NCBI GenBank assembly: GCA_020051695.1
Contig: JAGVQM010000006.1
Coordinates: 1 to 64,000, forward strand
Direction of reading: 5' to 3'
Origin: Candidatus Zixiibacteriota bacterium
GTDB taxonomy: Bacteria > Zixibacteria > MSB-5A5 > WJJR01 > JAJRUJ01
DNA length: 64,000 bases
Part shown: piece after piece, positions 1-64,000 of the stretch
How positions within the stretch are numbered: the first letter of the stretch is position 1
Layout of the letters: each line of letters opens with the position of its first letter
Translations under genes and position numbers: made by a program
The notes under the pieces: generated by a model
What the model was told of the DNA's origin: nothing
Seen by the model: the letters and a program-made list of their open reading frames with translations, nothing else
Database searches by the model: none

Positions 1-47
1 CTGATGCGAAGTTGTCGGCTTCTCCCCGCATTTGATCGGTTATCCCG

Positions 48-758
48 ATGGGGATCTTCGGGATGCCGGTCAACTTCCTGATCGAGCGTCCGATAGAGAA
101 ATTGATGGATAATCCATGGGTCGGCAATTTATTGGCGCCTGCGGCCCCAGTTGTCAAAAAATGTCCGCCACGGCTGGATGGGCGCCTCGAAGGCGGCGGG
201 CCGTTGCAGGTAATTGTGCGACCGGCTGCCGAGGAATCATGTGCCGCGGCCTTTTATGATCAGGAAACAAACATTCTTTCTGTCAACATTCTGCCATTTG
301 CGCCGTACGATTCCTATGTTGAGTCGGATGAGGTTCGGATTGACACAGATCAACATGGACAGCCCGTATTTATTGAGTTATCCCGACCCCGCGACGCATG
401 GCAAATAGTCCCTGGACTGGCAATACCCCGCGCAACCGACGAGGGGACATTGCATTTGCGTGAGACGCTGCGAACATTTCCCAGCGCCGAAATACTGACC
501 GACTATGACCGTAAGGCATTGTGTATCAAATTATTGGCGCGTACTGAGGAATTGGTTGTCCGTCTGGCGGATAATTTACTGGCAGAAATCGCCGAAGGGT
601 TCTTGGTGGCAATTTGGTTGACTGGAGTGCAAGTGGATTTTGCGGGCCGCAAACAAAGTCGATGGCGTGTGGCGACGGCGGCCCGGTTGCGGAAAAAAGG
701 CTGTACCTGGGATCCGTGCACCAGAGGAAAGTTGTCGGAGAATTCAACTTCACGGTAA
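48..758 (+). CDS. Hypothetical protein, weakly DUF2283-like
   Basis: I do not recognise this 236-residue protein with certainty. Residues about 68-115 have the rhythm YDQETNILSVNI, then an acidic beta segment (VRIDTD) and GQPVFIELSRPR. This loosely recalls the DUF2283 fold of unknown function, a weak impression only. The C-terminal 35 residues are Arg/Lys-rich and look less ordered. The ATG at 48 is the first possible start after an in-frame TGA at 33-35; no convincing Shine-Dalgarno sequence precedes it. It lies just upstream of the promoter for the tRNA-Thr/tuf unit and is probably transcribed separately. The gene call itself is only moderately secure. Confidence 0.5.
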   Translation: MGIFGMPVNFLIERPIEKLMDNPWVGNLLAPAAPVVKKCPPRLDGRLEGGGPLQVIVRPAAEESCAAAFYDQETNILSVNILPFAPYDSYVESDEVRIDTDQHGQPVFIELSRPRDAWQIVPGLAIPRATDEGTLHLRETLRTFPSAEILTDYDRKALCIKLLARTEELVVRLADNLLAEIAEGFLVAIWLTGVQVDFAGRKQSRWRVATAARLRKKGCTWDPCTRGKLSENSTSR

Positions 759-775
759 AAGCCGTTATTTTTCCC

Positions 776-804
776 TTGACATCTGCGCCGGGCAATCTAT
801 TATA
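776..804 (+). promoter_or_regulatory. Sigma70-type promoter for tRNA-Thr/tuf
   Basis: A perfect -35 TTGACA (776-781) is followed after 16 bases by TATTAT (798-803), or after 17 bases by ATTATA. The predicted start of transcription is about 60 bases before the tRNA-Thr gene. It is the best promoter match seen in the window and fits a highly expressed translation operon. Confidence 0.75.
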
Positions 805-868
805 GGAGTTTCAATTGGGCGGGCATATGATATATATGGTTAGCTCGCCCGATTTTTTGCGCCGTCCG

Positions 869-941
869 GCCCATGTAGCTCAGGCGGTAGAGCACATCCT
901 TGGTAAGGATGAGGTCACCGGTTCGAATCCGGTCGTGGGCT
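869..941 (+). tRNA. tRNA-Thr (anticodon GGT)
   Basis: The cloverleaf folds fully. The acceptor stem GCCCATG pairs with CGTGGGC with one G-U pair. The D stem is GCTC/GAGC. The anticodon stem CATCC/GGATG closes the loop TTGGTAA with anticodon GGT. The T arm is ACCGG-TTCGAAT-CCGGT. The discriminator base is T and no CCA is encoded, so the CCA must be added after transcription. A tRNA-Thr directly before tuf recalls the E. coli tRNA-tufB operon. Confidence 0.95.
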
Positions 942-1024
942 TCGTCAAAGGTTCCCGGTGAGGCGGTGACCGGACACAAACTGAGAGATAAGAAAAGAAA
1001 CATATCGGGAGGAGATCCTCGGGA

Positions 1025-2230
1025 ATGGCGAAGGAGACTTTTCAAAGGACAAAACCCCACGTGAACGTGGGGACAATCGGCCACGTCGACCATGGCAAAA
1101 CCACGCTGACAGCGGCGATTACGATGATTCTCAACCGCAAAGGCCAGGCCACGATCAAGAAGTTCGACGAAATTGACAATGCTCCGGAAGAACGGGAGCG
1201 GGGGATTACGATTGCCACCGCGCATATTGAATATGAAACTAACAAGCGTCATTACGCGCATGTGGACTGCCCAGGGCACGCCGATTATATCAAGAACATG
1301 ATTACCGGCGCCGCCCAGATGGATGGCGCGGTCCTGGTGGTGGCTGCCTCCGACGGTCCCATGCCGCAAACGCGGGAACATATTCTCCTGGCTCGCCAAG
1401 TGGGTGTGCCGTTTATCGTCGTCTACCTGAATAAAATCGACATGGTGGACGATCCGGAACTCATTGATCTGGTCGAATTGGAAATTCGCGATCTGCTTAC
1501 CAAATATGAATTTCCGGGCGATGAGATTCCCATTATCCGGGGTTCGGCACTCGAGGCCATGAACGAGGCGCTCAATCCGGAAGTCAAGGAATCGGAAAAA
1601 TTCAAGAGTGTTTACGAGTTGCTTGATGCCATCGACTCCTATATTCCGGAACCCAAGCGGGATATCGACAAGCCGTTCCTGATGCCGGTTGAAGACGTTT
1701 TTTCGATTACCGGCCGCGGGACTGTTGGCACCGGACGTGTTGAACGCGGTGTCGTTCGCAAGGGCGATGAACTTGAGCGCGTAGGGGTTAAAGAAACCCG
1801 CAAAACCGTCTGCACCGGCGTCGAGATGTTCCGCAAGCTTCTGGATTATGCTCAGGCCGGTGATAACGTTGGGCTTCTGCTCCGTGGTATCGATAAGGAA
1901 GAGTTGGAACGCGGGATGGTGCTGGCGAAACCGGGATCCATTACGCCACACACCAAGTTTAAAGGTGAAGTCTACGTTCTGGCCAAGGAAGAGGGCGGGC
2001 GGCATACACCGTTTTTTAACGGCTATCGCCCCCAATTCTATTTCCGGACCACCGACGTCACCGGTGTTGCCACCTTACCTGAAGGAACGGAGATGGTTAT
2101 GCCGGGTGATCGCGTGATGTTATCGATCGAGTTGATTACGCCGATTGCGATGGAGCAAGGCCTGCGCTTCGCCATCCGTGAAGGTGGCCGGACGGTGGGC
2201 GCCGGCGTGATTACCGAGATCATTGAGTAA
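1025..2230 (+). CDS. tuf: Elongation factor Tu
   Basis: EF-Tu delivers aminoacyl-tRNA to the ribosomal A site as a GTP complex in the cytoplasm. The 401-residue length is typical. The GTPase motifs are visible: GHVDHGKT at 19-26, DCPGH at 81-85 and NKID at 136-139. The RGITI switch I motif lies between them. The beta-barrel domains 2 and 3 follow, including the C-terminal GGRTVGAGV. The start is fixed by a strong GGGAGGAG ribosome binding site at about 1007-1014. A single tuf copy is seen in the window, between tRNA-Thr and rpmG. Confidence 0.98.
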
Positions 2231-2313
2231 CATGAGGTTTGAGCAATGAAAAATCCGGGTCCCCGGTAGCGGGTCGCCCGGAAACAATAGATAGTTCTCC
2301 GATTGTAACGGGA

Positions 2314-2331
2314 GGCCTGCTACGGCGGGCC
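2314..2331 (+). repeat. Short palindromic hairpin, copy 1
   Basis: GGCCTGC (2314-2320) pairs with GCGGGCC (2325-2331), closed by the tetraloop TACG. No T-run follows, so it is not an intrinsic terminator. The 20 bases from 2313 match a second hairpin at 22397-22416 at 17 of 20 positions, which suggests a small interspersed palindromic repeat. It sits in the 132-base tuf-rpmG spacer, which holds no other gene. Confidence 0.5.
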
Positions 2332-2362
2332 GTTAGAACACCGAATTCGGGAGATGTATTAA

Positions 2363-2515
2363 ATGCCGCGTGATCGAATTATCCTTGCCTGCGGCGAGTG
2401 CAAGCGCCGCAACTACACCGACACCAAGAACAAGCGACTGCACCCCGATCGGGTCAAGTTCAAAAAATACTGTCCGTTCTGTCGGAAGCATACGCCGCAT
2501 CGGGAGACACGGTAA
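2363..2515 (+). CDS. rpmG: 50S ribosomal protein L33
   Basis: This 50-residue protein has the zinc-ribbon form of L33, with Cys pairs at 10/13 and 37/40. L33 is a small protein of the large subunit near the E site. The ATG at 2363 follows a GGGAG element at about 2349-2353. The gene lies between tuf and tRNA-Trp, a conserved order (tuf-rpmG-tRNA-Trp-secE-nusG) found in many bacteria, which supports the call. Confidence 0.95.
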
Positions 2516-2554
2516 CAGCTGTTCCGGCCGCGGTACGGGCCGTGACAACCAGAC

Positions 2555-2631
2555 AGGTCTGTAGCTCAACTGGCTAGAGCACCGGTCTCCAAAACCGGGG
2601 GTTGGGGGTTCAAGTCCCTCCAGACCTGCCA
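2555..2631 (+). tRNA. tRNA-Trp (anticodon CCA)
   Basis: The acceptor stem AGGTCTG pairs with CAGACCT. The anticodon stem CCGGT/ACCGG holds the loop CTCCAAA with anticodon CCA. The T arm contains GTTCAAG. The discriminator is G and the 3' CCA is encoded, unlike in tRNA-Thr upstream. The gene ends only 16 bases before the secE start, so tRNA processing must cut the polycistronic transcript here. Confidence 0.96.
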
Positions 2632-2647
2632 TGTTATAGGATGGGTG

Positions 2648-2836
2648 ATGATCGACAAGGTCAAGCAATACTGGCGTGAGACGCTGACGGAGTTATCCAA
2701 GGTTACTTGGCCGTCCAAGGATGAAATGGTTGGTTCAACCGTCGTGACCATTATCGTCTCGCTGATCCTGGGTTTTTTCATTTTCGCGGTCGATATGGGA
2801 TTGTCGCAGCTGATGCGTATCGTGCTGGGGTTCTAA
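2648..2836 (+). CDS. secE: Preprotein translocase subunit SecE
   Basis: This short 62-residue SecE has one transmembrane segment (about 31-54). It follows the conserved amphipathic stretch with ELSKVTWPSKDE. SecE clamps the two halves of SecY in the inner-membrane protein-conducting channel. The length is that of the minimal SecE found in most bacteria outside the enterics. The ATG at 2648 lies 7 bases after AGGA; a GTG three bases upstream is an alternative start. Its stop codon abuts the nusG ATG, so the two are probably coupled. Confidence 0.95.
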   Translation: MIDKVKQYWRETLTELSKVTWPSKDEMVGSTVVTIIVSLILGFFIFAVDMGLSQLMRIVLGF

Positions 2837-3367
2837 ATGATCAAGAAATGGTATGTGGCTCATACGTACTCCGGGCATGAGCAGAAAGCCCGTCGCTATC
2901 TGGAGTCCGCAATATCCAATACCGGCATGAGTGAGTATTTCGGCGAAATCAAAATTCCGACCGAGGAAGTCGTGGAAATGAAACAGGGACGCCGGACCAC
3001 CACGACCAAGAAATTTCTGCCGGGTTATATCCTCGTGGAAATGGCGATGACCAAGGAAACGCAGCATTTGGTGACCAGCACGCCGGGTGTGACCAGTTTC
3101 GTCGGTTCCGCCGGCAAGCCCGCGCCGTTGACTGAGGATGAAGTCAACCGGGTCATGGGCCAGATGGACCGCACCCGGACCGCCGAAGTCACCGAAATTC
3201 CCTTCCGTGTCGGCGACCCGATCAAGGTCATCGACGGGCCGTTCAACGATTTTTCCGGGGTTGTCTCGGAAGTCAATATGGAACGTAAAAAATTGAAAGT
3301 CATGGTCTCGATTTTCGGGCGATCCACGCCGGTCGAGCTTGATTTCCTGCAGGTTCAGAGTGCGTGA
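2837..3367 (+). CDS. nusG: Transcription termination/antitermination protein NusG
   Basis: The 176-residue protein shows the NGN domain (WYVAHTYSGHE near the start, LPGYILVEM in the middle) and a C-terminal KOW domain beginning about residue 125 (FRVGDPIKVIDGPF). NusG binds the RNA polymerase clamp and links it to Rho or to ribosomal protein S10. The ATG immediately follows the secE stop with no spacer. No domain insertion is visible, so it is a standard-size NusG rather than the enlarged form known from some phyla. Confidence 0.97.
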   Translation: MIKKWYVAHTYSGHEQKARRYLESAISNTGMSEYFGEIKIPTEEVVEMKQGRRTTTTKKFLPGYILVEMAMTKETQHLVTSTPGVTSFVGSAGKPAPLTEDEVNRVMGQMDRTRTAEVTEIPFRVGDPIKVIDGPFNDFSGVVSEVNMERKKLKVMVSIFGRSTPVELDFLQVQSA

Positions 3368-3385
3368 TCGTAACCGGGAGTTATC

Positions 3386-3808
3386 ATGAAAAAAACGATT
3401 GATGGTTATATCAAACTGCAGATTCCCGCGGGCAATGCCAACCCCGCCCCGCCGGTAGGACCGGCGTTGGGCCAAAAAGGCGTCAACATCATGGAATTCT
3501 GCAAGGCGTTCAACGCCCGTACTCAGTCTCAGGCGGGTCTGATTATCCCCGTGGTAATCACCGTCTACAAGGATAAGTCGTTTACCTTTATCACCAAAAC
3601 CCCGCCCGCCGCAGTCCTGCTAAAAAAGGCGGCGAAAGTGGCGAAGGCCTCCGGTGAACCCAACCGCACCAAAGTGGGCACGGTCACCAAAGCCCAGGTG
3701 CGCGAGATCGCCCAGCTCAAAACCCCGGACCTAAATGCGGCCTCGACGGAGGCGGCAATGCGGATGATCGAGGGCACTGCACGCAGCATGGGCATTGACG
3801 TGGAATAA
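3386..3808 (+). CDS. rplK: 50S ribosomal protein L11
   Basis: The 140-residue protein carries the Pro-rich N-terminal signature around [15 protein letters not shown] (about 20-35) and the C-terminal 23S rRNA-binding domain. L11 forms the GTPase-associated centre with 23S rRNA helices 43/44 and supports EF-G and RelA activity. GGGAG five bases before the ATG serves as ribosome binding site. It is the first gene of rplKAJL. Confidence 0.97.
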
Positions 3809-3877
3809 GTGGAAGACCAGATAAGTGGAGATGGCGGAAAATTGCCGGGAAGACAATCGTCTAACCAATAGACCGAT

Positions 3878-4582
3878 ATGAAAAAAGGTAAGAAATATTT
3901 AGCTGCCCGAGGGAAAATCGACCGGGAACGGGTCTATCCTCTGGACGAGGCACTCAAGCTGGTCAAGGGCACGCACTATGCCGCCTTTGATGAAACTGTC
4001 GAGGCTTCCGTCCGGTTGGGTGTCGATCCGAAACAAGCCGACCAGATGATCCGCGGGACCGTCGTGCTGCCGCACGGGACCGGCAAGAAGGTCCGCGTGC
4101 TGGTGTTCGCCAAGGGCGAAAAGGAAACTGAAGCCCGCGAAGCCGGCGCTGATTTTGTGGGCTCCGATGATTTGGTCGAGAAAATTACGGGCGGATGGCT
4201 GGACTTTGATGTCGCCGTCGCCACGCCGGACATGATGAAATCAGTCGGCAAACTCGGCCGGGTACTCGGCGCTCGCGGCCTGATGCCTAACCCCAAATCC
4301 GGCACGGTAACGATGGAAGTGGGTAAGGCGGTTCGGGAAGTCAAGGCCGGGAAAATTGCGTTCCGCGTCGACAAAGCTGGAAATATCGGCGTGCCGGTGG
4401 GCAAAGTCTCCTTCGAGGAGCAGCAACTCAGTGAAAACCTGCAGGCGTTTATGGACGCGATCCTGCGGGCCAAACCGTCCACGGCCAAAGGCCAGTATGT
4501 ACGTAATCTGGCCATCTGTTCCACGATGGGCCCCGGAGTCAAGGTCGATGCCACGCGGTTAGTGGCTGAGATGAAACGGTAA
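3878..4582 (+). CDS. rplA: 50S ribosomal protein L1
   Basis: The 234-residue protein matches L1 throughout, including the [15 protein letters not shown] signature (about 130-144) and the C-terminal VDATRL region. L1 forms the mobile stalk near the E site and, in many bacteria, represses its own mRNA. Its length equals that of E. coli L1. A 69-base spacer separates it from rplK. Confidence 0.97.
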
Positions 4583-4589
4583 ATGTTGT

Positions 4590-4641
4590 CCCGATTCTTG
4601 CGGTGGCCTGCTTGTCTGAGGCGGACCGTCAGTGAGTCGGG
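4590..4641 (+). promoter_or_regulatory. Candidate L10-type mRNA leader upstream of rplJ
   Basis: CCCGATTC (4590-4597) pairs over eight positions with GAGTCGGG (4634-4641). Inside it CGGT pairs with ACCG and GCCT pairs with AGGC, with an asymmetric internal loop between the helices. Position and layout fit the known autoregulatory leader where the L10(L12) complex binds. The fold was made by eye and no covariance model was run. Confidence 0.5.
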
Positions 4642-4674
4642 CTTGATTAGTGCATAAACGAAGGAAATGTAACC

Positions 4675-5190
4675 ATGGCACGCCCGGAAAAAATGCAGCG
4701 GGTGGAAGAGATCACCGCGAAATTCAAGTCGGCCCGCAATGTTTTTGTTGCTGACTATTCCGGCCTGAATGTCGTCGATATCACGGACCTGCGCAAGCAG
4801 TTGCGGGATAAGGGAATTTCATTCCGCGTCGAGAAAAATACGCTGTTGCGCCGCGCGGCCGCCGATGTCGGCTGGAGTGATTTGCTTGCCGAGTTCAAGG
4901 GGCCGACAGCTGTGGCCGTCTCGGCCGAGGACCCCGGTGTTCCGGCGAAAATCCTCCAGGAATTTTATGGTCGGTTGGAAAAACCGAAGGTTCGGGCTTT
5001 CAGGATCGACAATCGGCTGTACGCCGCAGGTGACCTCAAGTTGCTGGCCCAGCTGCCGCCTCGGGAAATCCTGCTGTCGCAGGTAGTCGCGGCTGTCGAA
5101 TCGCCCTTGACCTCGTTGGTTGGGACGCTGGATGGAATTATTCGGGAATTTATCTCGACAATTGAAGCAATTGCCAAAGAAAAACAGTAA
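4675..5190 (+). CDS. rplJ: 50S ribosomal protein L10
   Basis: The 171-residue protein has the L10 N-terminal rRNA-binding domain ([11 protein letters not shown], then [10 protein letters not shown]) and a C-terminal helix that carries L7/L12 dimers. GAAGGAA lies 9 bases before the ATG. The preceding 92 bases fold into a structured leader consistent with feedback by the L10-L12 complex. It is followed by rplL after 61 bases. Confidence 0.96.
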
Positions 5191-5251
5191 AGCCGCGGGT
5201 GAACCGCTGGTTTGGAAAAGAAAAGAACCTAACAATATCGAGGTGTGAGAC

Positions 5252-5638
5252 GTGTCTGAAGCAAACAACGCTGTCGAGCAGGTAGTCGGCCTGATTGAAA
5301 ATATGTCAGTGCTGGAATTGGCAAACCTGTCGAAAACCCTGCAAGACAAATTTGGTGTCTCGGCGGCGGCGCCGGTTGCCATGATGGCACCCGCAGCGGC
5401 TGGTGGAGCGGCCCCGGTGGCCGAACAAACTGAGTTTACCGTCGAATTGACGGCAGTTGGGGACAAGAAGATCCAGGTGATTAAAGTGATCCGTGAAATC
5501 ACCGGCCTTGGTTTGAAAGAATCCAAGGATGTTGTGGACGGCGCCCCCAGCAAAATCAAGGAAAGCATTCCCAAAGACGAAGCCGAAGCTATCCAGAAAA
5601 AGCTTATGGAAGTTGGTGCGACGGCGGAAATCAAGTAG
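5252..5638 (+). CDS. rplL: 50S ribosomal protein L7/L12
   Basis: The 128-residue protein has the typical three parts: N-terminal dimerisation helices, an Ala/Pro-rich hinge (about 40-56) and the compact C-terminal factor-binding domain with KEIT-like and [15 protein letters not shown] segments. It recruits translation factors to the stalk. The start is GTG at 5252, chosen because it follows GAGGTG at good distance and gives the usual N-terminus. Confidence 0.97.
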
Positions 5639-5770
5639 CGTGCTGCTTGCGCTGCATGGCGAGGAAGCAAACGGAGGCCCGTTCGGAATTATTCCGAGGG
5701 TGCGTGCGGCCCAGACGGCCGCGGGTCTCGCCGGGCAAGAAGTGAACGTTTTTCCGATGGTCGGGAGGAG

Positions 5771-5818
5771 TGCCGCCGCGGACTGTGGCGGCATGCCGCT
5801 CTTTCCGATGGGGGAAAG
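5771..5818 (+). promoter_or_regulatory. Tandem hairpins in the rplL-rpoB spacer
   Basis: Within the 203-base spacer, TGCCGCC (5771-5777) pairs with GGCGGCA (5787-5793), and CTTTCC (5801-5806) pairs with GGAAAG (5813-5818). A further small palindrome TCGGAA-TTA-TTCCGA lies at 5683-5697. None is followed by a T-run. In other bacteria this spacer contains an attenuator and an RNase III site; a similar role here is inferred. Confidence 0.35.
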
Positions 5819-5841
5819 CCGACACAAAGGAGCGTGAGGGA

Positions 5842-9624
<3,783 letters not shown>

Positions 9625-9825
9625 GCGTTTTGGACAGCAGGTGAAACACATACAATGATGGACAGTGCAGGCACATGGTTTGCCGGACACGGCGGTTGGG
9701 GGATGTTGCATGCAGCCGACCTGTGCGGTCGTGCCTGGTGGGGAAACGAAGCACCCGCTTTGGGGAATATGTTCAGCCGGCCCTGTAGGGGGCATTCCTG
9801 CATGACAGGACAGGAGGGATAACCT

Positions 9826-13914
<4,089 letters not shown>

Positions 13915-13964
13915 TTGAACACCGGGCTGCATTGCCGGTCGTCTGAAGTAATAAGGAGATAGTA

Positions 13965-14339
13965 TTGCCGACCATTAGTCAATTGATTCGCAAGGGCCGT
14001 CAACGAGTCGTCTCGCTGCCCAAAACTCCGGCGTTGAAGGCGTGTCCCCAGCGGCGCGGCGTGTGCACGAGGGTGTATACCTCGACGCCAAAGAAGCCGA
14101 ATTCGGCGTTGCGCAAGGTGGCGCGCGTACGGTTGACAAACCGCATCGATGTCACCGCGTATATCCCCGGCGAGGGACACAACCTGCAGGAACACTCGAT
14201 CGTGATGATTCGCGGTGGACGTGTCAAGGACCTGCCGGGCGTGCGCTACCATATCATCCGCGGCGCGCTGGACACCAGCGGGGTGGATGATCGGAAGAAG
14301 AGTCGCTCAAAGTACGGCACAAAAAGGCCGAAGAAATAA
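13965..14339 (+). CDS. rpsL: 30S ribosomal protein S12
   Basis: S12 sits at the decoding centre and controls accuracy. The 124-residue protein carries KTPALK...CPQRRGVC and the universally conserved PNSALRK loop (streptomycin-resistance site, Lys near 43), with the wild-type Lys present. The start is TTG at 13965, 6 bases after AAGGAG. It opens the str group directly behind rpoC, with a 50-base spacer. Confidence 0.97.
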
Positions 14340-14389
14340 TCCGGGTTGCCGGATGGACAACTCGAAGTGGCGATAGAAAAGGAGTAACG

Positions 14390-14860
14390 ATGCCTCGTCG
14401 TAAGGCCGCGGCACGACGGACTGTTTTGCCCGACCCGAAGTACAAAGAAGTCATCGTCGCGCGGTTTATTAATGGGTTGATGCGCCGCGGCAAGAAAAGC
14501 ACGGCCGAAGCCATCATGTATGATGCCCTCGACCGCATTGAACAACAAACACAGCAACCAGGGTTGGAGATTTTCAAAAAGGCCTTGGAAAATGTCAAAC
14601 CGATCGTCGAGGTCAAATCCCGGCGGGTTGGCGGCGCGACATACCAGGTGCCGTTGGAGGTCCGGCCCAATCGGCGGACTGCACTGGGAATCCGCTGGCT
14701 GATTTCGTTCGCCAAGACTCGGCCGGAGCATTCGATGGCCGAAAAACTGGCTGCTGAGCTTGTTGCCGCGGCGAAAAAAGAAGGTGCCACGGTTAAAAAA
14801 CGGGAAGATACGCACCGGATGGCCGAGGCCAACAAGGCCTTCGCGCACTTCCGTTGGTAA
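14390..14860 (+). CDS. rpsG: 30S ribosomal protein S7
   Basis: The 156-residue S7 begins [16 protein letters not shown] and contains the conserved [13 protein letters not shown] and RWLI segments. S7 nucleates assembly of the 30S head and lines the E-site mRNA path. AAAAGGAG precedes the ATG by 5-6 bases. Unlike the usual str operon, an intrinsic terminator follows this gene before fusA. Confidence 0.97.
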
Positions 14861-14920
14861 GGATATGCCCTCGATTTTGACGGCTCCTCCATAACCGGGG
14901 ATGGCGGCGATTCTGATTGG

Positions 14921-14955
14921 CCCCCGGTGTTTGTATCTGGATCCGGGGGTTTTTT
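14921..14955 (+). terminator. Intrinsic terminator between rpsG and fusA
   Basis: CCCCCGG (14921-14927) pairs with CCGGGGG (14943-14949) around a 15-base loop and is followed by six T residues. This is a complete Rho-independent terminator layout. It would reduce or stop read-through from rpsLG into fusA. Confidence 0.7.
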
Positions 14956-14997
14956 ATTTCGGCCCGGTACGTTCGGGCGGAAGAGACGGAAACAACT

Positions 14998-17115
14998 GTG
15001 AATGAAATCGGCAAAATACGGAACATCGGGATCGCGGCCCATATCGACGCGGGTAAGACGACCACGACCGAACGCATCTTGTATTATACCGGCAAGACGC
15101 ATCGGATCGGAGAGGTCGACGACGGCGCGGCGGTAATGGACTGGATGGAGCAGGAAAAGGAACGCGGCATCACCATCTGTTCGGCCGCAACTACCTGCTT
15201 TTGGCGTGGGGTTCGGATCAATATCATCGACACGCCGGGCCATGTCGATTTCACTGCCGAGGTCGAGCGCTCGCTGCGGGTGCTTGACGGCGCGGTGGCT
15301 ATTTTCTGCGCCGTGGGTGGGGTGGAGCCCCAGTCTGAAACAGTCTGGCGCCAGGCCGACCGCTATCGAGTCCCGCGCATCGCGTATGTCAACAAGATGG
15401 ACCGCGTGGGCGCGGATTTTTACAATGTCGTGAGGATGATCCGGGAAGAACTCGGCGCACAGGCCGTGCCGCTGGTCGTCCCTTCAGGCGCCGGGGAAAC
15501 CTTTACCGGGATCATTGACCTGATTGACATGAACTTTCGCGTCTACCATGAGGAAACGCTGGGCGCTACCTTCGAGGATCTGCCCATTCCTGATGATTTG
15601 CTCGAACAGGCCAGATCATACCGCGAAAAAATGCTCGAAGCGATTTCCAATTACGATGATGCGTTAATGGAAAAATTCCTCAATAATGAACCGATTGAAC
15701 CGGCTGATATCATCAAAGCGTTGCGGACGGCGATCATCGATTGCGCAGTGGTGCCGGTATTATGCGGCTCATCGTTTAAAAATAAGGGCGTGCAGAAACT
15801 ACTCGATCGCATTGTCGACCTGTTGCCCTCTCCGGAAGACCTGCCTCCGGTCAAAGGCCTTGATCCTGAATCGCGAAAAGAAATATATCGCAAAGCCGCT
15901 GATGACGAACCCCTTGCGGCACTGGCTTTTAAGGTCGTGTCTGACCCCCATGTCGGGCGGTTGACCTATTTGCGGATTTATTCCGGCTCCATTTGCATCG
16001 GGGATTCAGTTTATAATCCTATATTGGATAAACGCGAACGGATTTCACGCTTGCTGGCAATGCACGCCAATAAGCGTGAACAACTGAAAATGGCGTCTGC
16101 CGGCAATATCGTCGCGGCAGTGGGCTTGAAATATACCACCACCGGGCACACTCTCTGTCCGCTTAAAGCACCTATCTTGTTGGAACATATGACATTTCCT
16201 GCGCCGGTTATCTCGGTGGCCATTGAGCCGAAAACTAAGGCCGATCAGGAAAAACTTGCTGATGCCATGGCGCGCCTGGCGGATGAGGACCCCACATTTC
16301 AAGTCAAGACTGATGAGCAAACCGGACAGACAATCATTTCGGGGATGGGCGAACTACACCTGGAAGTCCTTACCGAGCGGATGATTCGGGAATTTTATGT
16401 GGCGGCCAATGTCGGTAAGCCGCAAGTGGCTTACCGCGAGACGATTACCTCCGAAGCTGTCGGAGAGGGTAGGTATATTCGCCAAAGCGGGGGGCGGGGC
16501 CATTATGGGCACGCTAAAATTCGCCTGTCTCCGGCCGATGCAGGGGAAGGATTCGTTTTTATTGATAGTATCCGGGGGGGGGAAATCCCTCTGCAGTTCA
16601 TTGGTCCAGTTGAGGCGGGTATCAAAGGCGCCCTGGAAGCCGGGATTTTGGGTGGATATCCGATCGTCGATGTCAAAGTCGAATTGATCGGTGGTTCTTT
16701 CCATGAAGTCGATTCCAATGAACTGGCCTTCCGGATTGCCGGCTCGATGGCTTTCAGAGATGCTGCAACCAAGGCCGGGCCGACGCTGTTGGAACCGGTT
16801 ATGCAGGTGGAAGTCATTGTCCCTGAAAAATATATGGGGGATGTTATCGGAGATCTAAACACCCGGCGGAGTAAAATACATGGCCTGGGGAACCGGGCTG
16901 ATGCCCGAACTGTGGACGTGGTCGTTCCGCTATCCGAGATGTTCGGGTATGCGACTCGGCTTCGTTCACTGTCGCAGGGCCGGGCAGTTTATACGATGCA
17001 ATTTTCCCATTATGCCCCTGTTCCGGAGAAAGTGGCGCAATCGATGCTTGGTGGACTGCGAGGTTTTTATCACGCACCGATTGCGCAGGCACACAACTCT
17101 CGCAAAAATGAGTAA
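14998..17115 (+). CDS. fusA: Elongation factor G
   Basis: EF-G drives ribosomal translocation with GTP. From the GTG at 14998 it has 705 residues. The GTPase motifs are AHIDAGKT (14-21), DTPGH (from 78) and NKMD (from 132). Domain IV contains [10 protein letters not shown], where most EF-Gs have GQYGHV. About 20 residues extend past the usual end. The GTG was chosen because it gives a standard EF-G N-terminus; upstream in-frame codons run through a terminator. The ribosome binding site is weak. The 3' two thirds look less GC-rich in codon choice than rpoBC. No second fusA is visible here. Confidence 0.95.
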
Positions 17116-17156
17116 AAAAAAGATAAAAAATATTTGTCAAAATGTCGTAAAAACTG

Positions 17157-17184
17157 TTGCCTTTGAGAAATTTGGGTCTATATT
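17157..17184 (+). promoter_or_regulatory. Putative promoter of the S10 operon
   Basis: TTGCCT (17157-17162) and TATATT (17179-17184) are 16 bases apart. They are preceded by an A/T-rich run (17113-17155) that resembles an UP element. The position, after fusA and 90 bases before rpsJ, fits independent transcription of the S10-spc-alpha series. Confidence 0.55.
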
Positions 17185-17273
17185 GAGGATTCTTTTTGGT
17201 ATGGCAGCCCTGGGAGGGTAGTGCCCCCAAGAAGTTGGTAAGAAACGGACTTTAAACGACGGTACGTTGGCAA

Positions 17274-17585
17274 ATGGAAGTAGGACAAAGAATCAGGATT
17301 CGGTTGAAAGCGTATGATCACCATGCGCTGGACCGTTCAACTAAGGAGATTTCGCGGACGGCCATGCGGACAGGGGCGCGGATTATCGGACCGATTCCGT
17401 TGCCGACCAAGCGCACCGTCTACACTGTCCTGCGTTCACCGCACGTGGATAAGAAATCTCGCGAGCAGTTCGAAACGCGCATCCATAAACGGCTGATCGA
17501 TATCGTGGATTCATCGCCGCAGACCGTGGATGCACTCATGAAACTGGACCTGCCCGCTGGCGTGGATGTGGAGATCAAAGTCTGA
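17274..17585 (+). CDS. rpsJ: 30S ribosomal protein S10
   Basis: The 103-residue S10 shows RIRLKAYDH, then [20 protein letters not shown] and [17 protein letters not shown], all diagnostic. S10 is in the 30S head and, as NusE, couples NusG to the ribosome. The ATG at 17274 has only a weak ribosome binding site. It is first in the S10 operon; the order rpsJ-rplC-rplD-rplW-rplB-rpsS-rplV-rpsC-rplP-rpmC-rpsQ is fully conserved. Confidence 0.97.
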
Positions 17586-17625
17586 GCGTCCGGTGTACCG
17601 GCGCGACTTTTGGAAGCAGCGAAAT

Positions 17626-18243
17626 ATGCGGCAATTGTTGGGAACAAAAATCGGCATGACGCGGTTGTTCACCGAAACGGGGGACGAGATCCCGGTTACC
17701 GTTATTGCGGCCGGGCCCTGCCCCATCGTGAAAGTGAAAACCGAGAAGACCGACGGCTATAATGCCGTGGTGCTTGGTTACGGCGCCAAACGGAAAAAAC
17801 TGTACACCAAGCCGTTGCTCGGCTTTTTCCAGAAAACCGGTACCGAACCGTTGCGCTATCTCAGAGAGATGCGCCTGACCGCGCCGGAAGAACTGAATGT
17901 CGGTGATGTGTGGACCGTGGATGTTTTCAAGCGCGGTGAAAAAGTCAAAGTCACCGGGACTTCCAAGGGCAAGGGCTTTCAGGGTGCGATGAGGCGGCAT
18001 GGTTTCCGGGGGGCGCAAAAGACGCATGGTCAGTCCGACCGCATGCGGGCACCCGGTTCAATCGGTTCGTCCTCCTATCCCTCGCGTGTCTTCCTGGGCC
18101 AGCGGATGGCGGGCCACATGGGCGACGAGCGGGTCAGTATGCGGAACATCCGGATCATCGACATCGACGTCGAAAAAAACCTCATTATGCTCAAAGGGGC
18201 TGTCCCTGGGCCGCGTAATGGGTTAGTGATAATCAAAAACTAA
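17626..18243 (+). CDS. rplC: 50S ribosomal protein L3
   Basis: From the ATG at 17626 L3 has 205 residues, starting [15 protein letters not shown] as expected. It includes the [17 protein letters not shown] loop that reaches toward the peptidyl transferase centre. The frame stays open upstream into rpsJ, but the conserved N-terminus fixes this start. Confidence 0.96.
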
Positions 18244-18330
18244 GTGAGACATGTCGCCGCCATCAACAACGGCGGACGAATGAACGGCAACGGAAACAGG
18301 CCGAAAGACAGACTGGACCAGGTAAGTACC

Positions 18331-18963
18331 ATGGCGGTTACTGCTCCATTGTATGATAAGCAGGGGAACAAGATCTCCGAGATCGAACTTCCTGAGGCAT
18401 TGTTCGGCGTTGAGCCGCACAGTTTTGCCCTGCATTCATATGTACGGATGTATTTGAATAACCAGCGGCACGGCACGGTCAGCACCAAAACTCGCGCGGA
18501 AGTCTCGGGCGGCGGCATTAAGCCCTGGCGGCAGAAAGGCACTGGGCGCGCACGCTCCGGCTCAAACCGCTCACCCGTCTGGGTCGGTGGCGGCCGGGCT
18601 TTCGGACCGCGGCCACATTCGCACCGCGAAAAATTGCCCCGGCAGGTCAAACGGCTGGCGTTGTGTTCGGCGTTGTCCCTCCGCGCCGGCGGCGGCAATA
18701 TCCATATTATTGAGGACGTGGCCATCGACCCGCCGAAAACCAAAGAATTCTGCCGGATTCTCAAGAACATCGGGCTGGATGGTATGCTGGTCTTGTTTTT
18801 GACTGAAAGCAAGGATATCTCCGTGGGAAAATCAGTGCGGAATATCCGTTCGGTGCACCACAACCGTTCCTGTCTGACAAATCCCTATGAAATCATGCGC
18901 TATGGCGATATTCTGATGACCAAGGCCGGGCTGGATAAATTGGTGGAGGTGTTTGGTTCATGA
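18331..18963 (+). CDS. rplD: 50S ribosomal protein L4
   Basis: L4 has 210 residues from the ATG at 18331. It shows the long exit-tunnel loop with [16 protein letters not shown] (about 70-85), and the C-terminal globular part. In enterics L4 represses its own operon; no such leader was identified here. The frame is open upstream to 18244 without conservation, so the internal ATG is preferred. Its end overlaps rplW by 4 bases. Confidence 0.95.
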
Positions 18964-19253
18964 AAACCGACGCTCAATTGATTATCGGCCGCGCGTTGAC
19001 CACGGAAAAAAGCGTCGTTTTGCGCGAAGATGAGAACCGTTACGCGTTCCGGGTTGCTGTTTCGGCGAACAAGCTGGAGATCAAGCAGGCGGTCGAAGAG
19101 TTGTTTAAAGTGACCGTTATTGATGTCCACACTCAGATTGTCCGCGGTAAATTGAAAAGATTGGGCCGGTATGCCGGGCGTCGGCCGGCATGGAAAAAGG
19201 CCTTGGTTACATTGAAAAAGGGCGAAGCATTGCCGTTATTTGAAAATCTATAA
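18960..19253 (+). CDS. rplW: 50S ribosomal protein L23
   Basis: The 97-residue L23 has LTTEKS near the N-terminus and the extended-loop segment [20 protein letters not shown]23 surrounds the exit tunnel and docks signal recognition particle and trigger factor. The ATGA overlap with rplD suggests translational coupling. Confidence 0.96.
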
Positions 19254-19276
19254 CGGTTGGGAAGACGGTATCGCTG

Positions 19277-20101
<825 letters not shown>

Positions 20102-20142
20102 TCCGGAAGTGCTTGTGTCATTGAATAGCGGAAGGTGAAAAC

Positions 20143-20430
20143 GTGGCCCGATCACTGAAAAAGGGACCGTATCTCGACGAGAAGTTGACCAGGCGTATTG
20201 ACGCCATGAATGAACGCGGGGAAAAACGCGTGATTAAGACCTGGGCGCGTCGTTCAACCATTCCCCCGGATTTCGTCGGACATACAATTGCGATCCACAA
20301 CGGGAACAAGTTTATCCCGGTCTACGTGACGGAAAATATGGTGGGACACAAACTCGGAGAGTTTTCCCCGACGCGCACGTTCCGCGGTCACAGCGGAAAG
20401 AAGACCGAACGGGCTACGGCAGTAAAGTAA
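20143..20430 (+). CDS. rpsS: 30S ribosomal protein S19
   Basis: The 95-residue S19 starts with GTG at 20143 behind GGAAGGTG. It has [10 protein letters not shown] at the N-terminus and the signature [16 protein letters not shown] near the C-terminus. S19 lies in the 30S head next to S13 and contacts the A-site finger. Confidence 0.97.
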
Positions 20431-20460
20431 TTATAACTCGAGCGCCGGATGTAAATGATC

Positions 20461-20862
20461 ATGGAAGCAGTAGCAAAAGCCAAGTTTTTGCGCGGGTCGG
20501 CGCGCAAGATGCGTCTGGTGGCCGACCTGGTTCGCGGAGAGAACGTCGTCTGGGCGACCGAGCGGTTGAAATACCTGCCGCACCGTGCGGCGTTCGACTT
20601 GCGGAAGATTCTGGCGGCGGCCACAGCAAACGCGTTATCGATCGAAGGGACCGCCAAGTTGAAAGCCGATGACTTACACATTGCGCACCTGACCATCGAT
20701 GGCGGGCCGATTGCCCGGCGTTTTCGACCAGTGTGTATGGGGCGGGCCTACCGGATCCGCAAACGGTTTTGTCACGTGACGCTGATTGTCTCCGACAGCG
20801 GGAAAAAGGCGGCGCCCACGGGGAGCGCGCAAACTCAGGAGCAGACCAAAAAACAGGATTGA
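20461..20862 (+). CDS. rplV: 50S ribosomal protein L22
   Basis: L22 has about 133 residues. The ATG at 20461 is preferred for its spacing from GGAT (20447-20450); an in-frame ATG at 20455 adds two residues. The protein shows the SARKMRLVADLVRG start and the exit-tunnel hairpin around PIARRFRPVCMGRAYRIRKR. The last 20 residues are a Gln/Lys-rich tail beyond the usual end. Confidence 0.94.
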   Translation: MEAVAKAKFLRGSARKMRLVADLVRGENVVWATERLKYLPHRAAFDLRKILAAATANALSIEGTAKLKADDLHIAHLTIDGGPIARRFRPVCMGRAYRIRKRFCHVTLIVSDSGKKAAPTGSAQTQEQTKKQD

Positions 20863-20910
20863 TAAGCGCCATCCCGTACACGGGTGGAGGCGAAACAGGT
20901 AAGCGGGAAT

Positions 20911-21702
20911 ATGGGACAAAAGACAAATCCGATTGGCCTGAGAATTGGCATTATTCGCGGCTGGGACTCAAAATGGTTTGCCGACCGCAACTTTGCAGAT
21001 CTGTTGCATGAGGACCTGTCCATCAGGCAGTATATCAACAAACGTCTGGATAATGCCGGCATCTCGAAATTTGAGATTATGCGTGCCCCCAAGCGGATCA
21101 CGGTGGATATCCATACGTCCCGTCCCGGTATCGTCATCGGTCGCAAAGGCGCTGAAGTCGATAAGCTGCGTGAGGAACTGCAGCTTTTGAGTAATAAGGA
21201 AGTCACAATCAACATTATTGAAGTCAAGCGTCCGGAGTTAGAAGCGCGGCTGGTCGCCGAGGGCATCGCGCGGCAGCTCGAGGGCCGGATTAATTTCCGC
21301 CGGGCCATGAAAAAGTCGCTGGCGGCCACGATGAAAATGGGCGCTGAAGGCATTAAGATCGTTTGCGGAGGCCGGCTGGGCGGCGCGGAAATTGCCCGCG
21401 TGGAAAAATACATGGCAGGCCGGGTCCCGTTGCATACTTTACGGGCCAATATCGATTTTGCCCGGGCGACGGCCAATACGACCTATGGTACCATCGGAGT
21501 CAAGGTCTGGATCTGCCGGGGAATGGTACTGGCCCCGCATGAGGAAGTAGTCGAGGAAAAAACCGAAGTGGTCCCGACCGCGGCCAAGGGTGAAAAACCC
21601 AAACCGCGGCGCAGGCGCGGCGCACGCTCCCGCCGGAAACGGCCAGGTGGTGAAGGCGGCTATCAACAGAATGACGCAGGTGCGGATTCCGGAGAGGAAT
21701 AA
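20911..21702 (+). CDS. rpsC: 30S ribosomal protein S3
   Basis: S3 has 263 residues from the ATG at 20911, which gives the conserved [13 protein letters not shown] start; an upstream in-frame GTG at 20884 is judged unlikely. The KH domain contains [13 protein letters not shown], and [11 protein letters not shown] follows. S3 forms part of the mRNA entry tunnel helicase. The last 50 residues are a basic then acidic tail with [12 protein letters not shown], longer than in E. coli. Confidence 0.95.
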
Positions 21703-21720
21703 CCATCAGGATTGTAGCAT

Positions 21721-22140
21721 ATGCTGTCACCTAAACGAGTTAAATACCGGAAGCAGCAACGCGGCCGTCGTGCTGGCAAGGCGCAGCGCGGGAACAGTGT
21801 CAGCTTCGGCGAATACGGTTTGAAAGCCCTCGGTGCGGCTTGGATTACCAATCGCCAGATCGAGGCGGCCCGCGTGGCGATGACCAGAAAAATCAAGCGT
21901 GGCGGCAAGGTGTGGATCCGTATCTTCCCGGACAAACCGGTGACGGTCAAGCCGGCGGAAACCCGCATGGGCAAAGGGAAGGGCGCGCCGGAGTACTGGG
22001 TTGCCGTAGTCAAACCGGGCCGCGTTCTGTTTGAGCTGGGCGGTGTGGATGCCGCGCTGGCGGAAGCCGCATTAATGCTGGCTGCGCACAAACTGCCGAT
22101 CCGTACGCGGATTGTGCGGCGCGATGCCATTGAAGAATAA
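21721..22140 (+). CDS. rplP: 50S ribosomal protein L16
   Basis: The 139-residue L16 starts [16 protein letters not shown] and contains the conserved [22 protein letters not shown] loop region, quoted in part: [15 protein letters not shown]. It positions tRNA acceptor arms in the A site. Length and motifs are standard. It follows rpsC after 18 bases. Confidence 0.97.
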
Positions 22141-22161
22141 TGTTTATTACGAGAGATTGCC

Positions 22162-22389
22162 GTGAAGATTGAGCGATTGCGCGAATTGACTCGCGAAGAG
22201 TTGTTGCAAAAAAGCCGGGACGTGCGGCAGGAGTTGTTTAACCTGCGCCTGCGCCGTTCGCTGCAACCGCCGGATAATCCGTTACTCCTGCGGACACTCA
22301 AGCGGCAGCTGGCGCGAATCAAAACCATCCTCCATGAGGACGAATCAGGGATCCGTGCCCTGGGTACGGGCAAGAAAATTCTCGAATAA
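22162..22389 (+). CDS. rpmC: 50S ribosomal protein L29
   Basis: This 75-residue two-helix protein starts with GTG at 22162. It has the L29 signature [16 protein letters not shown], though the second part after the motif is a little longer than usual. L29 lies at the tunnel exit beside L23. The operon position between rplP and rpsQ confirms the call. Confidence 0.93.
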
Positions 22390-22396
22390 CAACCGC

Positions 22397-22416
22397 AGGC
22401 CCGCCACGGCGGGCGG
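22397..22416 (+). repeat. Short palindromic hairpin, copy 2
   Basis: GCCCGC pairs with GCGGGC around a CACG loop. The 20 bases match the hairpin at 2313-2332 at 17 positions, with two changes that keep pairing possible. It lies in the rpmC-rpsQ spacer directly before the ribosome binding site of rpsQ, so it could also affect translation. Confidence 0.45.
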
Positions 22417-22428
22417 CAGGTGGGAACG

Positions 22429-22698
22429 ATGGAAAAAGCACCGGAAACAAGGCCACGCCGCAAAACAAGAGTGGGGACAGTGGTCTCCAACAAGATGGAC
22501 AAAAGTATCGTCGTCCAAATTGTCCGGATTCAACGACATCCTGTGTACCAGCGTGTCGTCCGGCAATTCAGTAGGTTGATGGCCCATGATCAGGACAACG
22601 TGGCCGGTATTGGCGATAAGGTGCGAGTGATGGAAACGCGTCCGCTGTCTAAAAACAAACGCTGGCGGCTGATCGAGGTCATCGAAAAGGCACAGTAA
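22429..22698 (+). CDS. rpsQ: 30S ribosomal protein S17
   Basis: The 89-residue S17 shows the OB-fold signature [16 protein letters not shown] and the C-terminal [16 protein letters not shown]. It is a primary 16S rRNA binder in the 30S body. The ATG at 22429 follows AGGTGG at 6 bases; a GTG at 22420 lies inside that sequence and is less likely. Confidence 0.95.
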
Positions 22699-22720
22699 CC
22701 GCGATTCGGGAATAAGAGCG

Positions 22721-23089
22721 ATGATTCAGGAATACTCCAGACTTAATGTTGCCGACAATTCCGGGGCAAAAGTGGTTATGTGCTTCCGGGTCCTGGGCGG
22801 CACGCGTCGGCGGTACGCCCGTGTGGGTGACGTCGTGGTATGCTCGGTCAAAGACGCCATTCCCGGTGGAACGGTGAAGAAAAAAGAAAAATGCCGGGCG
22901 GTTGTCGTCCGGACGACCAACACTATTCGCCGAGCGGACGGTTCGCACATCCGCTTTTCGGACAACGCCGCGGTGATTATCAATGAGCAGGGCGAGCCGC
23001 GCGGCACGCGGATTTTCGGCCCGGTGGCGCGGGAGCTGCGCGAAAAAGAATATATGAAGATTGTCTCGCTGGCCCCTGAGGTATGGTAA
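22721..23089 (+). CDS. rplN: 50S ribosomal protein L14
   Basis: The 122-residue L14 has [17 protein letters not shown] at the start, [12 protein letters not shown] in the middle and the conserved [14 protein letters not shown] near the end. It forms part of an intersubunit bridge and is the docking site of RsfS. It opens the spc group (rplN-rplX-rplE-rpsN-rpsH-rplF-rplR-rpsE-rpmD-rplO-secY) with no terminator before it. Confidence 0.97.
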
Positions 23090-23113
23090 GCTGTAATCCG
23101 GATATGCAACGCG

Positions 23114-23338
23114 ATGAAAACAAAAATTAAAAAAGGCGATACGGTCCGGGTGTTGGCCGGCAATGATCTCGGGCGGATCGGCCGTGTCCTGAAAGTATTC
23201 CCGAAGACCGAACGGGTGGTAATCGAGGGGGTCAATATGATCAAGCGCCATACGCGGCCCTCGCAGAAAAATCCCAAAGGCGGTATCCTGGAAAAAGAGG
23301 CGCCCATCCATATCTCGAATGTGCGTAAGGAGCATTAG
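23114..23338 (+). CDS. rplX: 50S ribosomal protein L24
   Basis: The 74-residue protein is a short L24 with the KOW motif ([12 protein letters not shown], then GRIGRVLKV) and [20 protein letters not shown]. It starts assembly of the large subunit. It lacks about 25-30 C-terminal residues found in many L24 proteins, but ends cleanly with a stop and is probably complete. Confidence 0.95.
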
Positions 23339-23343
23339 TCGTC

Positions 23344-23895
23344 ATGGCCCGTTTGAAAGATCGATATATCCAGGACGTCGTTCCCCGGCTGCAAAAAGTG
23401 CATGGGTATAAGAGCAACATGCGTGTCCCGCGTCTTTTGAAAATTGTCGTTAATGTGGGGTTGGGTGAGGCGCTGGCCAATCCGAAAGCGTTGGAGGCCG
23501 CGGCCAACGACCTGACCTGGATCACCGGGCAAAAACCCGTCGTCCGGCGGGCCCGCAAAGCGATTTCGAATTTTAAACTGCGGGAAGGCAATCCGATCGG
23601 GATGATGGTCACATTACGCGGCGACCGGATGTATGAATTTTTGGACCGCCTGGTCAATGTCGCCATTCCGCGTATTCGGGATTTTCGCGGCATCCCGAGC
23701 AAATCTTTCGACGGGCGGGGAAATTATACGCTGGGGATTCGCGAGCAGATAATTTTTGCGGAAATCAATTACGACAAGGTGGATAAAATCCGCGGGATGA
23801 ACATCACGATTTGCACCTCGGCGAATAACGACGAGGAAGCGCGGGAATTGTTGATCGAACTGGGGATGCCCTTCATACAGGGGCATGCCACATAG
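23344..23895 (+). CDS. rplE: 50S ribosomal protein L5
   Basis: The 183-residue L5 contains [11 protein letters not shown] (about 36-46), [21 protein letters not shown], and [15 protein letters not shown]. It binds 5S rRNA and contacts S13 of the small subunit. Only 5 bases separate it from rplX. It ends 55 bases before the rpsN start. Confidence 0.97.
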
Positions 23896-23950
23896 CCGAA
23901 GGCGGATCGATACCCCGGCCGCTGAATGGGCGTTAGGTGAGACTGGTCAG

Positions 23951-24136
23951 ATGGCAAAAAAATGTCTAATTGAAAAAAACAAACGCAAACCGAAGTTTGC
24001 GGTGCGGGCCTATAGTCGCTGCCGGCGTTGTGGCCGCCCGCGCGGATATCTGCGCAAGTTCGGCCTGTGCCGGATTTGTTTCCGCGACCTGGCGCTCAAC
24101 GGACAGATCCCCGGCGTGATGAAGGCCAGTTGGTAA
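23951..24136 (+). CDS. rpsN: 30S ribosomal protein S14, zinc-binding type
   Basis: The 61-residue S14 is the short zinc form (often rpsZ) with C24, C27, C40 and C43. It has the signature [21 protein letters not shown]14 lies in the 30S head near S10 and S19. The ATG at 23951 was chosen because the frame upstream overlaps rplE and is not conserved. No zinc-independent copy is present in the window. Confidence 0.96.
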
Positions 24137-24158
24137 GACTGGAAAGACAGGAAGAATT

Positions 24159-24557
24159 ATGTCGCAAACCGATCCAATCGCGGATTTCTTGACGCGGGTG
24201 CGCAATGCTAGCAAGGCCAAGCAGAAACGCTTCACCGTCCCTTCGACCGGTGTTCGTAAGGAGATCGCGCGGGTCCTGCTGGAAAACAATTTTATCCGGG
24301 GTTATACGGAGATCCCCGCCAGCCCGCAGCCGAAATTGCTCGTCCAGTTGCGGTACACGCCGGCGCAGGAGAGCTACATCACCTGCATCGACCGGATCTC
24401 GCGTCCCGGCTTGCGCCGCTATATGGGGCGGGAAGAACTTCGTTTGGGTCAGCGGGATATGGGGATGCTGGTCATCTCCACCTCCCGGGGGATTATGTCG
24501 GACGCGGATGCCGTTGCCCAGGGAATCGGCGGCGAGGCAATCTGCCGCATCTGGTAG
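24159..24557 (+). CDS. rpsH: 30S ribosomal protein S8
   Basis: The 132-residue S8 begins MSQTDPIADFLTRVRNA and has the C-terminal signature STSRGIMSDADAVAQGIGGE. S8 organises the central domain of 16S rRNA, and in E. coli represses the spc operon. AGGAAG lies shortly before the ATG. Confidence 0.97.
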   Translation: MSQTDPIADFLTRVRNASKAKQKRFTVPSTGVRKEIARVLLENNFIRGYTEIPASPQPKLLVQLRYTPAQESYITCIDRISRPGLRRYMGREELRLGQRDMGMLVISTSRGIMSDADAVAQGIGGEAICRIW

Positions 24558-24577
24558 CTCGGTCTTAAGGATAAATC

Positions 24578-25114
24578 ATGTCACGAATCGGTAAAAAACC
24601 AGTCCCGATCCCCGCAGGCGTCAAAGTGCAGATCACCGGCGCGACGGTCAAAGCCAGTGGGCCGCTGGGCGAATTGACGCGGGAATTCCATCCCGATATG
24701 TCAATCGTCGAACAGGACGGCGCCCTGGTGGTCAATCGTCCCTCGGACCGTCAGCTCCATCGCGGCCTGCACGGGTTGTCGCGCACGCTGTTGTCCAACA
24801 TGGTTAAGGGTGTGCACTCCGGGTTTCGCAAAGAATTGAACATTATCGGCGTGGGCTATCGGGCCGAGGCAATCGGGCCACGGTTAAAAGTCGTGGTCGG
24901 TTATTCGCATCCCATTCTGGTCGTCCCGCCCCCGGGCATTACCTTTGCCGTTCCCGAGCCGACGAAGATTGTCATCTCGGGTCTAGAAAAGGAACTGGTG
25001 GGCGAAATCGCGGCCAGGATTCGCGGTTTTCGGCCGCCGGAACCATATAAGGGCAAGGGCATCCGGTATAAAGATGAATATGTCCGTCGGAAAGCAGGAA
25101 AGGCGGCGGTCTAA
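24578..25114 (+). CDS. rplF: 50S ribosomal protein L6
   Basis: The 178-residue L6 starts MSRIGKKPVPIPAGV, has two related alpha/beta domains, and ends with the signature PEPYKGKGIRYKDEYVRRKAG. It lies at the base of the L7/L12 stalk near the factor-binding site. Spacing and order within the spc group are standard. Confidence 0.97.
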   Translation: MSRIGKKPVPIPAGVKVQITGATVKASGPLGELTREFHPDMSIVEQDGALVVNRPSDRQLHRGLHGLSRTLLSNMVKGVHSGFRKELNIIGVGYRAEAIGPRLKVVVGYSHPILVVPPPGITFAVPEPTKIVISGLEKELVGEIAARIRGFRPPEPYKGKGIRYKDEYVRRKAGKAAV

Positions 25115-25138
25115 TACGTTGGCCGGCCGACAATACAT

Positions 25139-25513
25139 ATGAGCAGGGTTCATCAAATCCAGGATTCACGCCGGTGGCGGCGGCGCCATCATGTGCGCAC
25201 GAAAATCCACGGTACCGGAGATCGTCCCCGGCTGACTGTGCAAAAAAGCCTGCGTCACGTCTATGTGCAGCTGGTGGACGATATCCAGGGCAAATCGCTG
25301 GCCCTTATTTCAAGCGTCAATTTCCCCTTCGCTTCGGCAGAGGGAAAACCGCTTTCAAAAACAGCGCGGAGCGCGCTCGTCGGCGCCAAACTGGCCGCGC
25401 GGGCCAGGGAACTGGGTATTACTCGAGTCGTGTTTGACCGTAACCATAATTTGTATCACGGCCGGATTAAGGCCATCGCCGAGGCGGCGCGCAAAGAAGG
25501 TTTGGAGTTTTAA
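25139..25513 (+). CDS. rplR: 50S ribosomal protein L18
   Basis: The 124-residue L18 has the basic N-terminus (RRWRRRHHVRTKIHGT), RPRLTVQKSLRHVYVQLVDD, and the ending HGRIKAIAEAARKEGLEF. It binds 5S rRNA together with L5. Ordinary length. Confidence 0.96.
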   Translation: MSRVHQIQDSRRWRRRHHVRTKIHGTGDRPRLTVQKSLRHVYVQLVDDIQGKSLALISSVNFPFASAEGKPLSKTARSALVGAKLAARARELGITRVVFDRNHNLYHGRIKAIAEAARKEGLEF

Positions 25514-25562
25514 CCGGGCCGGGCCGTAGGGTTCCAGCCATAAACGTGTGTGAGGTGTACCT

Positions 25563-26114
25563 TTGTGGAAAGGACCGCGAGGATCGACGGAAGCCCCCGA
25601 TCTTGAGGAAAAAGTCATCTACGTCAACCGTGTGGCCAAGGTGGTCAAGGGTGGGCGGCGGTTTTCTTTTACCGCGCTCGTCGCCACGGGTGATCGGAAG
25701 GGCAAAGTCGGGATAGGTCTGGGCAAGGCCCGGGAAGTCGCCGAAGCCATCCGCAAGGGCTCGGAAGCAGCCCAAAAGGAAATGTTCCCTGTGCCGATCG
25801 TTGACGGGACGATCGCCCACCCGGTTACCGGACGGTCCGGAGCGGCCCGGGTAATGCTGAAACCCGCCAGCCCTGGTACTGGCGTTATCGCCGGCGGAGC
25901 AGTGCGCGCAGTGCTGGAATCGGCCGGTATTCAGGACGTGCTGACCAAATCTCTGGGGTCCCCGAACCCGCACAACGTGGTCAAGGCAACGGTGGACGGT
26001 TTGCAGCAATTAATTCATGCCGATAGGATCGCCGGGTTCCGCGACCGTCAACAAAAGCCGGAGGCGGTCGACGAGGCCCCGACCACTGAGGCGCAACCGC
26101 AGGACAACGCGTAA
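25563..26114 (+). CDS. rpsE: 30S ribosomal protein S5
   Basis: The 183-residue S5 has the dsRNA-binding fold start ([21 protein letters not shown]) seen here as [16 protein letters not shown], and [15 protein letters not shown] in the C-terminal half. S5 affects decoding accuracy. The start is TTG at 25563, 6 bases after GAGGTG. The last 20 residues are a poorly conserved acidic tail. Confidence 0.96.
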
Positions 26115-26130
26115 ACGGGTGTGATGTACC

Positions 26131-26319
26131 ATGAGCAAGAAACTGAAAATCACCCAGATCCGGTCGACAATCAAACGGCTGGAAAATCAGAAACGGACGA
26201 TCTTTGCCCTGGGAATCAAACGGCTGCATCATACCGTGATCCACGATGATACCCCAATCATCCGGGGAATGGTCGGCAAGGTGGCGCACCTGGTACGCGT
26301 AGAACCGTTTGAGGAATAA
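26131..26319 (+). CDS. rpmD: 50S ribosomal protein L30
   Basis: The 62-residue protein shows KITQIRSTIKRLENQKRT and the conserved tail IRGMVGKVAHLVRVE. It is the bacterial short form of L30. L30 is absent from several bacterial lineages, so its presence has some taxonomic value. It lies between rpsE and rplO as usual. Confidence 0.95.
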   Translation: MSKKLKITQIRSTIKRLENQKRTIFALGIKRLHHTVIHDDTPIIRGMVGKVAHLVRVEPFEE

Positions 26320-26346
26320 CACGCCCCGCCGGGCGGGTAAGTGAAT

Positions 26347-26805
26347 ATGAAAAATATCACATTGTCAGACCTGCGACCGCCGAAAGGCGCGACCAAACAG
26401 AAGAAACGGATCGGCCGCGGTCCCGGCTCGGGAACCGGAAAGACATCCGGCAAGGGACATAAGGGCCAAAAAGCCCGTACGGGTTACCGAAAGCGCGCGG
26501 CCAAGGAAGGCGGGCAGATGCCGTTGAACCGCCGCCTGCCCAAACGCGGCTTTTTCAATTTGTTTCGCGTTGAATACCAGGCGGTGAATCTCGCGACGCT
26601 GGCCAAGCTGGAAAGCGTCGAGACCATTGACGCCAAGTTGATGCTCGAGCGCCGCGTGGTGCGCAATTTGCGCAAACCGATCAAGATTCTGGCGAACGGT
26701 GAGTTGGACCGGCCGCTGACGATTAGTGCTGATGCCGCTTCGGCAGCTGCCATAAAGAAAATTGAAACCGCTGGTGGAAAATTCGAGGTAGCCAAGACGT
26801 GCTGA
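26347..26805 (+). CDS. rplO: 50S ribosomal protein L15
   Basis: L15 has 152 residues from the ATG at 26347 (a GTG at 26341 is possible). It has the Gly-rich N-terminal arm GRGPGSGTGKTSGKGHKGQK and the globular C-terminal domain ending AIKKIETAGGKFEVA. It is a late assembly protein of the large subunit. Its 3' end overlaps the secY start by 7 bases. Confidence 0.95.
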   Translation: MKNITLSDLRPPKGATKQKKRIGRGPGSGTGKTSGKGHKGQKARTGYRKRAAKEGGQMPLNRRLPKRGFFNLFRVEYQAVNLATLAKLESVETIDAKLMLERRVVRNLRKPIKILANGELDRPLTISADAASAAAIKKIETAGGKFEVAKTC

Positions 26806-28112
26806 GTACCTTTGGCAATATCTTCAAAATCCGGGAGCTGCGCCAGCGGGTGTTGTTTACCCTGATGATCCTGGTTGTCTACAGGGTCGGGGGGCACATT
26901 CCGACGCCCGGCATTGATACTGCGGCCCTGTCGGAGTTTTTCGCCACTGCCGGGAGTACGCTGTTCGGGTTGTACGACTTGTTTGTCGGCGGCGCTTTCT
27001 ATAAAGCAACAATTTTCGCGCTGGGGATCATGCCGTATATCTCGGCTTCCATTATCATCCAACTTTTGGGTTCTGTCGTCCCATTCCTGCAGCGCCTGCA
27101 AAAAGAAGGCGAGGAAGGGCGGCGGAAGATCACCCAATATACTCGGTATGGCACGGTAGCCATTGCCGCGTTACAGGCTTTTGGTACGGCCGTTTTCCTG
27201 GAATCGATCAATGCCGGACCGGGACAAGCCGTTGTTCCCAACCCCGGTATCGGCTTCAAACTGCTGACGGTGCTGACGTTCACCTCCGGCACGATTTTTA
27301 TTATGTGGCTGGGCGAACAAATTACCGAGCGGGGGATCGGCAACGGTATTTCGCTGATCATCTTCATCGGGATCATTGCTCGTTTCCCGCAGGCAATTTT
27401 TGATGAGATCCGCGAATTGGCCGCCGGCCGGCGCGGAATTTTCGTCGAGGCCTTCCTTGTGGCGCTGATGGTCGGTGTGGTAATGGCCATTATCATGGTC
27501 ACCCGGGCCCAGCGCAAAATCCCGGTCCAGTATCCCAAGCGTGTCGTGGGGCGCAAAGTCTATGGCGGCCAGGCCACGCATATTCCGTTATCGGTCAACA
27601 CCGCCGGGGTAATCCCGATCATCTTCGCCCAATCGATTATGTTTGCGCCGCAGACGCTGGTATCATTTTTCCCGCGGACGGAATGGTTGCAGATGTTCAG
27701 TTCCTATTTTAATCCGGGGACGATTGTCTACGCGGTGGTCTACGCTACGATCATTGTCTTTTTCGCCTTTTTCTATACCGCCATCGTCTTTAATCCGGTC
27801 GATTTGGCTGACAACATGAAAAAACAGGGTGGGTATATTCCCGGCATTCGGCCGGGGAAACGCACCTCGGAGTATATTGACCGGGTCTTAACGCGAATCA
27901 CGCTGCCGGGCGCCGTCTTTTTCGCTGCCGTGGCCGTGTTGCCATATTTCATGATGTCGCAATTCAATGTCCAGTACTACTTTGGCGGCACCAGTATCTT
28001 GATCGTCGTCGGCGTGGCCCTGGATACGCTGCAGCAGGTGGAATCGCATCTGGTCATGCGGCATTACGACGGATTCATGAAGCGCGGCCGGATTCGCGGC
28101 CGCTCGATGTAA
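26799..28112 (+). CDS. secY: Protein translocase channel subunit SecY
   Basis: The 437-residue SecY has ten predicted membrane segments. Conserved parts include VYRVGGHIPTPGID (about 28-41), GIMPYISASII and the cytoplasmic loop with GKRTSEYIDRVLTRITLPGA, quoted in part as RTSEYIDRVLTRITLPGA. It forms the export channel with SecE (2648-2836). The start is GTG at 26799, overlapping rplO in another frame and implying coupled translation. Confidence 0.97.
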   Translation: MLSTFGNIFKIRELRQRVLFTLMILVVYRVGGHIPTPGIDTAALSEFFATAGSTLFGLYDLFVGGAFYKATIFALGIMPYISASIIIQLLGSVVPFLQRLQKEGEEGRRKITQYTRYGTVAIAALQAFGTAVFLESINAGPGQAVVPNPGIGFKLLTVLTFTSGTIFIMWLGEQITERGIGNGISLIIFIGIIARFPQAIFDEIRELAAGRRGIFVEAFLVALMVGVVMAIIMVTRAQRKIPVQYPKRVVGRKVYGGQATHIPLSVNTAGVIPIIFAQSIMFAPQTLVSFFPRTEWLQMFSSYFNPGTIVYAVVYATIIVFFAFFYTAIVFNPVDLADNMKKQGGYIPGIRPGKRTSEYIDRVLTRITLPGAVFFAAVAVLPYFMMSQFNVQYYFGGTSILIVVGVALDTLQQVESHLVMRHYDGFMKRGRIRGRSM

Positions 28113-28142
28113 GCGCAAGCCGTCGGTGAGGGAGAACATATT

Positions 28143-28706
28143 TTGTTGAAGAAAATTATCCTGCTGGGCCCTCCGGGATCGGGGAAAGGCACTCAAGCCA
28201 AACGGCTGGCTGAATCATTTGGTTATTTGCATCTGTCCACGGGGGACATGCTCCGGGACGAGGTCAAAAAGGGCTCCCAGCTGGGGCAAAAAGCCAAAGC
28301 GATCATGGAGAAGGGTGAGTTGGTACCCGACACGTTGATTGTCGCCATGATCAAATCCCGGCTGGCGGTGGACAACGGGGGCGTGATCCTCGACGGTTTC
28401 CCGCGTACTGTGGCCCAGGCCGAGGCGTTGGATGCGATGCTGACTGAGGCGGGAGAAACCATTGACCGGGCTTTGCTGGTCGACGTTTCCGACGGCGAGG
28501 TGACTAAACGATTGTTGGGGCGGGCCGAAATCGAGGGCCGCGCTGATGATACGCCCAACGTGATCGCCAACCGGCTTAACGTCTACAAACAGCAAACTGA
28601 GCCGATTGTCGATTATTATTCAAAATTGAGTAAGTTGACCCGTATCAACGGGGAGCAGGTTATAGAGCAGGTGTTCGCCGACCTCAAAGCGGTCGTCAGG
28701 GGTTGA
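28143..28706 (+). CDS. adk: Adenylate kinase, short-LID form
   Basis: Adenylate kinase converts ATP and AMP to two ADP. The P-loop GPPGSGKGT is at 9-17, followed by STGDMLRDEVKKGS and LDGFPRTVAQAEAL. At 187 residues it lacks the four-Cys zinc LID of longer forms; the LID is short (GRAEIEGRADDTPNV). The start is TTG at 28143 with GGGAG upstream; the next codon is also TTG. The secY-adk-map-infA order is common in bacteria. Confidence 0.96.
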   Translation: MLKKIILLGPPGSGKGTQAKRLAESFGYLHLSTGDMLRDEVKKGSQLGQKAKAIMEKGELVPDTLIVAMIKSRLAVDNGGVILDGFPRTVAQAEALDAMLTEAGETIDRALLVDVSDGEVTKRLLGRAEIEGRADDTPNVIANRLNVYKQQTEPIVDYYSKLSKLTRINGEQVIEQVFADLKAVVRG

Positions 28707-28712
28707 GCGGAC

Positions 28713-29468
28713 ATGGCGGGCTGGCACCTGAAAACGCCCGAAGAAATTGAGCTGTTGCGGGCTGCCGGTCGAATAGTTTTTGGCGCGTTGGAGGAATTGA
28801 CCAAAGCCGTTAGACCGGGAATCACCACGGCGGAACTTGATAAGATCGGTGAAATGTACATTCGCGACAACGGGGCTGAACCGGCCTTTTTGGGGTATCA
28901 AGGGTTTCCGGCGTCGGTGTGTGTCTCGATTGATGACGAAGTGGTGCATGGTATCCCCGGAGCGCGGCGGCTGGAAGAGGGAATGATTGTCTCGTTTGAC
29001 GTCGGATCGGTATTGGCAGGGTATTATGGCGATGCGGCGCGAACGGTGGCTGTCGGCAGCATTTCGACGACTGATCAGCAATTGATCGACACCACGCGGG
29101 AGGCCTTGTACAAGGGGATTGAACAGGCCCGGATCGGTCGTCACCTTTTTGATATTTCAGCCGCGATACAGCGACATGCCGAAAAGGCGGGGTACTCGGT
29201 GGTGCGTGATCTGGTCGGGCATGGTATCGGCAAACAGATGCACGAAGAACCACAGGTTCCGAACTATGGGACGCCCGGCGGCGGCCCGGAACTGGTTGAG
29301 GGGCTGGTGATTGCCATCGAGCCGATGGTGAACCTGGGGTCGAGCGCAGTGCATTGGGCCAAGGATAAGTGGACGGTCAAGACCAAGGATGGCGCCAAGT
29401 CAGCGCATTTTGAACACACAATTGCGGTGACCGCGAACGGCCCGGAAATTTTGACGGCGGAAGGATAA
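28713..29468 (+). CDS. map: Methionine aminopeptidase, type I
   Basis: The enzyme removes initiator Met from nascent proteins. All five metal ligands are visible: D96, D107, H170, E203 and E234, in the contexts [33 protein letters not shown] and AHFEHT. At 251 residues it has no N-terminal zinc-finger extension. It begins 6 bases after adk. Confidence 0.97.
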
Positions 29469-29469
29469 C

Positions 29470-29688
29470 ATGGCCAAGGAACAGACAATCACTGTGGAAG
29501 GCAAGGTGATTGAGCCGTTGCCCAATGCGATGTTCCGCGTCGAACTGGAAAACGGGCACAAAGTCCTGGCGCATGTTTCGGGAAAAATGAGAATGCATTT
29601 TATTAAAATCCTGCCGGGCGACCGGGTGACTCTGGAACTATCACCCTACGACCTGTCGCGGGGCAGAATCGTGTATCGTTATAAATAA
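29470..29688 (+). CDS. infA: Translation initiation factor IF-1
   Basis: The 72-residue protein is a typical IF-1 OB fold: [25 protein letters not shown]-like core, seen as [19 protein letters not shown], and the ending [18 protein letters not shown]-1 blocks the A site during initiation. It starts one base after the map stop. Confidence 0.98.
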
Positions 29689-29720
29689 CCGATGGCTATA
29701 TCGACGGAGTCGTTCAGATC

Positions 29721-29834
29721 ATGAAAGTGCGTTCATCGGTAAAAAAAAGGTGCGAGAAGTGTAAGATTATCCGGCGGCGTGGCGTCGTACGGGTGATCTG
29801 TTCCAACCCCCGGCATAAGCAACGTCAGGGTTAA
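29721..29834 (+). CDS. rpmJ: 50S ribosomal protein L36
   Basis: This 37-residue protein begins [15 protein letters not shown] and has the zinc ligands C11, C14, C27 and H32. It is the zinc-containing L36. L36 stabilises 23S rRNA near the L7/L12 stalk base. Its place between infA and rpsM is the conserved one. Confidence 0.97.
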
Positions 29835-29867
29835 AGCCGGCGGACCGGAAGCAACAGGAGGTGGAGT

Positions 29868-30242
29868 TTGGCGCGTATTGCGGGCGTGGACCTGCCCAAG
29901 GAAAAAAGAATTGAAACCGGGCTGACCTATATTTTCGGGATCGGACCGGCCTCGGCGAAAAAAATCATTGCCGCCACAGGAGTCGCCCCGGATACCCGGG
30001 TGAATAAGATCTCGGAAGACGAGGTGCAAAAATTGCGGCAGGAGATTGAGAAGCATTACAAGGTCGAGGGGGATCTGCGCACCGAAGTACAAATGAACAT
30101 CAAGCGGCTGATCGACATCGGTTCCTATCGTGGTTTGCGCCATCGCCGAGGGTTGCCCTGCCGCGGCCAGCGCACCAAGACCAATGCCCGCACCCGTAAG
30201 GGACCGGGCAAATCCATCGGCGGACGTAAACAAAAGGCCTAA
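29868..30242 (+). CDS. rpsM: 30S ribosomal protein S13
   Basis: The 124-residue S13 starts with TTG at 29868 after a strong AGGAGGTGGAG. It shows [22 protein letters not shown] and the RNA-binding tail [21 protein letters not shown]13 in the 30S head touches the P-site tRNA and L5. Confidence 0.97.
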
Positions 30243-30297
30243 GAGGCATAATTGAGACGGCGGGCAATCTGCCCCCGATGCAAAAGGATGTTTGATC

Positions 30298-30690
30298 GTG
30301 GCTGATCCAAAGAAAAAACGCGGTCGCAAAAAGAAACTTCGGGTCGAACCGAACGGCAAGGTCTTTATCAAGGCCACCTTTAATAACACGCTGGTATCGA
30401 TCACCGACGCCAAGGGGAATGTTATTTCCTGGGCGTCGGCCGGCCGTGCGGGTTTTAAAGGGTCCAAGAAAAGCACACCATTTGCCGCGCAGTTGTCGGC
30501 CAAAGCCGCGGCCCGCGAAGCAATGGATTGCGGGTTGCGCAAGGTGGAAGTCCTGGTTAAAGGACCGGGAGCCGGACGTGAAGCCGCGATCCGTTCACTG
30601 GCCGCCGCCGGACTGGATGTCACCTCTATCAAAGACGTCACACCCATTCCGCATAATGGCTGTCGTCCGCCCAAACGGAGACGGGTGTAA
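30298..30690 (+). CDS. rpsK: 30S ribosomal protein S11
   Basis: S11 has 130 residues from the GTG at 30298, which follows AAGGA at good distance; an in-frame TTG at 30292 is less likely. It contains [22 protein letters not shown], quoted in part as [17 protein letters not shown], and the signature tail [15 protein letters not shown]. It forms the platform near the E site. Confidence 0.96.
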
Positions 30691-30781
30691 GATTAGGTGA
30701 GTGATCGGGTACCGGCCGCAGGCCGGGCCGTGGAATATATGACAAAGCAGTGCTGATTGACACGTAATGAGGATATGAGGT

Positions 30782-31411
30782 ATGGCGCGTTACACACAAC
30801 CCGTCTGCAAACTCTGCCGGCGTGAAAACCAGAAGTTGTTCCTGAAGGGAAGCCGTTGTTCGTCCGCCAAATGCGCACTCGAACGTCGGGCGTATCCCCC
30901 CGGCCATCGCGATTCGGGCCGGCGGCGCAAAGTCTCTGAGTACGGGCTGCAATTGCGCGAGAAACAAAAAGTGCGGCGGACATATGGCCTTCTGGAACAA
31001 CAATTTTTCCTGAATTATCTGAGGGCCACCAGCATGCGGGGTATTACCGGCGAAAACCTGTTGTCTTTATTGGAGCGGCGCCTGGACAACGTGGTGTATC
31101 GGCTGGGCTTCGCACCGTCCCGGGCCACCGCGCGCCAATTGGTCCACCACCGGCACTTCCTGGTCAACGGCAAAGTCACCAATATTCCATCGTTTATTTT
31201 GCGGCCCGGTGATACCGTAGTCGTACGCGAAAAATCCAGGAAGCTGGATATCATTCATTCCGCGTTGAAAGACGCTGGTCCCGGTACCGATATTCCCTGG
31301 CTGCGTCTGGATAAGGTCCATCTCGAGGGAGAATTGCTGGAAATGCCGAAGCGCGCGGACATCCCGACAGTGGCGCAGGAGCAGCAGATCGTGGAGTTGT
31401 ATTCCAAATAG
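30782..31411 (+). CDS. rpsD: 30S ribosomal protein S4, zinc-binding type
   Basis: The 209-residue S4 has four N-terminal Cys residues (C9, C12, C26, C31) in the zinc form. The central [20 protein letters not shown] part is quoted as [16 protein letters not shown], with the S4 RNA-binding fold. It is a primary assembly protein of the 30S body. The order rpsM-rpsK-rpsD-rpoA-rplQ is the standard alpha operon. Confidence 0.97.
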
Positions 31412-31441
31412 TCTTGAGCAGGGCCACGGAGGCGGAATAAG

Positions 31442-32434
31442 ATGAAATGGAAAAGCATGACCATGCCGAAAGTCGTCAGCCCTGATGCGGGGACTCTGGC
31501 GCCGAACTTCGGCCGATTCATTGTCGAGCCGCTCGAACGGGGTTTTGGCACGACGCTGGGTAATGCCCTGCGCCGGATCCTGCTGTCCTCCATTCAGGGT
31601 GCGGCGGTTACCTGTATCCGCATTGATGGCATCTTGCACGAATTTTCGGCTATTCCCGGAGTGATGGAAGACGTTACCCAGATCATCCTGAATGTCAAGA
31701 AAATCCGGCCGCGCCTGCATACTGACGAAGCCCAGATTGTCGTGCTCGAAGCGAAAAAGGAAGGCAATTACACTGCCGGCGATCTGCAATTTTCCAGCGG
31801 ACAGGTCGAGATCATGAATCCCGAACAACACATCATCGAACTGTCCAAGGACGCCAGCGTGCGGATGGAGTTGGAAATCGGTTCGGGGCGCGGTTATGTG
31901 CTCGCCGAACAGAATACCAATCCCGAACGTCCGGCCGGCAGCATCCTGGTCGATTCGCTGTTTTCGCCGGTACTCCGGGTCAATTATCTAGTGGAAAATA
32001 CCCGCATTGGGCAGCGTACCGATTATGACCGTCTGATTCTGGAAATAACTACCGACGGGACCATCTCGCCGGATGATTCACTTTCCTACGCCGCCAAGAT
32101 CCTTAAAGATCATACACAACTGTTTATTACCGTCGAGGAAGAATTCGAGGCGGAAAAAGTCGAGGAAGTCGACGATGAGACCCTGCGCATTCGGCAACTT
32201 CTGGACATGCGCGTTGACGAATTGGAACTGTCGGTACGTTCTTCGAACTGCCTGCGGGCGGCAAATATTCAGGTCCTCCGGGACTTGGTCGGTCGGACTG
32301 AGTCGGAAATGCTGAAATATCGCAATTTCGGGCGCAAGTCGTTGACGGAACTGAATGCAATCCTCAGCGAATTGGGGCTTTCTTTCGGGATGGACATTTC
32401 AAAGTATGAGGAGCCGGTTCCTGAGGAAGTATAA
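31442..32434 (+). CDS. rpoA: DNA-directed RNA polymerase subunit alpha
   Basis: The 330-residue alpha subunit has the N-terminal dimerisation domain (GFGTTLGNALRRILLSS at about 37-53; GVMEDVTQIILN) and a C-terminal domain from about 250. The latter contains LELSVRSSNCLRAANI and RNFGRKSLTELNAIL, which bind UP elements and activators. GGAGG precedes the ATG by about 8 bases. Confidence 0.98.
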   Translation: MKWKSMTMPKVVSPDAGTLAPNFGRFIVEPLERGFGTTLGNALRRILLSSIQGAAVTCIRIDGILHEFSAIPGVMEDVTQIILNVKKIRPRLHTDEAQIVVLEAKKEGNYTAGDLQFSSGQVEIMNPEQHIIELSKDASVRMELEIGSGRGYVLAEQNTNPERPAGSILVDSLFSPVLRVNYLVENTRIGQRTDYDRLILEITTDGTISPDDSLSYAAKILKDHTQLFITVEEEFEAEKVEEVDDETLRIRQLLDMRVDELELSVRSSNCLRAANIQVLRDLVGRTESEMLKYRNFGRKSLTELNAILSELGLSFGMDISKYEEPVPEEV

Positions 32435-32455
32435 GCCCGGCAAGAGGTTGATACA

Positions 32456-32884
32456 ATGCGCCACGGACGAAAAATCAAAAAACTGGGCCGGACACCGGCT
32501 CACCGGAAGGCCATGCTTTCCAATATGGCGACTTCCCTGATCATGCATTCCACAATTAAAACCACACCAGTGAAAGCCCGCGAAGTATGTCGGGTGGTGG
32601 ACCGGCTGGTCACGCTGGCCAAACGCGGTGATTTGCATGCCCGCCGGCAAGCGGCTTTGACCATTCGGGATAAAGCCGCCCTCCAACGGCTCTTCGGCGA
32701 TATCGGGCCGCAGCTGACCTCGCGCAACGGTGGATATACCCGGGCGTTGCATTGGGGCATCAGGCGCGGCGATGGCGCTCCCCTTTCAATCGTTCAACTG
32801 CTGGTTGAAAAATCAACTCCGGAAGAGGAAACCAAGGATAAAAAGAAACAAAGTAAGGCCAAGACTGAAACCGCCGCAGAATAA
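32456..32884 (+). CDS. rplQ: 50S ribosomal protein L17
   Basis: The 142-residue L17 starts MRHGRKIKKLGRTPAHRKAM. The final 20 residues are a Lys/Glu-rich tail beyond the usual end. It closes the ribosomal superoperon; an intrinsic terminator begins 25 bases after the stop. Confidence 0.97.
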   Translation: MRHGRKIKKLGRTPAHRKAMLSNMATSLIMHSTIKTTPVKAREVCRVVDRLVTLAKRGDLHARRQAALTIRDKAALQRLFGDIGPQLTSRNGGYTRALHWGIRRGDGAPLSIVQLLVEKSTPEEETKDKKKQSKAKTETAAE

Positions 32885-32909
32885 ATGACCGGCTACAGGA
32901 TTTTATTAT

Positions 32910-32937
32910 GGCAACCCCTAGCGGGTTGCCTTTTTTT
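32910..32937 (+). terminator. Intrinsic terminator after rplQ
   Basis: GGCAACCC (32910-32917) pairs perfectly with GGGTTGCC (32923-32930) around CTAGC, followed by seven T residues. This is a textbook terminator and marks the end of the alpha operon. Confidence 0.92.
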
Positions 32938-32953
32938 ATGCCGGGGGAAAAAT

Positions 32954-33394
32954 ATGAGAATACAGCGGGTCACGAACGCGACAACTGACTCGGCAAGGCC
33001 GTTATCGCGCCGACTTCTGGAGATTACCTTCGGCTTGCTCGTTGTTGTCGCCGCAGTGTTTCTGTCCAAGTTCTGGATTGAAGCCGGAAATTCCCAGCGC
33101 GCCGATTCGGTCGCGTTCCGGCGCAGCGTTCAAATGACTTTGGAAGCGGCAGGGAAATATGGGATCAGTGGCGCGGAAGCGGAGTTGGATGAATCGGTTG
33201 ATCGGAAATGGAGCAGGTTTCTCGCCACGCCCCAACGTCCGTACCTGCCGCCGCACCCGGCCCATGCGTTCGTGGATAGTTTTGTCATACGGTATCGTGA
33301 CGGCGGCCTGGATTCGGTAGAAACCAGTGAATTGTATCATCAGCTCGCGACGTTTGATCCTGTTATGGACGAGCCGGGGCGGTTCGATGAGTGA
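32954..33394 (+). CDS. Hypothetical protein with one membrane anchor
   Basis: I do not recognise this 146-residue protein. One hydrophobic segment (about 20-40, ITFGLLVVVAAVFLSKFW) follows a basic N-terminus, so the rest probably lies outside the cytoplasm. The C-terminal part has no motif that I know. The ATG at 32954 follows GGGGGA at 6 bases; the frame is open further upstream, but that part is the terminator. The end overlaps the deoB start by 8 bases, so the two are probably co-translated. Confidence 0.7.
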   Translation: MRIQRVTNATTDSARPLSRRLLEITFGLLVVVAAVFLSKFWIEAGNSQRADSVAFRRSVQMTLEAAGKYGISGAEAELDESVDRKWSRFLATPQRPYLPPHPAHAFVDSFVIRYRDGGLDSVETSELYHQLATFDPVMDEPGRFDE

Positions 33395-34571
33395 TTTTCG
33401 ACGAGTCTTTCTCATTGTCCTGGATGCCTGCGGCATCGGCGAACTGCCTGATGCGGCCGATTACGGAGATGCCGGTTCGAACACAATCGGCAATACCGCA
33501 TGGGCTGTCGGTGGGTTGTCGTGTCCGCAGCTCGAACAGATGGGGCTGGGCAAACTCACGCCCGTTTTGGGTATGTCTGCCGATGGACCCACCCGGGGTG
33601 CCTATGGCAAAATGGCTGAACGCTCGGCGGGGAAGGATTCTACCTCGGGGCATTGGGAACTGGCCGGTCTGGTTACCGCCCACGCTTTTCCCACGTACTC
33701 GAAGGGTTTTCCTCCTGAACTCCTTGCTGCATTTACCCGCAAGTCCGGTTATGAAGTCCTGGGGAATAAGCCGGCCTCCGGCACGGAAATAATCGAGGAA
33801 CTGGGACAGGAACACCTGAAGACCGGGCGGCTAATCGTCTATACCTCGGCCGATTCTGTCTTTCAGATTGCCGCTCATTTCGATAAAGTTCCACTTGATA
33901 AATTGTATCACATCTGTCGCATTGCCAGAGAGATACTAATTGGAGAGCATGGCGTTGCCCGAGTCATCGCACGACCCTTTATCGGTAGGCCGGGGCGATT
34001 TACCCGTACGACCGATCGGCGGGATTTTTCGCTGGCGCCCACGGGGAAAACCATACTCGATAACCTGCACGCCGCCGGCATCCCGACAATCGGCGTGGGC
34101 AAAATAGACGATTTATTTGCCGGAGTGGGGTTGGCTGAAAAAATCCACACCCGCTCCAATACCGAGGGAATGGAGATCACCCGGGATCTGGCCCGGAGTG
34201 TAAAACATGGCTTTATCTTCGTGAATCTGGTCGAATTCGACATGCTTTGGGGACACCGCAATGACCCGCGGAATTTTGCCGCCGCTCTGGAGGCGTTCGA
34301 TCGGCAGTTGGGTGAATTCATCCCTATCCTCAATGCCGATGATTTGCTGTTGATTTCCGCCGATCACGGCTGTGATCCAACCACGCCCTCGACTGACCAC
34401 TCCCGCGAGTACGTGCCGATCCTGAGTTATTCGCCCTCCCTGCCGGGCGATATCGCTCTAGGTGTCCGCTCGAGTTTCGCCGATGCCGCCGCGACAGTCG
34501 CCGAGGTATTTGCAGTTCCCGGGACCGGCGTGGGAACGAGTTTCCTGCCGCTGTTGCGAGCGAAAGCATGA
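33387..34571 (+). CDS. deoB: Phosphopentomutase
   Basis: DeoB interconverts ribose 1- and 5-phosphate (and the deoxy forms) in nucleoside breakdown. The 394-residue protein belongs to the alkaline-phosphatase superfamily. It has FLIVLDACGIGELPDA with a metal-binding Asp at 13, DSTSGHWELAG carrying the active-site Thr, and ISADHGCDPTTPSTDHSREY near the end with further metal ligands. The ATG overlaps the previous gene and the stop overlaps the next one (ATGA). Confidence 0.95.
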   Translation: MSDFRRVFLIVLDACGIGELPDAADYGDAGSNTIGNTAWAVGGLSCPQLEQMGLGKLTPVLGMSADGPTRGAYGKMAERSAGKDSTSGHWELAGLVTAHAFPTYSKGFPPELLAAFTRKSGYEVLGNKPASGTEIIEELGQEHLKTGRLIVYTSADSVFQIAAHFDKVPLDKLYHICRIAREILIGEHGVARVIARPFIGRPGRFTRTTDRRDFSLAPTGKTILDNLHAAGIPTIGVGKIDDLFAGVGLAEKIHTRSNTEGMEITRDLARSVKHGFIFVNLVEFDMLWGHRNDPRNFAAALEAFDRQLGEFIPILNADDLLLISADHGCDPTTPSTDHSREYVPILSYSPSLPGDIALGVRSSFADAAATVAEVFAVPGTGVGTSFLPLLRAKA

Positions 34572-35080
34572 CGGGATTGTCTCGGTTTATGACAATTATG
34601 GAGTACCGTCTGGCCCAATGTTGTGCACCTGCCGCGGGGGATGATATCGTCGGATTCCTCAAACAGGACGCCGACATATTCTCCGTCCACCGGGCCGATT
34701 GCCCCAATCTGAACAAAGTCCCGATGGATCGGCTGGTTATCCTCAACTGGGATGACATCCGCGCCGCCGGCCAAACCGGGTCGCTGCCGTTGCCTCCTGA
34801 GCTGGTCGCGCAACTGGACTCGGTCGATTATGCTATCCTGGCCCACCATCAAGAGATGGGCGTAGATTATGCCGCCGTGGTTGCCTGTAGTACCGGGATC
34901 GCCCGCGCGGAGGTCTTTGTTCGCCACCGAAAATTGCGCGATTTAGGACTTCTGGAACGGGTCGAGCCCCGGATTATTCGTTACCGGAAGGGCATTGTGG
35001 ACGGCAAATGGATCAAACACCGAAATCATACTTACTACGACCTGACCGCCCTGGGCCGGCAAACCATCGACAGGCGCTGA
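34568..35080 (+). CDS. RelA-type CCHC module joined to a winged-helix-like domain
   Basis: The first 50 residues read as the zinc-finger/RIS module of RelA/SpoT enzymes: RLAQCCAPAAGDDIVGF, then VHRADCPNL. The Cys-Cys-His-Cys pattern is at C18, C19, H41 and C45. No synthetase or hydrolase domain is present. The rest (about 80-170, LDSVDYAILAHHQEMG then REL-like repeats) resembles a winged helix of the DUF2250 kind; this assignment is tentative. In RelA this module contacts ribosomal RNA. The start overlaps the deoB stop, so they share an operon. Function unknown; an RNA or ribosome sensor is one guess. Confidence 0.65.
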   Translation: MTGLSRFMTIMEYRLAQCCAPAAGDDIVGFLKQDADIFSVHRADCPNLNKVPMDRLVILNWDDIRAAGQTGSLPLPPELVAQLDSVDYAILAHHQEMGVDYAAVVACSTGIARAEVFVRHRKLRDLGLLERVEPRIIRYRKGIVDGKWIKHRNHTYYDLTALGRQTIDRR

Positions 35081-35118
35081 CCGGCGGCAGTACCGGGCAA
35101 CCGGGAGATTATTTGGGG

Positions 35119-35147
35119 TTGATACGTCGGAGTTGACCGTGTATGTT
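35119..35147 (+). promoter_or_regulatory. Putative promoter of the lipid A operon
   Basis: TTGATA (35119-35124) and TATGTT (35142-35147) are exactly 17 bases apart, 64 bases before the lpxC-fabZ ATG. The upstream gene ends at 35080 and this 130-base spacer contains no gene. The -10 element matches only four of six positions. Confidence 0.4.
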
Positions 35148-35210
35148 GTACCTCATGGGCCGTGCCGGAGTCGGGGGCCGGTTTAATCGGGGGCGAAAAA
35201 AAGGGTCGTC

Positions 35211-36608
35211 ATGGATAAGCATCAGCGAACAATTCAAAAAACAACCGAATTCTCGGGTATCGGCCTGCATACCGGCCGGCCATGCACCATTGTCTTCCAC
35301 CCGGCCCCGGCGGGGCGGGGCATACGCTTCCAGGTGACCGTCGACGGCCAATCCGATGAAATAATTCCGGATATCGACAAAGTCTCCGATGTGAATCGGG
35401 GCACATCGATTTCGGGCAGCAAGTTCCAGATTCATACCGTGGAGCATGTGCTGGCCGCTTTGGCCGGGCTGGAAATCGACAATGTTATCTGCCAGATGGA
35501 CAATTTCGAGCCGCCGGTGGGGGATGGGTCGGCCAAACCGTTCGTTGACGTGCTGACCGAGGCGGGTTTGGAAAAGCAGGATCAGTTGAAAAATTATATT
35601 GAGATCGACGAACCTGTGGTGTATTCCGAACCGGAACGCAAGGTGGATATCATTGTCCTGCCCTCGGAAGCGTTTCGCGTCACGTTCATGGTCGATTACC
35701 AGAACCCGGCGCTGGGCACGCAATACACGTCGCTGGTTTCGCTGGCGGATGAGTTTGCCGCGGAATTTGCCCCCGCCCGTACGTTTTGTTTTTTGCACGA
35801 AGTGGAATTTTTGTACAAGGAGGGGTTGATCAAAGGGGGGCGGTTGGACAATGCCGTGGTGATCACCGACCACGGGATGACCCAGGAGGATGTCGACCGC
35901 CTGAAAAAAATGCTGCAGTATCCCGGCGAGGTCCCCCTGGGCAAGACCGGTATTCTCAACGACACTCCGGTGAGGTTTCACAACGAACCCGTGCGGCACA
36001 AGGTTGTCGATTTGATCGGCGATTTGTTTCTTTTAGGCCGGCCGCTGAAAGCCCATGTCCTGGCCGGGCGCTCGGGCCACAAGGCCAATATCGAGATTGC
36101 CAAAAAGATCCGGGCCCAGGTGCAGAAAAAGGAAATCTCGCGGAAATATTCGACCCTCACCTCGACCGCAGGGCTGGTCCTCGATGCCCGCGCGATTGAG
36201 AAAATCATGCCGCATCGCTATCCGATGCTCTTGATTGACCGGGTCATCGATCTGGTCCCCGGTAAGACCGTAGTAGCGATCAAAAACGTGACTATTAATG
36301 AGCAGTTTTTTACCGGGCATTTTCCGGGACACCCGATCATGCCCGGCGTGCTGGTGGTGGAGGCCATGGCGCAGGCCGGGGGGATACTGCTGTTAAACGC
36401 CGTAGAAAACCCCGAATCAAAGGTTGTTTATTTCCTGGGTATCGACGGCGTGCGGTTCCGCAAACCGGTCACCCCCGGCGACCAGTTGCGCTTCGAGTTG
36501 GAGATGATCTCCTTCCGCCGCTCGACCTGCAAGATGGCGGGTAAGGCGTTCGTGGGAGATACGCTGGTCACCGAAGCCACACTGATGGCCGCGGTAGTGG
36601 AGAAATAA
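35211..36608 (+). CDS. lpxC-fabZ: LpxC-FabZ fusion: UDP-3-O-acyl-GlcNAc deacetylase / hydroxyacyl-ACP dehydratase
   Basis: This 465-residue protein joins two enzymes. The LpxC part (about 1-310) commits UDP-acylGlcNAc to lipid A. It has HTVEH with E78 and zinc ligand H79, and RHKVVD with H263 and D267 as the other zinc ligands. The FabZ part (about 320-465) dehydrates 3-hydroxyacyl-ACP and starts at IEKIMPHRYPMLLIDRV. Its catalytic H370 and E384 lie in GHFPGHPIMPG and VVEAMAQ. Both active sites look intact. The fusion is known from Bacteroidetes and relatives. It balances use of 3-hydroxyacyl-ACP between lipid A and phospholipids. Confidence 0.96.
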   Translation: MDKHQRTIQKTTEFSGIGLHTGRPCTIVFHPAPAGRGIRFQVTVDGQSDEIIPDIDKVSDVNRGTSISGSKFQIHTVEHVLAALAGLEIDNVICQMDNFEPPVGDGSAKPFVDVLTEAGLEKQDQLKNYIEIDEPVVYSEPERKVDIIVLPSEAFRVTFMVDYQNPALGTQYTSLVSLADEFAAEFAPARTFCFLHEVEFLYKEGLIKGGRLDNAVVITDHGMTQEDVDRLKKMLQYPGEVPLGKTGILNDTPVRFHNEPVRHKVVDLIGDLFLLGRPLKAHVLAGRSGHKANIEIAKKIRAQVQKKEISRKYSTLTSTAGLVLDARAIEKIMPHRYPMLLIDRVIDLVPGKTVVAIKNVTINEQFFTGHFPGHPIMPGVLVVEAMAQAGGILLLNAVENPESKVVYFLGIDGVRFRKPVTPGDQLRFELEMISFRRSTCKMAGKAFVGDTLVTEATLMAAVVEK

Positions 36609-36682
36609 GCAGGAAACGGGTCCAACGGCATCGACACATGTGGTGATCGGGCCGGGCAAGTACGGGATAACAGGAGGCAGGT

Positions 36683-37474
36683 GTGCCGCAGACACAACAA
36701 CGGTCAGGAATTCATCCCACGGCCATCGTCGCCCCGGACGTGCAGTGTGGCGAGCGGGTCACCGTGGGTCCATATGCGATAATCGAAAATGATGTCACCA
36801 TTGGCGACGGGACGATCATTGATTCGCATGTGCGGATCGGGCCGGGGACGCGACTCGGTAAGGACTGCCGTGTTTTCCATGGCGCCGCAATCGGCGGGCC
36901 GCCGCAGGATTTAAAATACGCCGGTGAAAAAACTGAACTGTTTGTCGGTGACCGCACAGTCATTCGCGAGTTCGTCACCCTGAGCCGCGGGACCAAACAC
37001 AGTTACAAAACCGTCGTCGGCTCGGATTGCCTGTTGATGGCGTACGCCCATGTCGCCCATGACTGCCGGGTGGGCGACCACGTGATCCTGGCCAATGCCG
37101 TGAACCTGGCGGGGCATGTCACGCTGGAGGACTGGGTGATCATCGGCGGGGTGGTGCCGGTGCATCAGTTCGTCCGCATCGGTGCGCATTGCATGATCGG
37201 CGGCGGTTATCGCGTGCCCAAGGACATCGTACCCTATGCGCTGGCTGCGGGTTATCCGCTGAAAGTGGTCGGACTGAATCGGCTGGGGCTGAAACGGCGG
37301 GGATTTGCCAAAGAACAGCTCGCGCCGCTTTCGCGGGCGTATCGATTGCTGTTTCGCGCAAAATTAAATACCACGCAAGCGCTGGAGCGGATAAAATCCG
37401 AAGTGGAACAAAGTGTTGAAGTCCGGCAATTGGTGGCATTCGTGGAAAGCTCCGAGCGCGGAATAACCGCTTGA
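36683..37474 (+). CDS. lpxA: UDP-N-acetylglucosamine acyltransferase LpxA
   Basis: LpxA adds a 3-hydroxyacyl chain to the sugar 3-position as the first step of lipid A synthesis. The 263-residue protein shows hexapeptide repeats of a left-handed beta helix (IDSHVRIGPGTRLGKDCRVF). It has HGAAIGGPPQDLKYAGE and the catalytic-His region YAHVAHDCRVGDH. The start is GTG at 36683 after GGAGG. The neighbouring oxidoreductase raises the question whether its substrate is a 3-amino sugar. Confidence 0.96.
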   Translation: MPQTQQRSGIHPTAIVAPDVQCGERVTVGPYAIIENDVTIGDGTIIDSHVRIGPGTRLGKDCRVFHGAAIGGPPQDLKYAGEKTELFVGDRTVIREFVTLSRGTKHSYKTVVGSDCLLMAYAHVAHDCRVGDHVILANAVNLAGHVTLEDWVIIGGVVPVHQFVRIGAHCMIGGGYRVPKDIVPYALAAGYPLKVVGLNRLGLKRRGFAKEQLAPLSRAYRLLFRAKLNTTQALERIKSEVEQSVEVRQLVAFVESSERGITA

Positions 37475-37499
37475 TGCGGCATTTACTGGTGAGGATGTG

Positions 37500-38525
37500 A
37501 TGGCCAACCAAATCAATGTCGGAGTGGTGGGTGTCGGCGCGTTGGGTTCAGCGCACGCCCGCGTATATCATGAACTGCCGCAGTGCAAATTGACGGCGGT
37601 ATACGACCTTGATGACGAACGCAACCGCCTGACGGCCTCGCAGTATAGCCTGCCGATTTGCCGCGACCTCAATGAACTAATCGGCAAATGCGATGCCGTA
37701 TCGGTGGTGACACCGACCGACACCCACTGCCCGGTCGCGCTAAAAGTCATCTCCCGCGGGAAACATGTTTTCATCGAAAAACCGGTTACCTCGAGCGTGG
37801 CCGAGGCCGAAACTATTGCCGCGCGGGCCGGGGAGCGCGGCGTGACCGTTGCGGTCGGCCACATCGAACATTTTAATCCGGCGTTTACAGCGCTGGCCGG
37901 TGAACTCGGCCAACCTCGGTTCATTGAAGCCCATCGGTTGAATCGTTTTTCCCCGCGCGGGCTGGAAACGGCGATCATCCTGGATTTGATGATTCACGAC
38001 ATCGGGCTGATTCTGGCCATCGTTGATTCGCCGATCGCCGAAATCCGTGCCGCCGCTGTCCCGGTGGTCTCGGATACCGATGATATCGCCAATTGCCGAT
38101 TGCAATTTGCCAACGGCTGCGTGGCCAACCTCACCGCTTCCCGTATTTCGGCCCACCCCATGCGGAAAATGCGGATTTTCACGCGCGACCGTTACGCATC
38201 GATTGATTTGAAAGAGAAGACCGCCGAATTGTACCGCCTGTTCCGCAAGCAGGGCGGGCAGGTGGACTTGCCGTCCAAATACACGCCGGTCGTTGACGCC
38301 GGCAACAAACGGATCGCGCGGCTGGGTGTGACTGTCGGTTCCGGGGAAATGCTGGCCCTCGAACTGGAGAATTTTTTGTCCGCGATCACGAAAAAAACGC
38401 CGCCGAGGGTGGGGCTGACCCAGGCCACCAAGGCGCTCGCGGTGGCTTTGGATATCGTCCGGGTGGCCCGCGAACACCGCAAAGGATCAGCAATGCCGAC
38501 TCCCCCGGATTCCGCTGCGGAATGA
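37500..38525 (+). CDS. Gfo/Idh/MocA oxidoreductase, GnnA-like by position
   Basis: The 341-residue protein has a Rossmann fold with GVGALG at 11-16 and the family motif EKP at 93-95. The C-terminal substrate domain includes DLMIHDIGL. It lies between lpxA and lpxB. In Acidithiobacillus and Leptospira, an enzyme of this family next to lpxA (GnnA) oxidises UDP-GlcNAc at C3. The aminotransferase GnnB then makes the diamino sugar. No GnnB is visible here, so the role in lipid A is inferred. The ATG at 37500 follows GAGG; a GTG directly before is an alternative. Confidence 0.8.
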   Translation: MANQINVGVVGVGALGSAHARVYHELPQCKLTAVYDLDDERNRLTASQYSLPICRDLNELIGKCDAVSVVTPTDTHCPVALKVISRGKHVFIEKPVTSSVAEAETIAARAGERGVTVAVGHIEHFNPAFTALAGELGQPRFIEAHRLNRFSPRGLETAIILDLMIHDIGLILAIVDSPIAEIRAAAVPVVSDTDDIANCRLQFANGCVANLTASRISAHPMRKMRIFTRDRYASIDLKEKTAELYRLFRKQGGQVDLPSKYTPVVDAGNKRIARLGVTVGSGEMLALELENFLSAITKKTPPRVGLTQATKALAVALDIVRVAREHRKGSAMPTPPDSAAE

Positions 38526-38553
38526 TTCAACCCCACTTCCCGCATGAACTGCG

Positions 38554-39729
38554 ATGGTACAACCGCCGGTGAGACCATCTCTCAGGATCATGATCGTCGC
38601 CGGCGAACCGTCCGGTGATCTGCAGGCCGCGTTGCTGCTGGAGCAGCTTCGTTCCCGCCGGCCGTCATGGTCTTTCTTCGGCATCGGCGGCCCGCGGATG
38701 GCCGAACAGGGTTTTGCACAGTTTGTCGGGATCGAAGAGATGGCAGTCATCGGGTTTGCCGATGTTGTGCGTAAATTTTTTTTCTTCCGCCGGGTCTTTA
38801 CTCAGGCGGAAAATGTCATGAAGCAGCGCAAACCGGATGCCGTGCTCCTTGTCGACTATCCCGGGTTTAATGTGCGGCTCGCCCGCCGGGCGTCCCGCCA
38901 CGGTTTTCGCGTCGTGTATTACATTGCCCCGCAGATCTGGGCCTGGGGCGAAGACCGGATTAACACGTTGCGCAAAAATATCGGACTGTTGGTCCCCGTT
39001 TTCCCCTTCGAGCAGGACTATTTCGAAAGCCGGGGAATTCCCACCAGACGAGTCGGGCATCCTCTGCTGGATATCGTGAAACCGGCAATGGACCGCTGCA
39101 CACTCTGCAAATCCCTCGGCGTGTCTGTGGAAACACAATTGCTGGCATTGCTCCCCGGGTCCCGGCCCGCGGAGGTGCGGCGGCATGTGCCGATTATGCT
39201 CGCCACGGCGCGCCTGCTGGCTGCGGAATATCCAGCGCTGGTCCCTGTAGTCTCCTGTGCTCCGGGGATCAACAAGCAGGAGCTCCAGGAGATGGCCGGT
39301 AAATTTTTGACCCGGGATCTGGCGATTTCCCGCGATACATATTCCCTGGTCGCTGCTGCGGACCTGGCCTTGGTGAAATCAGGGACCGCGACCATAGAGT
39401 GCGCGATGCTGGGCACGCCGTTTATCGCCATGTATAAAACCGGAGCGCTCAACTACCAGATCGCCAGACGATTGATCAGGACAGAGCATATTGCCATGGT
39501 CAATCTGGTGGCCGGGAAAACCGTCGTGCCTGAATTTATTCAACATGACGCAACACCTCAAAACCTGGCCCGCGCGGCGCAGCTGTTGTTGACCGATGAA
39601 GGTCACCGCGCAAAAATGATCGAAGAACTGGCTGAAGTCCGCGATAAACTCGGCCCTGCGGGTGGCGCCGGCCAGGCGGCGGATATCATTATTGAATGGC
39701 TTGAGGAGACGGCCCGTGGGTCGGACTAG
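38554..39729 (+). CDS. lpxB: Lipid-A-disaccharide synthase LpxB
   Basis: LpxB joins UDP-diacylglucosamine and lipid X into the tetraacyl disaccharide at the inner face of the inner membrane. The 391-residue GT19 enzyme has MIVAGEPSGDLQAA near the start. It also has YYIAPQIWAWGEDRI (about 129-143), LLPGSRPAEVRRH and the C-terminal SGTATIECAMLGTPFI. No strong ribosome binding site is visible; GTG at 38569 and ATG at 38590 are other possible starts. Its end overlaps waaA by 14 bases. Confidence 0.95.
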   Translation: MVQPPVRPSLRIMIVAGEPSGDLQAALLLEQLRSRRPSWSFFGIGGPRMAEQGFAQFVGIEEMAVIGFADVVRKFFFFRRVFTQAENVMKQRKPDAVLLVDYPGFNVRLARRASRHGFRVVYYIAPQIWAWGEDRINTLRKNIGLLVPVFPFEQDYFESRGIPTRRVGHPLLDIVKPAMDRCTLCKSLGVSVETQLLALLPGSRPAEVRRHVPIMLATARLLAAEYPALVPVVSCAPGINKQELQEMAGKFLTRDLAISRDTYSLVAAADLALVKSGTATIECAMLGTPFIAMYKTGALNYQIARRLIRTEHIAMVNLVAGKTVVPEFIQHDATPQNLARAAQLLLTDEGHRAKMIEELAEVRDKLGPAGGAGQAADIIIEWLEETARGSD

Positions 39730-41029
39730 TCCGGATGTGTCCGGTCCTGTTCCTTATCGCTGGGATTTTCAGCCCGTGCGGTTGTTGTATTCCGGCGTTT
39801 ACGGCAGCGCGGCGTTGGCCTATCATGTGATAAATACGCTGCGTGGACGGACCTCTGCGGCCGCATTTCAGGAGCGGTTGGGGAAAACGACATTCCCCGG
39901 AAAGACTGCACCGCTATGGCTGCACGCATCATCAATGGGTGAAATTCGCGTGGCCGCCGGGCTTGCTGAAGAACTCCTGCAGCGGTCGCCGCACACGCCG
40001 CTGGTGTGTACAGCTTCCACCGAGACCGGATATCGGCTCGGTCGGCAGTTACTTGAAGCGAAAGCGCTGGTCGTTCGTGCGCCGATCGACACACCCGGCG
40101 CGGTGTATGCCTTCCTTTCGCGAGTAAAGCCGCAGGCCCTGGTCCTGATCGAAACCGAATGGTGGCCCAACCAACTTGTTGCGTGCTTTGATCGGGGCAT
40201 CCCGGTATTCGTCGCCAACGGGCGTGTTTCGGCCCGTTCGGTAAAACGGTATCGTCTTGTCCGACGGCATCTGCTGCCGTTACTCAGCCGGATCGAACGC
40301 TGGTTTATGAAAGGGGAGGCCGATGCCGCGCGCATGATTGACCTTGGTGTGGCTCGTTCGCGGGTGGAAGTTGCCGGGTCATTGAAAAACATCGCCCCTC
40401 CCGGGAAATTGGTCGAACGCACGGCATTGCCGCCAGGCCCGCCGGTTTTTCTGGCCGGCTGCACTCGTCCCGGCGAGGAAGAGATCGTCCTTGCCGCTTT
40501 TCAAGCAGCCCGTGAGCAAATACCCGACCTGCGTTTATGGCTGGCCCCGCGACATCCCGAGCGCTTTGCCGAGGTCGCCGCACTGCTGCGCAACCTGGGG
40601 CAGCCATGGGCGGCCTATTCCGTGCTTCCACAGAATAAGCTGGACGCGGATGACTCTCCCGGGATTGTGCTCATTGATAAAATGGGCGTACTGGCCGAGT
40701 TGTATGCCCGGGCCGCAATTGCCTTTGTCGGGGGAAGTCTGTTGCCGTTCGGCGGTCATAATCCCGTCGAGCCGGTTCTGGCCGGGGCGCCCACATTATT
40801 CGGCCCGTTTACCGACGACCAGGCCGACGCGGCGGAGGCCTTGCTTGCCGCCAGTTTGGGTCACAGAGTCAATGATTCCGCGACGCTGGCGGCGGGAATC
40901 ATGCGGGCCTTCAAGGATCCACCGCCATTTGCTGATTGGAACCGCCGCCGCCGGGAATTTTTCTCCACTTTTGCCGAAGCGGCAGGACATGTTGCGGCGG
41001 AAATCCTCCGGGGCTTGAAACGACCATGA
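39716..41029 (+). CDS. waaA: 3-deoxy-D-manno-octulosonic acid (Kdo) transferase
   Basis: WaaA (KdtA) adds Kdo from CMP-Kdo to the lipid A precursor. The 437-residue GT30 enzyme has an N-terminal membrane-anchor stretch (about 21-45), WLHASSMGEIRVA, the variant ETEWWPNQL of the usual ETELWPN motif, and GGSLLPFGGHNPVEP near the C-terminus. The start is GTG at 39716, 7 bases after GAGGAG and inside lpxB. The stop overlaps the lpxK ATG. Confidence 0.94.
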   Translation: MGRTSPDVSGPVPYRWDFQPVRLLYSGVYGSAALAYHVINTLRGRTSAAAFQERLGKTTFPGKTAPLWLHASSMGEIRVAAGLAEELLQRSPHTPLVCTASTETGYRLGRQLLEAKALVVRAPIDTPGAVYAFLSRVKPQALVLIETEWWPNQLVACFDRGIPVFVANGRVSARSVKRYRLVRRHLLPLLSRIERWFMKGEADAARMIDLGVARSRVEVAGSLKNIAPPGKLVERTALPPGPPVFLAGCTRPGEEEIVLAAFQAAREQIPDLRLWLAPRHPERFAEVAALLRNLGQPWAAYSVLPQNKLDADDSPGIVLIDKMGVLAELYARAAIAFVGGSLLPFGGHNPVEPVLAGAPTLFGPFTDDQADAAEALLAASLGHRVNDSATLAAGIMRAFKDPPPFADWNRRRREFFSTFAEAAGHVAAEILRGLKRP

Positions 41030-42123
41030 ATGAGTACTGGGCCGGACTTTATCAGGATTACCAGGATGGTCTCCCGTTTCGGGGACGAGCGGTGTTCGGC
41101 GCAATTGCGCGTCTCGCTTCGGTTGGTTACCGGTTTGGTTATATGATTCGCCGCCGGGCAATAAAAGGGCGTAATGCCTTCCGCCCTCGTGCCAAAGTAA
41201 TCGGTGTCGGAAACCTCACGGTCGGCGGCAGCGGAAAAACATCGCTGGTCGATTATCTGGCTTCCCGGTTGATACATACCGGACGCCGGGTCACTATCCT
41301 GACTCGAGGGTACGGCCGGCAGAGTACGGACCGCGTGCTGATCAGTCCCGGCCGGGGCGCGGATTTTACGCCGGCGGAAACCGGTGATGAACCGCTGATG
41401 CTCGCCCGGCGCAACCCGGAGACGGCAGTAATTGTCGATGCCGATCGGGCGGCGGCGGCGCGTGATTTTGAACAGCACGCGGCGACCGATGTCTTTCTGC
41501 TGGATGATGCCCTGCAATGTCAGGGTCCCGTCCTGGATAGGCAGATCATGACCGTACTTGACGGCGAATTGCGCGAACCGTACCGCCTGTTTCCGGCGGG
41601 ACGCTGGCGTGAGCCGCCCGAACGGGTGAAGGACGTTGACGCCGTTGTCCTGCTGAAAAACCAGCAGGACGCTGATGTTCACGCGGATGAACTGCAATTG
41701 CGGGAGCTGGGTTTCACCGGACCGATCTTTTCTTTTGCTTATCAGCTGATTTCCTGGCGCACTGTTGATCATCAGCCATGCGGCTTTCTCACTTTGCCCG
41801 AAAATTCCCGGATCGGCGTATTTTGTGCCCTGGCGCGGCCCCGGCGATTTCTGGCCTGGCTTGGCGGGCAAGGTTTGGCGGCCGACAACCTCCGCAGTTT
41901 CGCCGATCATTTCATATACCGGCAGGAAGACTTCGACCGGCTTGTCGGCTGGGCGCGGTCCGCCGCGCTGGATTATCTGGTGACTACTGAAAAAGACGCA
42001 GTAAAATTGACCCGTTTCGCAACCGGGGACATTCGTATTATATTTCCCGAGGTGCGTTTGACGCCCTGCGGGCAGAGTACGGAGTTTGACCGATTTGTCG
42101 AAAAGATATTCGAACATGGATGA
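41026..42123 (+). CDS. lpxK: Tetraacyldisaccharide 4'-kinase LpxK
   Basis: LpxK phosphorylates the lipid A disaccharide at the 4' position on the inner membrane. In the 365-residue protein the P-loop is TVGGSGKT (65-72) in the family context VGNLTVGGSGKTSLV, followed by ILTRGYGR. An N-terminal amphipathic or hydrophobic stretch (about 25-41) fits membrane association. The ATG overlaps the waaA stop. Confidence 0.94.
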   Translation: MNEYWAGLYQDYQDGLPFRGRAVFGAIARLASVGYRFGYMIRRRAIKGRNAFRPRAKVIGVGNLTVGGSGKTSLVDYLASRLIHTGRRVTILTRGYGRQSTDRVLISPGRGADFTPAETGDEPLMLARRNPETAVIVDADRAAAARDFEQHAATDVFLLDDALQCQGPVLDRQIMTVLDGELREPYRLFPAGRWREPPERVKDVDAVVLLKNQQDADVHADELQLRELGFTGPIFSFAYQLISWRTVDHQPCGFLTLPENSRIGVFCALARPRRFLAWLGGQGLAADNLRSFADHFIYRQEDFDRLVGWARSAALDYLVTTEKDAVKLTRFATGDIRIIFPEVRLTPCGQSTEFDRFVEKIFEHG

Positions 42124-43720
42124 GCCGATAGATTTTCTCGTAATCGGTTCGGGGATTGCCGGTCTATGGTTTGCCCATCGCGCGGCCGATTTCGGCAATG
42201 TCGTCATCTTCACCAAAAAAGACGAAGCCGAATCGGCCACCAACCTCGCGCAGGGGGGGATTGCCTCGCCCATGTCGCGCTACGATTCAATTGAAAACCA
42301 TGTCAATGATACGCTGACCGCCGGCGACGGTCTCTGCCATCGGGTCATTGTCCGGAAAGTGGTCGGCATGGCGCCTGGTATCATTCAGGACCTGATCGAT
42401 ATTGGGGTCAAATTTACCTATCGGCGGCGGTCCGGCCGCAAGCCGGCAGATCTTGATCTGGGCCGGGAGGGTGGTCATTCAGAGCGGCGGATTGTCCATG
42501 CCGCCGACCTGACCGGGCGCGAAATTGAACGGGCATTGTTAGAGCAGGTCCGTTCCCGGGAAAATATCACCTTTTTTGAAAATTATCGGGCCATCGATTT
42601 GATTACCACTCGCGGTCTAGACGGCAAACGTACGGTACGCGGAGTTTGGGTCCTGGACGACCAGCAGGACACGATCATCCCGCTGTTCTCCTCTTGTATC
42701 TTACTGGCCACGGGAGGGACCGGGCGGGTGTATCGCTATACCACCAATCCGGTGATTTCCACCGGGGACGGGGTGGCGATGGCGTACCGGGCGGGCTGCC
42801 GCGTGGGCAATATGGAATTTGTGCAGTTTCACCCCACGGCGCTGGCCCTGCCCGGCGCGGGGCGTTTTCTAATCTCCGAGGCCATACGGGGCGCGGGCGG
42901 GATCCTGCGCAACGAAAAGGGTGAGGCCTTCATGCCGCGCTATCATCGGCTGGCCGATCTGGCGCCGCGTGATATTGTTGCCCGAGCGATTTTTGCCGAG
43001 ATTCAGGAATCTTCACTCGATCATGCTTTTTTAGACGTCACGCACCTCAAGGCCAATTACATCAAAAGCCGGTTCCCCAATATCACACGCCGGTGCAGCG
43101 AACTGGGGTTGGACATCACGCGCGAACCATTGCCCGTTGTCCCGGCGGCACATTACATGTGCGGAGGAGTAGTAACCGACGCGCGGGGCCGCACCGATAT
43201 CCGGGGGCTATTGACCGCAGGTGAAGTTGCCTTTACCGGAATGCACGGCGCCAACCGTCTGGCCTCCAATTCACTTCTGGAAGCAGTGTGTTTTGCCGAA
43301 CTGTCCGCCCGCGAAGCCCGCCGGAGTATCTCGGCACGGCCGCGCGAATGGCCGCTCCTCCGCCTGCGCCGGCCCGGTGGAAAAGGCCGACCAATTAGTT
43401 CGCGGGTCATTCAGCGCAAGATTCAACAAATCCGGGATACCATGTCGGACAATGTCGGGATTGTCCGCGAGCGGCCTTTGCTGGCCAAAGCCCGCGAAAA
43501 AGCTGCGCAGATTCGCCGCTGGGCGGACGCTGCGTTTCGGAAAACGCGCATCACCGAAGATATGATCGAAGTCCGCAATCTGGCCTTGATCGCCGAGTTG
43601 ATTGCCACCGGCGCGTACCGTCGCGTCGAATCGCGCGGCCTGCATTTCCTGCGCGAAAAACCGCGGCGGGATGATCAACACTGGCACAAGGACAATTTGC
43701 TCAAACCGAGGACACGATGA
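42116..43720 (+). CDS. nadB: L-aspartate oxidase
   Basis: NadB oxidises L-aspartate to iminoaspartate, the first step of de novo NAD synthesis. The 534-residue flavoprotein has the FAD motif GSGIAG (11-16), ESATNLAQGGIA, and GGHSERRIVHAADLTGREIE with active-site His and Arg residues. It also has the PAAHYMCGGVVTDARGRT loop and the family tail of helices. It overlaps lpxK by 8 bases although the pathway is unrelated. nadA and nadC are not in the window. Confidence 0.95.
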   Translation: MDEPIDFLVIGSGIAGLWFAHRAADFGNVVIFTKKDEAESATNLAQGGIASPMSRYDSIENHVNDTLTAGDGLCHRVIVRKVVGMAPGIIQDLIDIGVKFTYRRRSGRKPADLDLGREGGHSERRIVHAADLTGREIERALLEQVRSRENITFFENYRAIDLITTRGLDGKRTVRGVWVLDDQQDTIIPLFSSCILLATGGTGRVYRYTTNPVISTGDGVAMAYRAGCRVGNMEFVQFHPTALALPGAGRFLISEAIRGAGGILRNEKGEAFMPRYHRLADLAPRDIVARAIFAEIQESSLDHAFLDVTHLKANYIKSRFPNITRRCSELGLDITREPLPVVPAAHYMCGGVVTDARGRTDIRGLLTAGEVAFTGMHGANRLASNSLLEAVCFAELSAREARRSISARPREWPLLRLRRPGGKGRPISSRVIQRKIQQIRDTMSDNVGIVRERPLLAKAREKAAQIRRWADAAFRKTRITEDMIEVRNLALIAELIATGAYRRVESRGLHFLREKPRRDDQHWHKDNLLKPRTR

Positions 43721-45267
43721 CCGACACTGCCCATCAGGAAATATGGATTCTTGATTTTGGCTCTCAATATACGCAACTCATTGCCCGGCGTGTCCGCGAA
43801 CTTGGTGTTTTTTCGCGGGTTGTGCCGGGGACGGTCGCGGCCGGGGAGCTTGATTGGCCGAGAATCAGCGGGCTGATCTTCTCCGGCGGGCCGGCCTCGG
43901 CGGTCGATGTCGGTGCGCCCCAATGCGCGCCGGGGATTTTATTCGCCGATGTACCCAAGCTCGGCATTTGTTATGGCCTGCAGCTTTATGGCCTGGGCCG
44001 CGGCGGCCGGATCAAAAAATCCGAGCGGCGGGAATATGGCCGCGCCCGGATCGAATTGGTTGAACAGACCGCCGATGCCCTATTGTCCGGACTCCCACGG
44101 GAATCCGACGTCTGGATGAGCCACGGCGACTCGCTGGCCGAATGGCCGGCAAGTTTCCAGGTGCTGGCCCGGACATCCGATATCCCCGCTGCGGCAATTG
44201 CCGAACCGGAGAAACAATTCTACGGTGTGCAGTTTCATCCCGAGGTCGAACACACGGCTTTTGGTCGCGAAATCCTGAGCAATTTCCTGTTTGATATCTG
44301 CCGTTGCCGGGGAGACTGGAGTATCGGCGATTTCATCAAGGAAGCAATTGCCGCTATCCGGCAAACTGTCGGCGAGGCGGAAGTCGTCCTGGCTGTCTCC
44401 GGCGGAGTCGATTCTTCGGTGTGCGCAGGGCTGCTGGCCCGCGCGCTGGGCGAGCGGGTGCATCCGGTGTTTGTCGACAACGGGTTGTTACGCCTGCAGG
44501 AAGCCGCTGAAGTCACCAATGCGCTGGCGGGGATGGGAGTAAAAGTACAGGCGGTCGATGCGGCCGCCGAATTTTTGTCTGCACTGCAGGGAGTTACCGA
44601 TCCCGAGCAGAAGCGCAAGAGCATCGGGAAGATATTTATCGATGTCTTTGAGCGGGAAGCCCGGCGGCATGCCCGCGTCCGGTTTCTGGCCCAGGGGACA
44701 TTGTACCCCGATCTGATCGAGAGCGTGTCGGTGCGTGGGCCGTCGGCGACCATCAAATCGCATCATAATGTCGGCGGTTTGCCCGCGCGGATGAACCTCA
44801 AACTGGTCGAACCGCTGAAATGGCTGTTCAAAGACGAAGTCCGTAAGGTCGGCCGGGAATTGGGCTTGCCCGGCTCGTTGATTGGCCGCCACCCTTTCCC
44901 GGGGCCGGGACTGGCCGTGCGGATCCTCGGTGAAATTACCAGGGAAAAACTTGATTTGCTGCGGGCCGCTGACAAAGTCTTTATTGACGAGCTGCGGGCT
45001 TCCGACTGGTATGACAAAATCTGGCAGGCCTTTGCCGTCCTGATCCCCGGCCGCACGGTCGGTGTGATGGGTGATGAACGCACGTACGAGCGCGCGATCT
45101 GCCTGCGCGCGGTGACTTCCTCGGATGGGATGACCGCTGATGTCGGCGAAATTCCCTATCACATCCTCAAACGCGCGGCGAATAAAATTATCAATTCTGT
45201 GCAGGGGATCAACCGGGTGGTCTATGATATTTCCTCCAAACCCCCGGCGACTATTGAATGGGAATAA
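43717..45267 (+). CDS. guaA: GMP synthase (glutamine-hydrolysing)
   Basis: GuaA converts XMP to GMP using ATP and glutamine. The 516-residue protein has the class I amidotransferase domain with C85 (GICYGLQL), H174 and E176 (FHPEVEHT). The ATP pyrophosphatase domain has SGGVDSS at 228-234, and the dimerisation domain ends PPATIEWE as usual. The ATG overlaps the nadB stop. Confidence 0.97.
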   Translation: MTDTAHQEIWILDFGSQYTQLIARRVRELGVFSRVVPGTVAAGELDWPRISGLIFSGGPASAVDVGAPQCAPGILFADVPKLGICYGLQLYGLGRGGRIKKSERREYGRARIELVEQTADALLSGLPRESDVWMSHGDSLAEWPASFQVLARTSDIPAAAIAEPEKQFYGVQFHPEVEHTAFGREILSNFLFDICRCRGDWSIGDFIKEAIAAIRQTVGEAEVVLAVSGGVDSSVCAGLLARALGERVHPVFVDNGLLRLQEAAEVTNALAGMGVKVQAVDAAAEFLSALQGVTDPEQKRKSIGKIFIDVFEREARRHARVRFLAQGTLYPDLIESVSVRGPSATIKSHHNVGGLPARMNLKLVEPLKWLFKDEVRKVGRELGLPGSLIGRHPFPGPGLAVRILGEITREKLDLLRAADKVFIDELRASDWYDKIWQAFAVLIPGRTVGVMGDERTYERAICLRAVTSSDGMTADVGEIPYHILKRAANKIINSVQGINRVVYDISSKPPATIEWE

Positions 45268-46022
45268 CACGACTCACAGGAGATGACCCCATCACGGACC
45301 GGCCGGAGTATTTTTTGTCCGATGCGCACTTCGGCGCACATGACGGGCGCACTGAGCGGCTGAAAATCGACCGCTTCGTCTCGTTTTTATCCCATCCCGA
45401 ACGCCACGGCGCGATAGTCTGGTTCCTCGGTGATTTATTCGATTTCTGGCTGGAATATCGCCATGCCATTCCCCGCGTATCCGTCCGTGTACTGGCTGCC
45501 ATCCAGGCGTTCGTCGCGGACGGGGGAGAATTTCATCTCCTGCTCGGCAATCATGATTACTGGGTGCGGGATTATTTTTTATCCGAATTGGGTGTCATTG
45601 TTCATCCGCACGATGTTAACATCGTGCGTGGGGGGAAACAAATTCTGCTGACCCACGGTGACGGCAAAGCCCCCAGCGACGGCGGGTATCGTCTGCTCAG
45701 GTATATTCTTCGCTTCCGCCCGGGGATCTGGGTCTACCGTCATTTGCCGGTCGATTGGGCTTTTGCGCTGGCTTCTTCGACCAGCCACTCCAGCCGCCGC
45801 CTGACCAGCGGGCGTACCGACAAGTTCGCCGCCGAATACCGGGTGTATGCCGAGAAAATCCTGAACACCGGCGTTCACGCCGTGATCTTCGGACACCTTC
45901 ATCGTGCATTTGTCGAACAACTCGGCGCCGGCTGGTATATTAACTCCGGTGAATGGTTCGAAACATTCTCCTACGTTCTCCGCGGCGGGTCTTCGTTTTC
46001 GCTGCATCATTGGAACGGTTGA
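45258..46022 (+). CDS. lpxH: UDP-2,3-diacylglucosamine hydrolase, LpxH-type
   Basis: LpxH cleaves UDP-diacylglucosamine to lipid X and UMP. The 254-residue calcineurin-like phosphoesterase has all motifs: D22 and H24 (SDAHFG), GDLFDFW with D59, GNHD at 97-100, HGD from 133, and GHLHR with H213 and H215. It overlaps the guaA end by 10 bases. With it, lpxA, B, C, H, K and waaA are all in one operon; lpxD is not in the window. Confidence 0.9.
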   Translation: MGITRLTGDDPITDRPEYFLSDAHFGAHDGRTERLKIDRFVSFLSHPERHGAIVWFLGDLFDFWLEYRHAIPRVSVRVLAAIQAFVADGGEFHLLLGNHDYWVRDYFLSELGVIVHPHDVNIVRGGKQILLTHGDGKAPSDGGYRLLRYILRFRPGIWVYRHLPVDWAFALASSTSHSSRRLTSGRTDKFAAEYRVYAEKILNTGVHAVIFGHLHRAFVEQLGAGWYINSGEWFETFSYVLRGGSSFSLHHWNG

Positions 46023-46090
46023 AAACCGCCGTTTGCCGCCCCATTGGGTGGCGGTGAAATCCCCCCGTTTCCCGAAATCGGCCGTCGCAA

Positions 46091-46118
46091 TTTGCCTTGA
46101 CCTGTTTCGGATTATACT
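46091..46118 (+). promoter_or_regulatory. Possible promoter of the four-gene membrane operon
   Basis: TATACT (46113-46118) is a good -10. TTTGCC (46091-46096) lies 16 bases upstream and TTGCCT (46092-46097) 15 bases upstream. Transcription would begin about 6 bases before the ATG at 46131, giving a nearly leaderless mRNA. Upstream, 46034-46055 folds into a GC hairpin without a T-run. Confidence 0.4.
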
Positions 46119-46130
46119 GTATCAGGCATT

Positions 46131-47000
46131 ATGATTTTGCGGCACGGAAAGATGCCTCAGGTTTCGAGCGTACCGTTTGCGCTATTACTGATTTTTTTCG
46201 CTCTCATCCTGCCCAGTGAAGCCGCCGCCGCCGACTGGTACGCCGCCGAACGAACACCGGAATTGGCAGCGGTCATTATTTGCGCTGCGGCGGTGCTGGT
46301 GTCGGTGTATTTGGCCCGGGGGCGGCGGTTTTATGTCCGGCCGTTGCCCGGAGTGCAGGCAATCGATGATGCGCTGGGCCGCGCGACGGAAATGGGGGCG
46401 CCGGTCATGTATCTCACCGGCTGGGGCGGCGATCTGGCCCGGCCGACCACCATGGCTTCGCTGACGATTTTATCTCATGTCGCCCGGCGCACTGCTGCTT
46501 TCGGGACACCGATTTTATTTCCCTCGCATGACCCGGTGGTGGCCTCGGCGGCGCAGGATACGATTCAACAAGGGTATGCGGCCGGCAAGCGGCCGGAGTT
46601 GTACAATAGTTCCGATGTTGCGTTTGTCACCCAGTCGCAGTTGGGGTATGCTGCCGCAGTAGACGGGATCATGTCCCGCCGTAAGCCGGGAGCGGTGTTT
46701 CTGCTGGGGTCGTTCGAGGGCGAGGCGTTGATTTTGGCCGAGACCGCACACAATGTTGGCGCGGTGCAAATCTCGGGTACCGATTCGACGATCCAGCTTT
46801 CGTTTTTTCTGGTGGCTTGCGACTATACGTTAATCGGCGAGGAACTCTTTGCCGCCTCGGGGTATTTGTCCGGTGACCCGCTGATCCTGGGGGCGGTCCG
46901 GGGGCAGGACATTTTGAAAATTATCATCGTTGCCGTCTTGCTCATCGGGACTGTGCTGGGGCTGTTGCAGATACATGTCTTTGCCGAATGGTTCGGGTAG
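46131..47000 (+). CDS. Membrane protein of unknown function, possibly DUF6754
   Basis: The 289-residue protein has an N-terminal hydrophobic segment (about 14-34), a second at 44-60 and a third near the C-terminus (about 262-281). The large central domain is Ser/Thr- and Gly-rich. It contains MYLTGWGGDLARPTTMASL, TPILFPSHDPVVAS and VFLLGSFEGEALILAE. From memory it resembles the uncharacterised DUF6754 family; I could not check this. An alternative start is ATG 46152. It heads a four-gene operon of membrane proteins. I cannot name a substrate or activity. Confidence 0.75.
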   Translation: MILRHGKMPQVSSVPFALLLIFFALILPSEAAAADWYAAERTPELAAVIICAAAVLVSVYLARGRRFYVRPLPGVQAIDDALGRATEMGAPVMYLTGWGGDLARPTTMASLTILSHVARRTAAFGTPILFPSHDPVVASAAQDTIQQGYAAGKRPELYNSSDVAFVTQSQLGYAAAVDGIMSRRKPGAVFLLGSFEGEALILAETAHNVGAVQISGTDSTIQLSFFLVACDYTLIGEELFAASGYLSGDPLILGAVRGQDILKIIIVAVLLIGTVLGLLQIHVFAEWFG

Positions 47001-47010
47001 GGGAGAGATT

Positions 47011-47637
47011 GTGTTACGCAAAATTCCTGTGATGGTCTGCGCCGTGTGCGGCGTGTTCATGGCGGCGCAGTATTTCATTGTTTCCGGCCCCGTCTCACAA
47101 TTGTACGGCACAGTCCTGGATTGGATGCAGATTATCTTTGTCTGCGCCCTGTTGGTCGGCATTTTGCATGTCATTACTCGGCAAATCAAAAATATCTCGC
47201 GCCCTGGTCCGGAACGGTGGTACGCCATGATCGCCTTGTTCGGCATCGCGCTGATGGTGGTGTTGGGCTTCGGCTGGGGTATCTCGCGCGGGTCGCCGTT
47301 TTTGTGGGTGTTCGATCATGTTCAGGCGCCGATGCAGACAACAGTCTTTTCACTGTTGGCATTTTATGTTGCCTCGGCGGCATACCGTGGTTTCCGCGCG
47401 CGGCATGCCGAATCGGCGGTGCTGGTACTGGCGGCGCTGATTGTTCTGCTGGGCCGGGTGCCGGTGGGGGAAATAATCTCACCGTATGTGCCTCAAACCG
47501 TAAGCTGGGTCCTGAACGTGCCCGCGGTGGCGGCCAAACGCGCAATTTTAATCGGCATCGGCCTGGGCATGACCGCCACGGCGATTAAAGTCATCGCCGG
47601 AATGGAACGCACCTATCTGGGGAGTGGGGGACGATGA
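47011..47637 (+). CDS. Polytopic membrane protein of unknown function
   Basis: From the GTG at 47011 (behind GGGGAGAG) the protein has 208 residues and about six membrane segments (near 5-24, 37-56, 72-91, 107-126, 133-150, 179-200). No family motif is recognised. It begins 10 bases after the previous gene and overlaps the next by 4 bases, so it belongs to the same unit. The open frame upstream of 47011 overlaps the first gene and is not used. Confidence 0.7.
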   Translation: MLRKIPVMVCAVCGVFMAAQYFIVSGPVSQLYGTVLDWMQIIFVCALLVGILHVITRQIKNISRPGPERWYAMIALFGIALMVVLGFGWGISRGSPFLWVFDHVQAPMQTTVFSLLAFYVASAAYRGFRARHAESAVLVLAALIVLLGRVPVGEIISPYVPQTVSWVLNVPAVAAKRAILIGIGLGMTATAIKVIAGMERTYLGSGGR

Positions 47638-48461
47638 AGCTCGATCGCCGCATCATCTTTATGATCGTCGCGCTGGCGGTGGTTGTCCCCCTGCTGTTCC
47701 CGTTGGGCCTGCCGGTGGCGGTGACCGATGAAACCCGGGCGGTTTACGAACGGCTGGAGCGGCTGGAGCAGGGATCGGTGGTAATGCTGTCGTTCGACCA
47801 TGAGGCGTCATCATTGCCCGAAGTCCGGCCACTGGCCGAGGCCATCCTTAATCATTGTTTCCGGCGCAACATTCGGGTCGTCGGGCTGGCGTTATTTGCC
47901 GAAGGCGCCGCAGTCGGTTACGATATTCTGCATGATCTCGCGGCCCGGCATGATAAACAATACGGCCATGATTATGCCTACCTCGGGTATCGGCCCCAAT
48001 ATACGGCGGCAATTTTGGGAATGGGGGAATCGATCCGGGAAGTCTTTCCCACCGATTACGATGACACGCCCTATGATGATATCCCGCTGCTGCGCGAGAT
48101 ACGCAATTACGGCGATATCGGATTGGTGGTCTCGGTGGCCGATGGTTCTCTGCCGACCTACTGGGTGGAGTATGCGCAGGCGCGTTACGGCCAGGAGATC
48201 ATTGCGGCATTGACCGCGGTGATGGTCACGGCCTATGCGCCGTATGTCGATGCCGGGCAGATCAGCGGTGTCCTCGGCGGATTGAAAGGCGCGGCCGAAT
48301 ACGAAATACTGCTTGGCCGTCATGCGGCCGGGAAACGGGGAATGGACGCGCAATCACTGGCCCATTTGTCCATCGCGGTGATGATTGTAATCGGCAACGT
48401 TGTGGCCTTCGGGCTGCGCCGGAAAAACGAGACAACCGAAGCCGGGGGACACTCATCATGA
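47634..48461 (+). CDS. Protein with two terminal membrane segments, unknown function
   Basis: The 275-residue protein has a hydrophobic N-terminal anchor (about 7-28) and a C-terminal membrane segment (about 247-264). Between them is a soluble domain of about 215 residues. This includes VVMLSFDHEASSLPEVRP and DYAYLGYRPQYTAAILGMG, and ends before a helix with GGLKGAAEYEILLG. The layout mirrors the first gene of the operon. It overlaps the genes on both sides by 4 bases. Confidence 0.7.
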   Translation: MKLDRRIIFMIVALAVVVPLLFPLGLPVAVTDETRAVYERLERLEQGSVVMLSFDHEASSLPEVRPLAEAILNHCFRRNIRVVGLALFAEGAAVGYDILHDLAARHDKQYGHDYAYLGYRPQYTAAILGMGESIREVFPTDYDDTPYDDIPLLREIRNYGDIGLVVSVADGSLPTYWVEYAQARYGQEIIAALTAVMVTAYAPYVDAGQISGVLGGLKGAAEYEILLGRHAAGKRGMDAQSLAHLSIAVMIVIGNVVAFGLRRKNETTEAGGHSS

Positions 48462-49057
48462 GCGACATCGGCATTTGGATCACGGCCCTGGCGACGCTTG
48501 CGATTTATTCGTTCCTGTACCGCGATAACCCCTTTTATAAGGCGGCGGAATACTTGTTGATCGGGTTGACGGTCGGCTATTCGCTGGTGATTTCGGTCAA
48601 AACCGTGCTCTGGCCGGGGCTGGTGCTGCCGTTGTTGGGCGGGGACACGGCCAAAATAATCCCCCTGGTTTTGGGGGGACTGATGTTTATCCGACTGGTC
48701 CCCAAACTCGGCGGATGGTCGCGGATCCCGCTGGCGGTGTATGTCGGGGCGGGAGCGGGCGTGTCGATCCCGGCGATGCTCAAAGCGCGGGTGCTGCAGC
48801 AAATGGGGGCGACGATGTCCAATGTCACTACTATCAGCGGGGTGATCATGCTGGTCGGGGTGATCACCACAATTTTATATTTTTATTTTTCTCGCGAACA
48901 GAAGGGTTTGCTGCAGCCGGTTGCCAAAATCGGTACATATTATATGATGATCTTTTTTGGGGCGACGTTCGGCTATACGGTCATGTCGCGGGTTTCGCTG
49001 TTGATTGGGCGGATGGAGTTTTTGCTGGGGGACTGGCTGCGGCTGATTGCCCGGTGA
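48458..49057 (+). CDS. Polytopic membrane protein of unknown function
   Basis: The 199-residue protein is almost entirely hydrophobic, with about seven membrane segments. A short cytoplasmic stretch (FSREQKGLLQPVAKIG) precedes the last pair. No family is recognised. It is the last gene of the four overlapping membrane-protein genes. The next gene starts 32 bases later but differs in base composition. Confidence 0.7.
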   Translation: MSDIGIWITALATLAIYSFLYRDNPFYKAAEYLLIGLTVGYSLVISVKTVLWPGLVLPLLGGDTAKIIPLVLGGLMFIRLVPKLGGWSRIPLAVYVGAGAGVSIPAMLKARVLQQMGATMSNVTTISGVIMLVGVITTILYFYFSREQKGLLQPVAKIGTYYMMIFFGATFGYTVMSRVSLLIGRMEFLLGDWLRLIAR

Positions 49058-49089
49058 TGTGAAAAGGATAAAAAGTGGAGGGCCGCAAG

Positions 49090-49983
49090 ATGATGACGAA
49101 AACATATGAGATTATAGTTATTATTGTTTCTTCCACAGTTCTCTTCACGGGATGTATTTCGTACTATCGGCCCGACCCCTTTGCCGGGATCGATTTTGTT
49201 CGGAACGAACGCCGTGCTACTTTTGACATCGCCCTGAGCCGGTATCAGGCAGATGGTTATTTTGACGGCGAGGGCACAACACCGCATACCAGCCGTAGCG
49301 CGGCCCCAGAATCAAAATTTATCCGCTCCGATGTTGTCATCAGATCGAAGGTCCATCTTCGAGATTGGCTTGGCCTCGTGGTCGTTTTGCCCATTTCACA
49401 TATATTTCAACGGGGATACAAATATCATGATGAATCCAAAGACTGGCGCGTGGAACGCGTGTGGCTCGGTACCGGTCTCACTCCGGGAAGGAAATATAGG
49501 AACCTGTCGGTCTTGTTCGGATTGGGAATCCCCTTGAAGGGCGATCTGCAATCGCTGCGGTCTATTGCCCCGGACCATGATGCTTCGACTCGCTGGACGC
49601 TACAGGCCATTTTCTCCAACGGGCTTCCCTCTGGGCATTTTGGCTTTTATGTGCGTTTGGGGTTGGGCGAATATCTGAATGTGAAGAATGATCAACTTCA
49701 TGGCATTTCCGAATACCCCGGCGAACTGCAATTCTTACTTCCCTTTGAGAAACGGTTTTCTTTGGGACTATATGCCGATGCAAGGTTTACTTTGTTAGGG
49801 TATAAAGGTCGCAACGGGACGCAAAGTCGCGATGTCATTGGCGTGGGCCCGGTGCTTCTCTGGCAGCTTTATGAGGAGTGGCGGTTGACGGCGAATTATC
49901 GCAAGGAAATCATTGGATTCAAAACTAGTGCCGGTTCGTCCTGGCGTATTGGACTGGCCTACGATTTCACTTTGAAAAGATAA
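49090..49983 (+). CDS. Putative lipoprotein, beta-rich
   Basis: I do not recognise the family. The 297-residue protein starts with a signal sequence ending LFTGC, so C22 may be lipidated; Phe at the -3 position is unusual for a lipobox. The rest shows alternating polar and apolar residues with many Tyr, Gly and Arg, and the ending WRIGLAYDFTLKR. That final pattern is typical of outer-membrane barrels. The ATG at 49090 follows GGAGGG at 7 bases. Codons are clearly more AT-rich than in the neighbours, which suggests transfer or weak expression. Confidence 0.65.
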   Translation: MMTKTYEIIVIIVSSTVLFTGCISYYRPDPFAGIDFVRNERRATFDIALSRYQADGYFDGEGTTPHTSRSAAPESKFIRSDVVIRSKVHLRDWLGLVVVLPISHIFQRGYKYHDESKDWRVERVWLGTGLTPGRKYRNLSVLFGLGIPLKGDLQSLRSIAPDHDASTRWTLQAIFSNGLPSGHFGFYVRLGLGEYLNVKNDQLHGISEYPGELQFLLPFEKRFSLGLYADARFTLLGYKGRNGTQSRDVIGVGPVLLWQLYEEWRLTANYRKEIIGFKTSAGSSWRIGLAYDFTLKR

Positions 49984-50033
49984 CCGCCGGATCGGACACA
50001 AAATACATATTGGATTTGTATGAGAAGTATATA

Positions 50034-50234
50034 ATGATCAGCAGGACAGGAAACCATTCACTGAATATCGACGAAAAGTGCTGCCTCGCCTGCGGCGCCT
50101 GCGTGCCGGTATGCGCGTTCGATGCTATTTTCCTGCGGGGCTGGGGCATCGAAATTCTCGATGATGAGTGCACCCTCTGCGGTTTGTGCGTGCAGGTTTG
50201 CCCGACCGGGGCTTTGAATACCAATGAAGACTGA
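50034..50234 (+). CDS. Ferredoxin with two [4Fe-4S] motifs
   Basis: The 66-residue protein has two complete cluster motifs: C17, C20, C23, C27 and C46, C49, C52, C56. The first motif has Ala where Pro usually follows the fourth Cys. It carries low-potential electrons in the cytoplasm. It overlaps the following reductase gene by 11 bases, strong evidence that it is that enzyme's electron donor. The ATG at 50034 follows GAGAAG; an in-frame TTG at 50010 is another option. Confidence 0.88.
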   Translation: MISRTGNHSLNIDEKCCLACGACVPVCAFDAIFLRGWGIEILDDECTLCGLCVQVCPTGALNTNED

Positions 50235-51417
50235 TCATTCCTTTGATGCTGTCGTGATCGGCGCCGGGCCGGCCGGCTCACTTGCCGCTTATCAAATCGC
50301 GCGCGCAGGGTTCTCGGTTCTGCTGGTGGAAAAACATCCGGTTGTCGGGGTCCCGGTTTGCTGCGCGGAGGGGATCACAGTCGAGGGTCTCACAAAGGTT
50401 GTCCCGCTGGACCGCCGCTGGGTGTGCAGCGACATCTCCCGGATTACGCTGCATGGGCCCGACGGCACTGCGGTGGCCATTAATCACCCCGCTGCCGGAT
50501 ATATCCTCGACCGGACAATATTCGACCGCGACCTGGCCGCCCGCGCCGCCGCCGCCGGGGCCACACTCTGGGTGAACGCCGAGGCGGTGGGTATTGTTTC
50601 CGCAGACGGACAATTATTCGACCGGGTTATCGTAAGCCGCGGCGGCAGGACGGAATCCATTGGGTGCCGGATCATCATTGGTTGTGACGGCGTCGAATCA
50701 TTGGTCGGCCGCTGGGCCGGTATGGATACGCTGCTATTACCCGAAAACATGGATTCTGCGGCGCAAATTCTCTTGGGCGATCTGCGGGGTTTGGACCAGC
50801 ACCAGATGGAGTTTTTCATTTTGCCGGAATTGGCTCCCGGCGGGTATGTCTGGGTTTTTCCCAAGAGCCCGACGACAGCCAATGTCGGCCTGGGATATAC
50901 ACCGTCACTCGGTGACGGCCGGACGGCCCTGGCGCGGCTGAAATCATTTGTTGACGTGCGGTACAGTTCCGCCTCGAAGCTCGCGACAAACTGCGGCGGC
51001 ATCCCCGCGTTTCGCGGGCGGAAGATTATGACGAACAAGAATGTGTTGCTGGCCGGGGATGCCGCGCGGCTGTTGGATTCTCTTTCCGGTGCGGGGATCG
51101 CCAATGCGCTATTATCGGGCAAATATGCCGGGCAAACGGCGGCGGAATATCTCAACGCCGGAGCACCCCGGCTCGCAATGCTCAGACAATACCCCGAACG
51201 GTTCATGCGGGATAAGGGGCGTAACCTGCGGTATCTGTTATATGCCCGGCAGATATTTATGAAAATGTCCACGCAGGATTTCAACGATGTCGTGGTTTTT
51301 CTCAAGTCGGTTTTCGACGGCAAGACAATCCACGAGGTGGATGCGGTATCGATCATCAAGTCCATCCTGCGGGCCAAGCCGCGCCTGCTGACTCTGGCCC
51401 GGCACCTGTTCTGGTGA
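50224..51417 (+). CDS. Geranylgeranyl-reductase-family flavoprotein
   Basis: The 397-residue FAD protein has the dinucleotide motif GAGPAG (13-18) and the family element VGVPVCCAEG (41-50). It has RTIFDRDLAARAAAAGA, a WVFPKS segment, and the second FAD motif LLAGDAARLLDSLSGAGI. Relatives saturate isoprenoid double bonds: archaeal membrane lipids, chlorophyll phytyl chains or menaquinone tails. The overlapping ferredoxin gene matches the archaeal arrangement. The substrate here is unknown; menaquinone is the conservative guess. Some electron-transfer flavoproteins look similar. Confidence 0.82.
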   Translation: MKTDHSFDAVVIGAGPAGSLAAYQIARAGFSVLLVEKHPVVGVPVCCAEGITVEGLTKVVPLDRRWVCSDISRITLHGPDGTAVAINHPAAGYILDRTIFDRDLAARAAAAGATLWVNAEAVGIVSADGQLFDRVIVSRGGRTESIGCRIIIGCDGVESLVGRWAGMDTLLLPENMDSAAQILLGDLRGLDQHQMEFFILPELAPGGYVWVFPKSPTTANVGLGYTPSLGDGRTALARLKSFVDVRYSSASKLATNCGGIPAFRGRKIMTNKNVLLAGDAARLLDSLSGAGIANALLSGKYAGQTAAEYLNAGAPRLAMLRQYPERFMRDKGRNLRYLLYARQIFMKMSTQDFNDVVVFLKSVFDGKTIHEVDAVSIIKSILRAKPRLLTLARHLFW

Positions 51418-51446
51418 GCGGGCTCGGCTCCTCCTGGCCATAAAAA

Positions 51447-51477
51447 AATCCCGCGTTGAACGCGGGATTCAATTTTT
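51447..51477. terminator. Bidirectional intrinsic terminator
   Basis: AATCCCGCG (51447-51455) pairs with CGCGGGATT (51461-51469) around TTGAA. A T-run (51473-51477) follows on the + strand, and an A-run (51442-51448) provides one for the - strand. It serves the converging reductase gene and rpsT. Confidence 0.9.
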
Positions 51478-51495
51478 GCCGACGGGTGACGCCAC

Positions 51496-51753
51496 TCATT
51501 CAGCCGGCTGTGCCGCTTTTTTCCTCATTATTTGGGATTTCAAACGCGCGGCTTTATTCTTATGGATGACGTTTTTAACCACAGCGCGGTCGAAAACTTT
51601 CTGTGCAGCCGCGGTCAGCTTAGCGGTTTTTTCAGGTTCTTTGTTGGCCGCCAGGTCTTTCAGGGCGCCGCGCAGCGAGGCCTTGGTTTTGCGGTTGCGG
51701 CGGTTGCGGACCTCACTTTGCCGGGCACGCTTTTCAACTGACAAATGACGCAT
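51496..51753 (-). CDS. rpsT: 30S ribosomal protein S20
   Basis: The 85-residue, Lys/Arg-rich helical protein shows the S20 pattern RNRRNRKTKASLRGALKDL and the tail HKNKAARLKSQIMRKKAA. S20 binds the bottom of the 30S body. The start at 51753 follows AAGGAG on the minus strand; upstream in-frame codons are not conserved. It is the only supported minus-strand gene of the window. Confidence 0.95.
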   Translation of the reverse strand: MRHLSVEKRARQSEVRNRRNRKTKASLRGALKDLAANKEPEKTAKLTAAAQKVFDRAVVKNVIHKNKAARLKSQIMRKKAAQPAE

Positions 51754-51799
51754 CGATTTCCTGCTCCTTTTCGCTCTTTGCCGGCAGAAAAACAACTGG

Positions 51800-51833
51800 T
51801 ATTTCCCGATTCCCCGGCCTTATATAATCTCAA
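51800..51833. promoter_or_regulatory. Divergent promoter region of rpsT and murJ
   Basis: The 80-base divergent spacer contains TATATAAT (51821-51828), a near-perfect -10 for the + strand, whose complement also gives a TTATATA core for rpsT. The + strand -35 region is poor. The -10 lies only 5 bases before the murJ ATG, implying a leaderless message if it is used. Confidence 0.35.
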
Positions 51834-53411
51834 ATGGTACGAATAAATAAACAAAAGGTCAATAAAAATCCGGCCTCTGCTGACTACCACGCTACAAGAA
51901 TTGTCTCTGTAGGGACGATGACATCCCGCGTGTTGGGAGTCGTCCGCGAACAAGTTGTCGCCTATCTCTTTGGGGCATCGGCAGTTACCGATGCTTTTGT
52001 TGCGGCGTTCCGCATTCCTAACCTCTTGCGCGATCTTTTTGCCGAGGGGGCACTTTCCGCCGCATTTATTCCGACATTTACCGATTTGCTGAAAAACCGC
52101 GGTCCCGCGGCCGCAGTGGATCTCTACCAGCGGCTGCTGTTCTGGGTCAGTCTGATCGTTGGGTGTATCTGCATCGGCGGCGTGATTTTTGCCCCGCAAA
52201 TTACCCTGGCCCTGGCCGCAGGTTTCGAAACGACACTGGGCAAAATGGAGCTTACTGTTTCCCTGGCCCGGGTGATGTTTCCCTTTTTGCTGTTTGTCTC
52301 ACTGGCGGCTTTGACCATGGGGGCGTTAAACAGCTATGGCCGTTTCGGCCCCCCGGCCTTTGCCCCGTTGTGGTTTAATATTGCCATAATCGTCTGCGCT
52401 GTGGTGGGCGGAGAGTTGTTTGCGCAACCGGTGTATGGCTTGGCCCTGGGGGTGGTCCTCGGCGGACTTTTCCAGTGGTTGTTTCAGGTGCATTATCTCC
52501 GGCGCAAGGGCTGCGGTATGCGCTGGAAAATCGGCCTGACCCCGGAAGTCAAAAAGGTCTTTCGCTTACTTCTGCCGGCCATCGGCGGATTAGCTGCGGT
52601 GCAGATCAATATTTTTGTGATTACCCGGGTGGCGTCCGGTTTGGGGGATGGCCCTGTATCCTACCTTAATTTTGCCTTTCGCCTGATTTTTGTCCCGCTC
52701 GGGGTTTTTGCGGTGGCTGCCGCCACTGTGGGGCTGCCGCGGTTTTCCGAACGCGTGGCTGCGGGCGACACTCCCGGCGCGCTGGCCCGCTGGCGCGATT
52801 CGCTGAAATTGGTCTGGTATCTGGTTATCCCCGCGGCCGTGATTTTTGTGGTTTTCGGGGAGGATATATGCCGCGTATTGTTCCAGCGCGGGGCGTTTTT
52901 GGCGGCGGATACCAAAAATACCGCCTCCGCATTGGCTTTCTATGCCCTCGGCCTGCCGGCCATGGCGACGATTCGGGTCACTGCCCCGGTATTTTATGCC
53001 CACAAAGACATGCGGACACCGGTCATTCTCTCCTTTTTTGCAGTAGTGGCCAATCTGGTGCTTATCCACGAACTGGCGGATGCGATGAGTTTTCGGGGGC
53101 TGGCCCTGGCCCTGGCGCTGGCTGCAACGATTCAAGCGATCGGCCTGCTGACGTTCATTCGTTTCAGGTATGGACCATATAACGCCGCCGGTCTGGCCGG
53201 TTTTTTTCTGTTCATGACCGTGTTTGCCACACTGACGGCGGTCCTGGCCCGCAAATTGGTCCCCGCCGGGGAGGATATGCTCTCGGCCGTTTATGGGTTG
53301 GGGGCGATTTTTGTTGCTGTGGCCGCGTACCTGCTCGTAACTTGGTTATTGAAATATCGTGAGGCCCGATTTGTTTTCGGAAGGGGGAAACGGGCGAATA
53401 GGTCCGATTAA
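51834..53411 (+). CDS. murJ: Lipid II flippase MurJ
   Basis: MurJ moves lipid II across the inner membrane for peptidoglycan synthesis. The 525-residue protein has about 14 membrane segments. Its family start is SRVLGVVREQVVAYLFGAS, and AFRIPNLLRDLFAEGALSAAF is seen in part as IPNLLRDLFAEGALSAAF. About 20 polar residues precede the first conserved segment, so the true start is slightly uncertain, but no better start codon is available. It diverges from rpsT. Confidence 0.94.
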   Translation: MVRINKQKVNKNPASADYHATRIVSVGTMTSRVLGVVREQVVAYLFGASAVTDAFVAAFRIPNLLRDLFAEGALSAAFIPTFTDLLKNRGPAAAVDLYQRLLFWVSLIVGCICIGGVIFAPQITLALAAGFETTLGKMELTVSLARVMFPFLLFVSLAALTMGALNSYGRFGPPAFAPLWFNIAIIVCAVVGGELFAQPVYGLALGVVLGGLFQWLFQVHYLRRKGCGMRWKIGLTPEVKKVFRLLLPAIGGLAAVQINIFVITRVASGLGDGPVSYLNFAFRLIFVPLGVFAVAAATVGLPRFSERVAAGDTPGALARWRDSLKLVWYLVIPAAVIFVVFGEDICRVLFQRGAFLAADTKNTASALAFYALGLPAMATIRVTAPVFYAHKDMRTPVILSFFAVVANLVLIHELADAMSFRGLALALALAATIQAIGLLTFIRFRYGPYNAAGLAGFFLFMTVFATLTAVLARKLVPAGEDMLSAVYGLGAIFVAVAAYLLVTWLLKYREARFVFGRGKRANRSD

Positions 53412-53448
53412 TCATTCTAGATCAGCATATGTCAGTCAGGAGGGGAGC

Positions 53449-54165
53449 ATGTTTAAAAAGCCGGCATTGGCGGTTTTGACTTTTCTGCTGTTGGGCTCTG
53501 CCGTTGCGGCCCAGGAGCTTGCGCCACAAGTTACGGTCACCGGCACCGCCACAGTCTCCATGCCCGCAGAAGTGTTGCGGCTGACCATGACTATCATCCA
53601 GCAGGGCGAAAGCGCGGAGCAGGCCTACCAGAATGCGGTGCGCCGTGCCGAGGGCATGATTACGGCCTTCCGGCAGTTCGGCTTCGACCCGGACGATTAT
53701 CTGACGCAGTACGTTGTTGAACGGCGGCCCCACCCGCAGGAACGCAAGCGGCTGGTGTTCCTCGCGGCGGTGGGCATGTCGCTGGTGGTCGATGATTTTT
53801 CTGCCGGGACTCAGATGCTCGATGTTGCTACGAGTTACGGTGTGCGGGATTTCGTGACGTATTTCGATATCACCGATCGCCGGTCGGCCTATGAACGCGC
53901 CCTGCGGCGTGCGCTGGCCGATGCGCGGATTAAAGCAGAGGTCCTGGCCTCCGAATCAGGCGTCAAACTGGGTGCGTTGGTGGGTTTTGAGGAAGTCTCG
54001 GAACCGCCCGAAGAATACGCATATCCCCGGCCTTTGCTGCCTGCCCAATGGGACGAAACCGACGAGGGGCAGGTCCCGCCGGAGGGGGCAGGCAGTGTGC
54101 GGATGTCGCCCCAGCCGTACGAAACCAAAGCGCAAGTCCGAGCGTCATTCGAGATTGTTGAATAA
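53449..54165 (+). CDS. SIMPL-domain (DUF541) periplasmic protein
   Basis: The 238-residue protein has a signal peptide (about 1-21, ending AVAAQ), then the SIMPL domain: VTVTGTATVSMPAEVLRLTM, AVRRAEGMITAFRQFGF and ALRRALADARIKAEVLA. Family members are exported and associated with oxidative stress or outer-membrane functions without a known reaction. The ATG at 53449 follows AGGAGGGGAG. The frame is open upstream, overlapping murJ, but without a signal peptide. Confidence 0.88.
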   Translation: MFKKPALAVLTFLLLGSAVAAQELAPQVTVTGTATVSMPAEVLRLTMTIIQQGESAEQAYQNAVRRAEGMITAFRQFGFDPDDYLTQYVVERRPHPQERKRLVFLAAVGMSLVVDDFSAGTQMLDVATSYGVRDFVTYFDITDRRSAYERALRRALADARIKAEVLASESGVKLGALVGFEEVSEPPEEYAYPRPLLPAQWDETDEGQVPPEGAGSVRMSPQPYETKAQVRASFEIVE

Positions 54166-54182
54166 ATCGGCAGAGTGTGGTA

Positions 54183-55526
54183 ATGAACAATCACACCCCC
54201 AATCCGCTTGCCCGTTTTTTTGGGTTTGCCGAACAGCACACTACTTTCCGTCGGGAAATCGCCGGGGGGGCCACCACCTTCCTGGCCATGTCCTATATTA
54301 TATTTTTGCAGCCGGCAGTACTATCGCAAGCGGGGATGGATTTTGGCGCAGTGATGGTCGCGACCTGTTTGTCGTCGGCTTTGGCCACTCTCATCATGGG
54401 TTTGTATGCCAATTACCCCATTGCCCTCGCCCCAGGTATGGGCGAAAATTATTTCTTTGCCTTGAGCGTTGTGTTAGGGATGGGTTTCACCTGGCCGGAG
54501 GCGATGAGCGCCATCTTCTACGGGGGTGTATTTTTCCTGTTGCTGACTATTTTGGGAGTGCGTGAAGCCATCTTGAACGCCGTGCCCGACTCACTGAAAC
54601 TGGCCATGGGCGTGGGCATTGGTTTGTTCATCGCGGTGATTGGTCTGGCCAACGCGGGAATTATTATCAAGAATCCCGGCGGGTTGGTTCAACTCGGCAA
54701 TGTCACCTCCTCGCCGGTGTGGCTGGCACTGGCCGGGACGATGCTGACGGCCGTTTTCGCGGCGCGCAAAGTCCCGGGCGCCATTCTGCTGGGTATTTTG
54801 GCAACCGCCGGCGGGGCGCTGGCCCTGGGGCTGATCCACGGTCGGGGTTTTGTTTCCCTGCCGCCTTCGATCGCGCCGACATTGTTCAAATTGGATTTTA
54901 CGCCGACATTCACTTTCCAATTTATCTCGGTGGCGATAGTGTTTTTATTCATGGACGTATTCGATACGATTGGCACGCTGATCGGAGTATCCGAGCGGGC
55001 CGGGTTCCTCAAGGACGGCCGGTTGCCGCGGGCGGGGCGAGCGATGATCGCCGATGCCACCGGCACGGTCATCGGGGCGCTGCTGGGGACCTCCACTGTT
55101 ACATCTTTCATCGAGTCGTTCGCCGGCATTGAGCAGGGCGCGCGGACCGGTTTTTCCAATTTGATCGTCGCCGCCGGCTTCTTTCTGGCGTTGTTTTTTG
55201 CACCGCTGGTCGCGCTGGTGGGTGGGTCCATCGAAGTCGCGGAGGGCGTGCGGCTTTCGCCGGTTACCGCCCCGGCCTTGATTATCGTCGGTTCTTTGAT
55301 GGCCGGCGCGATGACCAGAGTCCATTGGAACGACATGACCGAATCTGTGCCGGCTTTCCTGACGATGATCGGCATCCCCCTGACGTTTTCGGTCTCAGAC
55401 GGGCTGGCGCTCGGTTTTGTTTCTTTCGTTATATTGAAGGTTGCCACCGGCAAAGCCCGTGAGGTGCACTGGATCATGTATCTGGTCGCCGCATTTTGTC
55501 TGGCGCGGTATTCGTTTTTCGCTTGA
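54183..55526 (+). CDS. NCS2-family purine permease (AzgA-like)
   Basis: The protein of about 447 residues has 12-14 hydrophobic segments. The signature parts are EIAGGATTFLAMSYII, NYPIALAPGMGENYFFA and FLFMDVFDTIGTLIGVSERAG. They place it in the AzgA branch of NCS2 transporters, which import adenine, guanine or hypoxanthine with protons. The exact purine cannot be told. The ATG at 54183 is preferred to the GTG at 54177. Confidence 0.93.
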   Translation: MNNHTPNPLARFFGFAEQHTTFRREIAGGATTFLAMSYIIFLQPAVLSQAGMDFGAVMVATCLSSALATLIMGLYANYPIALAPGMGENYFFALSVVLGMGFTWPEAMSAIFYGGVFFLLLTILGVREAILNAVPDSLKLAMGVGIGLFIAVIGLANAGIIIKNPGGLVQLGNVTSSPVWLALAGTMLTAVFAARKVPGAILLGILATAGGALALGLIHGRGFVSLPPSIAPTLFKLDFTPTFTFQFISVAIVFLFMDVFDTIGTLIGVSERAGFLKDGRLPRAGRAMIADATGTVIGALLGTSTVTSFIESFAGIEQGARTGFSNLIVAAGFFLALFFAPLVALVGGSIEVAEGVRLSPVTAPALIIVGSLMAGAMTRVHWNDMTESVPAFLTMIGIPLTFSVSDGLALGFVSFVILKVATGKAREVHWIMYLVAAFCLARYSFFA

Positions 55527-55625
55527 CCCGGTCCCTGCCGGGTGGTATGACATACGATGCCTGACGATTACCCGGCAGCCGGGGGTTGACACGGGGCAAC
55601 TGAGTTAATTGAGATGCCACATTGA

Positions 55626-57911
55626 TTGCGCGGTGATCTGGTGCAGCGGACTGCTGTACAATGGCAGCGAATTCCCGGGCGTCGCCGCCCGGCGTTGTGG
55701 GCGGCGGTATTACTCTGCACCGGAATTGTGCTCGCGCAATATGTGCCGCTTGACCCGCTGGTCTGGGGGATTACCGTTTTTATCGGGTTGCTGGGGCTGC
55801 TCAGTTTCGGCCGCGGCCGCCCGGCGGTGCTGTTTGTCATACTCCTGATTGTCTGGCTGGGATTGGGCGCTTTTCGCTTTTCCTGGGATACGTTGCTGCT
55901 CCCGGCCGACCACATCTCGCGTTTCATTGACCCGTCCTGCAAGGTAGAAGTCTTCGGGCGCGTCGTCGATTTGCCCGATCGGCGGCAATATGCGACAAAC
56001 CTGGTCTTGGACATCGCCTCGCTTACAGACAGCGATTTTCAATTTCCGGTTTCCGGCCGCGTGCTGGTCCGGGTGAGCGATACGACCCGGCGGTTTTCCT
56101 ACGGCGATTTCCTGAGATTTACCGCCCGACTCGAATATCCTCATGAATCGCGCAATCCCGGGGGATTCGATTATCGTAGCTTTCTGTTTTATCGCGGTGT
56201 TTACGCGCTGGCGAATATCGCCAAAAACAACCGCATTGTCATCTATCCCGACCCGGACGGGGCGGATTTTTTCAATCGGCTTGTCATCCCGCTGCGGGAA
56301 TATATCCTGTCCGTTTTTCGCGAACGTTTGCCCGGCGCGGCCGGGACATTGCTGGCCGGGTATCTTATCGGCGAAACGCGCGATATGCCCGACTCGCTGT
56401 ATGAGGCTTACCGGCGTTCGGGGACATTGCATTTGCTGGCGGTCTCGGGTTCAAATGTCTGGCTGGTGCTGGGGATGTTCTGGCTGCTGTTGCGAGCGGC
56501 TCGTTTGCCGCGCGCCGTGCAGACGCTGTTATTGCTGTTGATCCTCGTAGTCTTTTGCTTTGTGACCCGTAATGATCCGTCGGTCGTCCGCGCCGGAGTC
56601 ATGGCCGCGCTGGTGCTGATCGGCTGGTTGTTCCGCCGGCGGATCGACATGTTGAATATCGTCGGCGTATCCATTATCCTCATTTTATTGTGGAATCCCC
56701 GCCATTTGTTCTTGGCCGGGTTTCAACTTTCCTACGCTGCCGTGCTGGGGATCCTGATCTTTGCGCCGCGGTTATTGGAATTATTCCCCCGGTTATCTCG
56801 GCGCCGGGTTGGCCGTTGGGCGGCGGTATTGACGGCATCTTCTTTGTCCGCTACTGCGGCGACCGCCCCGGTTTTAGCGGCTCATTTTGGTGTCATTCCG
56901 ACGATATCGGTCGTGGCCAACCTGATTATGGTCCCGCTGGCGGGATTGGTGACCAATTGCGCAGTTATCATCGTTTTTTTACACGATGCCTGGCCTTGGG
57001 CGGCCCGGCATATCGCCGATGCGACTCAGTTTATTGCTCAGGTGTCGATGTGGTGTGTGTATCGTTTTCAAGCGATCTCGGCGGGGAGTATCGAGTGGTC
57101 GCAGCCGGGGGCATGGGGCATCGCCAATTATCTCCTGGTTCTCACATTGCTCGTCGCGGCCCGAAAAGTCTACCGCATCCGTAAGCCAATTGTTTTTTAT
57201 GCACTCATTGCGGCGGGGGTATCAACGGCGGCTCTTGCCTTTTCCCGCGTTGCGGCCCCCGTCGAGATCATCTTTTTCGATGCTGGTCGGCAACCACTCC
57301 TTGGGTTCAAGTTTCCCGACGAAACGCGGCGGATAGTCGGCACCGCCGGAGCTTTGTCACCGGCCAACCACCATTGGATCGTCGAACCGTTTCTCATTCA
57401 TTCCGGATGGACATCGAGTACATTGATTTACGATACCATTCCGGGATCGACAGAATCAGCCGGGGTGAACGGGCAGATTTTTGCGGATGGCGAATATCCC
57501 CGGCTGGACCGTCTTTCAGCGGAGCCGGCCCACGTCAGGTTTGTCCGCCGCGGCACTCCAAGCGATGTACTGATCGCTGATTATGTGCGGTCCACCGACA
57601 ATTCGGTGTTGATTGTTTATACGAGCGCCGGAGACATCGTCAAGTTTTTCGGCAATCTCATTAAATCCCCCGCAGTCGACGTGGTGGCTTTACCGGGCCG
57701 GATGCCGACCGCAGTTGATATAAAAGCCGTAAGTGCTTTGACATTCAATACGTTACTTCTGTATGGCGGTTCGCCGCCAAACAAATCCTCGGCAGTAGAT
57801 ATGGCGTGGGGGCGGCATTTCCCGCATTGCCGTGTCCTGGCGACGCAATCTCACGGCGGCATTCTCGTCAAAATGGCCGGACCGCTCGAAATTATCCCGA
57901 CAATTCAATAA
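55626..57911 (+). CDS. comEC: ComEC/Rec2-family DNA uptake channel, C-terminal domain lacking zinc motif
   Basis: ComEC carries single-stranded DNA across the inner membrane during natural transformation. The 761-residue protein has the N-terminal DUF4131 region. The competence membrane domain includes LLAGYLIGETRDMP, LHLLAVSGSNVWLV and RNDPSVVRAGVMAAL. The last 200 residues occupy the place of the beta-lactamase-like domain and start VEIIFFDAGRQPLLGF. However, the HxHxDH zinc motif is absent. The start is TTG 55626 or GTG 55641; no ribosome binding site is clear. Confidence 0.88.
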   Translation: MRGDLVQRTAVQWQRIPGRRRPALWAAVLLCTGIVLAQYVPLDPLVWGITVFIGLLGLLSFGRGRPAVLFVILLIVWLGLGAFRFSWDTLLLPADHISRFIDPSCKVEVFGRVVDLPDRRQYATNLVLDIASLTDSDFQFPVSGRVLVRVSDTTRRFSYGDFLRFTARLEYPHESRNPGGFDYRSFLFYRGVYALANIAKNNRIVIYPDPDGADFFNRLVIPLREYILSVFRERLPGAAGTLLAGYLIGETRDMPDSLYEAYRRSGTLHLLAVSGSNVWLVLGMFWLLLRAARLPRAVQTLLLLLILVVFCFVTRNDPSVVRAGVMAALVLIGWLFRRRIDMLNIVGVSIILILLWNPRHLFLAGFQLSYAAVLGILIFAPRLLELFPRLSRRRVGRWAAVLTASSLSATAATAPVLAAHFGVIPTISVVANLIMVPLAGLVTNCAVIIVFLHDAWPWAARHIADATQFIAQVSMWCVYRFQAISAGSIEWSQPGAWGIANYLLVLTLLVAARKVYRIRKPIVFYALIAAGVSTAALAFSRVAAPVEIIFFDAGRQPLLGFKFPDETRRIVGTAGALSPANHHWIVEPFLIHSGWTSSTLIYDTIPGSTESAGVNGQIFADGEYPRLDRLSAEPAHVRFVRRGTPSDVLIADYVRSTDNSVLIVYTSAGDIVKFFGNLIKSPAVDVVALPGRMPTAVDIKAVSALTFNTLLLYGGSPPNKSSAVDMAWGRHFPHCRVLATQSHGGILVKMAGPLEIIPTIQ

Positions 57912-57990
57912 ACGGTGCTCTCAAGCGCCGGTTTTGTCCTCCCGATAATAAGGAGGGAGGGGCGCCAATATTTGGGAAATGGAATGACCG

Positions 57991-59160
57991 ATGAGTTTTT
58001 CCGGCAATCTGAAAAGCGTATCGTTCGGCGATAATCTGCAGTTGATTTCGACCGGGAAAAAGACCGGGGCGTTGCTATTGGTCCGGGGAAAACAGCAAAA
58101 GCGGATTTATTTCCAGGATGGCCAAGTTGTTTTTGCCAAGTCCGATGATGATGTAGAGCAGGACCGCCTGGGCCAGTTTCTGGTTCGGCAGGGGAAAATT
58201 ACTCCCGAGCAGTTGGAAATGCTGTTGGCCAAACAAAAGAAAAACCGCAAACGGCTCGGGGAAATCATCCTGGAATTGCATCTGCTTGAGCCGCCGGTCC
58301 TGGCCGAGACGCTCCGCGTCCAGGTGGAGGAAATTATTTACGGTCTGTTCGTCTGGGGTGACGGTGAATTCAAATTCATCGAAGGTGAGACGCCGCCGGC
58401 CAAGACACCGCTGATCAAAATCGATACGATGTCGGTGATGATGGAAGGTGCTCGGCGGTTTGATGAGTGGAACCGGATCCGCGAGACTCTGCCGCCGGTT
58501 GAGACCATTTTGGAGATGCGGCCGGTTCCGCTGCTGAATGGCGTAGAGATCAGTCTGTCGTCCGAGGATTTTGAATTACTGGCGCTGGTCGACGGGTATC
58601 GACGAGTCGACGAAATCATGCAGACCTTCGGCCGGGGTGAGTATACGGCGGCCTGTTCCATGCACCGGCTGATCAGCAAGGGCTTGCTTCAAGCCGTGGA
58701 ACGCACGGAAGATGGTACCGGCAGTCCGGATGAATGGCGCAACGTCTATGATATCATCTTCCGGCTGTATTCCCATTCGTTGCAGCGAATCCATCAGGAA
58801 CTTACCGACCTGCTGGGGGACGGCGGCGACCGGCTGTTCGTGCAACCGATTGGGAAGTGCTTGACAGCCGGATTGTTTGATTCTCTCATTGCCGGAGAGA
58901 CCACGACAGCCCGCGAGACGTTCTGGCGTGCCATTGAATCGATACCGGAGAATGTCCGGTTGCATAAGGTGTTGAGTCAGGCGACTTTACTACTCCGCAG
59001 CCGGTTGGGGCTGGTGCGCGACAGTCTGGGTGACCGAATCAGCACCCGTTTGGTAGAAGGAATTCAAAAAGATGTCGCTTTCCTGCTGGCCCAGAAGCGG
59101 GTGTTGGCCGATAAATACGACATAGGAAGAGAATTCGCCGACTCATTGAATTTGTCATGA
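57991..59160 (+). CDS. DUF4388-domain protein
   Basis: The 389-residue soluble protein starts with a DUF4388 (PATAN-like) domain. It has SGNLKSVSFGDNLQLISTGKKTG, seen in part as LQLISTGKKTGALLLVRG, and IYFQDGQVVFAKSDDD. It continues with LGQFLVRQGKITPEQLEMLL, which resembles the start of the PilB-like protein at 63671. DUF4388 proteins occur in type IV pilus and gliding gene sets of delta-proteobacteria and relatives. The C-terminal half is mostly helical and unassigned. It opens the GTPase/roadblock cluster, and its stop overlaps the next start. Confidence 0.85.
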   Translation: MSFSGNLKSVSFGDNLQLISTGKKTGALLLVRGKQQKRIYFQDGQVVFAKSDDDVEQDRLGQFLVRQGKITPEQLEMLLAKQKKNRKRLGEIILELHLLEPPVLAETLRVQVEEIIYGLFVWGDGEFKFIEGETPPAKTPLIKIDTMSVMMEGARRFDEWNRIRETLPPVETILEMRPVPLLNGVEISLSSEDFELLALVDGYRRVDEIMQTFGRGEYTAACSMHRLISKGLLQAVERTEDGTGSPDEWRNVYDIIFRLYSHSLQRIHQELTDLLGDGGDRLFVQPIGKCLTAGLFDSLIAGETTTARETFWRAIESIPENVRLHKVLSQATLLLRSRLGLVRDSLGDRISTRLVEGIQKDVAFLLAQKRVLADKYDIGREFADSLNLS

Positions 59161-59525
59161 AACCAGGAAGAACAACATTAGCGGTCTTGGGCATCCTGCT
59201 CCTGACGGCCAAAAGCGCACTGGCCTCGAATGGTGACGACGGCGGCGGCGGCCGGATCTTATTGGAATTCGTCGGGTTGGGGTTGTCTTTCGGGTGTTTG
59301 ATCGTCTCGTGGAAAGTCCTGTCCTTTGTCCGTGGCGGGAGACTGGCTGCACCCTGGCAGTGGCTGACCACCGCTTTCCTGCTGTTTGCTATCGCCCAGG
59401 TGCTGGCCATCCTTTCCTATATCGTGCTGCCGTCGGCGGGCGGCAATCTTGTGGAGTATCTGCGAATTCTGGGATTTCTCCTGTTGTTAATGGGCATTAT
59501 CAAAATGCGCAAGGTTCTGGCCTGA
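59157..59525 (+). CDS. Small membrane protein of unknown function
   Basis: The 122-residue protein has a likely signal peptide (1-24, ending SALAS), a short Gly/Asp-rich linker and three hydrophobic segments (about 35-54, 66-86, 98-116). The ATG overlaps the stop of the DUF4388 gene, so the two are co-translated. No family is recognised. It might anchor its soluble neighbours at the membrane; this is a guess. The 235-base stretch after it (59526-59760) holds no gene that I can support. Confidence 0.65.
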   Translation: MKPGRTTLAVLGILLLTAKSALASNGDDGGGGRILLEFVGLGLSFGCLIVSWKVLSFVRGGRLAAPWQWLTTAFLLFAIAQVLAILSYIVLPSAGGNLVEYLRILGFLLLLMGIIKMRKVLA

Positions 59526-59610
59526 GACCATGGGTATCGGGTACGACCGGCTCTATGGCCGGCCCATCGTGGTCGGTGATTATACAGGCAGTTCAATTTT
59601 TGGCCGGCGA

Positions 59611-59640
59611 TTGATAAAAAGATGACCAACATTGTATGAA
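59611..59640 (+). promoter_or_regulatory. Weak promoter-like sequence before the TPR-roadblock gene
   Basis: TTGATA (59611-59616) and TATGAA (59635-59640) are 18 bases apart in the largest spacer of this cluster. It would start a second transcript 115 bases before the ATG at 59761. Support is limited to this match. Confidence 0.3.
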
Positions 59641-59760
59641 TGCCTCTGACCGGTTAAGCCCGCGTTTTCCCGTGTCGATAAAGACTAATGACGTAAGGAG
59701 ATGGCTCGGTATGCCACGCCATCGTGGTTTACGCGGTTCTGGTTTTGGGAAGGGGTCTTC

Positions 59761-60702
59761 ATGATCAACGTCGTCGAACTCGACGAGCGGATCAATAAGT
59801 GTCTTTCGATCCTGGATGAGAATCCCCGGTCGCGAATTTTCGCGGCGCTGGCGGAAGCGTACCGCCGCCGCGGAGACGTCGGCAGGGCGTTTTCTGTCTG
59901 CAAAAATGGTCTGCGGATTCATCCCGATTACGGCGCGGCGCATGTGGTCATGTCGAAGTTGTACTTGCACCAAAACATGACCGCGCAGGCGCTCGAGGCC
60001 GTGGAGCAAGCCATAAAACTTGACGGGCCGTCCCGGTCAAGTGATATCCTGCTGGCTGAAATTCACCTGGTCTCCGGAGCGTATGCGCAGGCCAAACAGA
60101 TTCTGGACGGGTTGGCGCGTGATGGCGGGAGTGACCCCGTCGTGGCTGAACAACGCAAACGGCTCAAGGCCGCCATGCGCAGCAAGCAGGTGATTGCACC
60201 GCCAACGGCTGCCCGCGACCGCGCTGAGGCGGAAACCGCGCCGTCGGCAACAACTCCCGGCGGACCGCATGGTCCTGAAACCGAAACACGAAACACCTGC
60301 ACCGATCCCATGGAGGCAGCGACTGTCCTGATGCAGATCCCCGGAATGAATTACAGCGCCGTGTATCGGCAGGATGGTACGCTGCTGGCTTCCCGGGGAG
60401 AGTTGAGCGCTCACACACCAATCGAGGCCGGGCAGTTGCTTCAACCGTTTAACGAAATCGAACAGTTAGTCGGCGCCAAGGGGTGGGGCAGTTTGAACGT
60501 GGTCCGGGTGGAAGGCCCCCGCGGACATTGGGGCATTTTGGCTGCAGAAAATTTGATCGCCGTTATCATCGGGACTGCCCGTTTGAATTATACCGCCGCC
60601 TTGCGCAAGGCAGCACAATGTCTCGGCCAACTGGCGGCGGTTCATGCCAACGATGTGAAATCTGTCATGCCGGAGGACACGCCCGAACGCGTCCCCCATT
60701 AA
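59761..60702 (+). CDS. TPR protein with C-terminal roadblock/LC7-like domain
   Basis: The 313-residue protein has TPR helices at about 10-140 (RIFAALAEAYRRRGDVGRAF; AAHVVMSKLYLHQNMTAQAL). A disordered Pro/Thr/Glu linker (about 145-180) follows, then a roadblock/LC7-like domain (MQIPGMNYSAVYRQDGTLLAS to the end). Roadblock domains dimerise and bind small Ras-like GTPases, as MglB binds MglA. The ATG at 59761 follows GGAAGGGG; an ATG at 59701 has a badly placed ribosome binding site. The fusion suggests a scaffold linking the GTPase downstream to other proteins. Confidence 0.8.
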   Translation: MINVVELDERINKCLSILDENPRSRIFAALAEAYRRRGDVGRAFSVCKNGLRIHPDYGAAHVVMSKLYLHQNMTAQALEAVEQAIKLDGPSRSSDILLAEIHLVSGAYAQAKQILDGLARDGGSDPVVAEQRKRLKAAMRSKQVIAPPTAARDRAEAETAPSATTPGGPHGPETETRNTCTDPMEAATVLMQIPGMNYSAVYRQDGTLLASRGELSAHTPIEAGQLLQPFNEIEQLVGAKGWGSLNVVRVEGPRGHWGILAAENLIAVIIGTARLNYTAALRKAAQCLGQLAAVHANDVKSVMPEDTPERVPH

Positions 60703-60717
60703 CAGTGGAGTTCATTC

Positions 60718-61635
60718 ATGGTTTCCAAAGCAGCGGTCATCTGGCAGGCGTTATTACTATCGGCGGCAATCAGCGTGTTTCCGCTGATTTTGTACCCTGC
60801 GACGTTTGGTTTGCCTCCGCTTTCCCTTCATCCGCTTTATGCGTTTGCCGAATGGGGGTTGTATTTTCTCCTGTATCTGGCGTTGAGGGTTACGCTGCCG
60901 CTGCACCGCAAGGCCCTGGCGGCGGGCGTGGTCGTACTGTTTCGCCTGAGTATCGGGGTGGTGCTGGGGACGCTGGTCTGGTTCATGCAGGGCATTCCGC
61001 TGGAGACGGCTATTCCTCAATGCCTGTGGACCTATCCGCCCGCCTATGTGATGCATATCATTTTTGCGCCCTTTGTCCTGATGCCTTTGTTTAATCGCGT
61101 GTGGGCCCGGGGTTTCCGGTTTTCCATTGATTCCCGCCAGACGCGGGGCGCCGGCCCGGCTGCAGGCGGCTTCTCGTTCCCCAGCCAGGCCGCAGCGCGC
61201 ATCCCGGTGCGCGGAGCAGGCGACAATGATGAGTTGTCTTTCGATGCGGCTTGCGCCTGGGTCGGTGAGTACTCCGGTGTGCGGATGTCGATTCTCGTCG
61301 ATGCCGATGGCCTGGTTGTTGCCAAATGGACGCGGCAAAAGTACACACGTGACGCCGAATACTGGGCGGCGGTGGTCATCGAAATGGTCCGATTCCACCA
61401 GCGGTGTCCGCGGGGCGCTGATCCGGTCGATGTACAGCGGTTGGAGCTGGAAACCGTGACCGGCCGGTTGATGATCCGGCGCACGGGTCCGCTATGGTTT
61501 GCGGTCCAGACCGAAGCCCACGCCGGCGAGCTGGTGCAGGTGCGCATTGCTCAGGCGACTGAAATGATTGAAAAACATTATCACGACCGGTATAGCGCCA
61601 ACCGTCCGGCCGGGCTGGAGGTGTCCCATGTATAA
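60718..61635 (+). CDS. Membrane protein with C-terminal roadblock-like domain
   Basis: The 305-residue protein has four hydrophobic segments (about 7-28, 42-60, 66-92, 105-126). A Gly/Ala-rich linker follows, then a cytoplasmic domain from about 165. That domain reads as a roadblock fold: DAACAWVGEYSGVRMSILVD, DGLVVAKW and a final amphipathic helix. The assignment rests on pattern and neighbours. It could fix the GTPase system to the inner membrane. It overlaps the next roadblock gene by 8 bases. Confidence 0.7.
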   Translation: MVSKAAVIWQALLLSAAISVFPLILYPATFGLPPLSLHPLYAFAEWGLYFLLYLALRVTLPLHRKALAAGVVVLFRLSIGVVLGTLVWFMQGIPLETAIPQCLWTYPPAYVMHIIFAPFVLMPLFNRVWARGFRFSIDSRQTRGAGPAAGGFSFPSQAAARIPVRGAGDNDELSFDAACAWVGEYSGVRMSILVDADGLVVAKWTRQKYTRDAEYWAAVVIEMVRFHQRCPRGADPVDVQRLELETVTGRLMIRRTGPLWFAVQTEAHAGELVQVRIAQATEMIEKHYHDRYSANRPAGLEVSHV

Positions 61636-61969
61636 AGTGTTGGAAGAATTGAACAAGACGTCGGGGATAACCGGCAGCATGCTGGTGGCCGCCGACGGCA
61701 TCGTTATTGCTTCCGATTTGGATTCGAGCAATGAGGAAGAAACGGTGGGTGCCCTGGCCTCATCGATCGCGGCGGTTATTCGCAAATCGATGGACAAGCT
61801 GGGACGGGAACATTTTTCGCAAGTGACCATCGAAGCCGAACGGGGCAAAATGTTTCTCGCCGAAACCGGCGTGGGGATGCTGGTGGTGACTGCCGAACAA
61901 CAGGCCAACATCGGGCTGGTCCGGTTGGAAATCAATCAGGCCGTTTCGCGACTGCAGCAAGTCAACTGA
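61628..61969 (+). CDS. Roadblock/LC7-domain protein (MglB-like)
   Basis: The 113-residue protein is a single roadblock domain: VLEELNKTSGITGSMLVAAD, seen as NKTSGITGSMLVAADGIVIA, then EETVGALASSIAAVIRKSM and a final helix. Such proteins act as GAP or co-GEF partners of MglA GTPases. The ATG at 61628 lies inside the preceding gene; the open frame further upstream is not used. It is directly upstream of the MglA-type gene, as mglB is in Myxococcus, but shorter than MglB. Confidence 0.88.
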   Translation: MYKVLEELNKTSGITGSMLVAADGIVIASDLDSSNEEETVGALASSIAAVIRKSMDKLGREHFSQVTIEAERGKMFLAETGVGMLVVTAEQQANIGLVRLEINQAVSRLQQVN

Positions 61970-62030
61970 GACGTGCGGCAGTCGCGGTTATCGACATCGG
62001 GCGCTTGAGTTCAGGAGAAGTGGAACGATC

Positions 62031-63080
62031 ATGGTGACAATCAACTACGCCCTGCGCGAAATTAATTGTAAAATCGTCTACTATGGTCCGGGTCTTTCGG
62101 GCAAGACGACCAATCTGCAGTTCGTCCACGGCAAAGTCCCTGCGACGGCCCGCGGTGATTTGATCAGTCTGGCCACCGAAGCGGACCGGACATTGTACTT
62201 TGATTTTTTGCCGGTTGATGTCGGCAAAATCGCCGGCTTCGATACGAAGTTCCAGTTGTATACCGTTCCCGGCCAGGTTTTCTACAACGCCACCCGGCGG
62301 CTGGTCCTGCGCGGCGTGGACGGGCTGGTTTTTGTCGCCGACTCTCAAGCGTCCAAGATGGACGAGAATATCGAGAGTCTGAACAACATGTACGAGAACC
62401 TGATCGAATGCGGCATAACCGCCGGACAATTGCCGCTGGTCTTTCAATGGAACAAACGCGACCTGCCCGATATTCTGCCGGTGGCGGACCTTGAGGCCAG
62501 ATTGAATCCACTGGGGCTGCCGTCGTTCGAGGCCGTCGCTACCACCGGAGCCGGGGTTTTTGATACCCTTAAGAAAATAACCAAGATGGTACTGGAAGGC
62601 GCGCGTGCCCGGGCCGCATCCAAATCGCGGCCGGCGACCGTCCCGGATGTCCCGGGAATTACCTCGCCGCCGATCGGAATCGCCGACGTCCACGGCAAGA
62701 ATACAATTAGTGAGCCGTTGCCCGGTTTAACCGGCAATGCGCCCGACTATGCCCAGGCCGTTTCGGTCGGAGTTTCCCCGCGGCCGGCGAAAAGCAGCCC
62801 GGTCCGGACAGCCGCCATGTCACGGCCGGGAACTGCCGGACGCGCGCCGTCGATGCAACCTGCCACAATGCCGGTCAGCGCACCGGCGTTGCCTGACTAT
62901 GCCGGATATCCCGGCGACCGCCCGGCAACTACCGCGCCGGGCAGCAGTATTCATCGGGAGCCATCTTTAAAAGTCCGTTCGGGGTCGCCGGGAAAATCCC
63001 GCGCTCGACACAGTTACGATGACCGCGATAACAACCAATCCATATTCGCCCGGTTTTTCCGCTGGATTCTCGGACGATAA
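62031..63080 (+). CDS. mglA: MglA-type Ras-like GTPase with long C-terminal tail
   Basis: MglA GTPases set cell polarity and control type IV pili and gliding. The G domain (about 1-195) has the P-loop GPGLSGKT at 19-26 and EADRTLYFDFLP, a family hallmark. It also has TVPGQVFYNATRR at 78-90, where the usual DxxG is replaced as in all MglA, and NKRD at 141-144. About 150 further residues are added: a Pro/Ala/Ser/Arg-rich disordered linker, then a short amphipathic end with IFARFFRWILGR. Known MglA proteins stop near 195 residues. GGAG lies 13 bases before the ATG, a rather long distance. Confidence 0.92.
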   Translation: MVTINYALREINCKIVYYGPGLSGKTTNLQFVHGKVPATARGDLISLATEADRTLYFDFLPVDVGKIAGFDTKFQLYTVPGQVFYNATRRLVLRGVDGLVFVADSQASKMDENIESLNNMYENLIECGITAGQLPLVFQWNKRDLPDILPVADLEARLNPLGLPSFEAVATTGAGVFDTLKKITKMVLEGARARAASKSRPATVPDVPGITSPPIGIADVHGKNTISEPLPGLTGNAPDYAQAVSVGVSPRPAKSSPVRTAAMSRPGTAGRAPSMQPATMPVSAPALPDYAGYPGDRPATTAPGSSIHREPSLKVRSGSPGKSRARHSYDDRDNNQSIFARFFRWILGR

Positions 63081-63092
63081 GGGGGTGAGAGT

Positions 63093-63575
63093 GTGAGCGA
63101 AGATTCCCTGATAGTGTACGAACAGCAGATGGTGAAAATCGATTCTGCCATTCGCTGGCTGATCAAGAAAGCCGAAGCCAAGTGCGCATTGCTGGTCGAT
63201 AAGGACGGTCATTTGATTACCCGCCAGGGTTTCACTCAGACCCTGGACACGACGGCACTGGCCGCTTTGCTGGCCGGCAGCTTCGCCTCGACCCGCGAAA
63301 TCGCCCGCCTGGTCGGTGAACCGGAATTTTCGGTCCTCTTCCATCAGGGGAAGAAAGACCACATTCACATTTCGCTGGTGAACGACCAAACGATCCTGGC
63401 CGTGATCTTCGACGACCGCACGACAATCGGGATGGTCCGTTTGTATTGCCGGGAGGCCAGCGAAAAATTGAATGACGTTTTTTCTGAGCCACCGCCCGAT
63501 ACGGATCATCCCGGACTCGACGTCGATTTTGCCCGGACCGCGGAGTCGCGAATCGACGACGTGTTCAGCGGATGA
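63093..63575 (+). CDS. Roadblock/LC7-domain protein
   Basis: The 160-residue protein has a roadblock domain at about 10-125 (IKKAEAKCALLVDKDGHLI; TALAALLAGSFASTREIARL; HIHISLVNDQTILAVIFDD). An acidic, Pro-rich tail follows. Its length is close to that of Myxococcus MglB (159 residues), so it may be the closer MglB equivalent although it lies downstream of the GTPase gene. The start is GTG at 63093 after GGGGGTGAG. Confidence 0.88.
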   Translation: MSEDSLIVYEQQMVKIDSAIRWLIKKAEAKCALLVDKDGHLITRQGFTQTLDTTALAALLAGSFASTREIARLVGEPEFSVLFHQGKKDHIHISLVNDQTILAVIFDDRTTIGMVRLYCREASEKLNDVFSEPPPDTDHPGLDVDFARTAESRIDDVFSG

Positions 63576-63670
63576 AGTCTGTGGTGGGGTGTACCGCGGT
63601 ATCGGTCGGCCAACCGATTGCGTATGGGGCAGTACGGTGAAGATTTGCGGATAGGAACGGGCGCAGCGTC

Positions 63671-64000
63671 ATGTCAAGCGAATTGGGACAAATGCTGGTC
63701 AAGGCGGGGAAAATTACCCTCGAACAGCTGACCCATGCGCAGGAAGTTCAGGAACGGTCTAATGAAAAGCTGACCGATATCCTGGTCAAGACGGGCGCTG
63801 TCGCCGATGAAGACACCCTGGTTCATTTCATCGGCAAACAACTGAATATCGGCGCCATCCGCCTCGGTGATATCGAACTGAATCCCGAGATCGTCAAACT
63901 CATCCCCCTGGACATTGCCCGGCGCTTCAAAGTCATTGCCATCTCGAAACTGGCCAAGACACTGGTCGTGGCTATTTCCGATCCGCACAACATCTATGTC
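63671..64000 (+). CDS. Type IV pilus assembly ATPase PilB-like, N-terminal part (cut by window end)
   Basis: Only the first 110 residues are present, and the frame is open at the window edge. They match the N-terminal MshEN/T2SSE_N domain of PilB/GspE ATPases: LGQMLVKAGKITLEQLTHA, LVKTGAVADEDTLVHFIGKQ, IKLIPLDIA-like IVKLIPLDIARRFKVI, and LVVAISDPHNIYV. The ATPase core would lie beyond the window. The gene follows the roadblock/MglA genes after 95 bases without a visible terminator, which ties the cluster to type IV pili or type II secretion. Other MshEN-domain proteins remain possible. Confidence 0.85.
   Translation, partial: MSSELGQMLVKAGKITLEQLTHAQEVQERSNEKLTDILVKTGAVADEDTLVHFIGKQLNIGAIRLGDIELNPEIVKLIPLDIARRFKVIAISKLAKTLVVAISDPHNIYV

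Follow-up and report, generated by a model that had tools for sequence, protein, structure and literature searches.

The window, i.e. the whole stretch of 64,000 nucleotides of a Candidatus Zixiibacteriota genome that was analysed, carries four genes, here called A to D, with the following features (window coordinates):

46131..47000, + strand: gene A, DUF6754 membrane protein, 289 aa (Pfam PF20539, E=2.7e-92; invariant motifs over 43 homologues)
46347..46871, + strand: Rossmann-like soluble domain of A, residues 73-247, predicted cytoplasmic (AlphaFold model; K+R fractions)
47011..47637, + strand: gene B, about six helices, predicted N-in, 208 aa, GTG start (hydropathy and loop charge, 82-83 homologues; without family match)
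47634..48461, + strand: gene C, alpha/beta domain flanked by two terminal helices, 275 aa (AlphaFold pLDDT 93.8)
47727..48314, + strand: Rossmann-like soluble domain of C, residues 32-227, predicted extracytoplasmic (AlphaFold model; K+R fractions)
48458..49057, + strand: gene D, about six helices, predicted N-out, 199 aa (hydropathy and loop charge; without family match above cut-off)

The coupling of the four genes described in the first-pass annotation was read directly from the sequence: A ends at 47000 and the GTG start of B follows at 47011 after a 10-base spacing; the bases ATGA (47634-47637) are shared by B and C, and four bases (48458-48461) by C and D. Sequence reading likewise agreed that all four products are membrane proteins, and AlphaFold models and hydropathy bore out the earlier division into two proteins with a large domain between terminal helices (A and C) and two polytopic ones (B and D).

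Upstream of A lie lipid A genes named from their translations (lpxC-fabZ, lpxA, lpxB, waaA, lpxK and an lpxH-like phosphoesterase, the last also named by a Pfam Metallophos match), with guaA and a nadB-like gene between them and A. The head of this cluster appears, from its translation only, to be an lpxC-fabZ fusion (window 35211-36608). The view that the operon follows the lipid A genes without a link of function held up, since homologous operons adjoin unrelated genes (among them metK-/sahH-like genes and a sugar ABC transporter). Directly 3' of D lies a gene whose 302-aa product begins like a lipoprotein and has no Pfam match (49075-49983). At 50010-51417, a small dicluster ferredoxin gene overlaps the start of a gene of the geranylgeranyl-reductase family (GGR_cat, E=7e-15), whose members serve in the saturation of archaeal-type lipids.

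Searches with A against DUF6754 (PF20539) gave 309 bits at a cut-off of 27 and covered profile positions 2-257 of 257 (E=2.7e-92). This match is decisive, where the first-pass annotation had seen a weak resemblance, and A is by its sequence certainly a full-length DUF6754 member. The Pfam entry covers this one domain, gives no function and does not describe the other proteins of the system alongside. B, C and D matched no curated family above cut-off in Pfam, NCBIfam, PADLOC or PHROGs, neither singly nor as families, and sequence searches of A, B, C and D against PDB chains gave chance-level matches only. As stated earlier, no recognised catalytic motif is seen in A-D; nor was a transporter family recognisable in them. 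By any library searched, the ABCD system is thus no known transporter, secretion or defence system. The assignment to a known transporter or secretion complex that would have refuted the first-pass annotation was therefore not obtained. A literature search revealed no mention of DUF6754/PF20539 or of such a cluster, with most subscription journals lying outside the search and an earlier description therefore possible.

AlphaFold models of A and C (mean pLDDT 86.7 and 93.8) both showed a large alpha/beta domain between terminal helices. The two soluble domains are predicted to be Rossmann-like, their six strands following one another in a similar way. Foldseek searches with A and C against the PDB, and with C also against BFVD, returned unspecific Rossmann-type matches only, and comparison with solved Rossmann families such as SLOG/LOG gave weak, mixed matches with query TM-scores of at most 0.37. 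Profile comparison revealed no homology between A and C or between B and D; the A and C models are nonetheless similar in the order of their strands and helices.

In B and in D, judged over about 80 homologues, the hydrophobic segments number about six and the loops between them alternate in charge. Fractions of lysine and arginine (K+R), computed over 78-87 homologues per protein, were for B 0.32 at the N-terminus, 0.05, 0.24, 0.04, 0.31 and 0.03 in the successive loops and 0.14 at the C-terminus, which predicts a six-helix protein with its N-terminus inside. The corresponding values for D (0.03; 0.13, 0.07, 0.22, 0.06, 0.17; 0.10) predict six helices with the N-terminus outside, a topology opposite to that of B. 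In C, the K+R fraction is high before TM1 (0.32) and after TM2 (0.46), and its domain is therefore predicted to be extracytoplasmic. In A, it is high just after TM1 (0.28) and low after the last helix (0.06), so that the A domain is predicted to be cytoplasmic; some A proteins carry extracytoplasmic N-terminal extensions. The inner loops of B and D hold several conserved motifs, predicted to lie on the same side as the A domain. Two further proteins described below, E and F, would also have to be on this side.

The source genome contains five copies each of A and C, in A-B-C-D operons. The same order recurs in Zixibacteria, Planctomycetota, Eisenbacteria, WOR-3, Cloacimonadota and hot-spring archaea, with up to seven paralogous ABCD copies per genome, and this recurrence across phyla and archaea is far beyond a chance arrangement. 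DUF6754 was found in all 98 related genomes (one to six copies each), in 76 of 294 Planctomycetota genomes, in none of 14 well-known control genomes and, above cut-off, in six of 300 genomes of a Culexarchaeum's phylum (three to seven copies each). Relatives of C were located at 44 loci in named genomes. The C of the window groups most closely with homologues from Candidatus Zixiibacteriota, in a clade of 10 with support of 100/100, in agreement with the origin of the genome from a Zixibacterium. In the C tree, which has some long branches and unsure deep joins, the five copies of the source genome are spread over different clades in which other genomes are also represented, and archaeal copies mostly pair between two archaeal genomes. 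The paralogues therefore appear to be old.

The A-B-C-D order is kept in nearly all loci of sufficient length, and the four genes are in this respect conserved together, a point on which the first-pass annotation had let its reading depend. The joint conservation is incomplete: C occurs without A, B and D nearby at L009:772-1599, L013:5995-6810 and L014:3274-4170, all three belonging to the clade of the window's own C, and in some Planctomycetota A is present without C and D. Genes resembling ATP synthase subunits lie close to the lone C in L013 and L014. Other neighbours were seen beside some copies, such as ExbB/ExbD-like genes near F-E-A-B-C-D in Planctomycetota (L126, L127, L128, L131) and near ABCD in one Cloacimonadota and one WOR-3 genome (L025, L041), and a lipoate-ligase-like gene 3' of the ABCD operon in three genomes (L021, L039, L041). 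These genes, together with the metK/sahH-like and sugar ABC transporter genes, were rejected as partners, being present with some copies only. Archaeal neighbourhoods showed no steady partner besides F and E.

F is a predicted ATPase of about 600 aa with ASKHA fold, belonging to the GlmL/MutL family (PF13941; 429 bits, E=1.6e-128 in the source genome, 427.8 bits in L016). Its motifs DCGSTTTK and DIGGATTD are kept from bacteria to archaea, between which F proteins are 55-80% identical. F shares the whole span of the family (PF13941; NF040745, NF040744, TIGR01319) and its ASKHA-type motifs; it differs from GlmL proper in an added C-terminal region, in being encoded with E and A-D, and in scoring below the NCBIfam equivalog and subfamily cut-offs (231.5 vs 475, 215.8 vs 600 and 174.1 vs 204). 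E has about 375 aa and combines an RnfC_N/NQRA_N-like barrel-sandwich domain with an undescribed middle part. Among 28 E members, 23 matched RnfC_N (E<=0.1, best 1.3e-6), 11 NQRA_N and nine KOW. Profiles of E and of F against the PDB found no relative, and profile comparison revealed no homology of E to A or to C.

The source genome has F and E once each, as a pair on a contig other than that of the window and without linkage to any of the five ABCD copies. Contiguous F-E-A-B-C-D loci exist in an archaeon (L147), Zixibacteria (L149), Eisenbacteria (L153), WOR-3 (L154) and Planctomycetota (L125-L128, L131, L135, L139, L140, L143); in a further Planctomycetota locus (L134) the order is the same, small open reading frames having been called in the E-A interval. 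The undescribed membrane operon proposed in the first-pass annotation stands, is conserved as a set across phyla and archaea, and has to be enlarged to a unit of six genes, of which F and E had been missed, with five copies of the four-gene part in this genome. Loci with E-A or F-E-A without C and D (L129, L132, L141) suggest that E contacts A. Single-chain F+E paralogues, in which a GlmL/MutL-like ATPase part is joined to an E-like barrel-sandwich part (L159:4968-7808, L160:2779-5946), support a joint action of F and E; the L160 protein has an extra N-terminal zinc-ribbon match. Seeming F-E fusions in the Planctomycetota loci L150-L152, where long open frames lie around E, were discarded as overlapping frames.

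E was found in 92 of the 98 relatives with one full copy each, further matches being fragments or the divergent F+E fusion paralogue, and in all 13 ABCD-bearing genomes checked individually. E is thus single-copy, whereas ABCD is multi-copy. Among 294 Planctomycetota genomes, 68 have both E and A, eight A only, two E only and 216 neither (Fisher p=7e-55); some of the eight A-only genomes may be incomplete. In 47 of the 68 genomes with both, the gene immediately 5' of A on the same strand is E. In archaea, E and A occur in the identical six of 300 genomes (Fisher p=1e-12). Both p-values overstate independence, the genomes being related; the pattern is seen in two domains of life.

The best reading of these data is that A-D supply the membrane portion of a six-gene system, F-E-A-B-C-D, which is ancient and undescribed and consists of a membrane complex and a predicted cytoplasmic ATPase module. 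We consider it about evenly balanced whether ABCD forms an inner-membrane core and the single-copy FE pair an ATPase module serving several such cores. In such an arrangement, B and D would be six-helix integral proteins of opposite orientation within the core, with the Rossmann-like domain of A on the cytoplasmic face and that of C on the outer face. F and E would form the cytoplasmic module and dock on A, most likely through E. ATP use by this module would bring about a conformational change in the core made with B and D, while C would handle a ligand outside. Several paralogous ABCD cores might share one FE module while differing in the substrate or signal to which each is adapted. Speaking against this arrangement are the separation of FE from ABCD in the source genome, the three solitary C genes and the eight Planctomycetota with A but no E. 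That the system represents a new class of energy-coupled membrane machine, in which an ASKHA-fold ATPase and a barrel-sandwich adaptor (FE) power several interchangeable ABCD cores in bacteria and archaea, and which is universal in the Zixibacteria-like genomes sampled, is a more tentative proposal. Group II ECF transporters, in which one shared energising module serves several membrane modules, offer a likeness by analogy in the shared energiser only; F is not an ABC ATPase, and none of A-F matched an ABC or ECF family.

The paired alpha/beta domains predicted on opposite faces of the membrane would also fit a signalling or sensing complex, in which ligand binding by C outside is relayed across the membrane by B and D, the A domain reports to the FE ATPase inside and no substrate is moved. 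That genomes have numerous paralogues with a single cytoplasmic module shared among them, and that some A proteins have extracytoplasmic N-terminal extensions, points the same way. No kinase, cyclase or other output domain was found, however, and two polytopic six-helix subunits would seem to exceed the needs of a sensor. We regard signalling as unlikely, though worth serious consideration, and slightly favour transport because of the two polytopic subunits. The affiliation of F with the GlmL/MutL family raises another option, namely that ABCD is a scaffold or assembly complex and FE a reactivase or chaperone-type ATPase whose task is the repair or loading of a cofactor or client and not the powering of transport. 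GlmL is supposed to act in this way, and related ASKHA reactivases have been shown to do so; the fused F+E form has EutA-type similarity. Yet no cobalamin enzyme adjoins F, E or A-D in the loci read, and FE is linked to membrane genes. This option is quite improbable.

A redox-driven complex related to Rnf/Nqr, with E as RnfC/NqrA-like subunit and B and D as a pair of opposite topology like RnfA/RnfE, would account for the RnfC_N and NQRA_N matches in E and for the predicted orientations of the two six-helix proteins. The likeness ends with these matches and this predicted pair: a predicted ATPase is present, F being an ASKHA and not a redox protein, and B, C and D contain no conserved cysteine. 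Neither RnfA/RnfE-type membrane subunits nor an RnfG/NqrC-type FMN subunit were recognised, as B, C and D have no profile similarity to the E. coli Rsx proteins RsxA, RsxE and RsxG and C gave no alignment to RsxG. With RsxC, hhalign aligned E over no more than 56 columns; these belong to the barrel-sandwich part, whose fold many proteins share. An Rnf/Nqr relationship is therefore largely refuted and very improbable.

For the proposed six-gene system, the presence in several copies per genome, throughout whole lineages and in bacteria and archaea, with a conserved predicted ATPase and no description found, suggests a probably basic role. The system is also carried by several Planctomycetota whose genomes are single contigs of 4-8 Mb, and may thus occur in organisms that can be cultured. 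Through the link predicted between FE and A-D, the families B, C, D and E, which lack any annotation, would become open to direct experiment.
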